A stretch of DNA of 64,000 nt from positions 1-64,000 of the forward strand of contig JBFMDH010000025.1 of assembly GCA_040754075.1 (NCBI GenBank), read 5' to 3'. The notes under the pieces are model-generated. The model was given only the letters and a program-made list of their open reading frames with translations, was not told where the DNA came from and made no database searches. The position numbers were made by a program, and so were the translations under genes. Positions 1 through 64,000 of the stretch are shown piece by piece (position 1 is the first letter of the stretch; each line of letters opens with the position of its first letter). Origin of the DNA: Acidobacteriota bacterium (lineage in GTDB: Bacteria; Acidobacteriota; Blastocatellia; UBA7656).

Positions 1-32
1 ATCGATTCCGCCTCAACCGAACGACTTCAGGG

Positions 33-74
33 AACTGTGTAGCAGCTACACAGATGTGTAGCTGCTACACAGTT
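33..74. repeat. Inverted repeat built from a palindromic core
   Basis: Arms 33-51 and 56-74 are perfect reverse complements (19 bp) around a 4-nt centre. Each arm is itself nearly self-complementary, with the core CTGTGTAGCAGCTACACAG. The same core returns at 115-169, so this is a local repeat family. Such nested palindromes could be a REP-like element, an operator pair or a transcript end for a gene left of the window. No T-run follows on the plus strand, so I do not call it a terminator. Confidence 0.8.
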
Positions 75-114
75 TTCCTTAATTGAATAAATAATTTAAT
101 TTATCTGAGATTTA

Positions 115-169
115 CCGGGTCTTGGGCGGGAACTGTGTAGCAGCTACACAGTTCCCGCCCAAGACCCGG
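115..169. repeat. 55-bp perfect palindrome
   Basis: Bases 115-141 and 143-169 are exact reverse complements (27 bp each) around the single base 142. The inner part repeats the CTGTGTAGC core of the element at 33-74; the outer part, with GGGCGGG and CCCGCCC arms, is not in the first element. It lies about 130 bp upstream of the peptide gene at 302. It could form a cruciform or a very stable RNA hairpin, bind a dimeric protein, or be a REP-like mobile palindrome. A read-level inversion artefact cannot be excluded from sequence alone. Confidence 0.85.
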
Positions 170-301
170 AATTCATCTCATCCAATCAAACTGTTGCAAT
201 CAAACAGCCTAAGCGATTTCAGAGGTTCCACAAGCGAATGGCACAAACGTTGCCATATGGTATGTCGCGCGAAACAAAAAAAATTAAAGGAGATGTGGAA
301 A

Positions 302-403
302 ATGATTAACGAAATGATCAATAACGATGGTGAATTGTTAGTGGAGTTGGAAATCGTCGAAATGGAAGAGGTGGTTGCACCTGGAATCTTGATTGTCAAC
401 TAA
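302..403 (+). CDS. 33-aa acidic small peptide, candidate RiPP precursor
   Basis: Function unknown. The start is chosen from AAAGGAG at 286-292, nine bases before ATG 302. An in-frame ATG at 293 abuts the ribosome site and the longer frame from 122 has no such site. The peptide begins MINEMINNDGELL, is rich in Glu and Val, and ends VVAPGILIVN. It has no Cys, no signal peptide and no membrane segment. A leader-like acidic half followed by a short hydrophobic tail is a layout seen in ribosomal-peptide precursors. The next genes, after a hairpin, are an acetyltransferase and a PqqD-like/M50/HlyD protein, which would suit modification and processing or export of a small peptide. It could also be a regulatory leader peptide. 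The coding call rests on the ribosome site and the context only. Confidence 0.5.
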   Translation: MINEMINNDGELLVELEIVEMEEVVAPGILIVN

Positions 404-424
404 GCCGACAAGAATCTCAAAATG

Positions 425-507
425 CGCGGCGATTATGAGCCTACGTCAACGACACCCTACCCCCGCTCGTGACGATACTTGCTCTTAATCGCCGCGTTTC
501 TCTTTTT
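425..507 (+). terminator. Long-loop hairpin with T-run, possible attenuator
   Basis: Bases 425-440 and 481-496 pair over 16 positions with one mismatch (outer part CGCGGCGATTA) around a 40-nt loop. The sequence TTTCTCTTTTT follows at 497-507. It lies between the small peptide gene and the acetyltransferase, whose ribosome site starts at 511. A partial terminator here would let the peptide be made in excess over the enzymes, as is common after RiPP precursor genes (inference). Confidence 0.6.
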
Positions 508-524
508 ATGAAAGGCAAAATCAA

Positions 525-1136
525 ATGTTAAGAAACCTCCCCAAACTTAATCTAAATTTTTCGGATATGGTATCCGGCGATAATGCGATTTTTATCGTCC
601 CGGAAATTGAAACCGAACGATTACGGTTACGAAGATTTGCCTCGAATGATTATGATGCCCTTTATCGAATCTTCTCAAACCCGGAAGTCATCAAATTTTT
701 TGGCGAAGGAGACCCGCCTTCAAAAGAAGAAACAGAAGCCCTCCTCAACCGCTATATTGATGCCTACTGGCAAGAACATCATCTCGGTAAATGGGCAGTG
801 ATTGATAAACCGTCAAAAACTCTTATCGGTTTTTGCGGGTTCACCATGATTCGTAAAATACCGGAAATCGCCTATATGTTTGCTCAGGAATACTGGGGTC
901 GGGGATTAGCCACCGAAGCCGCTGCCGCCTGTCTCGGATATGGATTCGAGGTTGTCGGTATCGAAAGCGCCATCGCCTATACCAGACCTGAAAATCAGGC
1001 GTCGAAACGTGTCCTTGAAAAAATCGGGATGATTTATGAGAATATCGAAGCCCACTATGGCTATGTCTTCGACAAGTATGGCATCAACCGGCAGGATTAT
1101 CGAAAATTCAACCATCAATTAACCTCAAGCAGCTAA
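525..1136 (+). CDS. GNAT-family N-acetyltransferase (RimJ-like)
   Basis: Predicted to transfer an acetyl group from acetyl-CoA to an amine, as in the RimJ/RimL-type Acetyltransf_3 family. The opening ETERLRLRRF is the typical first strand of that family. The acetyl-CoA loop is YWGRGLATEA at about residues 125-134, and the C-terminal part has the usual N-x-A-S-x-x-V-L-E-K-I-G motif (about residues 155-166). AAAGG at 511-515 supports ATG 525, which gives 203 aa. An internal Met at residue 15 is a possible later start. The gene sits between the small peptide gene and the membrane protease-adaptor, with 45 bp to the latter. The substrate is unknown; the N-terminus or a Lys of a peptide product is possible, but an unrelated housekeeping role cannot be excluded. 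Confidence 0.85.
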   Translation: MLRNLPKLNLNFSDMVSGDNAIFIVPEIETERLRLRRFASNDYDALYRIFSNPEVIKFFGEGDPPSKEETEALLNRYIDAYWQEHHLGKWAVIDKPSKTLIGFCGFTMIRKIPEIAYMFAQEYWGRGLATEAAAACLGYGFEVVGIESAIAYTRPENQASKRVLEKIGMIYENIEAHYGYVFDKYGINRQDYRKFNHQLTSSS

Positions 1137-1181
1137 CCCGACCCCGATTATTAATGGGTTCGGCATAATTTGGGATGTCTC

Positions 1182-3728
1182 ATGTTTAAAGAGCCGCAAA
1201 ATGAAATTCAGTTTTGCCGGTATCCACCTAAGGTTTCCGATGCCGTTGATGTGACCGAACAAACCGAAGGTGAGACGACACGTTACATCGTTAGAAATAA
1301 ACTCAATGCCAAATATTTCTTATTAAGGCTCCCCGAATATCTGATTTTCAAACAGTTGGATGGAACCCAAACGCTATCGGATATTGCACAAGGCGGACGC
1401 CGTCAAACAGCGCCCAAAGCAACAGTTCCAACCTTAATCAAGTTTTTAACCAGACTCGACTCGCTTGGACTCCTCGATGGCAATAACCCGCCTGGTATTT
1501 CACCGCAAAGCGATAAAACGGAACTTTACAGGCGTATCAAATTATTCAACCCCAGCCGGTTTTTAAACTGGTTAGAGAGACGTTTTGGCTGGCTTTTATC
1601 CAAACCGTTTATCATCCTGTCATTTCTTGTCATGGGGTTCGTGCTTCTTGGATTGATCGTCAGGGCTGATGAATTTTCCAACTATACGCTATACACCTAT
1701 AAAGAATATGGGTTTGCTTCAATCATCCTGTTCACCCTGTCGATTACCGTGCTGCATGAATTCGCGCACGGCTGGGCTTGCAAACACTTTGGCGGCGATG
1801 TTGAAGAGATGGGCGTATTGATGATTTATTACGTCCTGCCGGCTTTCTATTGTAATGTTTCGGATATTTATCGTTTGAAAACCAAAAGTCAACGCCTCTG
1901 GGTTATCGCTGCGGGTATTTACTGGCAACTGTGTGTGAGTGCCCTGGCAGCGATGCTATGGTTATTAGCAACCCCCTTTTCGCTAATCGCGGATTTCAGT
2001 TTTCTGGTACTTCTGGGTGGGACTTTAAATATATTGGTGAACTGCAATCCGTTGATAAAACTGGATGGCTATTACGCGCTGTCACAAGCCTTGAATATTT
2101 CAAACTTACAAACGGCATCCAGTCATTACATCCACTCATTCATCGAAAAATTTCTTGGAAATTCAACCGCAAAAAAATTTCAACCTACTCGCCCGCTACT
2201 TTTTTTCTCCTATTGGATTCTCTCGATCCTCTATTCAATCCTGCTGATTTATTTCATTTTGAATTTAGCGGGAGCCTGGTTATTGGATAACCTGAGATTT
2301 TTCGGCGCAGGGATAACCCTGGGTCTGGCTGGCTTATTAACCAAAAGGTGGTGGATTCCCATCGCTCGGAATTTGCAGGTTTGGTTTTTAGCTTTCAAAT
2401 CCGCTTCGATGAAAGGAGCAAATCCGATGTCTACTGAGCAACCGTTTCATCAATCGTCATCCGTTAAACCGGGAAGCAAAACACCCGGCGCTAGAATCAG
2501 CATTAAACGCAGCACTGTTCTCAAAGGCGCTTTTGCGTTACTGATTTTTGCCATTCTATTTACTCCCTGGGAAGCCTCAACCGGTAGCGATTGCACGCTG
2601 CAATTACCGCCCGGTCGTGAAGGCATCGCCAGAGCCAACACTGATGCGGTACTGGCTGAAATATTCGTTCAGCAGGGAGACACGATTGCCGAAGGTTCAA
2701 AAATTGCCCGACTCGCAAATCCTGAAATCGAAGATAAACTGACACAAATCAACTCGGAAATTCAACGCTTGAATGCCAACAATGCGCGGATTGAAGATGA
2801 ATTGAAGGTCAAAAGCGAACTCCTGCTGTCAGCTAATTTGAAAGAAACCGAACGCAAACGCCTTCTCGAAGAATACCAATCGGAATCCCAACAAATCAGG
2901 GCTAATGCAACAGAGGCAACATCGCTTCCGCCATCGCTTGCCATCTTGCAATCGGAAATCGAATTGAAACAAACCGAACTTGAACACAATCGCCGAGAAG
3001 TCGAACGCTATAAAAAATTATTTGAACAAGGACTGGTCGGTTCGCAAATTTATGACCGGGCAATTGCCGCCATGCGCATCAGCGAAAAAGAATTGCAATC
3101 GGCGCGCGCCCGTTTGGAAGCTGCCAAAGTTGACCATCGCCGCTTGACTGCCAGCACGGAAACCGGTTCTCTGGTTGCAGAAACCGAAGCTCGCGCTGCC
3201 CGTTCAAATTTTGAAGCCTTGATAGCCGAATTGCATTCCAATCGTCAACAACTCGAAGCCTTGAAAATCCGTCAGGAAATTTTACAACGCGAATATGATG
3301 GTATGAATGTCACAGCGCCGCGCGCAGGCGTCGTGCTGGGTGAAGATTTACAAAAAACCACTGGTCGTCATTACAACAAAGGTGATGAGATTTGTCGCAT
3401 CGGTGAACTGGAAAAATTTCTTTTGAAGATAGAAGTCAGCGAACGTGAAATCAGTAATGTCCGGTTGGAAAGTTCGGTTCGCTTTAAATTAAAAACCGTG
3501 CCCGGTCGAACCTTTACCGGACGGGTTTCAAAAATCAATGCCGAACCGATTGCCAATCAAAACGGGCAGCGGTTCTACCCGGTCGAAGTGATGGTTGAAA
3601 ATTCCGATGGCATGCTGAGACCCGGAATGACCGGCTTTGCCCGTATTTCATTCGGTCGTCAATCGGTAGGATTTATTATTGCCGAAAAACTCTGGCATTC
3701 ATTACGCCCGGAACTTTGGCTATTTTAA
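1182..3728 (+). CDS. PqqD-like / M50 metalloprotease / HlyD adaptor fusion
   Basis: A three-part membrane protein of 848 aa. Residues about 15-95 resemble PqqD-like peptide-recognition domains. About 140-390 form a multi-pass site-2-protease (M50) domain with the zinc motif HEFAH (192-196) and the third ligand in NPLIKLDGYY (about 289-298). After one more membrane helix (about 443-462), the rest is a periplasmic HlyD/RND-type adaptor with a long coiled coil (about 530-690) and a beta-barrel domain. The family is known from peptide-export and RiPP loci (putative peptide zinc metalloproteases such as YydH). It could cleave a peptide in the membrane and pass it outward; no ABC transporter is adjacent. 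ATG 1182 is preferred over the TTG at 1170, with a weak GGGA site at 1172-1175. Confidence 0.85.
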   Translation: MFKEPQNEIQFCRYPPKVSDAVDVTEQTEGETTRYIVRNKLNAKYFLLRLPEYLIFKQLDGTQTLSDIAQGGRRQTAPKATVPTLIKFLTRLDSLGLLDGNNPPGISPQSDKTELYRRIKLFNPSRFLNWLERRFGWLLSKPFIILSFLVMGFVLLGLIVRADEFSNYTLYTYKEYGFASIILFTLSITVLHEFAHGWACKHFGGDVEEMGVLMIYYVLPAFYCNVSDIYRLKTKSQRLWVIAAGIYWQLCVSALAAMLWLLATPFSLIADFSFLVLLGGTLNILVNCNPLIKLDGYYALSQALNISNLQTASSHYIHSFIEKFLGNSTAKKFQPTRPLLFFSYWILSILYSILLIYFILNLAGAWLLDNLRFFGAGITLGLAGLLTKRWWIPIARNLQVWFLAFKSASMKGANPMSTEQPFHQSSSVKPGSKTPGARISIKRSTVLKGAFALLIFAILFTPWEASTGSDCTLQLPPGREGIARANTDAVLAEIFVQQGDTIAEGSKIARLANPEIEDKLTQINSEIQRLNANNARIEDELKVKSELLLSANLKETERKRLLEEYQSESQQIRANATEATSLPPSLAILQSEIELKQTELEHNRREVERYKKLFEQGLVGSQIYDRAIAAMRISEKELQSARARLEAAKVDHRRLTASTETGSLVAETEARAARSNFEALIAELHSNRQQLEALKIRQEILQREYDGMNVTAPRAGVVLGEDLQKTTGRHYNKGDEICRIGELEKFLLKIEVSEREISNVRLESSVRFKLKTVPGRTFTGRVSKINAEPIANQNGQRFYPVEVMVENSDGMLRPGMTGFARISFGRQSVGFIIAEKLWHSLRPELWLF

Positions 3729-3759
3729 ATTTGCGAGAGATACAAAGCACTTTACGTGA

Positions 3760-3790
3760 GTTGAAAAGCGGTCTTTGACCGCTTTTCAAC
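3760..3790. terminator. 14-bp perfect hairpin after the protease gene
   Basis: Arms 3760-3773 and 3777-3790 are perfect complements around TTT. The stem includes AAAAGCGGTC. No T-run follows, so it is either an RNA-stabilising 3' hairpin or part of a tandem transcript end together with the terminator at 3841-3873. Confidence 0.5.
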
Positions 3791-3840
3791 GGCATTCAGG
3801 TGAAATCCATCACCAACTGTTTTAGACTTTCATCCCCAAT

Positions 3841-3873
3841 AAAAAAGGGTAGGCTTTATCGCTACCCTTTTTT
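3841..3873. terminator. Bidirectional intrinsic terminator
   Basis: AAAAAAGGGTAG (3841-3852) pairs with CTACCCTTTTTT (3862-3873). The T-run serves the plus-strand protease-adaptor gene, and the A-run serves the minus-strand cyclophilin gene that ends at 3888. Confidence 0.85.
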
Positions 3874-3887
3874 GTTTGCCAACCAAA

Positions 3888-4343
3888 TCAATCAACCAGT
3901 GCGACTTTGGTCATCTTATCGCCGCGACGAATTTGATTGACCGTATCCATGCCATCAAGCACACGACCAAAGACTGCATAATTCATATCTAAAAATGGTG
4001 TGGGCGCAAGCGTGATATAAAACTGGCTTGAGGCGCTGTCGGGATTTGATGACCGCGCCATCGCTATCGCACCGGCATCGCCGTGCGGCAGTTCTCTTGA
4101 CACTTCAAGTTTGATTCTTCGTTCGCGGCCGGTTTCGTCGATGTAACCGCCGGTTCCGGTTCCCAGCGGACAACCGCCTTGAATAACGAAATTGGGCTCG
4201 ACGCGGTGAAATGTTAAGCCGTTATAAAATCCTTTTTGCACCAGATCAATAAAATTGCCCGCCGTAATTGGCGCTTTGTCTTCGTAGAGTTCGATGGTGA
4301 TGTTGCCTTTATCGGTTTCGATGACTGCTTTCTTATTTGCCAT
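3888..4343 (-). CDS. Peptidyl-prolyl cis-trans isomerase, cyclophilin type
   Basis: Catalyses cis-trans isomerisation of Xaa-Pro bonds during protein folding. The 151-aa single-domain protein has the cyclophilin core signatures [13 protein letters not shown] (catalytic Arg, near residue 46) and the substrate-pocket stretch around [17 protein letters not shown]. The position often occupied by Trp in cyclosporin-binding homologues is not Trp here ([10 protein letters not shown]), as in many bacterial forms. No signal peptide is seen, so it is probably cytoplasmic. AAAGGA lies before ATG 4343. It is transcribed alone and divergently from the threonine synthase gene. Confidence 0.95.
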
Positions 4344-4466
4344 AAATTAATCCTTTCAAATTGGTTTAAAATCGAATCTACCATCGCCGGAAAGCTTGCG
4401 ACAAGTTGATGATGGCAATGGGTAAAGTTATACTGACCGGCTTTCCTATTAAATTTGAGGTGAATA

Positions 4467-5627
<1,161 letters not shown>

Positions 5628-5632
5628 AACGG

Positions 5633-5670
5633 ATAAGGAGCGGGAATTCATCTTCCGCTCCTTATTTTTT
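5633..5670. terminator. Bidirectional terminator between thrC and the mutase
   Basis: AAGGAGCGG at 5635-5643 pairs with CCGCTCCTT at 5655-5663. T5665-5670 follows on the plus strand, and A-rich bases flank the other side. It overlaps the stop codon of the minus-strand mutase gene. Confidence 0.8.
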
Positions 5671-7027
5671 ACTCGTGAACCAGTTCGTTCAATTTGGCTT
5701 CAACGGCATTTCGGATAGCAGTCAAATGGTTTTCGCTTTCGGCTTCAAAACGCATAACCAATACCGGTTGAGTATTAGAAGCGCGAACCAGCCCCCAACC
5801 GTGTTCAAACAAAATCCGCGCGCCATCAATGTCGATGACTTCGTGGGTTTGTTTAAAGGCTTCGGTCAACAGTTTAACGATGTCAAATTTTTTCTCATCG
5901 GGACAATCAAAACGGATTTCCGGAGTGTTGATGGTTTTGGGTAAATCTTCCAGAAGCGCGGACAACGGTTGCTCGGTATTCGATAAAATTTCCAGTAACC
6001 GCGCCCCTGCATAAACCGCATCGTCATAACCGAAGTAGCGATGGGCGAAAAAGATATGCCCGCTCATTTCACCGGCAAGTACCGCTTGTTTTTCCTTCAT
6101 TGCGGCTTTGATTAACGAATGCCCGACTTTCCACATCACCGCATTGCCGCCGTGTTTGGCAATGTCATCAAACAGGGTTTTTGAACACTTCACTTCGGCA
6201 ATAAAAGTAGCGCCGGGAATTTCTTTTAAAATGGCGCGTGAAAAAATGACCATCAATTGATCGCCCCAAATGATTTTGCCTTTTTCATCAACCACACCGA
6301 TGCGGTCGCCGTCGCCATCAAAGGCAATCACCAAATCCGCCGAATGTTCGTGGACGGCTTTAATGGCGTGTTGCATATTTTCGATTACTGTCGGGTCGGG
6401 GTGGTGGTTGGGAAAGCGGCTGTCCGGCTCGCAAAATAATTCGACAACTTCGCATCCCATTTGTCTGTAAAGCGGCGCGCCGATAATTCCGCCCATGCCA
6501 TTTCCGGCATCCACGACAACTTTCAATTTACGATTGCCGAGTTTGATATTTGATTTTAGAAATTTGAAATAACACGGCACAATGTCGCGTTCGGTCGAAC
6601 TTCCCTGTCCGGTGGCGAACTCTTTGGACAAGGCATAGGATTTAATTTCCTTGATTTGCTCGCCATAAATTGAACTCTTATTGAAACAGATTTTAAAACC
6701 ATTATTATCGGCAGGGTTATGGCTGCCGGTTATCATGACGCCCGCATCAACATTAAGGCTATCGGTAAACAGCGAGTAATAGAGCAAAGGGGTCGGCACC
6801 ATGCCAATATCGACAACATCACACCCTGATTCATTCAACCCATGAATCATGATGTCGCGAAATATCGGTGAACTCTCGCGAGCGTCGCGACCCAAGCTCA
6901 CGCGGGTGATGTTGCGCTTTCGATAAAAGGTGCCGATGGCGCGCGCTACGCGATACACCGAATCTTCGGTTAAATCTTTTCCCACAACTCCGCGAATATC
7001 ATATTCACGAAAAATATTCTCATTCAT
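5669..7027 (-). CDS. Phosphomannomutase/phosphoglucomutase
   Basis: Interconverts hexose 6-phosphate and 1-phosphate, supplying sugar nucleotides for envelope polysaccharide (the ManB/AlgC type of the alpha-D-phosphohexomutase family). The 452-aa protein has all signature loops: the phosphoserine in TGSHNP (Ser102), the Mg site DGDGDR (about 240), the sugar-binding GEMSGH (about 325) and a C-terminal phosphate-binding RASNTQP. ATG 7027 has GGAG seven bases upstream. It is preceded by 252 bp of non-coding DNA that separates it from the YmdB-like gene. Mannose or glucose preference cannot be set from sequence. Confidence 0.93.
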   Translation of the reverse strand: MNENIFREYDIRGVVGKDLTEDSVYRVARAIGTFYRKRNITRVSLGRDARESSPIFRDIMIHGLNESGCDVVDIGMVPTPLLYYSLFTDSLNVDAGVMITGSHNPADNNGFKICFNKSSIYGEQIKEIKSYALSKEFATGQGSSTERDIVPCYFKFLKSNIKLGNRKLKVVVDAGNGMGGIIGAPLYRQMGCEVVELFCEPDSRFPNHHPDPTVIENMQHAIKAVHEHSADLVIAFDGDGDRIGVVDEKGKIIWGDQLMVIFSRAILKEIPGATFIAEVKCSKTLFDDIAKHGGNAVMWKVGHSLIKAAMKEKQAVLAGEMSGHIFFAHRYFGYDDAVYAGARLLEILSNTEQPLSALLEDLPKTINTPEIRFDCPDEKKFDIVKLLTEAFKQTHEVIDIDGARILFEHGWGLVRASNTQPVLVMRFEAESENHLTAIRNAVEAKLNELVHE

Positions 7028-7279
7028 TGTTCAACTCCACTGCTATTTTTGCGAGGTTATTACCCGAAGGGAGGGTATCAGTTGTCAGCCGATTGTTGCC
7101 ATTTTCACTCAAAAAATACCATCGGGCAATAATAACTTTCATACTTCAAGGAACCGTTATTGCCAAATCTGAAGCGGTTGGTTTTATCACCACCCCTTTA
7201 CAGATTTTAGAATTACGCGAAAGCTGCAACTCTTTACAACCCTCCAAAGAAAATCACCCACCGGAATTACACATATCAT

Positions 7280-8053
7280 TTAGCCTTGAATCCGTTCAAT
7301 GCTAATGGCTTTGCCGGATTGTTCTTCGATTTCGACGACGACGCCACTGACCCGCGCATCACCGGTTGCAGGTTCAAATCGAATAGGCATTCCACGAAGA
7401 AATCGTTGGATGACAACCTGCGACTGCACCCCGATAACCGAATCGTGCGGACCGGTCATGCCCAAATCGGTAATGTAGGCGGTGCCCTTCGGGAAAATCT
7501 GTTCATCGGCAGTTTGCACATGGGTATGCGTTCCGACAACGACAGACACCCGACCATCAACATAACGACCGAAAGCAATTTTTTCCGAGGTTGCTTCGGC
7601 ATGAAAATCAACGATAATGATTCTGGCGCGTGAAGCCACCTCGCCAATTAATTTATCCGCCATTTTAAAAGGACAATCGGTCGGCGGCATAAAAATGCGC
7701 CCTTGAAGATTAATGACGGCAATGGGCGTGCCGGATTCGGTTGCCCCAAACCACACGCCGCGTCCGGGTGTTTCCGAGGCGTAATTTGCCGGACGTAATA
7801 ATCTTGGCTGATTTTCGATGTAAGCGATGCCCTCTTTTTTATCATAGATGTGATTGCCGGAGGTCATAACATCGACGCCCGCTGTCAGCATCTCTTCACC
7901 GATTTTTGTATTAATCCCTGCGCCATCCGCAGCATTTTCGACGTTGGCAATGACAAATTCGGCTTCATACTGTTTTTTTAATTGTCTGATTGATTGACAC
8001 AAAACCGCGCGACCGGGGTTGCCGACCACATCGCCTAAAATTACGACCTTCAT
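7280..8053 (-). CDS. ymdB: YmdB-like metallophosphoesterase (TIGR00282 family)
   Basis: Predicted di-metal 2',3'-cyclic nucleotide phosphodiesterase, the family of Bacillus YmdB, which affects biofilm and motility decisions. Metal-ligand motifs run in order: GDVVGNPGR at the N-terminus, NVENAADG, SGNHIYD, FHAEATSEK and GTHTHVQTAD. The length of 257 aa is normal. I use the ATG at 8053; the TTG at 8056 is only one codon longer. It lies between the mutase gene and a secreted conserved protein, all on the minus strand. The physiological substrate in this organism is unknown. Confidence 0.9.
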   Translation of the reverse strand: MKVVILGDVVGNPGRAVLCQSIRQLKKQYEAEFVIANVENAADGAGINTKIGEEMLTAGVDVMTSGNHIYDKKEGIAYIENQPRLLRPANYASETPGRGVWFGATESGTPIAVINLQGRIFMPPTDCPFKMADKLIGEVASRARIIIVDFHAEATSEKIAFGRYVDGRVSVVVGTHTHVQTADEQIFPKGTAYITDLGMTGPHDSVIGVQSQVVIQRFLRGMPIRFEPATGDARVSGVVVEIEEQSGKAISIERIQG

Positions 8054-8074
8054 CAAAACCCCAACTTTCAGGGA

Positions 8075-8099
8075 AAATCAAAGGCGGTCATAGACCGCC
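8075..8099 (-). terminator. Intrinsic terminator after the 8165-9277 gene
   Basis: On the minus strand GGCGGTC (8099-8093) and GACCGCC (8089-8083) form a 7-bp stem with a 3-nt loop, followed by TTTGATTTT. It would end the transcript of the secreted protein before ymdB. Confidence 0.6.
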
Positions 8100-8164
8100 C
8101 CGATATGAAAAAGAAAATTAAAAAATGTAAACCTTACGCAATCAACCTGTGCGCCCGCAATCAA

Positions 8165-9277
8165 TCACCGCAAGGGGATGGAATATTTGGTCACCACGTT
8201 TTCATAGGTTTCACATTCACCGGCTTTGCACATCTTCAATAAATCTTCGATGCGTTGCAACAATTGCGTGCTGAAATGATTGGGTTCATATTGCGGATGC
8301 AGCGGCGCGTAATAATTGAAATAACTGCGAATAATCAGGCTGTTTTTATCAATCGGCAAAGCCGCGACATTTTCAATAAACTTGTCGTATTGTCCTTGGC
8401 GATGAACATAAAATTCGACATTTGAAACATAAAAAGCCGAGACTTTTTCTTTCAATTCATTCACATATTTGGCTACCGCTTTCATTGCCTGGGTTCCCGC
8501 TAAATCGCCGGTGCAAGGGATAATCAAATCCTGTTCCTGCAGGCGTTTTAAAAACTGCCAGTCATCTTCCCGACAGAGGTAATTGTTCTGTTGTCCGGTT
8601 AAATCTTTTTCCAGAAGCAAGTCTCTGTAAGTCGGATAGATTGAGCGCGGCGGGCGATTGTGGCTCGAATAGCGAATATCCAGTCCTGCGCTATAAAAAG
8701 CTTGTTGAATGGTTTCGATGGTTCTCAGGTCGGTTTCCGAAAGTTTAAGGTCATATTTTTGCACTTCACGGCGAACCGTTTCTAGGGTTTTATCGAATAA
8801 TTTTTGATCCGAAGGCGTGGAATCAATGTACTCGACCAACCCTTTTATATCTTTCTCTTCCCAACCTTTGGTTTTAGGAAACGGTTTTCCAAATAACAGG
8901 CTGAGGTATTCGATGCGGCTACGCGCCTGAATGAACAGGGTTTTGAAAAACAGATGATGCAACAAATTATCTCGACGAATATCAAGCATAATGGCGCGGG
9001 TCGGGCGAATTTTGGCAATATAGGTAAAATTCTGATCGGGCCCGACACCGATATAGACACCGCCTTTGGTTTTAAATTCGTTCAGTTTGCCAAACACATG
9101 GAGGTAGGACGTTTCATTGGAAATCAAATTATCGGAATCGAAAAACCCTCCCGATTCCGAAAGCCGCGCACTCAAGGCGGCAAACTCTTTATGGTCTTTC
9201 GCCTGAGTTGCCGGAACCACGCTCGTTGAAAAAAATGCGATTAAACTGATTGAAAGCATCAACGCTTTGAATTTCAT
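8165..9277 (-). CDS. Secreted conserved protein, LIC_10091-like family
   Basis: A 370-aa protein of unknown function with a clear signal peptide (MKFKALMLSISLIAFFST, likely cleaved near residue 27). The stretch GGVYIGVGPDQNFTYIAKI, then a MLDIRRDNLLHH segment, resembles a family I remember from Leptospira (LIC_10091), where a Rossmann-like fold has been suggested. That assignment is from memory and moderately sure. GVGPDQN at a strand-loop position looks like a ligand-binding turn. GGAGAGATAATTG precedes ATG 9277; the TTG at 9280 is rejected. It follows the Q-rich DUF4175-like gene by 24 bp, so it may be the last member of the envelope operon. Confidence 0.6.
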   Translation of the reverse strand: MKFKALMLSISLIAFFSTSVVPATQAKDHKEFAALSARLSESGGFFDSDNLISNETSYLHVFGKLNEFKTKGGVYIGVGPDQNFTYIAKIRPTRAIMLDIRRDNLLHHLFFKTLFIQARSRIEYLSLLFGKPFPKTKGWEEKDIKGLVEYIDSTPSDQKLFDKTLETVRREVQKYDLKLSETDLRTIETIQQAFYSAGLDIRYSSHNRPPRSIYPTYRDLLLEKDLTGQQNNYLCREDDWQFLKRLQEQDLIIPCTGDLAGTQAMKAVAKYVNELKEKVSAFYVSNVEFYVHRQGQYDKFIENVAALPIDKNSLIIRSYFNYYAPLHPQYEPNHFSTQLLQRIEDLLKMCKAGECETYENVVTKYSIPLR

Positions 9278-9301
9278 CAATTATCTCTCCAATTATTCGG
9301 G

Positions 9302-12300
9302 TTATTTCTTTTCATTCGGATTACGCGATGACAATCGACGATAGTAATCTTCGATTTGTTTGCGATACCGATCAGGCGCTTCCCCATCGTTTATTGCGCC
9401 ATTGCGATTGCCCTGTTTTGCCGCAAGCCGGCGCGCCAACTCGAATTCAATCTGGCGCAGCGGGTCAATAATCTCGCTCTTGAGCAGCGCCATTTGCGCT
9501 GGGTCGTTAAACGGATTGGGGTTGATGCGATGAAGCGCATCAATGGCGCGATCCACTTCACGTCCCAAATCGGGATTATTTTTCAACATTTGTTTCAATT
9601 CACGCAAATCCGATTCTCTTTGACGGAGTTCACTGTCGAGTTGACGGTCACCTGTGCGCGGCGGTCCGCCACCGCCCATAAATTCCGATTGCATTTCAGG
9701 ATTGGTCGAATTACTGGGTTGATTATTACGCCCCTGTTGTCCACCCGGTTGTTGTCCGCCTTGCTGCTGTCCGCCTTGTTGACGACCACCCTGAGCTTGT
9801 TGCTGTCCCTGTTGCCGACTGCCTTGTTGACCTGACTGTTGTCCGCCTTGTTGTTGACCACCTTGTTGGCGACCATTCGCTTGCTGACCTTGTTGATTGC
9901 CCTGTTGGCGACCCTGTTGATTGCGTCCTTGTTGATTACCCTGTTGCCCATTTCGAGCTTGTTGCTGCCCTTGCTGATTGCCCCTTTGATTTCCCTGTTG
10001 TCCATTCTGCGCTTGTTGGTTGTCTTGTTGATTTTGACGATCTGGTTGACCGCCCTGTTGGTTTTGTTGACCTCGCTCTCCCGGTTGCCCGTTTTGATTC
10101 TGCTGCCCCTGTTGTCCGTCCATCTTGCGACGCAGGGATTCCAAACTATCGGCAATCTCACGGGCTTTATTCATCGCCTCTTCACCGCTATCACCTTGAC
10201 GGCGATTGGCATTGCCCTCGGCAGCCTGCAAATTTTTCAATACTTCTTCCAGATTTCCCTGAATAACCTTTTCGCGTTCTTTCGCTTGATCCATATAACC
10301 GCGATCAATCAATTCTTTATTCTGTTTGATTTTATCGGGAATGCGATTGCGACGAATGGCATTGGCGGCATCGCGCAATTTATCGGCAGCCTGTTGTTTT
10401 TCGGAACCCATATTGCGCGCCGTTTGGTCAATGTCCTGTTCAAGCCCTGCGACCTGATCGGCTAAGGTTTGTTTGCGCTCGGCGAGTTGGTCTTTCTTCT
10501 CCTGATTGCCGCTTTGCCCATTGCGGCTCAACTCATCGACGCTTCGTTGAATATCATTCTGTTTCTTAATCGCCTCTTCTGCGCGTTGGCGAAGTTGTTG
10601 AACATTTTGTTGACCGCGCGATTGGTTGGCGGAATTCATCATGCGCTGAGCCTGTTGCAATCGCTGTTGGGCGCGTTGCATTGCGGAATTGGCGTCCGAT
10701 TGATTGCCGCTCGATTGTTGCGAATTCTGCGATTGAGCCGATTGCGACTGTGAGCGTTTCAAATCTTCTGCCGCCTGGCGCAATTGTTGCGCGGCTTCCT
10801 GCATTTTCTGGTCACGGCGATCACGCGACAATTTTTCAAGTTGACGCGCCATCTTCTGCAACTCTTCAATCATTTCCTGTTGTTGGCGTTGCGAACCGCC
10901 ACCACCGCCGCCTTGTTGTTGCATCTGCGAACGCTGACGCCCTTCGAGTTCTTTTTGCAACCGTCTCGACAACTCTTCCATTTTACGAGCCAGTTCATCC
11001 TGTTCCTGATTCTGTTGCGACTGTTGCTGTCGTTGAACGGTCTCGTACTGGTTCTTCATCTTGTCGAGTTGCAGTTCAAATAAATCCGCCAGGTCACGAT
11101 CCTGTTGCTGCTGCCCTTGCCCCTGCCCTTGTCCCTGAGCAATTTGCATCTCGCGGAAAACCGCTTCGGCTTTCAACAATTGCTGCAACGCCCGTTGTTC
11201 CGGGGGCAGCGCATCTTTCGTCGATTTCTCGCGCAATTTGTCTTTTGCAATATCCATCTCCGCAGAAGCCTTGGTTAAATATTCAACCAACTGGGCAAAT
11301 TGCTGATTGCTGTTTAACTGAGCGCCCATACGCCGTCGAATGCGCTCGATTAACTGGTCGGCTTCACCTTTGAGTTTTTCCTGACTCAGCGTCACGGTGC
11401 CGAAATTCTCGTCCTTTTCTTCGGGCGTGTAGGTTTTCTCTTCCCGCTGAACTCTGAAAGTAGCGGCAATAATTTCGCGTTGTTTTTTTGCCAGCGCGTT
11501 TGAATCCTGCTCGCCCTGTCCCTGCCCTTGCCCCTGTTGTTGCGACTGGCGAAATTCACGCTCAAACGGTCGCACTTCCATGAAATAAATATCCGAAGTG
11601 GATTCCTGACCGCTGTTGTCTTTGGCTTTGGCGTAATAGGAGACAAAATCGCCGACCTGCAAACCCAATTCTTCGAGGAAAAATGTATAAGACCCGGTTA
11701 AGGTTTTCGGCTCATCGCGTTTCAAATCCTGCAAAGCGACGTGTTTTTCTTCGCCACCATTCACTTGATAAAAGAGTTCGATTGCAGCAACCCCGAAATC
11801 ATCTTCGGCGCGCGCCTGTGTGAAAACTTCCTGAATGTTGGTAACTTTGGCATCGCGTCCGGGTTTATCGAAAAGCACCGTCGGCGGCGCATCTTCAAGC
11901 AGGGTGATGTCATATTCATTTGAACCGTTATACTTTTCGCCTTCTTCGCTGGTGATTTCGATTTTATAGGTTCCCTCTTTTGTCACGGTAAATGACCCGA
12001 CAAACCGAATCTCGTTTTCCGGCGCATTTTCCAAATCCGGCGACATTTCAAATTTGCTGCCGTCATTTAAAACGATGCGGGCTGATTTAACTTTTCCGCT
12101 GAGAATCGCCGTCACATAAACGACCGTGCCTTTTAATGCCGCGACCTCTCCGCCGTTTTCGATTTTCTTGGAAGGAAGCCCGGAAAAAGCCGGGAAATTT
12201 AAAACCAGATCAAGTTGTTTGACATATGGAAGGTCGGCGACTTCGAGCGTGTATTCCGGCGAACGAATATTATTCGATTCGACATAATAGACAATCGAAT

Positions 12301-13063
12301 CCTGAATATTGAAAATCGTGTGTTGAAATTCGTTGAGGTTTTTCGCAGGCTCCATCGCCGTTGCCAGCCAGTTGGCATCACTCATCTTGCGAATGAAAAT
12401 TTGCGCTACACTCGCGTCAAACCCGCGAAGCAAAGCTTTCAACCGTTGATCGGAACCACGCGGAACTTTGGCATTCCCCGGAAGGATTTCGATAAACATC
12501 GCATCGGCGGATGCCGTATCCGTAAGTCCGCCGAACAGCCTGCCGATGCCGCCTGACACCGGTTTGGAAATCCACATCGAACCAATGAGCGCGGCAAGCA
12601 GAATTAAAGCGCCTGCGCCGTATCCGTAAGCCTGACGCGGGTCAACGATGCGATTCAGGTCAGCATTCGCCAGTCTTTCATCGGCATCTTTTCTCAGGCG
12701 GGTTAAGATGGCGGGCGAGGCATTTTTTTCATTTTCAGCAAACTCGACTGCCGTTGTCACGCGGTCATCCAAACGGACTTTTTCTTCGATTAATCGTGCA
12801 ATTTGTATGTCGCCAATGCGTTTGCGAAGCGGCAACATCACCAACCAGATTGCCGAACTCAGAGTCAGTAGAAAAGGAATGATGCGAAGCGCCACCAATA
12901 GATTGGGTTTGTAATAAAACCGATTGGCTAAAACCGCCGCTGAAATGAAGGTAACAGCCGCAATCGCCAGCGTGATTAAAACCCCAAACAACACTTGCCG
13001 GGTTTTAATTCGCGCGCGAACTTTACCGATGACTTCATTGATTTTCGATTGTTGAGGACGCAT
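9302..13063 (-). CDS. Large Q/G-rich membrane protein, DUF4175-like
   Basis: A 1253-aa envelope protein. Three N-terminal membrane helices lie at about 24-48, 55-78 and 148-168. An extracytoplasmic part with Ig-like and beta segments follows (about 190-505). The rest is long helical, Gln-rich coiled coil ending in an extreme Q/G/N/R tract and a short charged C-terminus. DUF4175-like proteins are known neighbours of MoxR and BatA-type genes and are thought to act at the cell surface. ATG 13063 follows GGGGGA with good spacing; the GTG at 13066 is too close. It lies downstream of the BatA/VWA gene with a 305-bp gap, so it may have its own promoter. Molecular function is unknown. Confidence 0.75.
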   Translation of the reverse strand: MRPQQSKINEVIGKVRARIKTRQVLFGVLITLAIAAVTFISAAVLANRFYYKPNLLVALRIIPFLLTLSSAIWLVMLPLRKRIGDIQIARLIEEKVRLDDRVTTAVEFAENEKNASPAILTRLRKDADERLANADLNRIVDPRQAYGYGAGALILLAALIGSMWISKPVSGGIGRLFGGLTDTASADAMFIEILPGNAKVPRGSDQRLKALLRGFDASVAQIFIRKMSDANWLATAMEPAKNLNEFQHTIFNIQDSIVYYVESNNIRSPEYTLEVADLPYVKQLDLVLNFPAFSGLPSKKIENGGEVAALKGTVVYVTAILSGKVKSARIVLNDGSKFEMSPDLENAPENEIRFVGSFTVTKEGTYKIEITSEEGEKYNGSNEYDITLLEDAPPTVLFDKPGRDAKVTNIQEVFTQARAEDDFGVAAIELFYQVNGGEEKHVALQDLKRDEPKTLTGSYTFFLEELGLQVGDFVSYYAKAKDNSGQESTSDIYFMEVRPFEREFRQSQQQGQGQGQGEQDSNALAKKQREIIAATFRVQREEKTYTPEEKDENFGTVTLSQEKLKGEADQLIERIRRRMGAQLNSNQQFAQLVEYLTKASAEMDIAKDKLREKSTKDALPPEQRALQQLLKAEAVFREMQIAQGQGQGQGQQQQDRDLADLFELQLDKMKNQYETVQRQQQSQQNQEQDELARKMEELSRRLQKELEGRQRSQMQQQGGGGGGSQRQQQEMIEELQKMARQLEKLSRDRRDQKMQEAAQQLRQAAEDLKRSQSQSAQSQNSQQSSGNQSDANSAMQRAQQRLQQAQRMMNSANQSRGQQNVQQLRQRAEEAIKKQNDIQRSVDELSRNGQSGNQEKKDQLAERKQTLADQVAGLEQDIDQTARNMGSEKQQAADKLRDAANAIRRNRIPDKIKQNKELIDRGYMDQAKEREKVIQGNLEEVLKNLQAAEGNANRRQGDSGEEAMNKAREIADSLESLRRKMDGQQGQQNQNGQPGERGQQNQQGGQPDRQNQQDNQQAQNGQQGNQRGNQQGQQQARNGQQGNQQGRNQQGRQQGNQQGQQANGRQQGGQQQGGQQSGQQGSRQQGQQQAQGGRQQGGQQQGGQQPGGQQGRNNQPSNSTNPEMQSEFMGGGGPPRTGDRQLDSELRQRESDLRELKQMLKNNPDLGREVDRAIDALHRINPNPFNDPAQMALLKSEIIDPLRQIEFELARRLAAKQGNRNGAINDGEAPDRYRKQIEDYYRRLSSRNPNEKK
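9720..10115 (-). repeat. Low-complexity Q/G/N codon tract
   Basis: About 130 codons dominated by CAA/CAG, GGC/GGT and AAC/AAT, coding for QQG, NQQ and GQQ blocks. The DNA is a degenerate TTGTTG-type repeat on the plus strand. Such tracts can slip during replication, so length may vary between strains. The tract also opens spurious long reading frames on both strands. Confidence 0.85.
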
Positions 13064-13368
13064 CACATAATCCCCCTTGGTAATTTATCGACCGGGTTTC
13101 AAATTATCTGTTCCACTGAAATCAAAATCCTTGTCCAGGCTTCAAAGACAATCACCATCGAAGAAAATACCGATAGTGAATTATTGATCCTTGCTCATCG
13201 CAAATTGTCTTAGGGCTGGTTGCACTGAATCAGGAACGCACAAGTAGTTTTTCAGGATACCATCGTTTTTGCAAGCCCCGCGTTTTGTAAAATGTAAACC
13301 TGTAACTGACACTTCCAAACCCATTCATTCAAAAATAAATTTTTCCGCTCTTGATAAATGTCAGGAAG
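13064..13368. other. 305-bp intergenic region without a gene
   Basis: It lies between the BatA/VWA gene and the DUF4175-like gene. Near 13359-13378 a 6-bp hairpin (TGTCAG/CTGACA) overlaps the BatA/VWA stop codon. No convincing reading frame is present. It probably holds the ribosome site (GGGGGA) and perhaps a promoter of the DUF4175-like gene; no -35/-10 pair stands out. Confidence 0.5.
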
Positions 13369-15402
13369 CTAACTGACAAGTTTCGCGATGCGAATGCGGC
13401 GTGCCAGTATCGCTTCTGCAACAAAAAATAAGAGCGCCAGAATGATTAACGGCAACCACCAACGTTGTTTGGACTCGAGTTCCTCTTGGGTTTGATGGCT
13501 TGAGGCAATCGGTTGAATATTGTCATCAGGGTTTTGCGTAACCCCGGCAATCAATTCATTGGTATTCAACCTGGTAAAATCCGATTCTCTGGCATCGATA
13601 TTAACCGCCGCATTTTCGGCTTTTTCCCGGTAACGCAAACGATAAAAGCCTGTCTCAATGGCATCAATGGCAAGTTCGCCTGAAGCAGTTCTGCGAGCAT
13701 CTTCAACACGACCACCCAACGGGTTTTCAACCGCCGGATAATTGCCTTCCGCATCCGGTGGCGCAGTAAACACCTGACCGACCTTGTAAGCAATCGTGCC
13801 TTCATCGCCGGTCAGATGTTCCAGCATCTGGCGAACCAGCGGTAAAAACATCGGCGTCAGCGGCAAATCATTCCAGGCGGTGTCGAGGGTGGTGGTCATC
13901 AACAAAACCTTTCCGCGACCTGCCAACCCCTCGATTAAAACAGGGCTGCCATCATCCAATGCCGCAAGCACCGCCGCCGTCTCTTTAAGCTCAACGCGAT
14001 GGTAGGAATAAACCCGCGTAGAGGTTAATCGACCGCTTTTTGAAAACGGGCTGAACACCGGATGGTCAGCTTTAATCTGACTCATCAAAGCGTAGCCGCC
14101 GCGAGTTTGCGCGACATCGGAGAGAGTAGCAGGTATGATGCCTTTAAAATTCTGGTTATAATCGCTCGCCTCGGCATGTTTGCCTGCGGCGATAATCAAC
14201 CCGCCACCACGCTCGACAAAATTTTTTATCGCGCCTGAAAGCTGATCACTTAACGTCACGACATCATTGATGATGATGGCGCGGTATTCATTCAATTCAT
14301 CCGGGTTTACGTTGCCCGGCGACTTCAAAGTAAGTTCAAAGCGATTGTTCTCACCGGCAAGTAGCGCCTGTTGCAGGTAGAGGCTTTCGCTGCGACCACG
14401 CGACGGCGTCTCAATCGCCAGAATCCTGGTCTGGTTTTCACGACGAATGATGAAATGGTTTTTGTTATCGAAATTAAAACTGTCATTGGTGATTTCGATG
14501 CTGGCGCGATTTGAACCATCGGGAACATTGAAGCCGGTAAATTCGATGGTTTTGGAAGCCCTGCCATCAAGCGAGATTTCTCTGCGCTCAACCGCCAGAT
14601 CGTTTAATTTGAAATCCACCGTGCCGTCGAAAATTTCATTGCCGAAATTATTTACTATGGCGGTGACCTTGCCGGAATATTTTTGAGTATAGATTACCGG
14701 GTCGGCTTTCACATCAGTAATTGCCAAGTTGGTCACAGCCGTTTCCCCGACATCAATCGGAATCAATTTCACATCCGCAGCAATTTTGGGTTGCGTGGTC
14801 GCGCGGTTCCAACCGGAATTTTGAAAATCGGAAATCAGGTAAATTTTGCGGTCGCCTTTTCCGGTCTCTTTCAAAATCGCATCGCCCGCTTGAATCGCCT
14901 GTAAATAATCGGTTGCAGCAAGCGTCGGTTTTAACTGGTCGAGGATTTGATGGAGTTCGGCTTTATCGTTTTTCAACGGGCGCAGTATTTCATAGCTCTG
15001 GGTAAAACTGACAAGCGCGAGATGTTCGCCATTTGCGGCGTTATCAATAACATTGCGAACCGCTTTTTTGGCGCGTTCAAAATAATCCGCATAGCGCATA
15101 CTCGCGGAAGCATCAATCAATATCACGCTGTTTTGGGTAGCGGTCGCTGCCTGCATCCGGCTGTTGGTAAAATAGGGACGGGCGAACGCCAGCGCCAGCA
15201 GCATAATGGCGAGACACCTTAACGCCAGCAGCAACCAGTTTCTCAAATGGCGACGGCGAACCGTCTTCTGCTCGATTTTTCTAAGAAACATCAGCGACGG
15301 GTAAAAAACTTTCTGGGCGCGTGTACGCCTGACCAGATGCACGAGAATAGGAATACCCGCTGCTAAAACGCCGACCAAAAAAAATGGATTTAAAAATGCC
15401 AT
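13369..15402 (-). CDS. BatA-domain/VWA membrane protein
   Basis: A 677-aa membrane protein with the Bat aerotolerance-type N-terminus: a first helix, the LVHLVRRTRAQKVFYPSLMFL stretch and a second helix ending at about residue 78. A VWA domain follows with an intact metal-ion site DASASM (about 96-101). A middle beta domain and a glutamine-amidotransferase-like region (FVERGGGLIIAAG, about 390-402) come next. A C-terminal helix lies near 650-672. Such proteins work with MoxR ATPases and DUF58 proteins in envelope stress or assembly of surface complexes. The DUF58 and MoxR genes lie just upstream, but a two-gene nucleotidyltransferase cassette interrupts the series. Partner and substrate are unknown. 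Confidence 0.85.
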   Translation of the reverse strand: MAFLNPFFLVGVLAAGIPILVHLVRRTRAQKVFYPSLMFLRKIEQKTVRRRHLRNWLLLALRCLAIMLLALAFARPYFTNSRMQAATATQNSVILIDASASMRYADYFERAKKAVRNVIDNAANGEHLALVSFTQSYEILRPLKNDKAELHQILDQLKPTLAATDYLQAIQAGDAILKETGKGDRKIYLISDFQNSGWNRATTQPKIAADVKLIPIDVGETAVTNLAITDVKADPVIYTQKYSGKVTAIVNNFGNEIFDGTVDFKLNDLAVERREISLDGRASKTIEFTGFNVPDGSNRASIEITNDSFNFDNKNHFIIRRENQTRILAIETPSRGRSESLYLQQALLAGENNRFELTLKSPGNVNPDELNEYRAIIINDVVTLSDQLSGAIKNFVERGGGLIIAAGKHAEASDYNQNFKGIIPATLSDVAQTRGGYALMSQIKADHPVFSPFSKSGRLTSTRVYSYHRVELKETAAVLAALDDGSPVLIEGLAGRGKVLLMTTTLDTAWNDLPLTPMFLPLVRQMLEHLTGDEGTIAYKVGQVFTAPPDAEGNYPAVENPLGGRVEDARRTASGELAIDAIETGFYRLRYREKAENAAVNIDARESDFTRLNTNELIAGVTQNPDDNIQPIASSHQTQEELESKQRWWLPLIILALLFFVAEAILARRIRIAKLVS

Positions 15403-15456
15403 TAGAGTTTCCGATTATAAATTTCAATTTGAGATAAGGCTGAATATCTTAATCCG

Positions 15457-16038
15457 TTATTCACCAAAAGATTCGCTCAAGGCTTTGTCAAGCAGTCCAC
15501 TTAAACCAAGCTCCTTTGACCATTGTTTCAAATAATCAATGTCTAATTTATCACCCTGAATTTTGATAATACTTGCAATATCTTGCCATTGTTTATCAGA
15601 GGTAAAATTGCCTTTTCGATACCAATCTAATTTTGCCAGAATAGTATCTTCGGGGCTGGCAATATATGCCCGATCTTCAGCATGTTGAGAAACCTGCTGC
15701 AACTGTCGTCGTTTAAGTTCTTGTTCCTGAAACCCTCCAAATTTAGCGATAAACATATCCACCTTAAAGATTGATTCGAGGTGAATCATATTAAAGGATT
15801 TTTTGAGTTGAATCGCCTTGATAATTGCTTGTTCATCAAGGTAAAACTCATTTTCAAATGACGCGACAAAGGCTTTCACTTGCTTCAGAGAGATTGCAAC
15901 TACGAAATCAACATCGTTCGTAGCTCGCGCCATACCATGTAAAGAACTGGCAAAAGAACCACCGACGACATATGGGATATTCAAGTCGTCGAGCTTTTCA
16001 ACGACGCGCAGCAAAACTGCTGTTGCTGGATTGTTCAT
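15457..16038 (-). CDS. Nucleotidyltransferase, AbiEii/MNT-like
   Basis: A 193-aa protein of the polymerase-beta nucleotidyltransferase fold. The motif GGSFASSLHG, then R-A-T-N-D-V-D (about residues 23-41), carries the G-S and D-x-D signature. YIASPEDTILAKLDWY in the C-terminal half fits the AbiEii-like family. The start at 16038 is set by TAGGAG eight bases upstream; the longer open frame to 16164 overlaps the preceding gene and has no ribosome site. It follows a 79-aa protein gene by 22 bp. AbiEii-like and MNT enzymes are often toxins or their controllers, so a toxin-antitoxin role is plausible but not shown. Its place inside a Bat operon suggests insertion. Confidence 0.8.
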   Translation of the reverse strand: MNNPATAVLLRVVEKLDDLNIPYVVGGSFASSLHGMARATNDVDFVVAISLKQVKAFVASFENEFYLDEQAIIKAIQLKKSFNMIHLESIFKVDMFIAKFGGFQEQELKRRQLQQVSQHAEDRAYIASPEDTILAKLDWYRKGNFTSDKQWQDIASIIKIQGDKLDIDYLKQWSKELGLSGLLDKALSESFGE

Positions 16039-16060
16039 TTTGTACGCTCCTAATTCGGGT

Positions 16061-16300
16061 TCAATCGCCACTTGTGATGAGGTTTTCACATTTATAAAGT
16101 AATCCAGCAAATTTTTTTCTAATTTCAGTTTCGTCAGCATCAGGATAACGGCTCTTGATACCATTAAGCGTCATTTGCCTGCACGCATTGGTTAGCGAGT
16201 CAATTTGTTGAAATTTTTTCCAGTCGGGCATTTGACGAGTCAGTTCAATGAGAACTTTTTCAGTCGCCTCATCCGTATCATCAAACAATCTTTTGCTCAT
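16061..16300 (-). CDS. 79-aa conserved small protein paired with nucleotidyltransferase
   Basis: Unknown function. The small soluble protein starts MSKRLFDDTDEATEKV and has a helical, charged make-up with no signal peptide, Cys or clear HTH. AAGGTGATTGAG precedes ATG 16300; the TTG at 16318 would overlap the DUF58 stop codon. I recall small proteins of this type (…RQMTLNGIKSRYP…) beside nucleotidyltransferases in many genomes, so it may be the cognate partner or antitoxin of the downstream enzyme. It starts 10 bp after the DUF58 gene ends, so the pair is probably co-transcribed with the envelope genes. Confidence 0.7.
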   Translation of the reverse strand: MSKRLFDDTDEATEKVLIELTRQMPDWKKFQQIDSLTNACRQMTLNGIKSRYPDADETEIRKKFAGLLYKCENLITSGD

Positions 16301-16310
16301 CTCAATCACC

Positions 16311-17216
16311 TTAACCAAAATGCGAACGCCGGTTCAAATAGGCTGAAAGCGCCTGGTCTAACGGTTCATTGGTCTTCAACAATTCATAATCAACCCGGTT
16401 GGCGGTCGCGGCTTCACGGATGGCTTCAATATGCGCGTTGATGATTCGCAAATATTCGTCGCGCAAGGTTTCCGGCTGAACGTGCAATTGTTCTTCGGAT
16501 TCGAGGTCTTCGAGCACCACCGGCTCTTTGAAATCAAAATCAATTTCGCGTTTGTCCATTAACTGAAAAACGATGACCTCATTGCCTTCAAATCTCAGGT
16601 GCTCCAATCCTTCCTTAACTTTTTGCGGCTCGTCATACAAATCCGAAAGCAAAACGATGATGCTGCGGCGATTTAATATTTCAGCGATGCGATGCAGTTG
16701 TTCTGAAATCGCCGTTCCCTGTTTAGCCTGCAACCGCTCAATCACACCCAGTACGGTTCGCAAATGACCGGTGCGCGACAGTGCCGGAATGTGCTCAACT
16801 GCCGATTCATTGAAGGCAATCAAACCCACGGAATCATGTTGCCGCACACCCAGATAGGCAAGTGATGAAGCGAGGTATTGGGCGTATTGCAATTTAGTCA
16901 CCTCACTGCTCGCATAGCCCATCGAACCGCTGGTATCAACCATCACCATCATCTGAGTATTGGTATCACCTTGATATTTTTTGATGTACAAACGGTCGGT
17001 GCGGGCGAGTAATTTCCAATCCAGGTGACGTAAATCATCACCCGGCATGTATTGACGGTGTTCCGCAAAATCGGTTGAAAAGCCTAAGTAGGGTGAACGA
17101 TGAAGCCCGGAAATAAACCCTTCGACCACTGACCGGGCAATCAGTTCCAATGAATTGATACGCGCCAGAATTTCCGGCGCGAGATAACGGGTTCCTGTTG
17201 GGCTGACAATCGGCAT
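16311..17216 (-). CDS. DUF58 domain protein (VWA-like)
   Basis: A 301-aa soluble protein of the DUF58 family, the usual partner of MoxR ATPases. The diagnostic stretch DLRHLDWKLLARTDRLYIK is near residues 61-79. The VWA-like metal site DTSGSM is at about 93-98. No membrane segment is seen, unlike the longer DUF58 proteins with N-terminal helices. It follows the TonB-C-terminal protein by 8 bp, and MoxR is one gene further upstream. No good ribosome site precedes ATG 17216, which suggests translational coupling. Confidence 0.92.
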   Translation of the reverse strand: MPIVSPTGTRYLAPEILARINSLELIARSVVEGFISGLHRSPYLGFSTDFAEHRQYMPGDDLRHLDWKLLARTDRLYIKKYQGDTNTQMMVMVDTSGSMGYASSEVTKLQYAQYLASSLAYLGVRQHDSVGLIAFNESAVEHIPALSRTGHLRTVLGVIERLQAKQGTAISEQLHRIAEILNRRSIIVLLSDLYDEPQKVKEGLEHLRFEGNEVIVFQLMDKREIDFDFKEPVVLEDLESEEQLHVQPETLRDEYLRIINAHIEAIREAATANRVDYELLKTNEPLDQALSAYLNRRSHFG

Positions 17217-17224
17217 ACGTTTTT

Positions 17225-18334
17225 TTATCTCACAAAATTAAATGTGATTCTGGTAGTTGATGGAATCGGATTGCCATTGGCGGTTGCCGGTTGATATTCC
17301 CAGCGTTTGGCGGCATCTATTCCCGCCTGACGAAGTTGCGGTGGGCCACTCACGGCTTCGGCTTTCGTAACCTTTCCGCGTTCATCAATGGTAATCTCAA
17401 TGGTCACACTGCCACTCACCCCCATACTGCGCGCAAATGAAGGGTATGACGGTTCAACTTTTTTAATGGCTTTCGCCGCAATCACCTCACTGATCACCGG
17501 AGCAGATTGAATGGGGGTGGGGTGAGATTTGCTTGTCTCAGATTCTTTTTTCGCTTCTTCCAAAGGCTTTTCAATCGCAACGACAGGCGGCGCGGGCGGA
17601 TAGTAATGAATGGCGCGATGGGTGACCATTTTACTAATCGGGATGAGATTCCCGTCTTTCAACTGGTTAATGGTTTCAACGCGCTTAACCCAATTGCCTT
17701 TGGAATCAAATTCCATTCCCTCATAGGTCTCTTTCACAAGGATTGCGCCTTGGGCGTCGAAACAAGTTTTTTCAACAGCCCGACCTCGCCCATCAAACCC
17801 CTCGACACACCTCGACAAAAAAGCTTTATCGGCGCCGGTGATGATTAATTCCTCACGATTATTGTCCGTATCGAATTTATAGGTCTTCTCTTCAATGAGG
17901 TTTCCGCCAAGCGAGAATTTATCTTCGCCGACGAGATTGCCTTCCGTGTCAAATATCAAAACGACATTAAAGGTTGTCGGGTCAGCAATGAGTTCGCATT
18001 TATTTGTCGCTTCATCAATCACCCGATAACGCATCAGTTTTTCCTGCCGGTTGCCCTCGCGGTCGTAACTCATTACCCGTTTAATCGAAGATTTGGCGTT
18101 GGGATAAAAATTGAATTCAAGCATTCGCCCTTGTTCATCGAAGTTACTGGTACTGACGGTTTCGCGCTTCCCTTCAATCCATTTTCCTGAACTTTCGGTC
18201 AAGGGTGATTGTTGAACTGCTAAAGTTTTTGGCTGCCCAACCAGATGCGCTATATCCCTATCGTTTTTTTTCGCATTTGTACCCGTTTGAGAAAAACTCA
18301 ATTGGATAGAAAGGAAAAATACTGCGACCAACAT
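17225..18334 (-). CDS. Secreted protein with YD-like repeats and TonB C-terminal domain
   Basis: A 369-aa protein: signal peptide (MLVAVFFLSIQLSFS), then about 200 residues of YD/MORN-like repeats (SYDREGNRQEK, FDTEGNLVGEDKF), then a Pro/Glu linker. It ends in a TonB-type C-terminal domain (about 285-369) with PSYPSFARSMGVSGSVTIEI and the closing AAKRWEYQPA. In this TonB-energy-transducer fold family without an N-terminal membrane anchor, the domain usually binds other envelope parts rather than driving import. It is placed 9 bp after MoxR and 8 bp before DUF58, so it belongs to the operon, which is an unusual member for it. AGGGTT precedes the start. Confidence 0.8.
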   Translation of the reverse strand: MLVAVFFLSIQLSFSQTGTNAKKNDRDIAHLVGQPKTLAVQQSPLTESSGKWIEGKRETVSTSNFDEQGRMLEFNFYPNAKSSIKRVMSYDREGNRQEKLMRYRVIDEATNKCELIADPTTFNVVLIFDTEGNLVGEDKFSLGGNLIEEKTYKFDTDNNREELIITGADKAFLSRCVEGFDGRGRAVEKTCFDAQGAILVKETYEGMEFDSKGNWVKRVETINQLKDGNLIPISKMVTHRAIHYYPPAPPVVAIEKPLEEAKKESETSKSHPTPIQSAPVISEVIAAKAIKKVEPSYPSFARSMGVSGSVTIEITIDERGKVTKAEAVSGPPQLRQAGIDAAKRWEYQPATANGNPIPSTTRITFNFVR

Positions 18335-18343
18335 TTGCTAACC

Positions 18344-19366
18344 CTACAACCCCGATTTTGGCGCGGGAACCGTTTCAATCAACCGTTTAATCACATCATC
18401 TGAATTGACGCGCTCGGATTCCGCATGGAAATTCAATAAAATGCGATGGCGTAAAATCGGATAGGCGAGGGCGCGAATGTCTTCAACGCTGACATTGTAA
18501 CGCCCGCTGATGACGGCGCGCGCTTTACCGCCGAGCGCCAGAAATTGCGAAGCGCGAATCGACGCGCCCCAGTTCACCCATTTTTTAATGAAATCCGGCG
18601 CGCCGTCCACAACCGGGCGACTTGCAGTGACCAGTTTAACGGCATAGCGGGTTACGGCTTCGGAAATCGGTACACGGCGAACCAGTTTTTGAAAGGCGAG
18701 AATATCTTCACCCGAAACATTTTGTTCAAAATTGAATTCCTGAACCGAAGTGGTGCGGCTGACCACTTCGACTTCATCATCTTCGCTCAAATAGCCGATA
18801 CGGATGTTGAACATAAAGCGGTCGAGTTGCGCTTCCGGCAACGGATAGGTGCCTTCCATTTCAATCGGGTTTTGGGTGGCGAGCACATAAAACGGTTTCG
18901 GGAGATTATAAGTCGTGCCTTGAACCGTAACGCTGCCTTCCTGCATGGCTTCAAGTAACGCCGCCTGGGTTTTGGGCGGGGTGCGGTTGATTTCATCTGC
19001 CAGCACGATGTTGGCAAACAGCGGACCACGAATAAATTGCATCTGGCGATGACCGGTGGCGCGGTCTTCTTCAATCACATCGGTTCCGGTGATGTCAGAC
19101 GGCATCAAATCAGGAGTAAATTGAATGCGTTTGAATGATAAATCCAGGATGTTGGCGACCGTGCGAATCAACAAGGTTTTCGCCAGTCCCGGCACCCCGC
19201 TCACCAGTGAGTGACCGCCGACAAACAGCGAAATCAACACCTGATCAACAACCTCATCTTGCCCGACAATTACTTTTCTGACTTCGTGAATTATTTGCTC
19301 TCGCGCGGAAAGCAGTTTTTCCAAAAGTGCATCTTCTTGAACAATCTCTCTCGTGTCTATTGCCAT
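18344..19366 (-). CDS. MoxR-family AAA+ ATPase
   Basis: A 340-aa chaperone-like ATPase that remodels or activates partner proteins, typically those with VWA domains. Walker A is GVPGLAKTLL (about 59-68). Walker B/sensor is in LADEINRTPPKTQAALLEAM (about 122-141). The C-terminal lid follows. Its VWA, DUF58 and BatA partners lie in the same run. A 28-bp inverted repeat separates it from the DUF4159 gene upstream, so a promoter or transcript end may lie there. Confidence 0.93.
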   Translation of the reverse strand: MAIDTREIVQEDALLEKLLSAREQIIHEVRKVIVGQDEVVDQVLISLFVGGHSLVSGVPGLAKTLLIRTVANILDLSFKRIQFTPDLMPSDITGTDVIEEDRATGHRQMQFIRGPLFANIVLADEINRTPPKTQAALLEAMQEGSVTVQGTTYNLPKPFYVLATQNPIEMEGTYPLPEAQLDRFMFNIRIGYLSEDDEVEVVSRTTSVQEFNFEQNVSGEDILAFQKLVRRVPISEAVTRYAVKLVTASRPVVDGAPDFIKKWVNWGASIRASQFLALGGKARAVISGRYNVSVEDIRALAYPILRHRILLNFHAESERVNSDDVIKRLIETVPAPKSGL

Positions 19367-19381
19367 TATCTCCTCTGTGAA

Positions 19382-19450
19382 TGATGAGCGATGAGTAATG
19401 CGTGATGAGCAAACCTTTAATACTCATCACGCATTACTCATCGCTCATCA
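19382..19450. repeat. 28-bp perfect inverted repeat, 13-nt loop
   Basis: Arms 19382-19409 and 19423-19450 are exact complements; each arm contains the near-repeat GATGAG…GATGAG…GATGAG. The loop is 19410-19422. It fills the space between the DUF4159 gene and moxR. No T-run follows on the minus strand, so it may be a dispersed palindromic element or an RNA processing or stability hairpin between operon segments. Confidence 0.85.
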
Positions 19451-19456
19451 CTCTAA

Positions 19457-20281
19457 TCAATGTGTCATCGCGTAAAAGATGTAATTGACGCCGAATTTAT
19501 AAGCGGTATTCGATTCTTCTATCGGCGCAAATGGGTCGTTTGACCATTGCCAGTAATCGCTCACATCATAGTTAAAATTGATAATCATCATCAAGCGACC
19601 GTGTTTATCTTCCATTCCCAGAAATTGCGGATTGAAATTATAGCCGCGCTGGCGATACATCGGATTGAGTTCCAGTGTTTTGATTGAGAAAAAACAGTTG
19701 AAAATCGGATGCGATACGTCGAGCGGTTTGATTTTATATTCTTCTTCGGGAAAGGCGCGTTTGACATATTCAAAAAAGTTTTGATATTCCCAATCGCCGC
19801 GAAAATCATCGACGATTAAAAACCCACCGCGCAGCAAATATTCGCGCATCCCTTTGATTTCATCTTCACTCATATCGAGATGCCCGACTTCACAAATATA
19901 AGCCAATGGGTATTTGTGAAGGTTCGGGTCGTTGAAGGTGAATACATATTCGTTTTCTTCAACATACACCGGCGTTTTTGAGACTTCGGACAAAATTTTT
20001 CTTAAATGAAGTCCGGCTTCAGGGAAATCATGTGACCATTGTTCGCCGCGATCTCCCCAGTATCCGCCGGGGAAAATCGGCCCGAAATGAATGCGCGCGA
20101 ACATGAATTTATCGGATAAATCTTTCTGTTCACCCATGCGGTTGTCCGGATAAGAAAATTTGCTTTTGTCGGAGAGTTTATTTGCGGTGCGCTCTCCTTC
20201 ACCTTCGGCGCGAAATGCCGCAGGCAAGGCAATCAACATCATCATGGTTATGAAAAGTGCAACAACCATTTTTTTATTCAT
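19457..20281 (-). CDS. DUF4159 secreted protein
   Basis: A 274-aa protein with an N-terminal signal or anchor (MVVALFITMMMLIALPAAF). The rest is a DUF4159 domain: FMFARIHFGP, WSHDFPEAGLHL, LRGGFLIVDDFRG (about residues 150-162) and a closing Trp/Tyr-rich part NYDVSDYWQWSND. DUF4159 has an amidotransferase-like Rossmann core without catalytic residues. The family is commonly encoded next to MoxR, BatA and VWA genes, as here. Role unknown, presumably extracytoplasmic. Confidence 0.85.
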   Translation of the reverse strand: MNKKMVVALFITMMMLIALPAAFRAEGEGERTANKLSDKSKFSYPDNRMGEQKDLSDKFMFARIHFGPIFPGGYWGDRGEQWSHDFPEAGLHLRKILSEVSKTPVYVEENEYVFTFNDPNLHKYPLAYICEVGHLDMSEDEIKGMREYLLRGGFLIVDDFRGDWEYQNFFEYVKRAFPEEEYKIKPLDVSHPIFNCFFSIKTLELNPMYRQRGYNFNPQFLGMEDKHGRLMMIINFNYDVSDYWQWSNDPFAPIEESNTAYKFGVNYIFYAMTH

Positions 20282-20343
20282 AACTTCACCGACTCATCAA
20301 AGAAAATACTGCTGTAAATTGGATAATCCCTTAACCCGGTAAA

Positions 20344-22959
20344 TCAATTTTCACCGCGAATCTTGAGCAACAGTTCCTGCGCCTTTTCAAATCCGGGCGC
20401 GATTTCCAAAGACTTTAAGATTTCGCGTTTCGCCTCTTTTTTATCTCCACTGGCTTCGAGCGCGCGGGCTAGATCGAATCGCGCGCCCGCTTCATCAGGC
20501 GGTTCAAGCGTCACCACTACGCGATATTCGCGAATGGAATCGCCAAGCTTCCCTTGTTCAAAATAAGCATCTCCGGCGAGCTTATGCAAGCTGGCATCAA
20601 AGGGCGAGATGTAAAAACTTGTCATAATGATATTGAGCGCGCCCGCTTTATCACCCGATTCGAGTTTCAACTGTCCGAGTCGTTTATAAGCTTCGGCATC
20701 GGTCTCATTAAAGCGAATCAACGATTCCAATGCGCCAATCGCCTCGGCTTTTTTTCCTTGCGCGAGGTAAATTTCGGCGAGCAATTCGTAAGGATTGCCG
20801 TCTCCCGAATAATAAGGAAAAAGTTCGATGGCGCGTTTCAGATGTTCAATGGCTTTTGCCTGATCGTTTTCGGATTTGTAAATCGCTCCCATTCTCAAAT
20901 TGGCAAAATAATCATTCGGTCGCGTGGTTAGCACCGCTGATAAAACCGCTTTCGCCTGTTTTGGGTCATTGGTGGTTTGCGTCGGTCCTTTGCCCAACGC
21001 CTCGATATATTTTGACACTTTGGCATTAAGAAACTCTTTAAATGCCTGGTCGAATTTTTCAGGCGTAAGTTGCAAGGCGCGTTGCAAAACCTCAGTGTCT
21101 TTCAATCCTTCTTTATATGCCGCCAGCATTTTTAAAATCGTCTCGAAGCCATATTTTTCTTCGACAAACTCACAAACCTGTGAGGCTTGAAAATAAGCAA
21201 TCGGCACGCCGTCCGGGGTGGTCGGGCGCGTGAAGGCTTTATCCAAATCGGCTATTTTGACGAAGCGACCATCGGTATAAGCTTTCAAGGTCTCGAAACG
21301 CCAATCATCGCCCCAACCGGTTCGCGCTCGCCGTTCTTCATAAACCGAAAGCCCTTCAGAGAACCAACGCGGGATTTTGAAATCGGTCATCTGCAACGAG
21401 ATGACATGCATGTATTCGTGCCAAAGCGTGCTGCCCCAATTGAACTCGCCAGCTTCGCGTGCCGACGGGCTATCCATCGCAATCGTCGGGCCGAAACAGA
21501 CGCCGAGCGCGCCAAGCCCCGGAAGCCCCAAGGCTTTTACGGCAAAGTCTTCGTGGTTTTCAAAAATCTCTACGGTAATCGGCGATTTCGGCGTGAATTT
21601 ATATTTCGTGGTTAATTTTTTGTGTGCCTCTTCGGCTAGTTCCGCCGCATACGGCGCAAGCGCTCCGGTTTCATCCGGCGCGGTGCGAATGATAAATGGA
21701 TCGCGCAAGGTGTCTCGGTACTCTTTCATAGTATCAAGCAAATCGAGCGTATTTTTTGCCCATACATTGAACGGGTCGCCTTCAAATGCCTTTTCGAGTT
21801 CTTCACGCCCTTCTGCCGATTTGCCTACGCGAAGCAGTTGAATGCCAAGCTGGGTTCGCGCGCTCCACAAATTGGGCGAAAGCTCGACGGCGCGTTTGTA
21901 ATATTCGACGGCATCAAAATAGCGGCGATTGTTTACGGAAAAATGACCGAGGGTTTCAAAATAGACACCGGCTTTCGGATTGATCGCGAGCACACGTTTA
22001 GTCTCGGCATCGAATTCGCCGGGTTTTCCACTTAGAAAAAACATCGCTCCGCGAATCGCCCGCGCTTCAACCGAGTTGGGGTTAATCGCCAACGCCCGTT
22101 CGACGGTTTTATTCGCTTCATCGAATTTTTCATCTTCCAGTTCGAGCCACGATTTTAAAACCAGCCCCCGAACAAAATTAGGATTGATTTTCAAAGCCAT
22201 TTCGACCGCGCCACTCGCTTCACGCGAAAATGCCTGCCGTTTGGTATCGGCCAATCCGACAATTGCATCGGGTGAACTAGCGTTGATTTGCAGCGCATCA
22301 TTAAACAAGCTTTCGGCTTCACCGTAATTATATTTTTCGCTCAACAATTCGCCCTGCCCGATGAAAGCTTCGGCATAAGTTTCATCGGCATCCCTCGCAT
22401 CAATAAAGATGTCATTGGCATCTTGATACTTTTCAAGCAAGGCAAACGTCTTGGCGAAAATCGTCAAGGTTTCTGCGCCATTTTCATTATCACTGTTGTA
22501 TTTTTCCGCGAGGTCAACCAAAACCACTTTGGCTTCATCGGTTTTCCCTTGCGCGATGAGGGCACGCCCTTTATTCAACAGGGCGCGGTAAAGGGTAGCG
22601 CCTTTGCCGGTCTTTGCCGCGCGGTCAAAATCGGCTGCGGCTTCAACATATCGTCCGGTCGCAAATTCGATATTCGCGAGCGCGATTCTCAAGCCCGCAT
22701 CATTGGGTGATTTCGCCAGGAATTCTTTGACACGCTTTTCGGCAACCGCATATTCCCCGATTTCGGTTTGTGCGCGGATAAGCAGTTCCTGCGCCTCGCG
22801 GTTGTCCGGCTGTTTTTCAAGCATCGCATTGCAATGTGCAATCGCTTCTTTATATGTGCCGGTTTTGAAAAAAATTTTGCCGCGTTCGATGGATAAATCC
22901 TGAGCGACACTCACGCAACTGAGCGCCAAGCCTAATAAAATAATTCCTAGATGCTTCAT
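20344..22959 (-). CDS. TPR-repeat protein with gluzincin (peptidase MA-like) domain
   Basis: An 871-aa secreted protein. A signal peptide (MKHLGIILLGLALSCVSVA) is followed by about ten TPR units (to about residue 400). A metallopeptidase domain comes next with HEYMH near residue 509 and the downstream Glu in WFSEGLSVYEE about 20 residues later. More TPR units (about 650-865) complete it. HExxH plus a distal Glu is the zinc signature of gluzincins, so it may be an active periplasmic peptidase or a peptidase-like binding protein. It lies in the minus-strand envelope series with 62 bp to DUF4159. Confidence 0.8.
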   Translation of the reverse strand: MKHLGIILLGLALSCVSVAQDLSIERGKIFFKTGTYKEAIAHCNAMLEKQPDNREAQELLIRAQTEIGEYAVAEKRVKEFLAKSPNDAGLRIALANIEFATGRYVEAAADFDRAAKTGKGATLYRALLNKGRALIAQGKTDEAKVVLVDLAEKYNSDNENGAETLTIFAKTFALLEKYQDANDIFIDARDADETYAEAFIGQGELLSEKYNYGEAESLFNDALQINASSPDAIVGLADTKRQAFSREASGAVEMALKINPNFVRGLVLKSWLELEDEKFDEANKTVERALAINPNSVEARAIRGAMFFLSGKPGEFDAETKRVLAINPKAGVYFETLGHFSVNNRRYFDAVEYYKRAVELSPNLWSARTQLGIQLLRVGKSAEGREELEKAFEGDPFNVWAKNTLDLLDTMKEYRDTLRDPFIIRTAPDETGALAPYAAELAEEAHKKLTTKYKFTPKSPITVEIFENHEDFAVKALGLPGLGALGVCFGPTIAMDSPSAREAGEFNWGSTLWHEYMHVISLQMTDFKIPRWFSEGLSVYEERRARTGWGDDWRFETLKAYTDGRFVKIADLDKAFTRPTTPDGVPIAYFQASQVCEFVEEKYGFETILKMLAAYKEGLKDTEVLQRALQLTPEKFDQAFKEFLNAKVSKYIEALGKGPTQTTNDPKQAKAVLSAVLTTRPNDYFANLRMGAIYKSENDQAKAIEHLKRAIELFPYYSGDGNPYELLAEIYLAQGKKAEAIGALESLIRFNETDAEAYKRLGQLKLESGDKAGALNIIMTSFYISPFDASLHKLAGDAYFEQGKLGDSIREYRVVVTLEPPDEAGARFDLARALEASGDKKEAKREILKSLEIAPGFEKAQELLLKIRGEN

Positions 22960-22986
22960 AAATAACTACCTGTCTGATGCAATGCT

Positions 22987-24051
22987 CTATTTTTTTCTTG
23001 CTTTGATTTGCCGGTTGGTTTTCGCCAGTTCAACCAGCAACCGCTCAAGTTCAGTTTCGTACTCTTCGACTTGCATTTCCGGTTTGCGCGCTTTGAGTTT
23101 TTCAATATCGACTTCGAGTTGTTGTTTGATCTCCAACAGGCGAATGACCTCGACATCGTTAGCGGCTTCTTCAACCGATTTGGAATCGAGATATGTGGTT
23201 TTGGCAATCGCGCCATCGCCGTCGCCAGCCTGTTCATGTCCCGTGCCATCGCCATTGTCATCAATCAAGGCGTGTTCGGTTGCAAGTCTGGTCTTTTGTT
23301 TATACCAGTCCTGAGTAACTTTGGTTGCAAAATTGAATGCTTCAAGAATTGAAATGCGACCGCTTTTATCGGTATCCGCCGCGCTTTCGGTCAAGGCTTT
23401 AATAAACGGTTCAGCAAAGTAGGTGGCATTTTGTTCGTTGCCGCTGCGAGTGGCGGTTAAAACAATGCGATTTTCAGCAGAAAGCGGCTTGATGAAATCA
23501 CCTGATGAACTGGTGGTATTGACGAATATATTGCGCCTGGTTGGTAAGTCTCCGATGAGTTTGGCATATTCTTTGGCATTGATATCGGGACCGACGAGAT
23601 TGAATTTTGGATTTTCGGCTTCGGCGGAACCGTGCCCAATCAAACAGATAAACACCAGACCTTCGGGCTTGCTCGCGGCTTTAATTGCGGCAAAGGCTTT
23701 GCGGGTTTCCTCTGCGGTGGCGCGCGCGAAATTTCCCTGTGCCACATTTTCCGCGGCGCTCACCACGTTTTCAGTTAACAGGTAAACCTGTTTTTCATCA
23801 AATCCCAGTTTGTTGGTAAGCGTGTCGTAAAGTTGCATCGCCTGCGCGGTGAATTTTTTGGTATAGCTTTCTTCGCCGCCAACCCCGGCAATCACCAGCG
23901 CAAATTTATTGGGGTCGATGGTGGCGCGTTTGGTTTGCGGTTTTTCTTGTGCAGGTTTTTCAGGTGTTGATTGATTGCTCTGCTCGCCCGCATTGACGCA
24001 GGCGCATAAGGCAACACATAAAATCAAGAGGGATGCAGAAAACTTTTTCAT
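22987..24051 (-). CDS. Caspase-fold (C13/C14-like) lipoprotein, catalytic Cys apparently lost
   Basis: A 354-aa protein. MKKFSASLLILCVALCAC is a lipoprotein-like signal with the Cys near residue 16-18. A Pro/Gln linker leads to a caspase-like domain: FALVIAGVGG, a His loop LIGHGSAE, and the strand IFVNTTSSSGDF. In C13/C14 peptidases the last motif is D/N-x-C-x-S-G; here the Cys position is Thr. The C-terminus (about 300-354) is a charged coiled coil. With the Cys gone it may be a pseudo-protease or scaffold. ATG 24051 is chosen because it gives the signal peptide at the N-terminus; the longer frame begins with TTG. Confidence 0.7.
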   Translation of the reverse strand: MKKFSASLLILCVALCACVNAGEQSNQSTPEKPAQEKPQTKRATIDPNKFALVIAGVGGEESYTKKFTAQAMQLYDTLTNKLGFDEKQVYLLTENVVSAAENVAQGNFARATAEETRKAFAAIKAASKPEGLVFICLIGHGSAEAENPKFNLVGPDINAKEYAKLIGDLPTRRNIFVNTTSSSGDFIKPLSAENRIVLTATRSGNEQNATYFAEPFIKALTESAADTDKSGRISILEAFNFATKVTQDWYKQKTRLATEHALIDDNGDGTGHEQAGDGDGAIAKTTYLDSKSVEEAANDVEVIRLLEIKQQLEVDIEKLKARKPEMQVEEYETELERLLVELAKTNRQIKARKK

Positions 24052-24114
24052 GACGCTTTCATGTGGTTTGAAAACGAATTCAATCAATTCGTCAAACCCT
24101 GTTTGAAATAATTT

Positions 24115-26400
24115 TTAAGCCAGTCCTTTGCGTTTGCGGATGAACCATTCGGCTGCGGCAAGGGCAATAGCCAGCAGGAAATTAAACGGCATATCCCAGA
24201 GGTCATAAGTAACGCGCACCGAGTTATTGCTTTCTCTGTGGGTCAAATCTTCGAGCAAATTTTTGGTTTCGCTCGGGGTGTAATAATTGCCGCCGGTTTC
24301 GCTTGCCACGCGACGGAGCAATTCGCGATTTTGCGCCGCGTCATAAGCTTCGCGATTGATTTTCCCGACAATAAAACTGGCAACCCCGCTTCCTAATCCC
24401 GCCTGTGATTTATCGCCGCGTTTGGCTGAGCTTTCGATTTTGTAAAGCCCTTCTTCCTCCGGTATGAATGAGCCGATATATCCTTCAAATCCCGAATCGG
24501 TTGACGGTTTCACGGGAACTTCAATCGTTGAACCCGATGGCGAAATCACTTTGGCGGTAACCTGTGCGCCGCTGACATTGAGATATTTCTCATCACCGAC
24601 TTCGACTTTGATTTTGACTTCCTCACGCGGGTTGTAAAATCCACGTTCGGTGAATGCCTCGACGCGATGGCGAACCGATTCGACAAGGTAACGCGAGAGA
24701 TTGAGCCAAAAAGTCTCGAACGATTTATTTTTTGAATCCAGCATCATGCGCCAGCGCCAGGTGTCAGACGCCAGAAATGCCATTGTTCGCCCGCGACCAT
24801 AGCGCTCTTCGATAAGTAGTGGCACCGCGCGATTGCCGGTTGTGCTTTTGGCTTCGAGTAAGACGGTCGCGCCGGGTTTAATTTCGGTAGCGATTTCAGG
24901 GAGAGTGATTGGCGGCAACTGTTCCCAGGCTTTGGCGTTGGTTTCAGCCTGTTCAACCAGTTGCACGGCTTGATGCTCTTTGCCGCGCGCCGTCAATTGA
25001 GCCTTGAAGGTTTGGCTTTCTGTTGTCGTTTCGCCTTTCATAAAAATCGGCAGCAAATCGGCAATTGGCGTGTTGGTGTAGCCGCCCTGCATTAAAGATT
25101 TCGCGCCGCCGAGAACCAGAAGCGTGCCACCGCGCCGCGACACGAATTGTTCGAGGGCGCGAAGTTGGTCGAAACTGAAAAAGGTCGCTTCGATACTGCC
25201 AATAACGATGGCGTCATATTTAAATAGTTCTTCTTCGGTTTTCGGAAAGCCTTGAACCAACTCATCGGGATTTTCTATGCCCTGACGATAGTATTTACCA
25301 TCGGCGGAACGCAGGATTGAAATCAGCGTCATATTTTTTTCTTCAGCGAAGGCTGATCGCAATTTGCCATATTCCCAACGAGGTTCACCTTCAATGTAGA
25401 GAATTTTCGGATGCGCGTCTTCGACCTCAACAACAACTTCGGCAGCGTTGTTATCAACGATGGGTTCACCTTCTGCGGGTTTGACGCTGAGCGCGTAGCG
25501 GTGTACGCCGAGAGTTAACGGTTTGAAATTGACCTTGGCAACGGTGGTCGCTTCACCTTGTAAAGTGACCGGTTGAGAGCGCAGCGGGTGTCCGTCTTCG
25601 AGCAAATCCACCTGGACAACCTGTTGCCCATCACCGCTGCCTTTCAGCAAAACTTCTGTGGTGATGGTTGACCCGGCAATCACCCGACGCGGTGCGGTAG
25701 CGCGGATGACCTCGACATCATTTTCGATTTTCGTGGGACCGACGCCAATGGTGAAAACCGGCAGATTACGGGCTTTCAAATTCGTGAGTGTATTTGAAAG
25801 ATTGTTTGCCGCATCGGCTTCAGCGTTGCTTGCGCCATCGCTGATGACCACGATACCCGATACCGGAAGCCCTGCCGCATCGCGAACGCTTTGTTCGATG
25901 GCGGTGGTCAGGTTGGTCTGTTCACCTTCACCTGTGAGTAAACCGGCATCGGCGCGCTCGGCATTATTGGAAAATTTATAAGTGCGAATTTTAAAGTTTG
26001 AGGAGAGTTGTTGATTAAACTGACCATCGCTTGCCAGCAATTTTTTAATCGTTTCAAGGCGCGTCGGATTGGTTTCATCGGCAAGTTGCATACTGGATGA
26101 ATCATCCATTAACACCAGCACGTAACTGGATTGTGGCAGAACCGCCGGAACCACAATGATAGGACGCATAATACAGAAAACGATTAAGGCGATGAGGCAG
26201 GTGCGAAGCGCCATCAGACCGATGCGCCACTCAGTAGGGAGTTGGGCAGAAAAGCGCACATAGATGAAATAGAGCAAAGCCGCAATTCCGATGATAGCAA
26301 CCACCAGCATCCACCATTGCGGACGCACACCAAATCCGAATTGGCTTTTTGAAAATAAAGCGGCTCGATACTTGAACAGGAAGCTAATTAAAGGCTCCAA
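24115..26400 (-). CDS. VWA and amidotransferase-like membrane protein
   Basis: A 761-aa membrane protein, first gene of the minus-strand envelope series. Two helices (about 30-50 and 60-82) precede a VWA domain with the metal site DDSSSM (about 97-102). Beta domains and a glutamine-amidotransferase-like fold (RRGGTLLVLGGAKS, about 418-431) follow. A Pro/Gly-rich extracytoplasmic part and a C-terminal helix (about 735-755) end the protein. The start is TTG at 26400, supported by AGGAGGG six bases upstream; no ATG is nearby. It resembles the BatA/VWA protein at 13369-15402 in layout without the BatA N-terminus, so the block carries two related VWA proteins. Presumed MoxR client. Confidence 0.82.
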   Translation of the reverse strand: MEPLISFLFKYRAALFSKSQFGFGVRPQWWMLVVAIIGIAALLYFIYVRFSAQLPTEWRIGLMALRTCLIALIVFCIMRPIIVVPAVLPQSSYVLVLMDDSSSMQLADETNPTRLETIKKLLASDGQFNQQLSSNFKIRTYKFSNNAERADAGLLTGEGEQTNLTTAIEQSVRDAAGLPVSGIVVISDGASNAEADAANNLSNTLTNLKARNLPVFTIGVGPTKIENDVEVIRATAPRRVIAGSTITTEVLLKGSGDGQQVVQVDLLEDGHPLRSQPVTLQGEATTVAKVNFKPLTLGVHRYALSVKPAEGEPIVDNNAAEVVVEVEDAHPKILYIEGEPRWEYGKLRSAFAEEKNMTLISILRSADGKYYRQGIENPDELVQGFPKTEEELFKYDAIVIGSIEATFFSFDQLRALEQFVSRRGGTLLVLGGAKSLMQGGYTNTPIADLLPIFMKGETTTESQTFKAQLTARGKEHQAVQLVEQAETNAKAWEQLPPITLPEIATEIKPGATVLLEAKSTTGNRAVPLLIEERYGRGRTMAFLASDTWRWRMMLDSKNKSFETFWLNLSRYLVESVRHRVEAFTERGFYNPREEVKIKVEVGDEKYLNVSGAQVTAKVISPSGSTIEVPVKPSTDSGFEGYIGSFIPEEEGLYKIESSAKRGDKSQAGLGSGVASFIVGKINREAYDAAQNRELLRRVASETGGNYYTPSETKNLLEDLTHRESNNSVRVTYDLWDMPFNFLLAIALAAAEWFIRKRKGLA

Positions 26401-27024
26401 TTTACCCTCCTACAAACGACGCTTAAACGGGCTGGAATGGTGGTTCGATTAAATTGTAGATGCTAACCACCTAAACTTGCAAAAGTTTCATTATTATTTC
26501 CCAAACCGCAGGGCAATTAAATGGGGAACTGGCTTTGGAGTGCGGCGACAGTAGAATTATACTCTGCGTTATCGAACTCCACAGAAAGCGTCTTGCATCC
26601 GGTGACCGACATCGAACCGAATTGTGTTTAACCGGATGACAACCTTCAAAATAAGATGAAGGGATTAGCCTGAACTCCAGGCTATTAAATGTCGAATGGC
26701 TTCAAATAAAAAATATTCAATCTATCTGTATATCCTTAACAACTGAATTTGACCCTTAATTGACCATGCTATAAACTTCCCCGCGCACTGTCAGGCTGTA
26801 CGATCTTGTTCTGAAGTTTCCGAATTACTAAACAAATAGCATCATCATTCAGTTGAATTGTAACTAAAAGCTTTTAATGCATCTTCGCACGGGAAGCTTT
26901 ATGGTATCAGATTAGGCAGATAATCTTTCGCAGCAAATTGCGAGGAACCAACCCTGTAGAGATAAGACAGAAGTATCAAAATTAAACCCGGCATCAATCT
27001 TAAATTCAAATTGGAGGACCAATA
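26401..27024. other. 624-bp gene-free region between divergent genes
   Basis: No credible reading frame or tRNA-like fold is seen. It contains a short hairpin TAGCCTG/CAGGCTA at 26666-26684 and a distant 7-bp pair CATCCGG/CCGGATG (about 26597 and 26633). It must carry the promoters of the VWA membrane protein (minus) and the large secreted protein (plus). Its size leaves room for a long leader or a small RNA. Confidence 0.6.
26749..26775 (+). promoter_or_regulatory. Possible sigma-70-type promoter
   Basis: TTGACC (26749-26754) and TATAAA (26770-26775) are separated by 15 bp, slightly short of the usual 17. It would leave a leader of about 240 nt before ATG 27025. Weak call. Confidence 0.3.
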
Positions 27025-29973
27025 ATGAAGTTACCCCTACGAAAACCAACCCTTAGGTTTTTATCTTTACTATTTGTCTTTGTTTCTATCTGTGTCGCGT
27101 TGCCTCAACTCTCAAGGACAAGTGAAACAAAGCCCCTAACAGCAGTTGCTACCTCACTCAGTCAAGACCCCCAAACTGAAAAACCCGGACAATCGTCGCA
27201 ACCACAAGGCAAAACCGAAACCGGAGATCTGCCGAACCCGGATACGGCAATGATTACAGTTCCGGTTTCGTCACCCGTTAAAGGGAAGGTTTCTACTCCC
27301 AACCGCGTGAATGCCACGACTACGCAAATCAATGAAGTCGAACCCAACAACACGGCGGCAACCGCAACCGCCATCAGCGGAGCGAGCGCCAAAGTGCGCG
27401 GCACGGTATTCCCGACTGCCGATGTGGATTTTTATTCCTTTTCGGCAACCATCGGTGACCGCATTTATGCCGCCACTCAAACACTTTTTGACGCTTCAGC
27501 AAGTGGTGATAGTGTGTTGGAGGTGTTGAGCACCGATGGCACAACGGTACTTGAAACCGACAATAACGACGGTTCGTTTAATGCCTCTTCGTCGTCAATT
27601 GCGGGATTGCTCATTCCCAGCACCGGAACTTTTTATCTGCGGGTTCGCCATAACTTGCCAACCGGAACGATACGTCCCTACGACCTTTATTTCTCGCGCC
27701 AGACCGGTTCGCCGGTTGCTGAAACTGAATCCAACAATACCACCGGAACTGCCAATCCATTGCCTGCATCGGGATGGATGAGTGGCACGGTTACGGCAGT
27801 CTCACCGGGCGAGGCGGATTTCTTCAGCCTGACGCTTGCCGCCGGTGACACGGTATTCCTCAGCCTGGATATGAACCCTGAACGTGATGCCAATATTTGG
27901 AATGGGCGTTTAGGTTTTGGCTTATTCGGCAATCCCCCGGCTAATCAGATTCTTTTAGTCAATGATGCTAATGCCGGCGGGACGGCTACCGACCCCAACT
28001 CGGAAGCCTTCTTTTTTACCGTAAAAGACCCAGGCACCTATTTCGTCTACGTTGACTCAATTGTGGCAGGGGGCTTAGGGGCAACCGCGACTTATCATTT
28101 GAGTGTAGCCGTACATCCACAGGCTACCCCGGCGGGAACCTGTACGACTTATACCAACAATACACCGGTCGCGATCCCGACCGGACCCGGTATGGTGACT
28201 TCAACCATCACGATTCCCGGAAACCCGCGAATCGAAGACCTCGATATTCGCATCAACCTGGATCACACCTTCATGGCAGACCTTGATGTGCATCTACAAT
28301 CTCCGGCAGGCAACGATAACGGGCTATTCACCGACATCGGAGCAGCAACCGTAGGTGGCACACAAACCCTGATGGATATCGTCATCGATGAAGATGCCGC
28401 GTTGCCTCCGGCATTCGCGCTATCTTCGAGTTTTCATATTCAACCTGAGTTAGCCTATCGACTGGGATGGTTTAAAGGTGAAGATGCCGGCGGCACCTGG
28501 ACATTGGTGATTCGTGATGATGCGACCGGTGATGGGGGCACGCTCAATTCCTGGAGTATCACGGTGTGCGAACCCGCAAGCACTTCTCCCTGCGCTCCCG
28601 GGTTTACCGAAACTCCTATTTTCAGCACAGATTTTGAGTCGGGCGCAGCCGGGTTTACCCATAGCGGCACACAGGATGAATGGGAACTCGGTACTCCAAC
28701 ATTTGCTCCTATCACCACTGCAAATAGTGGAACAACCTGTTGGAAAACCGATTTGGATAATACCTATAATGCAAGTAGCAACCAGGAATTGATTTCACCA
28801 AACATCAATCTTGCAGGTGTGTCAGCTCCGATTCGCCTGAACTGGGCAATGCGCTATCACATAGAGTCTGCCAATTTCGACCACTTCTTTGTCGAAGCCC
28901 GCGAGGTCGGTAATCCCTCAAATGCCGTGCGCCTCTATAACTGGCTGGATGCCACAATGAACAACACCATCGGTAATCCGGCAACTACAATTGCTGAATC
29001 CGCCGGATGGGGGAACTATTCCGGTGACATCAGCGCTTTGGCGGGTTTGAATATCGAAATTGTCTTTCACCTCGACACCGATACCACCGTTCAACTCGCA
29101 GGGGTGGCAATAGATGACGTATCGGTTACGACTTGTCTGGGGGCTTCGTGTGAAATCACTTGTCCTGCGGACATTACCCAATCGAATGACACCGATCAAT
29201 GTGGCGCGGTTGTCAATTACCCGGCTCCGACAACCACCGGCAGTTGTGGTCAAATTATCTGCTCTCCGGCTTCCGGCTCATTCTTCCCGGTTGGCACAAC
29301 CACAGTAACTTGTCAGGATCAGGGTATCATCATCGACAGGCCAACAACTCCGAGCGGCGAATTGGCGTCCTGTTCATTCACTGTAACCGTAAACGATACG
29401 CAACCCCCAATCATCACCTGTCCGGCGAACGCTGTTGTCACCACTGCACAAAACACCTGTACATCAACATCCGCAGTGGTCAATTTCGCACCGCCGACAG
29501 CATCGGATAATTGTTCGGGCGTAACCGTCGCCTGTGTGCCGCCATCGGGTTCACCTCTGCCAGTCGGCACCTCTGTAGTTACCTGTACGGCAACCGATGG
29601 CAGCGGCAACACCGCGACCTGTAGTTTCTCGGTTGCCGTGTTTGATATGTGGTTGCAGGATGATTCCAATGCCAACAATGTTTTATTGTGGAATTCGCAG
29701 ACCGGCGATTACCGCTACTGCTGCAATGGCTCGACCTTCTCCGGTAAAGGGTCGGTGAAAAAGCAGGGCTGCGTTTATACTTTAACCCACAACACCCCAG
29801 CCTATCGGGTTCAAGGATTGGTTGACCGCTCAACCTTCAAAGGCAACGGGTCGTTGCAAGTACCACCCGGCAACCCGGTTTGTACAACCATAGACAGAGA
29901 TATTCGTAACAATACTTCTCTCTGTGGGGCAGCACCTCCGCCACCGTGCAGGGGTGAAGGTTGTAAGCCATAG
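27025..29973 (+). CDS. Secreted multidomain protein (PPC, P-domain, HYR)
   Basis: A 982-aa extracellular protein without a recognised catalytic domain. In order: signal peptide (LRFLSLLFVFVSICVALP), a disordered linker, two bacterial pre-peptidase C-terminal-type domains (NEVEPNNTAATA, about 103-215; AETESNNTTGTA, about 230-350), and a proprotein-convertase P-domain (about 375-510, ending GGTLNSWSITVCEP). A jelly-roll-like domain opens with FSTDFESGAAGF (about 525-700). Two HYR-type Cys-rich beta domains (ITCPADITQS, IITCPANAVVTT) and a Cys-containing C-terminal domain follow. These are the accessory domains of secreted subtilases, here alone, so it may bind surfaces or polymers. GGAGG lies upstream of ATG 27025. 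A strong terminator follows. Confidence 0.8.
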   Translation: MKLPLRKPTLRFLSLLFVFVSICVALPQLSRTSETKPLTAVATSLSQDPQTEKPGQSSQPQGKTETGDLPNPDTAMITVPVSSPVKGKVSTPNRVNATTTQINEVEPNNTAATATAISGASAKVRGTVFPTADVDFYSFSATIGDRIYAATQTLFDASASGDSVLEVLSTDGTTVLETDNNDGSFNASSSSIAGLLIPSTGTFYLRVRHNLPTGTIRPYDLYFSRQTGSPVAETESNNTTGTANPLPASGWMSGTVTAVSPGEADFFSLTLAAGDTVFLSLDMNPERDANIWNGRLGFGLFGNPPANQILLVNDANAGGTATDPNSEAFFFTVKDPGTYFVYVDSIVAGGLGATATYHLSVAVHPQATPAGTCTTYTNNTPVAIPTGPGMVTSTITIPGNPRIEDLDIRINLDHTFMADLDVHLQSPAGNDNGLFTDIGAATVGGTQTLMDIVIDEDAALPPAFALSSSFHIQPELAYRLGWFKGEDAGGTWTLVIRDDATGDGGTLNSWSITVCEPASTSPCAPGFTETPIFSTDFESGAAGFTHSGTQDEWELGTPTFAPITTANSGTTCWKTDLDNTYNASSNQELISPNINLAGVSAPIRLNWAMRYHIESANFDHFFVEAREVGNPSNAVRLYNWLDATMNNTIGNPATTIAESAGWGNYSGDISALAGLNIEIVFHLDTDTTVQLAGVAIDDVSVTTCLGASCEITCPADITQSNDTDQCGAVVNYPAPTTTGSCGQIICSPASGSFFPVGTTTVTCQDQGIIIDRPTTPSGELASCSFTVTVNDTQPPIITCPANAVVTTAQNTCTSTSAVVNFAPPTASDNCSGVTVACVPPSGSPLPVGTSVVTCTATDGSGNTATCSFSVAVFDMWLQDDSNANNVLLWNSQTGDYRYCCNGSTFSGKGSVKKQGCVYTLTHNTPAYRVQGLVDRSTFKGNGSLQVPPGNPVCTTIDRDIRNNTSLCGAAPPPPCRGEGCKP

Positions 29974-30004
29974 CCTCTCAAATTTAAATTGAGAGCCTTT
30001 ATTA

Positions 30005-30050
30005 AAGCCGACGTGGTAATTTTTCCATTACCACGTCGGCTTAATTTTTT
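30005..30050 (+). terminator. Strong intrinsic terminator
   Basis: Arms 30005-30020 and 30027-30042 pair over 16 bp (AAGCCGACGTGG…), followed by AATTTTTT. A smaller hairpin CTCTCAA/TTGAGAG at 29975-29995 precedes it. Ends the transcript of the large secreted protein. Confidence 0.9.
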
Positions 30051-30254
30051 CCCATCCTGAAAAAGTCATTAGCCTTCATCTGCACCTTTATAAACCCGGG
30101 TACACACCTTTAATTTTATGCAAAGGATAGAGCTTTACTTCGTTCTTTCGGCAACGGGTGATGTTGTTAAGCGCATCCTAAAAATTCAAATAATCGTTAG
30201 AAGCTTTAAATTTTGAGGTTTTCAAAAAAATATCGGGGGGAGTAAGATTCAACT

Positions 30255-31322
30255 ATGATGTGCAGAAGCAATAAATTTATCGCGCTAGTGGTCGCGTTCA
30301 CTTTCATCTTATCAAGCCTTTCACTCGCAAATCACTTTCAAGTGAACGCCAGTCAAGACAGCCAATCGGAAAAACCACAGGACAAATCAAAAGACAAGCC
30401 GCAGGATAAAAAACCGTCTAAACCGGAAAACCCGGATGGACCTGACCTCGTTTTGAATGCCGATTTGGTTATGCTTGATGTGACGGTTTTTGACCAAGCC
30501 AATGCGCAGACTATCATGAATCTCGCGCAAAAAGATTTTCAGGTATTTGAAGACAAATCCCCGCAGGAGATTACCTTTTTCAGTAAAGACCAGGTTCCGG
30601 TGTCGGTGGTCTTCACCATAGACACATCAGGTTCCATGCGCGCGAAGTTAGATACCATTATCAAAGCTTCCAAAAACCTCGTAAAAGACAGCAAAAAAGG
30701 CGACGAGATGGCAGTCATCGAATTCAAAGAATCACCGGAACTGCTTTGCGAATTTACCGCTGATACTCAAGAGGTTCTCGACACCCTCGACGGTCTTGTG
30801 GCGCGCAGTCAGACCTCTATGCTTGATGCCATTTATCTGGCTGCCGATTATGCAAAAAAAGACAGTAAAAACCGGCGTCGCGCCCTTGTCGTGGTCACCG
30901 ATGGATTGGACAAGGAGAACTATTATAAATTCGATGAAGTCGTAAAACATTTACAGGAAAGCGATACGCAAATTTATCTCATTGGCTTTACCCAAGACCT
31001 CGATACCGACAAAGGGCTTTTCAAAAAGAGTTCCAAGGAAAAAGCCGAAGCCCTGCTGAGCAAGCTTGCGGTTGAAACCGGCGGTCGCGCTTTTTTTCCC
31101 AAAGAACTTGCAGAGGTTCACACCATCGGACAACAGATTTCCACTGACCTGAGAACCCAGTATGCAATCGGGTATTATTCGACCAACAATAAAAAAGACG
31201 GCACCTTCCGTACCGTGAGAGTTCAAGTCGCCAGTCCCAGTAATAAAAAACTGGTTGCGCGAACCCGTAGCGGCTATTACGCGCCAACCGAAGACGGCTC
31301 TCCGGCTAAACAAAAACCTTAA
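30255..31322 (+). CDS. VWFA-related acidobacterial-domain secreted protein
   Basis: A 355-aa protein with a signal peptide (FIALVVAFTFILSSLSLA), a Lys/Gln/Pro linker rich in KDKPQDKKP (residues about 38-65), and a VWA domain. The domain starts at VMLDVTVFD and has an intact metal site DTSGSM (about 123-128). It matches the acidobacterial VWA family (TIGR03436), very frequent in that phylum and of unknown role, presumably adhesion or protein assembly outside the cytoplasm. GGGGGGAG lies 12 bases before ATG 30255; ATG 30258 is also possible. It is monocistronic, with a terminator at 31351. Confidence 0.9.
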   Translation: MMCRSNKFIALVVAFTFILSSLSLANHFQVNASQDSQSEKPQDKSKDKPQDKKPSKPENPDGPDLVLNADLVMLDVTVFDQANAQTIMNLAQKDFQVFEDKSPQEITFFSKDQVPVSVVFTIDTSGSMRAKLDTIIKASKNLVKDSKKGDEMAVIEFKESPELLCEFTADTQEVLDTLDGLVARSQTSMLDAIYLAADYAKKDSKNRRRALVVVTDGLDKENYYKFDEVVKHLQESDTQIYLIGFTQDLDTDKGLFKKSSKEKAEALLSKLAVETGGRAFFPKELAEVHTIGQQISTDLRTQYAIGYYSTNNKKDGTFRTVRVQVASPSNKKLVARTRSGYYAPTEDGSPAKQKP

Positions 31323-31350
31323 AATTCCCTTTGTAAAATTAATCTCGATG

Positions 31351-31381
31351 AAGCGACGCAACTTTTCCGCGGCGCTTTTTT
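31351..31381 (+). terminator. Intrinsic terminator
   Basis: AAGCGACGC (31351-31359) pairs with GCGGCGCTT (31369-31377) with one mismatch, then a T-run. It overlaps the end of the convergent minus-strand small gene. Confidence 0.65.
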
Positions 31382-31562
31382 AATGTTGCTTTAAAGCTTG
31401 ATGACAAACCCGGCAATGGGTGCGGCGTTTGGCATTCAACGCGCGACATTCGCTGCATTGAAAATACATTTTGCGGGTAAACCAATTGGTAAAAATCGCG
31501 CTGAGTATCAATATCCCGCCTAATACGACAATCGAAATCACGGCATCCCAGAAACTTTTCAT
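31380..31562 (-). CDS. 60-aa membrane-anchored zinc-ribbon protein
   Basis: Short protein with one membrane helix (about residues 8-25, VISIVVLGGILILSAIF) followed by a C-terminal zinc ribbon with two CxxC pairs (CSECRAL and CRVCHQA). ATG 31562 is preferred because it puts the helix at the N-terminus. A longer frame to 31631 adds residues with two Cys but no ribosome site. Function unknown; similar small ribbons anchor to the membrane as accessory factors. It is convergent with the VWFA gene. Confidence 0.55.
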   Translation of the reverse strand: MKSFWDAVISIVVLGGILILSAIFTNWFTRKMYFQCSECRALNAKRRTHCRVCHQALKQH

Positions 31563-31714
31563 TCCCACGATATTATTCTCACCTCTCGAAAAGCGACAAC
31601 TATAACACCAATTTTTTTTATCAAACTGCATTACTTTTTCGGCTATTGGCGTCTATCGGGTTATCTGAAATTTACGCATTTCTTGATTTTCAGTCATAAA
31701 TTCGGAGGAAAGCC

Positions 31715-33259
31715 ATGCTGTTCAAAACCTTGAGCGCCGCGGTATTCGGTATTGACGCCTTCGTAGTTGATGTTGAAATTGATTTGACCCCCAAAGCGGG
31801 TGACAGTTTGGTGCCCACTTTTACGATGGTCGGGCTTCCCGATGCGGCGGTGCGTGAAAGTCGCGAGCGCATTCGCGCAGCCATCAATAATTGCGGATTC
31901 TTTTTCCCGATTCATCGCGTAACCGTCAACCTCGCGCCTGCTGATATAAAAAAAGAGGGTTCAAGTTTTGATTTACCCATCGCAATTGGCATTCTTGGCG
32001 CGAACGGCGATTTGAAATGCGAGGCATTGGAAGACACCTTAATCGTCGGTGAGTTATCTCTCGATGGACGATTGCGTCCGGTCAAAGGCGGATTGCCGAT
32101 TGCCGTTGCCACTCGCCAAAAAGGCTTGAAACGATTATTGATTCCCGAAGAAAACGCCCTGGAAGCCGCCGTCGTCAATGGTTTGGATGTATACGCCGTG
32201 AGTGATTTGCAAAGTGTGGTTGCCATCTTGAATGGCGATACCGACCAATCGCCGATGATTATTGATACGCAATCTTTGCTCGCCGACTCCAACTATTATT
32301 CGGAAGATTTTCGTGAAGTTCGCGGACAGGCAAACGCCAAACGCGCTTTAGAAGTGGCAACCTGCGGCGGTCATAATATATTGCTCATCGGGCCTCCGGG
32401 GTCAGGCAAAACCATGCTGGCGAAACGGGTTCCCAGTATTTTGCCGCCGCTGCAATTTGAAGAAGCCATCGAATGCACCAAAATTCATTCGGTCGCGGGC
32501 TTCACTGAAAAACGCGGCATTGTATCGACGCGCCCGTTTCGCGCCCCGCATCACACCATCTCTGATGCGGGTTTGATTGGCGGCGGCGCTGTGCCGCGAC
32601 CCGGCGAAGTCTCCTTAGCTCACAACGGAGTTTTATTCCTGGATGAACTCCCGGAATTTGAACGCAATGTCCTTGAAGTCATGCGCCAGCCTTTGGAAGA
32701 CGGTCGCGTCACCATTTCACGCGCTTCGATGTCGTTGACCTTCCCGGCGAGATTCATGCTTGCCGCCGCGATGAATCCCTGCCCTTGCGGTTACTTTAAT
32801 GACCCGACACGCGAATGCAAATGCTCGCCGATGCAGATTCAACGTTATGTTTCAAAAATCTCTGGACCCTTACTTGACCGCATAGATATTCATATCGACG
32901 TTCCGGCGGTTAAATTTGCCGAACTATCCAATGATGAACCCGGCGAATCTTCAAAAGCGATTCGGGAACGGGTCGTTCAAACTCGCGGCATTCAACGCGA
33001 ACGTTTTCACGGAGAAAAAATATTTTGTAATGCCCAGATGTCTCCGCGTCTGATTCGCAAATACTGCCAGATTGACGCGCGCTCGAAATCGATGCTTGAG
33101 AATGCCCTCACCCGACTTGGGCTTTCGGCACGCGCCTATGACCGCATCTTGAAAGTGAGTCGCACTCTGGCTGACATTGAAGGCAAAGACGCAATTGAAC
33201 CCTATCACGTCAGTGAAGCCATTCAATATCGTTCACTGGATCGCAATTACTGGGCATAA
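31715..33259 (+). CDS. comM: ComM/YifB-family Mg-chelatase-like AAA+ ATPase
   Basis: A hexameric helicase that extends branch migration during integration of transforming DNA (known for ComM). The 514-aa protein has the N-terminal ChlI-like domain (about 20-140), Walker [11 protein letters not shown] (about 228-237), Walker B FLDELPEF, the Cys cluster in [17 protein letters not shown], and a C-terminal Mg-chelatase domain. CGGAGGAAAGCC precedes ATG 31715. dprA follows after 8 bp, a common natural-transformation pairing. Confidence 0.93.
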
Positions 33260-33267
33260 GAGGGAAA

Positions 33268-34398
33268 ATGAATTCGCAAACTGACATCCTGGATTGGCTG
33301 GCTTTTAGTTTCATCACCGGGGTTGGTTCCAGAACCGCCGCGATGCTGCTGGATAAATTTGGCAGCCCGACAGATTGTTTCAATGCCAATGTTCACACGC
33401 TTGAAACTCTTGGCATCAAACGAGAGATTATTGACCAGTTAAAAAGCATCGAACCGCGACTACGCGCCGAAGCGGAATTAAAACAACTTGAAAATCTGAG
33501 TGGCACGATCTTAACCCTTGATGATGACGATTATCCGCCGTTATTAAAAGAAACCTATGACCCGCCGATTGTCCTGTTTGCTTCCGGCGATATTCAACGC
33601 GCGCTTGCGCAACCGGCACTCGCGGTAGTCGGTTCCAGACATTGTTCGACCTATGGTCGCAATGTCGCAGAAATGCTTGGGCGCGAACTTGCGATGCGCG
33701 GCGTTACTATCGTTTCAGGACTGGCGCGCGGTATCGATTCGGCAGCCCATCAGGGCGCGTTAGATGGCAAAGGGCTAACGCTCGCGGTGATGGGCACAGG
33801 ATTGGACGCGGTCTATCCCAAAGAGAATAAAAAGCTGGTCGAAAAAATTCGCGAAAACGGCGCTTTATTAACGGAATTTCCCATCGGCACACCACCTTTG
33901 CCACAAAATTTCCCCTTCAGAAATCGCATCATCAGCGGCATCTCGCTCGGCGTTTTAATTGTCGAAGGCGCAGAACGGAGCGGTTCGTTAATCACCGCGC
34001 GGATGGCTTATGAGCAAGACCGCGAAGTTTTTGCCGTGCCGGGAAACATTACTTCGGCAAAAAGTTTCGGGCCGAATTACTTGATTAAGGATGGCGCAAA
34101 ACTGGTGCAAAGCTGGCAGGATGTTGTCGAGGAATTCCCTTTCGAGGTTAAAACCCAAATTCTTTCCGCTGAACGCAATGAAAAAATTCCTACCCAATTG
34201 GCAATTGATGAAATCAGCCTGTCGGAAAATGAGAAAAAAGTGCTTGCCCTTTTAAAACCGGATGAATCCCTGCACATTGATAAACTCACGGAACTGACGA
34301 AATTGAATTTTGGGGAATTAAATGATGCGCTTTTCAACCTTGAGATGAAGGAGAGAATTAAACAATTGCCTGGAAAACATTTTGCAAGGAAGCTATAA
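33268..34398 (+). CDS. dprA: DNA-processing protein DprA
   Basis: Binds incoming single-stranded DNA and loads RecA during natural transformation. The 376-aa protein has an N-terminal SAM/HhH-like part (about 10-70) and the Rossmann-like DprA core with VVGSRHCSTYG (about 121-131), SGLARGIDSAAHQGAL (about 150-165) and the later GNITSAKSFGPN. A C-terminal winged-helix domain (about 310-376) completes it. GAGGGAAA precedes ATG 33268. Co-transcribed with comM. Confidence 0.95.
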   Translation: MNSQTDILDWLAFSFITGVGSRTAAMLLDKFGSPTDCFNANVHTLETLGIKREIIDQLKSIEPRLRAEAELKQLENLSGTILTLDDDDYPPLLKETYDPPIVLFASGDIQRALAQPALAVVGSRHCSTYGRNVAEMLGRELAMRGVTIVSGLARGIDSAAHQGALDGKGLTLAVMGTGLDAVYPKENKKLVEKIRENGALLTEFPIGTPPLPQNFPFRNRIISGISLGVLIVEGAERSGSLITARMAYEQDREVFAVPGNITSAKSFGPNYLIKDGAKLVQSWQDVVEEFPFEVKTQILSAERNEKIPTQLAIDEISLSENEKKVLALLKPDESLHIDKLTELTKLNFGELNDALFNLEMKERIKQLPGKHFARKL

Positions 34399-34428
34399 GC
34401 CGGTCGCTAAATTCTGCATGCAGGTGGC

Positions 34429-35793
34429 TCACATAATGAGGTTGGATAGGGTAGGTTTATGCAAAAGCGCCGGTTGAATCTCCTGCAATTCCCTTTCGAG
34501 AACCAGTTTGTCCAAAACAATCGTCGCCTGTTGAACGAAGACCTGAAATTCTTCAAAGCCTTCAAAATTATCATTCGCCGGATAATTATCGCCGTATACC
34601 ACAAACAACACTTCACCTTTACAATAGATTGGCAAGGCAAAGGCATGTAAGGCTTTGTTGGTTTCACCCAGTCGGCTTAACACCTCAAAATTCCAATACC
34701 CGTCTTTGATGATGCCGACGAACGGTTCGCCGGTGGTCACCACATTGGTAAACACGCTTTGTACTTTTACCGGAATGCGAATGGCGCGTACCAATTCGTC
34801 TACGCTACCCTGATAATTGTGATTTTCTACGCCGAATTGACCGAGACCGCAGAGTTCATCATTTTTGACCACAAATAAAATCCCTCGCGAGGCGACCTCA
34901 CTGGCATAACGCATAACCGACAAACTCACCTCTGCCTCAAACGAAAGTGAGCGCAATTCCGCAAGCAATGAACAAAGCAGATGGGAATTATCCTTTCCGG
35001 TTTTATATAAAAGGGCACCAGGGTTTCCACTACCATTCAATGATTGAAATTCTTCCAGATTTTCGCCGGTCGCCTCTTCATTCGGCTTATCATATTCAGC
35101 TTGAGGCTTGGCTGAATGAAACCCCGGAAAATCATTACCGTTGGACTGAGGTTGCGGCGGGTCAATGCTGATGGGGTAAACCAGTTCACGGGTTTTGAAC
35201 TTTTGAGAATCCAGCGAATTGGTCGAAGAACCGTTTAAATATCCGCTACCGTATTGCCTGACGGTTGCTTCAACGGTTGCAGCCATCGCCTCATTCAAGC
35301 GATTCGATTCATCGCGGGCTTTGGCTTCTCCGAGTAAAACCTCTTCAACCTCGAATCCTTCACGCAATTTCACATCCCCGAATTGACCGAAACTGATTTC
35401 GTTCAGAGCGATTCCGAAATTGGCTTTTTCGAGTTTGATTAACTCATTTAAAACTTCCCATAAATATTGCCGGGCATAGTTTTCCAGAAGGTCTGCAGCA
35501 ATCAACCCTTTTTCGGCAATCAGCGCCCCGAAAATCCAGGCTTTGTGAATTTGATTGCATTTGGTTTTCAGCTCTTGATATTCACTCAAGGTTAACGCGC
35601 CGAATCTGACCAGGTAATCTGCGAAATTTTCACCCGGCGTTCGCGTCGCATGGGTAATGCGTCCCCGCTCCAGAACGATGATCCCGCCCACACTGCCATT
35701 CGATAAGGTGAGGGTTCCGGTTCTTTCACTGAGCGACATAATTCTTAGAATATCACCCAATGCGAAATCGCTAAGATTACCAGTCAGTTCCAT
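34429..35793 (-). CDS. DUF4388 (PATAN) domain protein with GAF-like C-terminus
   Basis: A 454-aa cytoplasmic protein and last gene of the chemosensory series. Residues 1-150 form a DUF4388 domain (MELTGNLSDFALGDILRI…), a fold often joined to response regulators and proposed to mediate protein contacts in signalling. A variable linker (about 175-280) leads to a GAF-like domain (about 290-435, LCSLLAELRSLSFEAEVSLS, VVKNDELCGLGQF). AGGAAAGCC precedes ATG 35793. It follows the response regulator gene by 7 bp, so it is likely an output or adaptor partner. Role in motility not shown. Confidence 0.8.
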   Translation of the reverse strand: MELTGNLSDFALGDILRIMSLSERTGTLTLSNGSVGGIIVLERGRITHATRTPGENFADYLVRFGALTLSEYQELKTKCNQIHKAWIFGALIAEKGLIAADLLENYARQYLWEVLNELIKLEKANFGIALNEISFGQFGDVKLREGFEVEEVLLGEAKARDESNRLNEAMAATVEATVRQYGSGYLNGSSTNSLDSQKFKTRELVYPISIDPPQPQSNGNDFPGFHSAKPQAEYDKPNEEATGENLEEFQSLNGSGNPGALLYKTGKDNSHLLCSLLAELRSLSFEAEVSLSVMRYASEVASRGILFVVKNDELCGLGQFGVENHNYQGSVDELVRAIRIPVKVQSVFTNVVTTGEPFVGIIKDGYWNFEVLSRLGETNKALHAFALPIYCKGEVLFVVYGDNYPANDNFEGFEEFQVFVQQATIVLDKLVLERELQEIQPALLHKPTLSNLIM

Positions 35794-35800
35794 GGCTTTC

Positions 35801-36181
35801 CTATTTCAGGTAGTTTTTAATCAAATCCTTCAACTGCATCATTGATACGGGTTTGGATAAATAGCCGTTGGCGCCGAGTTGCATCCCGGCATTGACATCA
35901 TCATCCGCCCCTTTGGTGGTGATAATGATAATCGGCAATTCATTTTGATGAAGTTCGTTGCGAACCTTATCGAGAAATTCCAATCCGGTCATATTCGGCA
36001 TATTGATGTCGGTCAACACCAGATCAAAGTGGCGCTCTTTAACTTTATTGTAAGCCTCTGCGCCATCCGAAGCCTCGGTAATATTTGATGAAGAAATGCC
36101 ATCAACCCTTGCCAAACTCATGCATAACAATTGTCTGAATGTTGCTGAATCATCGACTACCAACAGTGATCGGTTATTCAT
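35801..36181 (-). CDS. Single-domain response regulator (CheY-like)
   Basis: A 126-aa receiver domain with all phosphorylation residues: the acidic pair VVDDS (Asp10/11), the phospho-acceptor in LTDINMP (about Asp57), the switch Thr in IIITTKG and the Lys in YLSKP. GGGGAGGGG is a strong ribosome site before ATG 36181. It is the second CheY-like protein of the cluster and is translationally close (11 bp) to the GAF protein upstream. Confidence 0.92.
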   Translation of the reverse strand: MNNRSLLVVDDSATFRQLLCMSLARVDGISSSNITEASDGAEAYNKVKERHFDLVLTDINMPNMTGLEFLDKVRNELHQNELPIIIITTKGADDDVNAGMQLGANGYLSKPVSMMQLKDLIKNYLK

Positions 36182-36192
36182 AACCCCTCCCC

Positions 36193-37041
36193 TTATCGAA
36201 CTCTGAGCAAGTTCATAAATCCTTCAATCGTTCGTAACTTTCTGTCAGCCATCGCATAAAGCTTGGAACTGACCAGAGCCGTCGCTGCATCCCCCGCCAG
36301 CAATTCCATCAAGCGGTGATCGAGATTCGTCAGCCCGCGTTTATGTCCGAGTAGCCGGTAAATCGCGATAACCCCAATCACCCGTTCTTTAACTTTTAAG
36401 GGAATGCAGGCGCATACTTCGCCATTATCACCCAGATCATTCGTAAAGAAAGGTTCGCCGCTTTGGGCAACCATCCCTTCCAATCCATCGCCAAACGCCA
36501 CACGATCTTTATCGAGCAGGTGAACGATTTCTCCTTCGTGACCGGCAAGAATCAATTCATTGGTTTCATCATCAACGATAAAGACGCCGAACTCTTCTGA
36601 CCCGATCAGATTGATTAAAATTTCTTTAATACAAGCCATGACCTCTTCGGGGTCAAGCGTAGAATGCAACCGATGACTCGCCACATAAAGGTTTGCCAAA
36701 CTTTCGTTCTGCTCTTCGACTTCAATATAACGATTGGCAAAATCTTTATTCTCGTCTTCGATTTCCTTGAACCGGAGGCGCAAGAATTCCAGCTTTTGAG
36801 TCAACTGGCTGTTGTCGGCTTTTAACCGCTCCATCTCGGCTTGCATGGATTCAACCAGTTTCCGTTGGACGGCGTCGGCAACATTCAACTGGTCGGATTC
36901 AAGTTCGACGATGCGATAACGCAACCGCTCGTTTTCGCGCATTAAATCCTCAGTGAATTCTCTGCCTCTTTGGAACATCTCCAAAATCTCTTCACTCTTA
37001 TTGAAAAGGGTGAGGATATCATCGGTTTTTTGTACCATCAT
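36193..37041 (-). CDS. Coiled-coil GAF-domain protein
   Basis: A 282-aa cytoplasmic protein. Residues about 35-115 are a long coiled coil (RENERLRYRIVELESDQL, MERLKADNSQLTQKLEF). Residues about 125-270 form a GAF domain (NLYVASHRLHSTLDPEEVMA, PLKVKERVIGVIAIY). It has neither kinase nor phosphodiesterase residues. Given its place between cheX and a response regulator, it is probably a signalling adaptor or input module for the chemosensory array. AAGGAG lies before the two adjacent ATGs (37041 and 37038). Confidence 0.8.
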   Translation of the reverse strand: MMVQKTDDILTLFNKSEEILEMFQRGREFTEDLMRENERLRYRIVELESDQLNVADAVQRKLVESMQAEMERLKADNSQLTQKLEFLRLRFKEIEDENKDFANRYIEVEEQNESLANLYVASHRLHSTLDPEEVMACIKEILINLIGSEEFGVFIVDDETNELILAGHEGEIVHLLDKDRVAFGDGLEGMVAQSGEPFFTNDLGDNGEVCACIPLKVKERVIGVIAIYRLLGHKRGLTNLDHRLMELLAGDAATALVSSKLYAMADRKLRTIEGFMNLLRVR

Positions 37042-37050
37042 TCAACTCCT

Positions 37051-37515
37051 TCAATCCAAATCATGAATCGTGACGTTCATTCTGACTTCGCCATAAGGTG
37101 TCTGTATGGGAGCGACCAGGGTTTCATAACATCTATCGAAACTTTCCAGATTGGTTCCCTTAATGACGAGTGGTGGGGTCATTTTTAATCGTGTACCGTT
37201 GTTGTTAATTTGAGAAATAGCCCGCCCGATAGCCATCGAAGAAAGTTCGGCAATCGAACTGCTGACCATCGAATCCATCTCTTTCGGTTCTTCACCTATC
37301 AGGTGGGCACCCAGTTTCATGGAAGTATTTAAATCCATATCAAAAATCACGCGACCATGCGCTTCCCCCGCCAGCCCGATAATCGTAATCACTTCGCTGC
37401 CGGTTACCGGCGTCGCCTGCATGTCGATTGACGCTACATCAACATCAGAACCTAATAATTCATACAAAAGTTCCTTTGTTGAACTGATGAATATTTTGAC
37501 GAAATCTAATCTCAT
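37051..37515 (-). CDS. cheX: CheX-like protein, catalytic Asn replaced by Ser
   Basis: A 154-aa protein of the CheC/CheX phosphatase family, which removes phosphate from CheY-P. The helix that carries the active residues reads AELSSMAIGRA (about 97-107). The family motif has Glu then Asn three residues later; here the Glu is present but the Asn position is Ser. Activity may be lost or altered. GAGG lies eight bases before ATG 37515; the TTG at 37539 is rejected. It follows cheY by 20 bp. Confidence 0.75.
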   Translation of the reverse strand: MRLDFVKIFISSTKELLYELLGSDVDVASIDMQATPVTGSEVITIIGLAGEAHGRVIFDMDLNTSMKLGAHLIGEEPKEMDSMVSSSIAELSSMAIGRAISQINNNGTRLKMTPPLVIKGTNLESFDRCYETLVAPIQTPYGEVRMNVTIHDLD

Positions 37516-37535
37516 GTTGAAAACCTCAACGACTT

Positions 37536-37940
37536 TCAAACCACATTTAAAACACGTTCGAGAGTCATCTTTAACATATCTATAGTTACCGGTTTCGAGA
37601 TAAACCCTTTGGCTCCTGCTTCAAAAGCTTCATCAACCATATCTTTATAATCAACCGAGCTAATCATAATGACGCGCGCCGAGGGGTCTGACTCGCAAAT
37701 CTTTTTGACGGTTTCGACGCCCTCCATTCCCGGCATGACAATATCCATTAAGACAAAATCGGGTTTTAACAATTTATATTTGGCAATGGCTTCAGCGCCG
37801 CTGGTCGCTTCGTTGGCAGTCACGTTTTGTAGCTCACCAATTAATCGTTTCAGGTGAAAACGCATAAATGCCGAATCATCAACGACCAGACAGGTCATTG
37901 GCGACATCCCTAGCGATAATTTATCTACGGTTCCCGACAT
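37536..37940 (-). CDS. cheY: CheY-like response regulator
   Basis: A 134-aa receiver domain with LVVDDSAF (acidic pair), FVLMDIVMPG (phospho-acceptor Asp), MISSVD (switch Ser) and GFISKP (Lys). ATG 37940 is set by GGGAGGAAGTGT directly upstream. The start overlaps the cheB end by 20 bp. It is probably the direct target of CheA and of the CheX-like phosphatase that follows. Confidence 0.9.
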   Translation of the reverse strand: MSGTVDKLSLGMSPMTCLVVDDSAFMRFHLKRLIGELQNVTANEATSGAEAIAKYKLLKPDFVLMDIVMPGMEGVETVKKICESDPSARVIMISSVDYKDMVDEAFEAGAKGFISKPVTIDMLKMTLERVLNVV

Positions 37941-39021
37941 ACACTTCCTCCCTATGTCCACGTTGTCCGATTGTAGTGATCAGGTGCGAGGCCATCTCTT
38001 TTAAAGGTGCGACAAAATCTACGAAACCCTTTTCCACTGCGACGCGGGGCATACCATAAACCACACAACTTTCGCGATCCTGAGCGATGGTAAAGCCACC
38101 GGCTTGTTTGATTTCCCCCAATCCATTGGCTCCATCACTTCCCATTCCAGTCATTAAAACCCCGGTGACGTTTGCGCCATATTCTTCCGCAACCGATTTG
38201 AACAACACATCGACGGATGGCATATGCCCATTGACCAACCGCCCTCTTTCCAGGAGAACGACGCCCCCGTTTTCCAAACGTGTGACTTTCATATGAGCAT
38301 TGCCGGGAGCAATTAAAACTCTTCCGGGTAAAATCAAATCGCCATTAATTGCTTCTTTGACTTCCAATTCACAAATCTCGTTCAACCATTTGGCAAACGA
38401 AGCGGTAAAACTATCCATCATATGCTGCACGATTAAAATTCCGGCATCGATATCAGCCGGGATTTTAGGCAACATATAGCGCAAGGCGTTGGGTCCGCCG
38501 GATGATGAGCCGATGGCGATTATTTTTTGAGCACATTTTTCATTTGCGCCGAATACCCTTTTCCTCTGAATACGGGGTTGCCGCAAATCACGTTGTCTCG
38601 GTTTTACCGGTATGACCCCGCGCGCCGCGGCTTTAACTTTCAAAATCAACTCTTCAGCCATCTCGCCGACATTCAAATAACTTTTCGGTTTATACACGAA
38701 ATCAACCGCGCCGATTTCCAGAGCCTCCATCGTCAGCGCCGCGCCGTGCGTCGTCAGCGAACTGAGCATCACAACCGGAATTTGATGATTTGAAACCAGG
38801 TGTTTCAAAGCGGTCATTCCATCCATCCTCGGCATATCGACATCCAGGGTTACCACATCGGGTTTTAATTGATCTACTTTGTTGATTGCGAAATCTCCGT
38901 CGATTGCCGTAGCGATTACCTCAATTGATTTATCGCGGGCTAATAGATTGGAAATCAGCTTGCGCATTACCGCTGAATCATCCACCACCAGCACACGAAT
39001 TTTTTTCGGATTATCCTGCAT
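37921..39021 (-). CDS. cheB: Chemotaxis methylesterase CheB
   Basis: Demethylates or deamidates receptor glutamates for adaptation. The 366-aa protein has a receiver domain (about 8-120, LVVDDSAVMR, LDVDMPRMDG), a linker, and a CheB catalytic domain (about 175-350). Catalytic residues sit in IGSSSGGP (Ser), ILIVQHM (His) and LMTGMGSDGA (Asp). The ATG at 39021 overlaps the cheA end by 11 bp, which implies coupling. Confidence 0.95.
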   Translation of the reverse strand: MQDNPKKIRVLVVDDSAVMRKLISNLLARDKSIEVIATAIDGDFAINKVDQLKPDVVTLDVDMPRMDGMTALKHLVSNHQIPVVMLSSLTTHGAALTMEALEIGAVDFVYKPKSYLNVGEMAEELILKVKAAARGVIPVKPRQRDLRQPRIQRKRVFGANEKCAQKIIAIGSSSGGPNALRYMLPKIPADIDAGILIVQHMMDSFTASFAKWLNEICELEVKEAINGDLILPGRVLIAPGNAHMKVTRLENGGVVLLERGRLVNGHMPSVDVLFKSVAEEYGANVTGVLMTGMGSDGANGLGEIKQAGGFTIAQDRESCVVYGMPRVAVEKGFVDFVAPLKEMASHLITTIGQRGHREEVYVGNRR

Positions 39022-40756
39022 TAACCCTCTTTTCAATACTGCGACTCCGCTCGTACCGGATGACTTTGCGGAACATCATTTCTGCATCCATGATGAGTGC
39101 CACTTTGCCATCACCCAGAACCGAAGCTCCGGCTAACGCTTCGTTTTGCACCCAACTACTATCCAATGGTTTAATCACCAACTCCTGATCGCCAATCAAA
39201 GAGTCCGCGATGATGCCATATTTTTTACTGCCTACATTGAGAACAATGATGAAATATTGGTCGGGGATTTTTCTAAATCCTCCGCCTACTCCACCCTTTC
39301 TTCGGTCAAACCCCAGTACGACACCCGGTCGCACCAGAGAAATAAATTCATCTCGCAATCGAAAGGTTTCAAAGCCATCCAGCGATAAAAAGCTTCTCGC
39401 TTCGGCTCGGGCAATCTCACGAATCGAAAGCAATGGCAGCGCAAACAATTGTCCGCTGGATTGAAACAACATGGCGCGGATGATTGCCAGCGTCAGTGGC
39501 ATTCTGAGCGTGAAGGTGGTGCCCAGTCCCGATTCACTTTTTACACTGATGCTGCCGCGCAACTGTTCAACCGAGGCTTTAACCGCTGACATTCCCACTC
39601 CGCGTCCTGAAATGTGGGTAATGGCTTTAGCCGTCGAAACCCCCTGATGAAAAATCAATTCCAGAACCTCTTCTTCGGTTAATTTTTCAACCTCTGAAGC
39701 GTTGAGGATTCCTTCTTCAATCACCTTTTTCTTTATCGAATCCTTATCAATGCCGCGCCCGTCATCGCTCACCTCGACGACCACCTGATTGCCTTCGTGA
39801 AAGGCGCGCAGATTGATTTTTGCGACTTCGGGCTTGCCCGTTAGTTTCCTTTCTTCGAGAGATTCGATGCCGTGGTCAACAGCATTTCTCAATAAATGCA
39901 GAGTCGGCTCATAAAGCAAATCCACCAACGCCCGATCCAGTTCGGTTTCACCGCCAACAGATTCCAGGTCAACCAATTTTCCGGTTTCGTTCGCAAGTTC
40001 ACGCATCGGTCTGGCAAAGCGTTTAAACACCTGATCGATAGTGACCATGCGCATTTTCAAAACACTTTTATGAAATTGACCGATCAGTTTGCCCATTTGC
40101 GAATTTGCGTTATTGAATTGTTCGTACAATTCGTGGTGTCGCGAATTGCTTTCAATCTCCGGTTCCATCTGATTGATGATGGAACGCGCGATAACCATCT
40201 CCCCTGCCAGATTCAACAATTCATCGATTTTTGCCGCTTCAACCCGAACATAATCCCGTTTGGCTTTGCCCCCATTCATTTTCTTTGCGTCGGCGTTGGC
40301 TTCCGAGTGAATGGGTTCACCTTCGTCAGCAAGTATCAAGGGAATTTCGGCAACGGCATTCTCAAGGTTTGCATTACTCAACTTCGCAATCAGATTTTGC
40401 GCGACTTCCGGTTTCACATCCTGAATATCTTCGGTCGCAATTGCCGCTTTGATTTCATCAAGCGCCTGTAAAATTAAATCAACTGCGTGCGCCTCAAACT
40501 TTCCGCCCTGATGAATCAGCACATCTAAAAAATCTTCAATCCGGTGGGTAATTTCTTTGACCCCATGTAAATCGATACAGGCCGAATCTCCCTTGATGGT
40601 GTGCGCGCCGCGACGCAATCGCGCCAGCGTTTCCGCATCCCCCCCAAGAGTTTCAAGCGCCAGCAAATCCTGCGTCATCTCATCCAATATCTGTAATGAC
40701 TGGTCACGAAATACCGCGAATAACTGGTCTAGTTCTTCTTTGTTGAAATCTTCCAT
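39011..40756 (-). CDS. cheA: Chemotaxis histidine kinase CheA
   Basis: A 581-aa kinase. The Hpt domain (about 8-115) carries the phospho-accepting His in AHTIKGDS (His52). No clear CheY-binding P2 domain is seen; a low-complexity linker (about 125-165) takes its place. P3 dimerisation (about 170-235), the P4 ATPase with HLLRNAVDHG and VSDDGRGID (about 290-430), and a C-terminal CheW-like P5 domain (about 440-575) follow. AAGGG precedes ATG 40756. Loss of P2 is common outside enteric bacteria. Confidence 0.95.
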   Translation of the reverse strand: MEDFNKEELDQLFAVFRDQSLQILDEMTQDLLALETLGGDAETLARLRRGAHTIKGDSACIDLHGVKEITHRIEDFLDVLIHQGGKFEAHAVDLILQALDEIKAAIATEDIQDVKPEVAQNLIAKLSNANLENAVAEIPLILADEGEPIHSEANADAKKMNGGKAKRDYVRVEAAKIDELLNLAGEMVIARSIINQMEPEIESNSRHHELYEQFNNANSQMGKLIGQFHKSVLKMRMVTIDQVFKRFARPMRELANETGKLVDLESVGGETELDRALVDLLYEPTLHLLRNAVDHGIESLEERKLTGKPEVAKINLRAFHEGNQVVVEVSDDGRGIDKDSIKKKVIEEGILNASEVEKLTEEEVLELIFHQGVSTAKAITHISGRGVGMSAVKASVEQLRGSISVKSESGLGTTFTLRMPLTLAIIRAMLFQSSGQLFALPLLSIREIARAEARSFLSLDGFETFRLRDEFISLVRPGVVLGFDRRKGGVGGGFRKIPDQYFIIVLNVGSKKYGIIADSLIGDQELVIKPLDSSWVQNEALAGASVLGDGKVALIMDAEMMFRKVIRYERSRSIEKRVNAG

Positions 40757-40765
40757 TCGACCCTT

Positions 40766-41644
40766 TTACACTTCTAACTTGTAAGCAATGCCACGATTTT
40801 TATGGAACATCGAAAATTTATTCGACAGTCCCTGTAAACTTTCGGCGTGCCCGACAAATAAATACCCTCCGGGAACCAGGCAATTGACAAAGCGATTAAT
40901 CAATCGCTTCTGCTCCTCGGCATCAAAATAAATCATCACGTTGCGACAGAAAATAACGTCGAGATTTCTCAGTCCGTTATCATTTTTCAAATTGTGATAG
41001 TCAAATATCACGCGCTTTTTAACTGCCTCTTTTATCTGATACCCGTCATTGATGGGGTTGAAATATTTCGCCAATAAATCCGGCTCAACACACTTAACCT
41101 GCTCAGTTTTATAAAAGCCGAGCTGCGCGCGTTCCAGCGCCGTAAACGACAAATCCGATGCAAACACCCGGCTCATCATTGAATCGCTTTCGGGAATCGC
41201 TTCAAGCAACGTCATCGCCAAACTATACGGTTCTTGACCGGTCGAGCAACCGGCGCTCCAGATGCGCAAAATTTTCGAGCTGCTCTTTTCTTTTTTGGCA
41301 ATCAATTCCGGCAAAACGACATCGGTAAATAAATCGAATTGCGGTTTGTTTCGGAAAAACGAGGTTTCGCCAATCGTTAAAACATCGAATAAAACCGGCA
41401 ATTCATTCAGGCGATTTTTGGAACTCGAAACCAGATAGAAATACTCCCCCACCGTATGGATGCCTAATTCTTCCATGCGGCGTTTCAACCGGGATTCCAA
41501 AAACAGTTTCTTCTCTTTACTCAAACTGATGCCACACTCTTTGTAAATCAGGTCACGAAACAGAGTGAATTCCTCATCGGATATCGATAACGAAATCAAC
41601 CCGGTTGCTTTATTAAGCGTGAAATCAGTTAAAGTATTCTGCAT
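40766..41644 (-). CDS. cheR: Chemotaxis methyltransferase CheR
   Basis: Methylates receptor glutamates with S-adenosylmethionine. The 292-aa protein has an N-terminal helical domain (about 20-85) and the CheR methyltransferase fold with IWSAGCSTGQEPYSLAM (SAM loop, about 127-143) and VIFCRNVMIYFD (about 228-239). GAGG lies before ATG 41644. cheA follows after 9 bp. Confidence 0.95.
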   Translation of the reverse strand: MQNTLTDFTLNKATGLISLSISDEEFTLFRDLIYKECGISLSKEKKLFLESRLKRRMEELGIHTVGEYFYLVSSSKNRLNELPVLFDVLTIGETSFFRNKPQFDLFTDVVLPELIAKKEKSSSKILRIWSAGCSTGQEPYSLAMTLLEAIPESDSMMSRVFASDLSFTALERAQLGFYKTEQVKCVEPDLLAKYFNPINDGYQIKEAVKKRVIFDYHNLKNDNGLRNLDVIFCRNVMIYFDAEEQKRLINRFVNCLVPGGYLFVGHAESLQGLSNKFSMFHKNRGIAYKLEV

Positions 41645-41658
41645 TCAAAAACCTCGAT

Positions 41659-42156
41659 TTACGCTAACTGCCGTTGTTCAATCACCTCTCGCTGGCGTTC
41701 AATCACCGTCATCACTTCATCAAGTTCGGTAAAAATCTCTTCGGTTAATGCTTTGCGTAAATCAACTAAGGTAATAAACCGATTGTTCAAATTGACGATT
41801 CCGGAAACATATTCAACACCCATTTCTGAAATAATATCGGGTGCCGGTTCCAACAAATCATCGGTTACTTTGATAACTTCGGAAGCGTCATCAACAATCA
41901 ACCCGACTAATTTGTTTTCAAGTCTGGCGATGATGATGCGCACATTGTTGTGTTGTTCGATTTTTCGGGCGCGCAGGCGTTTCCTGAAATCAAGCACCGG
42001 AACCAGATTGCCTCTCAAGTTCATGACGCCTTCGACATAATCTTCGGTTTCCGGTACGGGCGTGATATTCCCCATCACCAAAATCTCTTTGGTTAAAAGA
42101 ATATCCAACGCGAATTCTTCCTGACCGACTTTGAAAACAATCAATTGCCGCTTCAC
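41659..42156 (-). CDS. cheW: Chemotaxis coupling protein CheW
   Basis: Links receptors to CheA. The 165-aa CheW fold has FALDILLTKEI, MNLRGNLVPVLDFRKRL and GLIVDDASEVIKV. The start is GTG at 42156, with GGAGGTG nine bases upstream; the TTG at 42180 overlaps the receptor stop and has no such site. It lies 20 bp after the receptor gene. Confidence 0.92.
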   Translation of the reverse strand: MKRQLIVFKVGQEEFALDILLTKEILVMGNITPVPETEDYVEGVMNLRGNLVPVLDFRKRLRARKIEQHNNVRIIIARLENKLVGLIVDDASEVIKVTDDLLEPAPDIISEMGVEYVSGIVNLNNRFITLVDLRKALTEEIFTELDEVMTVIERQREVIEQRQLA

Positions 42157-42176
42157 GTTTGCCGTCACCTCCAAAA

Positions 42177-45100
42177 TCAATAGCGCATCGGGGTATATCC
42201 GCCGCCCAGATTGTCATCCCCCTGCGGCGGATAATTGAATGAATAATGACCTTCCAATTCTCCGCGCACACGGAATCTCGAAATCGCTTCGTTGAGTTGT
42301 TCGGAAAGCGTCACCATGCCTTGAATCGTCTGCGCGGTTTCATGCGCTCCGGCTGAAGTTTCAATGGTGATGCTGGAAATCGTCTGCATGGCGCTTGACA
42401 GGTTGCGCGTCACTCTCGCCTGCTCGTCGGCTGCCGTTGAAATTTCTTCAATCAAATCGGCTGACAGGTTTACCGCCGCCGAAATATCCTTCAACGCGCC
42501 ACTTGCCTGTTCGGCGACCCGGCTGCCATCTTCGACTTCGTGAATGCCTTTGCTCATGGCTTCCTGCGCCTCGGCGGTTTCCTTTTGAATCGATTTAATT
42601 AAATTGCCAACATCCTTGGTCGCTTTGGCTGAGCGTTCAGCGAGTTTGCGAATCTCTTCGGCAACCACGCTGAAACCGACACCGGCTTGCCCGGCGTGTG
42701 CGGCTTCGATTGCCGCATTCAAAGCCAGCAAATTGGTTTGCGCGGCAATTTCATCAATCAAATCGAGAATTTCCGAAATTTCATTGCTGCGTTGACCAAG
42801 CGACCGCATCTTTTCCGAAGTCATCTGCACTGCGGAAATGATTCGTCCCATCGCATCGACGGTGTAACGAACCGATTCGCCGCCGCGTTCGGCAAGCATA
42901 TAAGCCTGACGCGCCGCATCGGCAGAAGCCTGGGAATTTTTCGATACTTGAGTCATGGATGCCGCCATCTCTTCTACGGCGCTTGAGGTGTTAGTGATTT
43001 CATCAGCCTGACGTTGTGCGCCGACAGCCATCTGTTCAGATGCCGCAAGGATTTCAATGGCGCTTGATGAAACCGACAGTCCGATTTGTTTGACCTGAAC
43101 CAACATTTGCGAGAAATGGTCGAGCATTTTGTTGACCAGTTGAACCACACGACCTACCGCCTCTTCACTCTCATTTCCACGTCCGGTTAAATCACCTTCG
43201 GAAACTTTTGTCGCCAGCGTCAAAAATTCCGCAAGTTCATTTTCGACCTGTTTTTCAATTAATTTCCTTTCGGTAATATCGGTTGCAACATTCAACACGC
43301 ATGGCTCTTCATCCAGATAGAAGACTTCTGCTGAAAGTAAAACCGTTCGGGTTTCCCCGGTCTTCGTATGTAAAACGATTTCCGTATTCCTAAATGAAGT
43401 CGAATCGTTCAACATCTTCTGCAATTTGTTCAGGTCTTTTGCGGAATAAAGGTTCAACTCCTGAATGGTGCTGCTTAATACTTCCAAGCGAGTGTAGCCG
43501 GATGCCTGCAAGAAGGTGTCATTGACGTCAATAAAGGTGCCGTCGTTCAACCGGTTGATAGTCATGATGAGCGGGCAGAAATTGAAGGTTTTTGAAAACC
43601 GCTCTTCGGTAAGCCGCAATTCCTTTTCCGATTGTTTCAACTCGGTCACATCATTGCTCACCCCGATAAAATAAACTTCTCCGTCAATGTTGATTGCCAC
43701 CCCGGAATAGAGAATGATGCGAACCTCTCCCTGTTTGGTTCGATAGAGCAGTTCCAAATTACGAAATGACCCATTCTCTTTAACCAGTTGATTAATTTTT
43801 TCCTGATCATCGGGTGAAATCAGGTTCAATTCGGTAGCCGATTTGCCGATGGCTTCTTCGCGGGTATAACCGGTGGTAATCAGGAAGTGATCATTTACTT
43901 CTTGATATTTACCGCGCGCATTATTGATGCTCATGCTGAGCGGCGAAAAGTTAAATATCTTGGAAAATCGTTCCTGAGACAGACGTAACTCTTTCTCTTT
44001 TAGTTTACTTTCCGTGATGTCGGACAAGATTCCGATATGTTCGATGACCTGTCCATGTTCATCCGAAATGGAATCGGCTCTCAGCGCAACCAAAATTTCC
44101 TTGCCTCCGGCGGTAAGCATTTGAACTTCACCATTCCAGGAGGTTTGGGAATTTAAATGCAGGTTTATATCACTCACTAATTGCTGGTCTTTGCAAAGGA
44201 GCGACAGTCCCTCGCCATCTTTTATCTCTTCGGCGGTATAGCCGAATGTATCTGTGAATTTTTTGTTGCAGTAATAGGTTTCTTTGGTGGTGTCGAAAAT
44301 AAAAATGGCATCCTGACAACTTTCGATTGCCTGGGTAATGCCCATCAATGCCAACTTCTGTTCAACTTCGACATTGACCATCTCTTCAAGTCTGGACAAC
44401 ATCTGGTTAAACCCATCACCGACTTTTTCTAACTCGTCACCGGTGGTGATCTTGGCTCTGGCGCTTAAATTTCCGTCGATAACCTCTTCGGTGGTTTGAT
44501 GTAAATTTTGAATAGCCGCCGAAAAACTGTTGGCAAAAATCAGTGAGAAGCCGCCGAAAATCGCAAATAAAATCAGCCCGGTTATGATGATCGAACTCAA
44601 CATTCGAGTGGCTGGCGCATAAACCTCGTTGTAACTGTTATCAACCATCAACACCCAGCCGAATCCCGGAAAGGTGAAGGAATTGTTTCCGGCACCTCTG
44701 GATTGCTGAAATGAAACCAACCGCAATTCGTTTTCCTTGGTTACCGGATTGATGCCATCAAAATTGAACAGCCCGGAGATTTTGTTCGTGCCGGCATCAA
44801 CATTGGTGCTTTTACGGATTTTTTCCGGTGCAGATTTACCGCGCCTGTCAATCTCCGGATGCAAAATGATATTGCCGTCGCGATTAATCACATAGGCAAA
44901 ACCGCTATCATACTCTTTAAACCGCGAAATATAATCCTGTACATCCTGTAGGTTGTATGCCGTCTTTAATACGCCGTTGGGTTGGCCGGTTTTCGGATGA
45001 GGAATTGCCACACATATTTCAATCTCCCACGTCCCTGTGACCTTATCCAAACTCAAATCGCTGAGGTAATAGCCGTTTTTCATGGCTTTTTGCCACCATT

Positions 45101-45638
45101 GCTCATCGCTTTGCACAAAGTCTTCGGTCATGCTGCTCATACCGACAGTCAATCCATATCTATCGGTAAAAAACATGCGGTCGAAAACCCCTTTTAAATG
45201 GCTTTTTTCACGCAGAAATTCAGAGGTTTCCCAGGATTTATCATCAAGTGTGTGGGTCTGTTTAAACTGTTCTTCGAGTGTGGCGATCTGCTGAACTCCC
45301 GGCTGCGAGTTAATCGAAAGTTTTTCAGCCGTTAGCGCAGACTGTTCGACTTTTTCCCGAATAAATTGATCGTTTGCAATTGTCCGGACAAACTGAATAT
45401 TTTCAAAAACCAGCAGATCGACGGTTTCCATCATCGATTGTGAACTTTTCTTCAGATTTCCGCTTGAATCAATGGCATTAAAAAAGCTGCGGTAAGCGAT
45501 AACGCAGGTCAAAAGTATCGAAAACCCGGTAATAATGATGCTTACCAGCACAAGCTTTTTCTTGACGCTTTTTAGTCCAAGATTGCTTAAAAAAGAAAAT
45601 AGGTCAAAACTCATTGGATTATCCATTTGCCCTCTCAC
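42177..45638 (-). CDS. Methyl-accepting chemotaxis protein with dCache, HAMP and three PAS domains
   Basis: A large receptor of 1153 aa. TM1 (about 30-50), an extracytoplasmic dCache-type sensor (about 55-330), TM2 (about 345-368), HAMP (about 370-425), three PAS domains (about 430-545, 555-670, 680-800), a second HAMP-like stretch (about 805-855) and the signalling domain (about 860-1115) follow in order. The conserved hairpin tip is in [20 protein letters not shown]. The C-terminus (…GYTPMRY) has no NWETF-like CheR tether. It is the first and only receptor of the cluster. GTG 45638 has GGAGG five bases upstream; ATG 45626 is an alternative. Three PAS domains suggest it also senses a cytoplasmic signal such as redox, inferred only. 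Confidence 0.93.
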
Positions 45639-45689
45639 CGGTTTCCTCCGTCAATTTATTCATTCTTCAAAAGTAAGATAAGGTAGAAC

Positions 45690-45892
45690 AGACAAGAACT
45701 AACTGATTCTTTTTGGGGCTTCCTGCTTGCAGGTATTGCTACCTGTTTCGCAAGGAGGGCAAAGAAAAATCTATATTTCAAGTCAGGTAACAGGTAGGAA
45801 GCGAGTATAGACATTTTGCCTGACCACACAATTGTTCGACATTTAAGGGGCAATATCAGGAGGTCGCCCCCATTATGAGGGGCATTTTTTTT
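45690..45892 (+). ncRNA. Candidate structured small RNA (or mcp leader on the other strand)
   Basis: The 374-bp gap upstream of the receptor gene holds a dense set of pairings. CTTG-CAGGTA-TTGC-TACCTG-CAAG lies at 45726-45754. GCTTCCT (45718-45724) pairs with AGGAAGC (45796-45802). GTCAGG (45782-45787) pairs with CCTGAC (45819-45824), crossing the previous helix as a pseudoknot. On the plus strand the region ends in an intrinsic terminator with no gene in front of it, which argues for a plus-strand RNA of about 200 nt. Most helices would also form in the minus-strand leader of the receptor. I do not recognise an RNA family; the 5' end is a guess. Confidence 0.4.
45866..45892 (+). terminator. 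Plus-strand intrinsic terminator without upstream gene
   Basis: GCCCC (45866-45870) and GGGGC (45879-45883) form a hairpin followed by ATTTTTTTT. An alternative GGGGC at 45847-45851 could pair with the same GCCCC, making a mutually exclusive antiterminator-like fold. It points toward the D-aminoacylase-like gene's 3' end, where nothing is coded on the plus strand. Confidence 0.7.
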
Positions 45893-45915
45893 CAGTCAAT
45901 ACTTATTTTAAATAG

Positions 45916-45952
45916 AAAAATCCGCATTTTTATTAAAAAACCTGCGGATTTT
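45916..45952 (-). terminator. Intrinsic terminator of the D-aminoacylase-like gene
   Basis: AAAATCCGCA (45917-45926) pairs with TGCGGATTTT (45943-45952). Read on the minus strand, the stem ends in a T-run. It lies 60 bp after the stop codon at 46013. Confidence 0.6.
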
Positions 45953-46012
45953 ACAATGATTAATTTTTATGGGGATGAAAACCGATTTATGCAATATGAC
46001 CGAAAAGGAGTT

Positions 46013-47728
46013 TCACCTTCGATTGACCTTTCCCGGTCCCCAAATGGCGCGACCGGGCTTCTGACCGGTATGTTCGCCATCCTTTAAAACCTGCGCGCCA
46101 TTGACGAAGACCTGACGTACCCCAACCGCATACTGATGCGGATTTTCAAACGTCGCTTTATCAGCAATCGTCGCCGGATCAAATACCACCACATCAGCGT
46201 ACATTCCAACTTTCAAAAAACCGCGACGGTCTAAACCGAGGTTGGTTGCCGGAAGCCCGGTTAACCGGCGAATCGCTTCCGGTAAGGTGATGACCTTTCC
46301 GTCACGCACATATTTCCCCAGAAGCCGCGCAAAATTTCCGTAAGCGCGCGGGTGGGTGCTTGATTTGATAAACGGCGCTTCGGGAGCCATCGAACCGGCA
46401 TCCGAACCGAAAGAAACCCAAGGCAGTTTAATCTGTTTTTGGATGTTCGCTTCATCCATCATGAAATAGACAGTGCCAACGCGCGAGCCATCTTCGAGCA
46501 CCAAATCCATAATGGCTTCTTCGGGTGATTGACCACGCAAGCGCGCCACTTCAGCCAGGGTTTTCCCGGTGTATTTTTTAAGTTTTTCCGATTTAAATTC
46601 CACCAGCAAAATTCTATCGGGCGAACCGGCGCTCAAATAAAGGTTTTCCCATTTGTCGGAAGGCGTCACGATTTCTTTGGCAATCTTTTTTCGGGTTTCC
46701 GGGTCACGCAATCTTTTAAACAACGCTTCATAACCGCCATCCTGTGTCCACGGTGGCATTGAGGCATCAAGTCCGGTAGCGCCCGCCGGATAGGTGTACA
46801 TATCGGCGGTAATCTTCAATCCGCTTTTGCGGGCAGCGTTGACCATCGCAATTACCTTATCCATTTTGTCCCAGTTCTGTTTGCCCGCGGCTTTGAGATG
46901 ATAAATCTCAGCCGGGATTTTGGCTTCACGGGCGATGCGAATTAATTCCTCGACGGCTTCAATCAAGCGGTTGCCCTCGCTGCGCATATGGGAAATGTAT
47001 TTGCCCTGGTATTTCGCAGCTACCTTGCACATTTCGATTAATTCTTCGGTTGAAGCATAAAACGCCGGTGGATAAATCAAAGATGAGCCAATGCCCAGCG
47101 CCCCGGCTTCCATCTCTTTGCGCACCAGTTCGCGCATCTGCTGCAACTGTTCAGGCGTGGCTTGTTTATCTTCAAGTCCAATCACATATTCACGAATGGT
47201 GGTGGCGCCAATAAACGAAGCGACATTTTGCGACACACCGCGTTTTTCAAGATAGAGCAGGTATTCGGAAAGCGTCGTCCAGGGAATGTCATATTTAATA
47301 TCGCCCATTGATTCGAGGGCGCGCTTTCGCATCTCTTCATTCAATGGACCCATCGAACCCCCTTCGCCGAAAATCTGCGTGGTGACGCCCTGCTTAATCT
47401 CCCCCATCGAACGACCATCAACGATTAGAGAATCAACCGACCAGGAAAGCATATTGATAAAACCGGGCGCGACTGCCATCCCGGTTGCATCCACTACGGT
47501 TTTTGCTTGCGATGAATTGAGTTTTCCAATAGCGGCAATTTTATCGCCGTTGATACCGACATCGGCGCGAACCGGCGCGCGACCGGTTCCGTCATAAACC
47601 ATCCCGCCTTTGATAATCACCTCAAAGCTCTGTGCTGTTCGCTTCTGTGCCAAACCGGTCAACGGCAACATGGCACTCAAAGCGGTTACGAAAAACCGCT
47701 GAAACCTGGTTATCAGCCCATTGTGCAT
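46013..47728 (-). CDS. D-aminoacylase-like amidohydrolase, HxH motif absent
   Basis: A 571-aa amidohydrolase-superfamily protein of the N-acyl-D-amino-acid deacylase type, with a signal peptide-like N-terminus (FFVTALSAMLPLTGLAQ). The metal-barrel landmarks ISHMRSEGN (about 240), IYHLKAAGK (about 280) and FGSDAGS (about 460) are present. The first metal motif, normally GFIDxHxH, reads GFINMLSWS, and the Cys of the usual GNCG loop reads GEGGS. I recall this variant recurring in related bacteria, so it is probably a subfamily with another metal arrangement rather than a broken gene. GGAGCGAACAT precedes ATG 47728. Substrate unknown. Confidence 0.82.
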   Translation of the reverse strand: MHNGLITRFQRFFVTALSAMLPLTGLAQKRTAQSFEVIIKGGMVYDGTGRAPVRADVGINGDKIAAIGKLNSSQAKTVVDATGMAVAPGFINMLSWSVDSLIVDGRSMGEIKQGVTTQIFGEGGSMGPLNEEMRKRALESMGDIKYDIPWTTLSEYLLYLEKRGVSQNVASFIGATTIREYVIGLEDKQATPEQLQQMRELVRKEMEAGALGIGSSLIYPPAFYASTEELIEMCKVAAKYQGKYISHMRSEGNRLIEAVEELIRIAREAKIPAEIYHLKAAGKQNWDKMDKVIAMVNAARKSGLKITADMYTYPAGATGLDASMPPWTQDGGYEALFKRLRDPETRKKIAKEIVTPSDKWENLYLSAGSPDRILLVEFKSEKLKKYTGKTLAEVARLRGQSPEEAIMDLVLEDGSRVGTVYFMMDEANIQKQIKLPWVSFGSDAGSMAPEAPFIKSSTHPRAYGNFARLLGKYVRDGKVITLPEAIRRLTGLPATNLGLDRRGFLKVGMYADVVVFDPATIADKATFENPHQYAVGVRQVFVNGAQVLKDGEHTGQKPGRAIWGPGKVNRR

Positions 47729-47916
47729 ATGTTCGCTCCATTAAAAAAATTTAAGCAGGGTAATCAATCGGGTGAACAGCGAATCGACAACCTTGGTGTC
47801 AGGTTGCGCCCCTTGCTTCCCTTTTATCAACTCCGATTATTGAGACCTGAAACAGTTTGGCATTAGCATACCGACCATATTTCCCACGCGCCGTTTGCAT
47901 AACTGCCGTTGGAGAA

Positions 47917-49053
47917 TCAATCAACATCTGCCGATTGTTCAGCCGTTGGGCGAAGCGAGATTTGCAATGCCTTGATGCGCGAAGCCAGCGTCGTCGGCTT
48001 GACGCCGAGCAATTCAGCCGCGCCGCTCGCACCATAAATTTTGTAGTTCGTCGCCTGCAAAGCCGCTATCAAATTGTCGCGCTCCAGATTTTTGATCTCT
48101 GCATAGGTCATGATTCTGGTCGATGACGCGCGGGCAACCGATGGTTCGCTGGCAGATGAAGCGAGCTGTTTTCGCTGTTCGGAAAGCAGCATGGCGTCGA
48201 GTATCTCCTGCACATCAAGCTTGTACAAAAGACAATTCGACAGAATACGGGCGCGTTCAATGATATTCTCCAATTCGCGAACGTTTCCCGGATAATGATA
48301 GTTTTGCAAGGCGACAAGATTTTCCTCGCTGAGACGCAAAGGGTCGTGACATCGATCACGCCAGTTCATTTTTTGGAGAAAATGCTCAGCCAATAACGGG
48401 ACATCGTCCAATCGTTCACGCAACGGCGGGATGTGAATCGGAAAAACACTGAGACGATAAAATAAATCCTGCCGGAACGCACCCGCCTCTACAGATTTGA
48501 TTAGCTCCCGATTGGTGGCGGCAAGTACGCGCACATCAACCTTTCGCGTGTGATCTTCGCCGACGCGCTCGTATTGACCTTCCTGCAAAACGCGCAAAAG
48601 TTTCCCCTGCAAAGCAAGCGGAATCTCACCAACTTCATCAAGAAAAATCGTCCCGCCATCGGCAAGTCCGAATCTACCCATACGATCTTTGTGCGCTCCG
48701 GTAAACGAGCCTTTGGTATGACCGAAAAATTCCGACTCGAATAAATCCGGGGCGATTGCGGCGCAATTCACTTTCACAATCGGGCGATTGCGCCGCGCGC
48801 TTTTGGCGTGAATCGCTTTGGCTACCAGTTCCTTTCCGGTTCCCGATTCGCCGGTAATTAAAACCGTCGTATTCGACGCCGCAACCAGTTCAAGCTGCTG
48901 TAGGACTTTGCGCCACACGAGGCTTTTGCCAATCAAGCCATCGACCGTATTTCTATCCTCTTCCTCTTCTTCGTAGAAAAATCCTTCGGCAGGCATCATT
49001 TCGCAAGCATAACGAGATTTCGTAATCGAGGCAACGAGAACTCGTGTAGTCAC
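47917..49053 (-). CDS. Short sigma-54-dependent transcriptional activator
   Basis: A 378-aa bacterial enhancer-binding protein. The AAA+ domain (about 40-275) has Walker A GESGTGKE, the sigma-54 contact loop as GSFTGA (usually GAFTGA), Walker [11 protein letters not shown] and the arginine region [10 protein letters not shown]. The C-terminal Fis-type HTH (about 325-370, [20 protein letters not shown]) binds DNA. Only about 40 residues precede the AAA+ domain, so no sensory domain is present; activity may be set by expression or an unseen partner. The GTG at 49053 lacks a ribosome site; ATG at 48999 is possible. It is divergent from an operon with a -24/-12 promoter, its likely target. Confidence 0.92.
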
Positions 49054-49131
49054 GATTTTTCAAGCTTCATAAGCAACCCACCCCTACAGGTTTTCTCACT
49101 GCTTTAAAACGACTTACACCTTTTTCGAGGA

Positions 49132-49148
49132 TTGGCATAAGCGATGCA
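49132..49148 (+). promoter_or_regulatory. Sigma-54 (-24/-12) promoter of the ahpD-like operon
   Basis: TTGGCATAAGCGATGCA has GG at 49134-49135 and GC at 49146-49147, exactly the 10-base interval between the GG and GC elements of RpoN promoters. The predicted start is near 49159, 42 bp before ATG 49201. A sigma-54 activator gene is divergent 80 bp away. The rest of the consensus (TGGCAC…TTGC) is met with one or two differences. Confidence 0.7.
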
Positions 49149-49162
49149 CTATGGGGAAAGCA

Positions 49163-49177
49163 CAGCGTTAAACGCTG
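49163..49177 (+). promoter_or_regulatory. Small palindrome in the ahpD-like leader
   Basis: CAGCGT-TAA-ACGCTG, a 6-bp inverted repeat just after the predicted start. It could be a repressor operator or a leader hairpin. No further evidence. Confidence 0.35.
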
Positions 49178-49200
49178 AACCGACTAAAGGAGAAAAAATC

Positions 49201-49746
49201 ATGAGTAGAGTTCAAGCTATTGACTACGAACAAGCGACAGGAAAAACCCGAGCGTTGCTTGATGCCGTCAAAACCAAACTCGGCATTACGCCGAACCTGA
49301 TGAAGACGATGGCACAATCGCCTGCGGTTTTGGAAGCCTATCTGAATTTTAGCGGCGCGCTCAACGGTGGGAAGTTGAACCCCAGGTTGCGCGAACAGAT
49401 CGCCCTCATCACGGCGGAGATCAATGGTTGCGATTATTGCGCTTCGGCTCACACGGCAATCGGCAAAAGCATCGGTTTGTCTGCCGAAGCGATTCTTGCA
49501 GCACGCCAAGGAAACGCCCCCGACGCAAAGTCCGATGCGGCGCTGAAGTTCGCCCGCGCCATTATTGTAAATCGTGGCGAAGTTTCGGATGCCGATTTCC
49601 AAACCGTGAAAGCCGCGGGGTTTGATGAAGGGGAAGTCGCAGAAATCATTGCCAATGTTGCGCTCAACATCTTCACCAACTATTTCAATGAAATCGCCAA
49701 AACCGAGATTGATTTTCCACGTGTTCAAATCGGAATAACCGCATAA
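49201..49746 (+). CDS. Carboxymuconolactone decarboxylase/AhpD-family protein
   Basis: A 181-aa AhpD-like protein. The redox motif CDYCASAH (CxxC then His, about residues 79-86) is the AhpD signature; such proteins act as peroxidase partners or thiol hydroperoxidases. ATG 49201 has AAAGGAG nine bases upstream; the longer frame from 49144 has none. First gene of the operon behind the -24/-12 promoter, followed by an alpha/beta hydrolase, an SDR and a quinone oxidoreductase. A role in handling reactive organic compounds is inferred. Confidence 0.9.
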
Positions 49747-49823
49747 ACCATTACCGCGAGCCGCAAGGTCGTTTGAGCCAATCGGCGACTCGCCAATATT
49801 CAGAGAAAAGGATACGGATAAAA

Positions 49824-50813
49824 ATGAAACGCGAATTAATTATTAACCCCTGGCGTTACACCTGGATGATGCTCACGCTGTTTGTAAGTTTGCTGTTGGT
49901 AACCAAAACCGGCAGCGCACAACCTGTGCGGACATCACTGACGCAGCGACCAGTAACCTACAACACTTTGAAAATTGACAATCTGGAAATTTTTTACCGC
50001 GAAGCGGGTGATGCCAACAAGCCAACTATTCTTTTACTGCATGGCTTTCCCACTTCATCACATATGTTTCGTAACCTGATTCCGCTGCTTGCTGACAACT
50101 ATCACGTTGTCGCGCCGGATTATCCGGGGTTTGGTTACAGTTCTGCGCCGGATGTCAACGAATTTGAATACACATTCGATAATTTGGCGAAAGTCATTGA
50201 ACAATTTACTCTCGCCAAAGGGTTGAAAAAATACAGCCTCTATGTGCAGGACTACGGTGCGCCTGTCGGTTATCGTCTGGCGGCAAAATATCCTGACCGC
50301 GTGCAGGCGTTGATTGTGCAAAACGGCAACGCTTATGCAGAAGGCTTGCCGAAAAACTTTTGGAATCCGCTACAAAACTATTGGGAAAATCCGAGCGCAG
50401 AAAACGCCAATAAACTACGGGGATTTTTGCAATTGGAGGCGACCAAATGGCAGTACACCCACGGCACACGTAACCCGAATCGCATCTCCCCGGACACCTG
50501 GACATTTGATCAGGCATTGCTGGATCGTTCGGGCAACCAGGACATTCAACTCAAATTGTTTTTTGATTATCGCTCGAACCCGCCATTGTATGCACAGTGG
50601 CAGGACTATTTTCGCAAAGCCCAACCGCCAACCCTGATTGTGTGGGGTAAAAACGATCAGACATTTTCGGTAGAAGGCGCAGAAGCATACAAACGCGATT
50701 TGAAAAACATCGAGTTTCATTTGCTCGACACCGGACATTTCGCGCTTGAAGAAGAAGGCGAGCACATCGCTCAACTGATTCAAAGCTTTTTGGCGAAACA
50801 AAAGATTCGATAA
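49824..50813 (+). CDS. Secreted alpha/beta hydrolase (epoxide hydrolase/dehalogenase-like)
   Basis: A 329-aa protein with an N-terminal signal or anchor ([19 protein letters not shown], about 12-30). The oxyanion motif [10 protein letters not shown], then a nucleophile elbow VQDYGAPVG with Asp as nucleophile, places it with epoxide hydrolases and haloalkane dehalogenases; the catalytic His is in [13 protein letters not shown] 49824 follows AAAAGGATACGG; the frame from 49773 has no ribosome site. Second gene of the likely sigma-54 operon. Substrate unknown. Confidence 0.85.
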
Positions 50814-50840
50814 CCAAATTTATAAACCAGGAGAAAAATC

Positions 50841-51590
50841 ATGAAGAGATTCAATGGAAAAACAGTTGTGATTACCGGCGGCAACAGTGGCATCGGTTTA
50901 GCAACCGCCAAAGCCTTCGCCGCTGAAGGAGCGAAGGTCGTCATTTCAGGACGCGATGCACAAACTTTGAATAAAGCCGCGCAAGAAATTGGTGGGGAGA
51001 CGCTCTCAGTCAAAGCGGATGTTACCAGTGTGAGCGATTTGGAAAAATTGTTCACTGAAACGCAAAAGCGATTCGGGAAGATTGATGCGCTATTTGTCAA
51101 TGCCGGAATCGCCAAATTCGCGTCGCTTGCTGAGACCAACGAAAGCGTGTTTGATGAATTGGTCGCCACCAATTTCAAAGGCGCGTATTTCACTATTCAA
51201 AAAGCTCTACCACTGTTTAAGGACAATGCGGCAATCGTCATCAATACCACGGTCGCGCATCAACTCGGACTGCCGGCTACGAGCGTTTATGCTGCGACCA
51301 AAGCGGCTTTGCGTTCATTGGCACGTTCGCTCTCGGCAGAGTTAATCGAACGCGGCATTCGCGTCAACGCGGTGGCGCCGGGACCGATTGAAACGCCGAT
51401 TTATGGTCGGCTGGGGTTGCCGCAGGAAGCTGTACAGGAACTGGCGGCGGGCATCCTGAGCCGCGTGCCTATGAAACGCTTCGGCACACCCGAAGACGTT
51501 GCCAACGCGGTTTTGTTCCTCGCATCAGAGGATTCGGCTTACGTTGCAGGCGTAGAGGTTGGGGTTGACGGCGGCATGGGGCAACTCTGA
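50841..51590 (+). CDS. Short-chain dehydrogenase/reductase
   Basis: A 249-aa NAD(P)-dependent oxidoreductase. The cofactor loop GGNSGIGLA is at residues 12-20, NAG at about 88-90, and the active site SVYAATKAA is near 151-159. The residue 13 before the catalytic Tyr, normally Ser, is Thr (VINTTVAHQ), a substitution seen in some active members. CAGGAG precedes ATG 50841. Third gene of the operon. Confidence 0.92.
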   Translation: MKRFNGKTVVITGGNSGIGLATAKAFAAEGAKVVISGRDAQTLNKAAQEIGGETLSVKADVTSVSDLEKLFTETQKRFGKIDALFVNAGIAKFASLAETNESVFDELVATNFKGAYFTIQKALPLFKDNAAIVINTTVAHQLGLPATSVYAATKAALRSLARSLSAELIERGIRVNAVAPGPIETPIYGRLGLPQEAVQELAAGILSRVPMKRFGTPEDVANAVLFLASEDSAYVAGVEVGVDGGMGQL

Positions 51591-51607
51591 GTTCATAAAA
51601 TCAAAGA

Positions 51608-51641
51608 CGCGCGACTCGAACTGATTCGGGTCGCGCGCCTT
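51608..51641 (+). terminator. GC-rich hairpin after the SDR gene
   Basis: CGCGCGACTCGAA (51608-51620) pairs with 51625-51637 with one G-U pair and a 4-nt loop, then CCTTTCG. With only a short T-run it may be a partial terminator separating the quinone oxidoreductase gene. Confidence 0.45.
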
Positions 51642-51746
51642 TCGATGAATGAAGCGAAATAGTCATACCGAATTTTATTAATTGATTCGGATATACAGTC
51701 TGCTGTTGAAATAACCAAAATGATTCAAAATGATTGGAGAAAGAAA

Positions 51747-52730
51747 ATGAGAGCAGTTCAATTACACGGATTTGAAGGCATAAAAAGTTTAAAACTGGTG
51801 GACATCGGCAAACCTCAGCCGGGTGAGGGAGAAGTCTTGATTGCAGTGAAGGCGGCTGGAATGAACTACGCTGAAGTCGAACAAATTCATGGCAAGTATC
51901 CGACTTTTGGCAAAGAGGTTCCTTTTGTCATGGGGTTTGAAGCGGCGGGGGTTGTGGTCGATACCGGAGCAGGGGTCACGCAGTTCAAAGCCGGTGACCC
52001 GGTAGCGGCGCTGGTTTCAAGCGGCGGCTATGCGGAGTTTGCTATCGCTCCGGCGCAAGCGGTGATTCCCTTGCCAACCGCAATCACCTTCCCCGAAGCA
52101 ACCACCATTCCGATTCAAGGAATGACCGCTTATACCATTCTGAAATATCTGGTGATGCCGGTCGCTCACGAAAGTCTGCTCATTCAAGCCGCAGCCGGTG
52201 GCGTGGGACTTTATTTGGTTCAAATCGCCAAACTCTTCGGCATTAAAAACGTCATCGCGCTGGCTAGTTCTGATGAAAAACTTGAATTGGTGAAAACCCT
52301 CGGTGCGGATGTTGTCATCAACTATTCCAAACCCGCATGGGCGGAAAAAGTACGCCAGTCCACTCAAGGTCAGGGGGTAGATGTCGTGCTGCAAATGTCA
52401 TCGGATAAGGTTGGCGAAGAGAGTTTCAAGCTCACGGCTCCCGGCGGGAGAATCGTTCTCTTTGGCGCAAAAAACTATCATGATTCAATCAGCACCGAGC
52501 AAGTCCGCCAACTCATCTGGCAAAATCAATCGTTGGTTGGTTTTGCTTATCCGGCTCTGCCACCTGAGCGCATAGCAGAAAGCCTGCCGGACTTTTTGAA
52601 ACTCATCGAAGAAAAGAAGGTGAAAATTTTTGCCAATCAGGTTTTCCCATTCTCGCAAGCGCCACAAGCATTTGAAGCATTGAGCAGTCGCCAGACAATT
52701 GGCAAAGTGGTTCTCACACCGGAGAGTTAG
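51747..52730 (+). CDS. Quinone oxidoreductase-like MDR protein
   Basis: A 327-aa medium-chain reductase without the structural zinc Cys set. The N-terminal GroES-like part ends in QFKAGDPVAAL. The NADPH fold has QAAAGGVGLYLVQIAK (about 146-161). GGAGAAAG precedes ATG 51747; the frame from 51720 is longer by nine codons without a ribosome site. It reduces quinones or enones by family. It may be read with the upstream trio if the hairpin is leaky, or alone. Confidence 0.9.
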   Translation: MRAVQLHGFEGIKSLKLVDIGKPQPGEGEVLIAVKAAGMNYAEVEQIHGKYPTFGKEVPFVMGFEAAGVVVDTGAGVTQFKAGDPVAALVSSGGYAEFAIAPAQAVIPLPTAITFPEATTIPIQGMTAYTILKYLVMPVAHESLLIQAAAGGVGLYLVQIAKLFGIKNVIALASSDEKLELVKTLGADVVINYSKPAWAEKVRQSTQGQGVDVVLQMSSDKVGEESFKLTAPGGRIVLFGAKNYHDSISTEQVRQLIWQNQSLVGFAYPALPPERIAESLPDFLKLIEEKKVKIFANQVFPFSQAPQAFEALSSRQTIGKVVLTPES

Positions 52731-52760
52731 TACGTTGGAAACTAAATTTCTTGAGGTTCA

Positions 52761-52814
52761 GAGTAACGCCTTCAGGCGTGAAGCGTCCTGCTCTCACGCC
52801 TGAAGGCGTTACTC
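52761..52814. repeat. 21-bp perfect inverted repeat with 12-nt loop
   Basis: Arms 52761-52781 and 52794-52814 are exact complements. Each arm contains the smaller palindrome ACGCCTTCAGGCGT. It sits between convergent genes. It resembles dispersed palindromic repeats more than a terminator, since no T-run follows either side. Confidence 0.85.
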
Positions 52815-52914
52815 TCAACTCCTAAAAAATATCAACCAACCGAATTTCAAGTGTCGTTATGAGAGCAAATCAAAGACCGGCTCGCAACCGCAACTTAATG
52901 ACTTTCGGTTGACC

Positions 52915-55900
52915 TTACTTATTGCCGGAAGCCGCCGGACGTGTGTTGTTGTAATAATTCGGATAGACCGGTTTTTTATGTTTCGGCAAAGGATTTTTCT
53001 TCAGCAAATCCATTACCACTTCAACCGCTTTTTCGAGTTGCGGGTCGCGTCCCTGACGCCACAATGCCGGGTCGAATTCAACTTCAACATCCGGGTCGGT
53101 GCCGTGATTTTCGACATCCCACTCGCCTTTTAAATTATAGAAAGCGACACGCGGCGCGGTAACGCTGCCGCCATCCATCAAGGTCGGGTAATCGTAAATG
53201 CCAACCAATCCGCCCCAGGTGCGTTTGCCGACCAGGGGACCGACTCCGGCATTTTTAAATAACCACGGCATCAAATCGCCGCCTGAACCCGCGAATTCAT
53301 TAATGATCATCGCCTTCGGTCCATAAATCGACGCCACCGGCGTAGTGAAATCTTTGCCTTCACGAGTTGCCCAGTAATTCATCAGAGGTCTTCGCATGTA
53401 ATCGATGATGTAATCCGCTGCGGTGCCTCCGCCATTAAACCGCTCATCCACTACCGCACCATCCTTATTGATTTGCGCGAAATAATACCGGTTGAAATTG
53501 GTGTACCCGCCAAGAGAAGTATCGGGCAAATGAACATAAGCGAGTTTTCCACCACTCAGTTGATCGACTTTGCGACGATTGTCTTCTATCCACGCGAGGT
53601 AACGCAAACTCGCATCATTGGCAATCGGTACGACTGTCACTTCGCGGGCATTTGAACCATCCGGATTAGCGCCGACTTTTATGACTACCTGTTTACCAGC
53701 GGTCTCTTCAAAGAAGGCGAATATATTATCGCTTGCCGTCAGGTTGCGACCATTAACCGAAATTAAATATTCACCGGCAGTGACGTTGACGCCGGGTTGC
53801 GTAAGCGGCGCGCGAAATTGTGGATTCCAGTTTTCGCCGTTATAGACCCGCGCAAAACGATACCGACCGTTCTCGATTTTATAATCTGCACCGAGTAAGC
53901 CGGTTTGCGTCCGTCTTGGGTTTGGAAGATCACCCCCATTAATAAAGGTGTGACCAAGCACTGTGGTTCCCAACATCTCGGTAAACAAATAATTCAAATC
54001 CGCCCGATGTGCTACTGCATTCAGAAATGGTTTATACAACGCTTCGGCAGCTTTGATATTCAATCCATGCGTGTTGGGGTCATAGATGAAATCGCGTTGA
54101 ATCCGCCACACCTCCGTATACATCTGTTGCCACTCGGCTTTGGGGTCAACATAGACTTCAACATCTGCCAAATTCACCATGCCTTGTCCGGGTTGAATCG
54201 GGGTTGCGGTTGCGGCGATAAACCAGGCGGGTCCTAACCGAAAGAGAATTTTTTCGCCATTTGCCGAAATATCGAAAGCCGTGATGTTTTCCAAAACCTT
54301 ATCGAGTTTGCGTTTTTCCAAATCATATTTGTGCAGGGTGACGAGTCCGCCGCCAAACAATCCGCCAAGCCCGCCGGTGGATTCCAATAGATAAACAAAA
54401 CCTGCTTTTCCGACACGCAATCCGACATAAGGTTTTGCAGGAATCGCTAACGCCAGTATGCGTTGACCGATATTATCGAAATCAATTTTTACCGGTTCGG
54501 CTTCTTTTTTCTGTCCTGCGGCATTTGCAGCGCCGCCTGCCGCTGGAGCGTCCGGTTTTTTATTATCGGCTTTCTTCTCTTCTTCAACTTTTTCTTCATC
54601 GCTTTGTGGCGCAAGCGGCGAAGGCAAATCTTTTTTCAAGACGATTAAATAGGCGCTGCGCGTCACCTGATGAGGAAAGCTCGACATATCCAACCAACCT
54701 GAAGTGGGACCGGCATTGGTGCTTGCGGTAAAGTAGATATATTTGCCGCTCTTATCGAAATTCGCGTATCGCGCATCGCTTAATCCATCGGTAATCTGCG
54801 TGCTCTTGTTGTCATCCAATGAATAAACGAACACCGCGCCGAGATGATTATCGAGTTGTTTGGTATAGGTAATCCATTTGCTGTCGTGCGACCAATTCGG
54901 GTCTAACACCCGCCAGGGGTTTTCATAGGTATTCGTATCGACTTTAACCGGATTGCCTTTTTCAATATCGACATACCAGAGGTTCAATCGCTTATCCGTA
55001 TAAGCAATTTTTTTGCTGTCGGGCGACCACAGCGGTGAATAGAAAAATGAAGGGGGATTGCCGAGATTGATTTTTTTCACTTCGCCCATCCCTGATTGAT
55101 TGCTGAGATGCAGCGCATATTCGCCCGCTGCATCCGAAAAATAAGCAATCCATTTTCCATCCGGCGACCATGCCGGGTCGCGTTCGGCAATGCCTGTGGT
55201 GTTGGTTAAATTACGCGGGTTGCCTTTTTCAGCCGGTACGGTGATGATTTCGCCGCGCACTTCAAATACCGCGCGAACTCCTGTGGCGGAAAGCGTCGCC
55301 GATTGAACGTTGCGCCCAACCTTGACATATTTGGGACGCACACCCGGCAAATCACCATTTAAGGTGATATTGATTTTTTTCGATTTTCCCGAATCCACAT
55401 CCAAAAGGTTCAAAGAGCCGAATTGTTCATAAACAATTGCGCCTGCGCCAGCCGATGCCGATTTGATGTCGAGACCGGAATTTTGTATGACCTGATTTAC
55501 TTTCTTTGAAGCGATGTCATAAGAAAAGAGGGTGACCGCGCCATTACGGTCAGAGAGGAAATAGATTTTATTGCCAATCCACATCGGGTCGGAATCGTTG
55601 GAATTGTCGCGCGGCAATTTTTCGATACTTGAATCGGCAAGTCGCGCAATCCAAATCGGGGTGGTTTGTCCGCCACGATATTTTTTCCAGGCAGCCTGCC
55701 ACTGAACGGTCGGCACATAAGCCAGCCGGGTTCCATCCGGTGAATATGAACCCGATACGCCCATCGGTAGTGGAACTTCGGTTGGATAGCCGCCTTCTAC
55801 AGGAATCGTAAATAAACGCGGCGTCGGATTGTAGCTGTTTTGATTTGACTCGAAAAGAATCTGTTTGCCATCCGGTGTCCAACCGCGAACTGATTCCGGA

Positions 55901-56223
55901 CCCGGATGATAGGTCAAACGTTTGGGGATTCCGCCTGATGCCGGAATCGTGTAAATATCGACGTTGCCATCATATTCACCGGTAAACGCGATGGTGTTGC
56001 CATCGGGTGAAAATAACGGATCGGTTTCAACCCCTTCGCCAGTAGTCAGGCGTTTGGCTTCACCGCCATCGCGCGCCACAATCCATAAATCACCTGCATA
56101 CGCGAAGACCACCTGGGTTTTATTGACGGTGGGCTTTTGCGGAAGTAACGGTTTTTCTTGTGCACTTGTAAATGCGCATAACCCAAGAAGTGTTGTCAGC
56201 AGCAAAAAAATTCTTTTGGTCAT
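52915..56223 (-). CDS. Tricorn-like S41 protease
   Basis: A 1102-aa secreted protease. A signal peptide (IFLLLTTLLGLCAFTSA) is followed by two WD-like beta-propellers (about 30-320 and 330-680; LFSPDGNTIAF, AWSPDGKWIAYF, LWSPDSKKIAY). A Pro/Ala/Lys-rich insert (about 540-575), a C1-like domain, a PDZ domain (about 790-860) and the S41 catalytic domain come next. The latter has the nucleophile in FAGSGGDLMPW (about 1000) and the His candidate in LGHTFI. This is the tricorn layout, which degrades peptides. GAGAGGATTT precedes ATG 56223. Clustered with other peptide-degrading genes. Confidence 0.92.
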   Translation of the reverse strand: MTKRIFLLLTTLLGLCAFTSAQEKPLLPQKPTVNKTQVVFAYAGDLWIVARDGGEAKRLTTGEGVETDPLFSPDGNTIAFTGEYDGNVDIYTIPASGGIPKRLTYHPGPESVRGWTPDGKQILFESNQNSYNPTPRLFTIPVEGGYPTEVPLPMGVSGSYSPDGTRLAYVPTVQWQAAWKKYRGGQTTPIWIARLADSSIEKLPRDNSNDSDPMWIGNKIYFLSDRNGAVTLFSYDIASKKVNQVIQNSGLDIKSASAGAGAIVYEQFGSLNLLDVDSGKSKKINITLNGDLPGVRPKYVKVGRNVQSATLSATGVRAVFEVRGEIITVPAEKGNPRNLTNTTGIAERDPAWSPDGKWIAYFSDAAGEYALHLSNQSGMGEVKKINLGNPPSFFYSPLWSPDSKKIAYTDKRLNLWYVDIEKGNPVKVDTNTYENPWRVLDPNWSHDSKWITYTKQLDNHLGAVFVYSLDDNKSTQITDGLSDARYANFDKSGKYIYFTASTNAGPTSGWLDMSSFPHQVTRSAYLIVLKKDLPSPLAPQSDEEKVEEEKKADNKKPDAPAAGGAANAAGQKKEAEPVKIDFDNIGQRILALAIPAKPYVGLRVGKAGFVYLLESTGGLGGLFGGGLVTLHKYDLEKRKLDKVLENITAFDISANGEKILFRLGPAWFIAATATPIQPGQGMVNLADVEVYVDPKAEWQQMYTEVWRIQRDFIYDPNTHGLNIKAAEALYKPFLNAVAHRADLNYLFTEMLGTTVLGHTFINGGDLPNPRRTQTGLLGADYKIENGRYRFARVYNGENWNPQFRAPLTQPGVNVTAGEYLISVNGRNLTASDNIFAFFEETAGKQVVIKVGANPDGSNAREVTVVPIANDASLRYLAWIEDNRRKVDQLSGGKLAYVHLPDTSLGGYTNFNRYYFAQINKDGAVVDERFNGGGTAADYIIDYMRRPLMNYWATREGKDFTTPVASIYGPKAMIINEFAGSGGDLMPWLFKNAGVGPLVGKRTWGGLVGIYDYPTLMDGGSVTAPRVAFYNLKGEWDVENHGTDPDVEVEFDPALWRQGRDPQLEKAVEVVMDLLKKNPLPKHKKPVYPNYYNNTRPAASGNK

Positions 56224-56261
56224 AAATCCTCTCTTTACTCATTACTCATTCAAGTTATCGA

Positions 56262-58205
56262 TTAACGAGTTCCGGTCAATTGCAACGCTTTGCCTTCAAC
56301 CAGAAAGCTGATTGAAGAATTTACGCTTCGCGAACGATAAACCCGTTGCGTGGCTTTTTGAAAATCCTCCGGTTTGGCTTTCGGAATGTCTATGAATTTC
56401 TGGGGGTTTCTATCGACCAGAGGAAACCAGGAACTCTGCACCTGCACCATGATTTTGTGCCCTTTGCGAAAAGTGTGATAGACATCCGGCATTTCAAATT
56501 TGATGGTTGCAGGTTGATTGGGAATCATCGGCTCAGGTTTCTCAAAACTGTTACGGAATTTGGCGCGGAAAGGTTCGCCATGAACCAGTTGTTGATAGCC
56601 TCCCATTTTGACAGCATTCGGCGCGGGGGGGTGACCTTGCGGCAATGGTGGCGTGGGAAAATCGTTCGGATAAACATCAATCACTTTGACGACAAAATCC
56701 GAATCGGTTCCCGATGTCGAAACATTGATGTTCACTTTGATGGGTCCCGCGATAGTTAAATCGTCATCGAGTGGCGCGGTTTGATAAACCAAAACATCCG
56801 GTCGTTGCGCAGCGAACCGTTGGTCTTCGGTCATATAATCCGAAGTCATGCCATCAACGATATAACTCAAATACGGCACGGGACGCTTGGGGTCGCTGAT
56901 GTATTCATCATAAGCGGTTTGATTATCCACAGGCATTTCCGGTTTCAATTGACCGTTTGCATGCAAATAAATGGTAAGCGGTTGGGCGTCTTTCGGGGGC
57001 CAATCGCTCAATCGTCGCCATTCATTTAAACCCGTGAGAAACATATAGGCTTCGGGTAAATCCACCGGTTTATCTTTCAAATAATGCATGAAGAAGGCGA
57101 ATTGAATTTGTTCTCGGAAAAACGCCCCGGTCTTAACCCCGAAATTGAGATTGCCGAGTTTATCGCCATCCCCGCGCGCCCAACCGCCATGTGACCAAGG
57201 TCCCATGACCAATAGATTCACGGTGCCCGGATTATTTTTTTCAACTGAACGGTAAGTGTGAAAAGGTCCCATCGGGTCTTCGGCATCAAACCACCCGCCA
57301 ACATTCAACACCGCGCATTTCACGTTTTTCAAAAATTTCCAAAGCGAACGTTTCTGCCAGTAATCGTCGTAATTCGGATGGTCTATGATTTCTTGCCAGT
57401 AGGTCGCTTCACCGTTGAATAGTTTTTGATTGAGTTCCGAGAGGGTTCCGAGATTTAAATAATAGTCGTACCCGTCGGGGGTTTTCATATCGAAACCTTC
57501 GCGGTTACTGGGAGGCGGCGCTGGCGCTCCCTTTCGCGGGCGAAAAAATCCATAAAAGCCGAAATTTGCCGCCAGCATGAATGCGCCGTTGTGATAGACA
57601 TCATCATTCAAGTAGTAATCGGTTGTCGGCGCTTGCGGTGAGGCGCATTTTAGTGCCGGATGCGAATCAATGATACTTGCCGCCACATGAAAACCGGGTT
57701 GCGAAATGCCAATCATACCGACCCGACCGTTATGATTCGGAATGTTTTTTAACAACCATTCGATGGTGTCGTGGGTGTCTGTGGATTCATCAATATCTTT
57801 CGCGGAAGTTTTATTCGGCACATGCGGGCGAACCTGTTGAAACTCGCCTTCGGACATATATCGCCCACGGGCATCCTGAAAGACGAAAATAAAACCTTCT
57901 TTCTCGAAATGCTCGGATGGCGCGATACGTTCGCGATATTTATCTACGCCATATGGCGCAACACTGTAAGGGGTGCGCGTGAGCAGAAACGGGTATTTCT
58001 GTGAAGTATCTTTTGGCGCGTAAATCGAGGTGAACAAGCGAACCCCATCGCGCATCGGAATCAGATATTCAAACTTGGTATAGCGTTCTTTGATCGTAGG
58101 TGGGGTTTGCGAGAAAACCAACATCTGACCACCAAGCAAAAAAGTAAGGATTAAGGCGAACACACAACTGTATTTATTTCTCTTCATAAATTTCTGCTTT
58201 TTCAT
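56262..58205 (-). CDS. CocE/NonD-family hydrolase (S15-like)
   Basis: A 647-aa secreted serine hydrolase of the X-Pro dipeptidyl-peptidase/cocaine esterase family. A signal peptide (SCVFALILTFLLGGQMLVFS) is followed by an alpha/beta-hydrolase core with the nucleophile in GMIGISQPGFH (about 172-182), the Asp in WFDAEDPMG and the His in GPWSHGG. A C-terminal jelly-roll (about 480-640) completes it. Start Met 1 is used, but Met 7 (58187) is as likely; neither has a good ribosome site. Probably cleaves peptide, ester or acyl amide substrates outside the cytoplasm. Confidence 0.9.
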   Translation of the reverse strand: MKKQKFMKRNKYSCVFALILTFLLGGQMLVFSQTPPTIKERYTKFEYLIPMRDGVRLFTSIYAPKDTSQKYPFLLTRTPYSVAPYGVDKYRERIAPSEHFEKEGFIFVFQDARGRYMSEGEFQQVRPHVPNKTSAKDIDESTDTHDTIEWLLKNIPNHNGRVGMIGISQPGFHVAASIIDSHPALKCASPQAPTTDYYLNDDVYHNGAFMLAANFGFYGFFRPRKGAPAPPPSNREGFDMKTPDGYDYYLNLGTLSELNQKLFNGEATYWQEIIDHPNYDDYWQKRSLWKFLKNVKCAVLNVGGWFDAEDPMGPFHTYRSVEKNNPGTVNLLVMGPWSHGGWARGDGDKLGNLNFGVKTGAFFREQIQFAFFMHYLKDKPVDLPEAYMFLTGLNEWRRLSDWPPKDAQPLTIYLHANGQLKPEMPVDNQTAYDEYISDPKRPVPYLSYIVDGMTSDYMTEDQRFAAQRPDVLVYQTAPLDDDLTIAGPIKVNINVSTSGTDSDFVVKVIDVYPNDFPTPPLPQGHPPAPNAVKMGGYQQLVHGEPFRAKFRNSFEKPEPMIPNQPATIKFEMPDVYHTFRKGHKIMVQVQSSWFPLVDRNPQKFIDIPKAKPEDFQKATQRVYRSRSVNSSISFLVEGKALQLTGTR

Positions 58206-58252
58206 TTACTGAAAGGTTCAACTGGGTTTCAAGAAATTCTCTATCGAACACG

Positions 58253-59740
58253 TTACTCTTTATTTGCCATTCTGGCGCGAAGCGGTTTGCCGACCATTAC
58301 GCCGTCCAGGAGTTTTTCGTTGCGCACAACAAAGGTTCCGCCAATCAACACCTGCTTGATACCTTTTGAAAATTGATTGGGGTCTGAATAGGTGGCGCGG
58401 TCGATCACTTCTTCGGCATCAAAAATCGTAATGTCAGCATCCGCCCCGACCGTTAATCGCCCTTTGGCTTTAAAAGCCGGAGCAAATTTTTCAAGCCGCT
58501 CGGCAGGCATCAAAGTCATCTTGCGAATCGCCTCCGGCAGACTGATGATTTTTTTCTCGCGGCAATAATAGCCCAGAACTCTGGTAAAACAGCCTCTGCC
58601 ACGCGGATGAGCGCGTTCTTCTAAACTCATAACCGGCATGCCATCCGATGCCACCATGACCAGCGGATGTTTCAACGCCTGTTCAACCCACGCTTCTTTC
58701 ATTACATGAATAATCACCGTGCCGTTTTTATAACGCGCGCGGTAATCATCCCACATCGCTTTATCTTTAAATCGTTCACCGGTCGGCGGCCATTCGATGG
58801 CATCGTAAGAAACACCAAATTTGGTTTGCCAGTCATGGTCAAATATTCCCGAATTGATTCCCGTAGAACCCGCCGTATACGGATAAGCTTCGGTTGTTAC
58901 ATCCAATCCTTTGGCGCGCGCCGCTTCGATCATCTGTAAAAATTTCGGCACGCGACCGAGTCCCGTACTCACCAGATGAACCATATGAAAAGAGGCTTTG
59001 GTTTTCTCGGTCATCTTTAACAGTTCGGCAAGCCCGGTTAAATCGTTGCGATCATCCGGCATGCGAATGTGAATAAAGACCGGAACTTTGCGTTTTGCAG
59101 CCAAGCGAAACAAGGCTTCGAGTTCGGTGTCATTTACGCCGCGCGATACATAATCAAGCCCGATACCAATGCCAAGCGCCCCTTCATCCAATGCCTTGCT
59201 CAAATAGCTTAGCATCTCATTCAGTTCATCCTGAGTAAGCGGTTGATGATTGGTGGCTTGCAAATCGCCTTTTTTCACCAGGCGTCGGGCGGCTGTATGC
59301 CCGGCTGAATAACCGTAATTGAGAAGCGATTTCCCTTCTCTCGCTTTCATGACATCAAGCGGATAAGTTCCTATTTCCAATTCCAAAGCCGTGGTGACAC
59401 CATCCATCAGTTGATAAGTGTTCGAGGGCACATTCTGACCGTGGGCATGCAAATCAATAAAACCGGGAGCCACCACTAAACCCGATACATCTAAAACTTC
59501 TTTGCCATTCAGTTTCGATTTAGAAATCGCCGCGATTTTTCCATTGAGAATGCCAACATTGCGAATGGCATCGAGTCCGGTTGCCGGGTCAATCACCCGT
59601 CCCCCTGCTAACACCACATCGTAAATTTGTCCTCTCGATTGTGAACCTGTTGTTGGTGGAGCGATGAAGACAACCAGAGCCAGCAACACCAGACCAAGCG
59701 GAAAGAGAGTTTTAATGGAGGGCATTCGATTTTTTCGCAT
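58253..59740 (-). CDS. Secreted amidohydrolase (D-aminoacylase-like)
   Basis: A 495-aa amidohydrolase. The signal peptide lies within TLFPLGLVLLALVVFIA. The intact metal motif is GFIDLHAHG (about 92-100), with later landmarks FIHIRMPDD, MVHLVSTG and ASDGMPV. By contrast with the 46013-47728 paralogue, the HxH is present. GAGGAACCC precedes ATG 59740. AidB-like acyl-CoA dehydrogenase lies 14 bp upstream on the same strand. Likely hydrolyses N-acyl-D-amino acids or related amides. Confidence 0.88.
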   Translation of the reverse strand: MRKNRMPSIKTLFPLGLVLLALVVFIAPPTTGSQSRGQIYDVVLAGGRVIDPATGLDAIRNVGILNGKIAAISKSKLNGKEVLDVSGLVVAPGFIDLHAHGQNVPSNTYQLMDGVTTALELEIGTYPLDVMKAREGKSLLNYGYSAGHTAARRLVKKGDLQATNHQPLTQDELNEMLSYLSKALDEGALGIGIGLDYVSRGVNDTELEALFRLAAKRKVPVFIHIRMPDDRNDLTGLAELLKMTEKTKASFHMVHLVSTGLGRVPKFLQMIEAARAKGLDVTTEAYPYTAGSTGINSGIFDHDWQTKFGVSYDAIEWPPTGERFKDKAMWDDYRARYKNGTVIIHVMKEAWVEQALKHPLVMVASDGMPVMSLEERAHPRGRGCFTRVLGYYCREKKIISLPEAIRKMTLMPAERLEKFAPAFKAKGRLTVGADADITIFDAEEVIDRATYSDPNQFSKGIKQVLIGGTFVVRNEKLLDGVMVGKPLRARMANKE

Positions 59741-59754
59741 GGGTTCCTCGCTAA

Positions 59755-61428
59755 CTATTCAGTTTTTAATTTCGGTCTTGAACGTTCGATGATGGCATCA
59801 AATTGAATTCCCGCCGGCAAAGTTCCAAGCGCCATTCGTCGGTCACTCGATAATCTCGATTCACAAAAAGCATCGACGACCGCCTGATTGCCGTGTTGAA
59901 TTAAAATAGATGCCTGCAAAGCCAACGCCAGGTCTTCAACGATGCGGCGCGCTTGAACCTCTATCAGCCTGGTATCAAGCAATTGGTGTTGAATCTTTTC
60001 AACAAACCGATCATAACGACTATCTGCGCCACCGGCTTTTTTCAATTCTGCAAATACTGCTTCAAGCGTTTCGGGTTCTTTACGCATGGCGCGCAGAACA
60101 TCCAGGCATTGCACATTTCCTGAGCCTTCCCAGATGGAATTGAGCGGCGCATCTTTGTACAAACGCGATAGCGGAGATTCTTCGACATAGCCGTTTCCAC
60201 CGGTACATTCCAAGGCTTCTGAAACCACCGCAACCGCGCGTTTGGTCACCCAGTATTTCCCAATCGCAGTTGCAATGCGGCTGAACAGGCGTTGCGCCGG
60301 ATGGCTTTCGGCTTCATCAAAACTTCGCGCCAATCGAATTGCCAGAGCCGTAGCGGCTTCCGATTCAATGCACAAATCCGCCAGCACATTTTTCATGAGC
60401 GGTTGATTGATGAGGCGATTGCCGAAAGCATATCGGTAATAGGTGTGATGGGTGGCTTCCGCTACTGCACGGCGCATGGAAGCCGCCGAGCCGATGGCGC
60501 AATCCAGACGTGTATGGCGAACCATTTCAATGATATTGGCTACGCCTCGACCTTCTTCACCGATGAGTTGCCCATATGCGCCGTGAAATTCGACTTCACT
60601 CGAAGCATTCGATTTATTGCCGATTTTATTTTTCAATCGTTGAATATGAAAGGCGTTTCTTTTGCCATCGGGTTTAAAGCGCGGCAGTAAAAAACAGGAC
60701 AAGCCATTATCGGTTTGCGCGAGCACCAGAAAAGCATCGCACATCGGAGCCGAACAAAACCATTTATGACCTCGGATGGCATACGCCTCACCGGGCCCGC
60801 GCTTGCTAATCGGATAAGCACGCGTAGTGTTGGCGCGAACATCACTACCGCCCTGACGTTCAGTCATTGCCATGCCAATCGTCACGCCGCGTTTGTGTTT
60901 TGCAGGTATCATTCGCGGGTCATATTCATTCGATAAAATCAACGGTTCCCATTCGCCGGCTAATTCGGGTTGAATCCTTAAAGATGGAATCGCCGCAAAG
61001 GTCATGGTTAAAGGACACCCGGTGCCTTCATCGACCTGATGCCTGAGCAACATCAATCCGGCGCGGGCAACGTGAGCGCCCGATTTATTTGCCGACCAGG
61101 GAAGCGAATGAGTTTGGTATTCAATGCCGAGTCGCATCAACTCGTGATATGAAGAATGAAATTCGACTTCATCGATGCGATTTCCAAAACGGTCGTGAGT
61201 TTTCAATTCGGGTAAATACCGATTCGCCTGCTCGCCTAATTTTAAGGTTTCGGATTGCCCCAGTAGCTCGCCGAACTCAAAAGCGCGTTCGGCAATCCAG
61301 CCGCCACCTTCTCGCTCAATGGCTTCACGCAAACCGTTATCAAACTCTAATAAATTGTAATCTTCGAGTGCCGGTGGCTGATTTAACACCTCATCCGGTG
61401 AATGTTTGGCAATTTGCTCTGCTTTCAT
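59755..61428 (-). CDS. aidB: Acyl-CoA dehydrogenase, AidB-like
   Basis: A 557-aa FAD-dependent acyl-CoA dehydrogenase of the AidB type (long N-terminal domain, about 1-180). MAMTERQGGSDVRANTT (about 185-201) is the FAD-contacting signature of AidB. Other landmarks are KWFCSAPMCDAF, GRGVANIIEMV and CTGGNGYVEES. AidB in enteric bacteria protects against alkylating agents; the real reaction is unclear. AAGGAG precedes ATG 61428. It lies 42 bp after the SDR gene, probably co-transcribed. Confidence 0.9.
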   Translation of the reverse strand: MKAEQIAKHSPDEVLNQPPALEDYNLLEFDNGLREAIEREGGGWIAERAFEFGELLGQSETLKLGEQANRYLPELKTHDRFGNRIDEVEFHSSYHELMRLGIEYQTHSLPWSANKSGAHVARAGLMLLRHQVDEGTGCPLTMTFAAIPSLRIQPELAGEWEPLILSNEYDPRMIPAKHKRGVTIGMAMTERQGGSDVRANTTRAYPISKRGPGEAYAIRGHKWFCSAPMCDAFLVLAQTDNGLSCFLLPRFKPDGKRNAFHIQRLKNKIGNKSNASSEVEFHGAYGQLIGEEGRGVANIIEMVRHTRLDCAIGSAASMRRAVAEATHHTYYRYAFGNRLINQPLMKNVLADLCIESEAATALAIRLARSFDEAESHPAQRLFSRIATAIGKYWVTKRAVAVVSEALECTGGNGYVEESPLSRLYKDAPLNSIWEGSGNVQCLDVLRAMRKEPETLEAVFAELKKAGGADSRYDRFVEKIQHQLLDTRLIEVQARRIVEDLALALQASILIQHGNQAVVDAFCESRLSSDRRMALGTLPAGIQFDAIIERSRPKLKTE

Positions 61429-61470
61429 ACCACTACTCCTTAATAATAATCCCCCGCTTTTTGGTTAAAT

Positions 61471-62190
61471 TTATCCGCGCCCGATGTACAGTTGCCCGAC
61501 CGGAAGCACGATGGCTTCAAGCATATTGATATGCGGTGGAAGCGTTGCCATCGCCAGCGCCGCCTGTGCAATTTCGCTTTCGCTCATCATCGGTTCCGAA
61601 TCGCCCTGACGTTTTTCAACGGCGACATTGCCGGGATGCAAACACCCGCACGAAATTCCATATTCGCGACCTTCAAGCGCGGTCACCTGCGTGAGTCCCC
61701 ACAGCCCATGTTTAGTCGTGCTGTATGCCGCGGAATTCGGGCGAACCCGTTGCGCAGAGATTGAACCGATATTGATGATTCTGCCGCTACCTTGCGCCTT
61801 CATTATTCGTAAAGCTTCGCGAGTGCATAAAAACGCCCCTCGTAAATTAACCGCCATCACTTTTTCCCACATTTCGAGTGTGAGTTGATCAATTGGCGCG
61901 AACCCTTCCATCGTCCCGGCATTATTGACCAGAATGTCGAGGCGGTTGAATCGCTCGATTCCCTTTTGAAAAATATCCTGCACCTGCTCTTCATTCGTCA
62001 CATCACCGGCAATGGCTAAAACTTCAGAGCCAAGTTTAGTCAACGCTTCGGCGGTCTGTTGCAGACGCTCATTATCGCGAGCCATTAAAATCAGTGATGC
62101 GCCTTCACTGGCAAAGGCTTCGGCAATGCCGCGACCAATGCCGCGATTGGCTCCGGTTATTAAAACGACTTTTCCATCAAGCTTTCCCAT
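61471..62190 (-). CDS. Short-chain dehydrogenase/reductase
   Basis: A 239-aa classical SDR with the cofactor loop GANRGIGRG (about 13-21), NNAG (about 89-92) and the catalytic Ser in NIGSIS with Tyr/Lys in AAYSTTKHG. GGAGCGTGTA precedes ATG 62190. Downstream of the M28 peptidase gene by 27 bp and upstream of the AidB-like gene; the substrate cannot be told from sequence. Confidence 0.92.
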   Translation of the reverse strand: MGKLDGKVVLITGANRGIGRGIAEAFASEGASLILMARDNERLQQTAEALTKLGSEVLAIAGDVTNEEQVQDIFQKGIERFNRLDILVNNAGTMEGFAPIDQLTLEMWEKVMAVNLRGAFLCTREALRIMKAQGSGRIINIGSISAQRVRPNSAAYSTTKHGLWGLTQVTALEGREYGISCGCLHPGNVAVEKRQGDSEPMMSESEIAQAALAMATLPPHINMLEAIVLPVGQLYIGRG

Positions 62191-62217
62191 TACACGCTCC
62201 GTCTGCTGGTTTATTCA

Positions 62218-63810
62218 TTAAGGTTTGAAATCAATTTTGTGCGTCGCGTTCGCGGCTTCGAGACTGGTTAAGAAAATCAACCGGACAATCTTTTCCATCT
62301 TCGGATAATTGATTTTATCCCAGGTGTCGTTTTCAGTGTGATAATCCGGGTGTTCCCCTGTGTTGAATAACACCATCGGAATCGATTTGGTGGCGAAGGG
62401 AAAATGGTCGCTTCGCGAAAACCAGCTTTCGCTATCCACGGTGTCAGTTTTGAAATCGAGTGATAAACCAATCCCCTGATTACTCGCTTCAATCATTTTT
62501 CTAAGTTCGGGATTATAAAGCGTGCCGACCACATTGACACCATTACGATTTTGTTCAGGGGTAGTATTCCAGGTTGGCGAATGTTCATCGCGTCCAATCA
62601 TATCCATATTTAAATTTACATAGGTTTTCGCGAGTGGAATGATCGGTCGGTCAACATAATAAAAAGCGCCGAGCAAACCACGCTCTTCGGCTTCAAAAAC
62701 CACAAACAGGATGCTGCGTTTCGGTTTTAATTTCGCGGTCAGGTAAGCTTCGGCGATTTCCATCACGCCAATGGTTCCCGATGCATTGTCATCCGCGCCG
62801 CGATAGATTCTCCCGGCGACGGTTCCGACATGGTCATAATGAGCCGTGATTATTACTGCCTCATCTTTTAATTGCGGGTCGGAACCTTCAAGGAGTCCAA
62901 CCACATTTCGCGTGCGAATCACCCGCCGACTCTTCAACGCTTTTTTCAAAGTGATGGTCAATCCGGTGATTTCAATTGGTTGCGGTTTTAAATTCCGGTC
63001 AATGCTTTGTTGCAATACGTCAACGGTTTTTCCAGCAGAAGCAAGCCATTCATTGGCGACCGATTGACTGATGGAAAAGGTTGGTATATCCCATAACGAA
63101 CCCGCAAGTTGGATGCGCGGCGTCACGCCTGCTTGAAAATCCGTAGGCGCACTGGCAAGACGCGGCGGGCGAGTCGGGCGTGAAGGATTGATGACGACTA
63201 TTCCGGCTGCACCAGCTTTGCGAAGGGTTTCGATTTTGTGCCAGATTTTTCCATGAATGGTTTCCCACTTCCCTTTGAACTTGGAATTGGCATCCGAGCT
63301 TTGTGGTTCGGATGATAAAACCATCGCAATCTTGCCGCGCAGGTTTACGCCCGCAAACTCGTTGTAGCCATATTCAGGCGCATTGACGCCATAGCCGAGA
63401 AAGATTACAGGCGCTGTGACCTGCGCCGGGTTATTGCTTTGTCGGGCGAGGTTGAAATCAAACCCAAGCTGATAGGTTTTCTCCACGCCATCAATTTTGG
63501 CTTTTAATTCGGTGTTGTCATTATCAACCCAGGCTTCTATGAGATCGAAATTCTGAAAGTAAGTGCCGCCATCACCGACGGGTTTCAGACCATAGCGCAT
63601 GAATTGCGAGGCAATATAATTGGCAGTGATGCGCCCTTCGTGACTGCCCGCATCCCGACCAGCCATCTCATCCGCAGAGAGAAAGTACATATGACTTTTA
63701 ATATCGTCTGCGCGAATCGATTCGACGGCTTTTTTGGTCGGTTCATCAAGCTGTCGGGCAAAAACCGAAAGTGATAAAAGCAAAAGGAGTATGGTGGATT
63801 TTTTCATCAT
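62218..63810 (-). CDS. M28-family secreted aminopeptidase
   Basis: A 530-aa zinc peptidase. A signal peptide (STILLLLLSLSVFA) is followed by a PA (protease-associated) domain insert (about 130-250) and the M28 core. Metal and catalytic residues are in TAHYDHVG (His, Asp), GADDNASG (Asp), VFEAEERGLLGA (Glu pair), MDMIGRD and SDHFPF (His). Two adjacent ATGs (63810 and 63807) both follow GAGGG. First gene of the minus-strand run M28-SDR-AidB-amidohydrolase. Removes N-terminal residues from peptides outside the cytoplasm. Confidence 0.93.
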   Translation of the reverse strand: MMKKSTILLLLLSLSVFARQLDEPTKKAVESIRADDIKSHMYFLSADEMAGRDAGSHEGRITANYIASQFMRYGLKPVGDGGTYFQNFDLIEAWVDNDNTELKAKIDGVEKTYQLGFDFNLARQSNNPAQVTAPVIFLGYGVNAPEYGYNEFAGVNLRGKIAMVLSSEPQSSDANSKFKGKWETIHGKIWHKIETLRKAGAAGIVVINPSRPTRPPRLASAPTDFQAGVTPRIQLAGSLWDIPTFSISQSVANEWLASAGKTVDVLQQSIDRNLKPQPIEITGLTITLKKALKSRRVIRTRNVVGLLEGSDPQLKDEAVIITAHYDHVGTVAGRIYRGADDNASGTIGVMEIAEAYLTAKLKPKRSILFVVFEAEERGLLGAFYYVDRPIIPLAKTYVNLNMDMIGRDEHSPTWNTTPEQNRNGVNVVGTLYNPELRKMIEASNQGIGLSLDFKTDTVDSESWFSRSDHFPFATKSIPMVLFNTGEHPDYHTENDTWDKINYPKMEKIVRLIFLTSLEAANATHKIDFKP

Positions 63811-64000
63811 CCCTCATTTATCAGCATTATTAAGGATGCGCCTTTAAAAATGCGTTTATCCAAATTAAAAAGACCAGACAGCCCGATGATTATCGCCAAA
63901 TCGCAAAACCGAATGATTGCCGAATCGATATTCATCGCGCTTAGGTCTGGTTTTATATTTAAATGTAAAACTTTGAATGCCCTTCCGGGATTGCGTTTCG

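Follow-up and report, generated by a model that had tools for sequence, protein, structure and literature searches.

Organization of the locus

The window, that is, the whole stretch of DNA analysed, comprises 64,000 nucleotides at one end of a contig from an Acidobacteriota bacterium, a host described as a soil-type bacterium. The following features were identified near its left end.

36 to 52, no strand: palindromic site 1, TGTGTAGCAGCTACACA, a putative enhancer/UAS found in the window genome only upstream of two peptide genes
55 to 71, no strand: palindromic site 2, TGTGTAGCTGCTACACA (pattern scan)
134 to 150, no strand: palindromic site 3, centre of a perfect 55-bp palindrome at 115 to 169 (pattern scan)
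239 to 253, + strand: sigma54-type -24/-12 promoter TGGCAC-N5-TTGC (10/10 consensus positions)
286 to 292, + strand: Shine-Dalgarno AAAGGAG (read from the sequence)
302 to 403, + strand: gene of the 33-aa precursor peptide MINEMINNDGELLVELEIVEMEEVVAPGILIVN, 33 codons plus stop (ORF and alignment of relatives)
302 to 382, + strand: predicted leader, residues 1-27, ending with the motif EMEEVVAP (alignment and daptide precedent)
383 to 400, + strand: predicted released tail GILIVN
~424 to 497, + strand: terminator-like hairpin, then a T-rich run, TTTCTCTTTTT (folding energy versus shuffles)
525 to 1136, + strand: GNAT acetyltransferase (Pfam Acetyltransf_3, E 3.9e-37)
1182 to 3728, + strand: RRE-M50-HlyD fusion, 848 aa (profile and structure-level comparison)
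1212 to 1514, + strand: RRE (PqqD-like) domain, residues 11-111 (fold comparison)
1755 to 1769, + strand: M50 zinc motif HEFAH, residues 192-196 (H192, E193 and H196 invariant)
2046 to 2075, + strand: second M50 motif NPLIKLDGYY, residues 289-298 (D295 invariant)
2508 to 3725, + strand: HlyD/EmrA-like periplasmic adaptor, residues 443-848 (families and fold)

The initial annotation had described a small peptide with a strong ribosome site, a terminator-like hairpin behind it, and a fusion of a PqqD-like domain, a site-2-type protease and an HlyD adaptor, and we confirmed all of these elements. The hairpin lies 3' of the peptide stop codon and has a folding energy of -39.8 kcal/mol (z -5.68, 200 shuffles); it was not listed by a simple terminator scan, in which loops were restricted to 3-8. 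The M50 site-2 protease family is defined by the motifs HExxH and NPxxxLDG, both of which are intact in the fusion, and H192, E193, H196 and D295 are invariant in sets of 8 and 30 sequences. Pfam placed HlyD families above their cut-offs and Peptidase_M50 at 26.5 bits versus a cut-off of 27.2, whereas the NCBIfam model daptide_HExxH matched residues 19-387 with 189 bits (cut-off 300). The adaptor part is EmrA/MacA-like by fold and, by families and fold together, an HlyD-type periplasmic adaptor; none of the neighbours inspected was recognisable as a partner transporter. Pfam PqqD was not reported on the fusion protein at E <= 0.1. The N-terminal domain nevertheless qualifies as an RRE, with leader-binding RREs as nearest folds and the beta3-alpha3 order given for RRE domains in PMC12710340. 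The neighbours in the window region encode a cyclophilin, a PALP enzyme, a phosphomannomutase, a TPR-sigma54 activator and a DUF7453 protein.

Pairing of the peptide and the fusion in other genomes

The initial annotation had made its reading dependent on a small peptide conserved in relatives, and a peptide with the same leader indeed adjoins the fusion in the close relatives G001, G002 (two copies in tandem) and G004. At the loci of this clade (the window genome G000, G001, G002 and G004), the peptide and the fusion are the only common genes in the immediate vicinity. The window genome has a second peptide gene on contig C32, with the tail GLTLAE and without the fusion there. The pN/pS of the leader was 0.19 (11 codons, 6 precursors), and EMEEVVAP in the window peptide is a local variant of the leader motif [VIL]xELExRIAP. 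The peptide end had initially been read as APG-x-hydrophobic, but APG resembles the leader end and the tail behind it is variable; the C-terminal residue is N in the window peptide and A, A/E and H in G001, G002 and G004, respectively.

A leader HMM of 14 rows gave matches at E <= 1e-3 in 8 of the 9 genomes with an RRE-M50-HlyD fusion and in none of the 7 without it (16 genomes). Since all rows come from those 8 genomes, only the matches outside the rows are independent, namely C32 of the window genome (E 7.1e-9), G031:C5, G033:C42 and G056:C379. Longer precursors with a repeated leader unit occur in G056, G031 and G015, and precursors ending in WCC in G033 and G056. G049 contains the fusion, and no leader ORF was found on its 13.7-kb contig.

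The wider set consisted of 80 fusion loci, the best among 272 relatives. Here, the motif was present on 94 of 1991 small ORFs led by a Shine-Dalgarno sequence, versus a mean of 2.1 and a maximum of 6 in residue-shuffled ORFs (50 rounds), and 92 of the 94 start within -1.8/+4.5 kb of the match. Of these best 80 of 272 loci, 57 were positive in the strict motif test and 59 with a relaxed motif, increasing to 62 when three without a recognised ribosome site were added; these 62 span 12 phylum-level names, and no leader ORF was found at the other 18, some of which have short flanks. In 28 short control HlyD loci, none of the 160 small ORFs carried the motif. For 20 genomes, chosen with their loci from the 80 and including the sources of 8 of the 14 HMM rows, 24 of 30 leader matches, taken as loci (from 52 rows), mapped to a fusion locus. 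None of 10 motif ORFs tested had an NCBIfam or Pfam name. Taken together, the pN/pS and the shuffle control indicate that the sequence conservation of the leader exceeds chance.

Short ORFs are common, and 302-403 might have been a chance ORF next to an ordinary efflux adaptor; this is extremely improbable, being contradicted by the leader HMM, the motif counts versus shuffles, the pN/pS and the mapping in 20 genomes. The strong hairpin immediately after 302-403 could also suggest that this is a regulatory leader ORF, acting through an attenuator on the downstream genes, and no precursor. We regard this as very unlikely considering that the amino acids are conserved across codons, that the second copy lies on another contig where the fusion is absent, that G002 has two copies in tandem, and that in Zixibacteria the peptide gene is located after the fusion.

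Hexapeptide repeats of the GVLIGD type were considered as a specific marker of the system and rejected, since 122 of 162 genomes in the class have matches and those listed lie mostly in large ORFs. Because of this abundance, the likeness of GILLGD (G006) to GILIVN may be coincidental.

The control region

Scored against the sigma54 -24/-12 promoter consensus, the elements upstream of both peptide genes of the window genome (pep1 and pep2) and of those in G001, G004 and G002 reached 9-10 of 10, and 4 of 3000 random 350-bp windows scored 10/10. Palindromes precede the same peptide genes, in degenerate form in G004, and all palindromes (<=2 mismatches) in the window genome and the three relatives with the pair are located upstream of these genes. 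The reverse-pattern control yielded, at two mismatches, 4-6 hits in G000, G001, G002 and G004 (0-6 over all eight) and 0 exact matches, so that the location of the palindromes and the exact matches count, not their number. An RpoN domain was found in 5/5 genomes. With its predicted -24/-12 promoter, putative enhancer sites and RpoN present, the control region fits a sigma54 regulon as judged from sequence. Sigma54 control was discarded as a general feature, as only 3 of 90 precursors of the best 80 of 272 loci scored at least 9, two of them from the window clade (L058 and L059), with a random background of 15/3200.

The initial annotation had suspected that the system extends to the left, a reasonable idea given that the left edge of the window coincides with a contig end. 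A TPR-sigma54 activator is indeed encoded beyond this start, 48 bp from the start of the overlap, its placement relying on a 130-bp contig overlap at the C24-C25 junction. The activator lies at a distance of ~4 kb with several ORFs between in G004, at ~4.5 kb in G006, and on a different contig in G001 and G002; G003 and G005 contain the activator and lack the palindromic sites. Adjacency in G001 was considered and dismissed, the contigs sharing short repeats only and no true overlap.

A predicted system for peptide production and export

The locus probably encodes a minimal system in which a leader guides the production and export of a small peptide. Conservation of the peptide, leader, fusion, promoter and sites is seen in the sequences; on binding, cleavage position, export, read-through and regulator identity, we infer the following. 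The sigma54 promoter with its three dedicated palindromic sites would drive the precursor gene, with the TPR-sigma54 activator immediately to the left as its probable regulator, and the hairpin would probably curb read-through, leaving the peptide in excess. In the fusion, the RRE would bind the leader at the motif E-x-hydrophobic-E-x-x-[IV]-A-P. The precursor would be cleaved by the intramembrane M50 protease, most likely behind A-P, and its tail, GILIVN for the window gene and GLTLAE for the second gene, would be guided across the periplasm by the HlyD domain. Of the RiPP-like locus proposed initially, the precursor paired with an RRE-M50-HlyD protein is supported, whereas the GNAT as modifier is not.

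Alternatively, 302-403 may encode a true RiPP precursor in which the tail or C-terminus first undergoes modification, by an enzyme whose gene lies elsewhere or by the GNAT, and is then cut by the fusion as the shared last step, a possibility that we consider rather doubtful. In L064, a leader of this class accompanies an MNIO (PF05114, E 5.3e-90), in G033 one lies ~6 kb ahead of a LanM gene, some relatives' leaders resemble daptide and ammosamide/lymphostin leaders below cut-off, and the best 80 of 272 loci include a FemAB-typed cluster (8/80), an unknown 345-aa protein (13/80) and a 232-aa protein (6/80). However, no shared maturase was found, none is among the 25 commonest of the 129 Pfam families of 76 same-strand neighbours, and the four window-clade loci share only peptide and fusion nearby. 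As for the GNAT, its position between the two genes on the same strand would agree with acetylation of the released peptide or with self-protection, but G001, G002 and G004, the three relatives closest to the window genome, lack it there, and a role as conserved modifier was rejected on these grounds. In G049 and G033, however, GNAT genes lie ~4 kb and ~7 kb from the fusion, respectively, both on the opposite strand, and FemAB is the only GNAT-type cluster among neighbour clusters in at least 3 of the best 80 of 272 loci. PF00583 acyltransferases are among the common hits in daptide clusters according to a figure legend of PMC10036551; this, the GNATs of G049 and G033, and a family survey of the 25 commonest of 129 leave room for local tailoring. 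Acetylation or self-protection is nonetheless unlikely, and the GNAT is best explained as a passenger or local extra.

The predicted production and export system may also serve peptide signalling. The hydrophobic hexapeptides GILIVN and GLTLAE, released by the M50 domain and exported by the HlyD domain, would re-enter the cell and be sensed through the TPR domain by the neighbouring sigma54 activator, which would bind the three dedicated sites and activate both peptide genes. In a wider sense, peptides with a LExRIAP leader, together with RRE-M50-HlyD exporters, would form a class of small secreted peptides that spans multiple phyla and needs no maturase. That this class exists and that this Acidobacteriota family uses an autoinducing peptide signal is, jointly, a tentative proposal and rather improbable. 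In Firmicutes, peptide pheromones are released by S2P proteases and sensed by RRNPP (TPR) receptors; the short hydrophobic peptide, the M50 protease and the nearby TPR regulator would be the analogous parts here, whereas the sigma54 activator architecture differs, and the receptor role of the activator is putative.

The closest known systems compare as follows. In daptides, a leader motif ELExMEAP is paired with an RRE-site-2 protease (MpaP/DapP) that removes the leader, and residue numbering places P at -1 (PMC10036551). Similarities are the RRE N-terminal to the M50 protease, the short, often multi-copy precursors, and a leader of the same geometry ending in AP. EMEEVVAP and ELEERIAP are variant forms of the motif itself, in which E-hydrophobic-E and AP are kept. 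NF041824 gave 189-232 bits on nine proteins tested, all below the cut-off of 300; with NF041808 (cut-off 25), one relative reached 19.7 bits and P0001 had no match. Unlike in daptides, the invariant C-terminal Thr is missing in the window peptide and in G001, G002 and G004, no oxidative decarboxylase, aminotransferase or RRE-DUF was seen among the window neighbours, and HlyD is fused to the protease. The epipeptide M50 protease EpeP/YydH is presumed to release a short peptide and possibly to export it (PMC10885120), and NF058609 matched the fusion weakly; however, no radical SAM enzyme was seen at the window locus, RRE and HlyD are fused here, and the precursors differ. Characterised pearlin clusters contain TldD/E-like or M50 proteases (PMC10885120). 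With NF033737, the model of ammosamide scaffold peptides, the precursors of two relatives scored 16 and 21 bits (cut-off 30), whereas no peptide aminoacyl-tRNA ligase was noticed here.

In the open-access literature, we found no description of a fusion of RRE, M50 and HlyD with such peptides; among the matches listed, LEERIAP and similar strings were chance letter strings, and TPR, sigma54 and quorum sensing together gave nothing pertinent. These data suggest a widespread small-peptide production system across many bacterial groups, apparently undescribed before, and that the daptide-type pair of leader and RRE-protease works outside daptide chemistry. One leader and one processing-export protein unite many short ORFs across Acidobacteria, Zixibacteria, Planctomycetes, Verrucomicrobia and others, and this pairing offers a handle for finding and testing products. 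Given the dedicated sigma54-type control region in the family of the window, the Acidobacteriota peptide-signalling hypothesis is directly testable.

The window locus and its fusion protein

The window is the opening 64 kb of contig C25, from a genome totaling 7.58 Mb. All four elements named in the initial annotation (peptide, hairpin, GNAT acetyltransferase and fusion protein) were found in place, and the locus observation is real. Its RiPP-like reading was right in part, namely as to a precursor-type peptide, MINEMINNDGELLVELEIVEMEEVVAPGILIVN, accompanied by an RRE-M50-HlyD protein. The features of the locus are as follows.

36-52, 55-71 and 134-150: three palindromes
115-169: perfect 55-bp palindrome centred on the third of these sites
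239-253 (+): sigma54-type -24/-12 element
302-403 (+): 33-aa precursor peptide
525-1136: GNAT acetyltransferase gene
1182-3728 (+): 848-aa RRE-M50-HlyD fusion

To the right follow genes for a cyclophilin, a PALP enzyme and a phosphomannomutase.

Modeling of fusion residues 11 to 111 predicted an RRE. The solved structures nearest to this model were leader-bound RRE proteins (5v1u, 5v1v and 6jx3), followed at rising E-values by TglHI, CteB and SuiB; two chains only reached an E-value of ≤0.001. The middle part is an M50 site-2 protease, and H192, E193, H196 and D295 were invariant in alignments of 8 Blastocatellia-class fusions and of 30 full-length fusions. The C-terminal half is EmrA- and MacA-like. 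The NCBIfam model daptide_HExxH matched the RRE-M50 part with 189 bits and eight relatives, one of them without HlyD, with 193 to 232 bits, all below the cut-off of 300. RRE-M50 matches at an E-value of ≤1e-20 were present in 14 of the 162 genomes in the class.

Precursors with a common leader

A search with the fusion over 58 genomes identified the closest full-length homologues in G001, G004 and G002, followed by G049, G056, G031, G015 and G033. In G001, G004 and G002 the fusion is preceded by short ORFs bearing the same leader (two in G002), and the 11-codon leader had a pN/pS of 0.19 across six precursors. The window genome itself contains a second precursor gene, MINQRTDLEGVMVDDLNIEEMEEVIAPGLTLAE, on contig C32, with no fusion beside it. 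In G056, G031 and G015 the precursors consist of two to seven leader-tail units in series, such as VEVDLSVEEMEAVIAPALSPNHNEA, and are separated from the fusion by a TPR-like gene (Pfam-tested for G056). Most precursors of G033 and of the second G056 locus end in WCC. No leader ORF was found in G049, which does contain the fusion. Two further WCC-type precursors of G033 (stretches L189 and L051), with RRAWCC and RKTWCC ends, lie ~6 kb ahead of LanM and HlyD genes and form with them a candidate lanthipeptide cluster with the common leader. In G031 (L187:6907-7944), another multi-unit precursor is followed by an O-methyltransferase, near ORFs that by eye may resemble a C39 ABC transporter and an HlyD protein.

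One contig scan provided 272 relatives, and the analysis was confined to the best 80; at least five (L058 to L062) duplicate genomes already covered. Adjoining these 80 are short ORFs with the leader [VIL]xELExRIAP and tails that are either very short or rich in Gly, Asn, Pro, Ser or His. A leader ORF was present in 57 of the 80 loci by a strict test, in 59 with a relaxed motif, and in 62 once L073, L094 and L104, where it lacks a recognized ribosome site, were added. These 62 loci carry 12 phylum-level names in their records, nearly all from MAGs, and kin loci are not independent. Of the 49 loci with flanks of 1.5 kb ahead of the match and 3.5 kb behind it, 37 contained a leader ORF. The tails GY[ED]GQPG (9 loci) and PGN[NK]NP (7 loci) recur across phyla, including in the Bacteroidetes record L073.

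A leader HMM produced 52 rows at an E-value of ≤0.5 in 20 genomes, 30 of which were treated as loci; 24 mapped to a fusion locus. Of the remaining six, two belong to an array that lies, in one genome, on a different contig; one adjoins a kinase-like gene ~20 kb from the fusion; and three are weak matches (E-values of 0.004 to 0.11). An Armatimonadetes genome has precursors with terminal YWR or FWR beside large membrane-like proteins (L269, flipped 5466-8684), with the fusion on a different contig. L131 and L121 contain four and three tandem, near-identical 31-aa precursors (MAKK[SG]TKKVVKLNVERLEKRIAPTRAAIAMG), respectively, with the fusion on the opposite strand.

Control region

The initial annotation's suggestion that the system extends leftward is supported: contig C24 ends in a 130-bp overlap (99.2%) with the window start, and this end encodes a 1,012-aa TPR-sigma54 activator on the same strand, whose stop codon lies 48 bp to the left of position 1. 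The system is wider, with more elaborate regulation, than could be seen initially. Two such activators, 50% identical, are encoded on this end of C24 (L191:3131-6154 and 12110-15148). Because C24 terminates in the left arm of the 55-bp palindrome, this palindrome probably broke the assembly.

The three palindromes, together with a perfect -24/-12 element, are located between activator and peptide. The same arrangement precedes the second window-genome precursor gene and those of G001, G004 and G002, with -24/-12 scores of 9, 10, 9 and 9 of 10, respectively (9 was reached by 65 of 3,000 random windows) and degenerate palindromes in G004. Allowing two mismatches, the palindrome occurred genome-wide 7, 3, 2 and 1 times in the window genome, G001, G002 and G004, always upstream of peptide genes; two of the seven come from C24 and duplicate sites that C25 contains as well. 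Since a reversed-pattern control gave 5, 6, 4 and 4, the location exceeds chance but the count does not. At zero mismatches, the window genome had 5 matches versus 0 in the control. No palindrome was found genome-wide at two mismatches in G003, G005 and G007; the activator was present in all seven family genomes searched, including those without palindrome sites. Of the four matches in G006, three precede an ORF with hexapeptide repeats and a short ORF resembling a leader; the contig concerned also bears the activator. Hexapeptide-repeat ORFs (GILLGD, GVLIGD) at L203:327-584 and 4960-5091 (minus) of G006 lie one behind palindromes and one adjoining the activator; comparable repeats are present in large ORFs throughout the class.

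Relation to known systems and neighboring genes

Daptides are the nearest known system: they combine an RRE fused to a site-2 protease with short multi-copy precursors bearing ELExMEAP, with P at -1 (PMC10036551). By analogy, the window system would correspond to the leader-removing half of the daptide pathway. However, the C-terminal Thr and the daptide enzymes, both defining features, are missing at the window, and we therefore do not file it as a daptide system. M50 proteases likewise act in the epipeptide and in some pearlin pathways (PMC10885120).

The fusion is the only gene common to the 80 loci. Pfam searches covered 76 same-strand neighbors (of 91 listed); among the 25 commonest of 129 families, no maturase was found except FemAB (in two). 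The subtype with Ser/Gly/Lys/His tails is accompanied by an unknown 345-aa protein in 13 of the 80 loci, by a neighbor cluster whose L090 member is FemAB in 8, and by a 232-aa protein in 6. GNAT genes near the fusion in G049 and G033 count slightly against the best explanation of the window locus, a minimal system in which the fusion would recognize the leader, cut the precursor and export its tail; we still consider this explanation fairly probable. A kinase-like gene lies 3' of the peptide in many Zixibacteria loci (a kinase with TPR by Pfam in L067), which may be plain synteny. L064:5558-9104, encoding an RRE-M50 protein without HlyD, a Cys-rich precursor with the same leader and an MNIO gene, is a candidate modified-peptide cluster.
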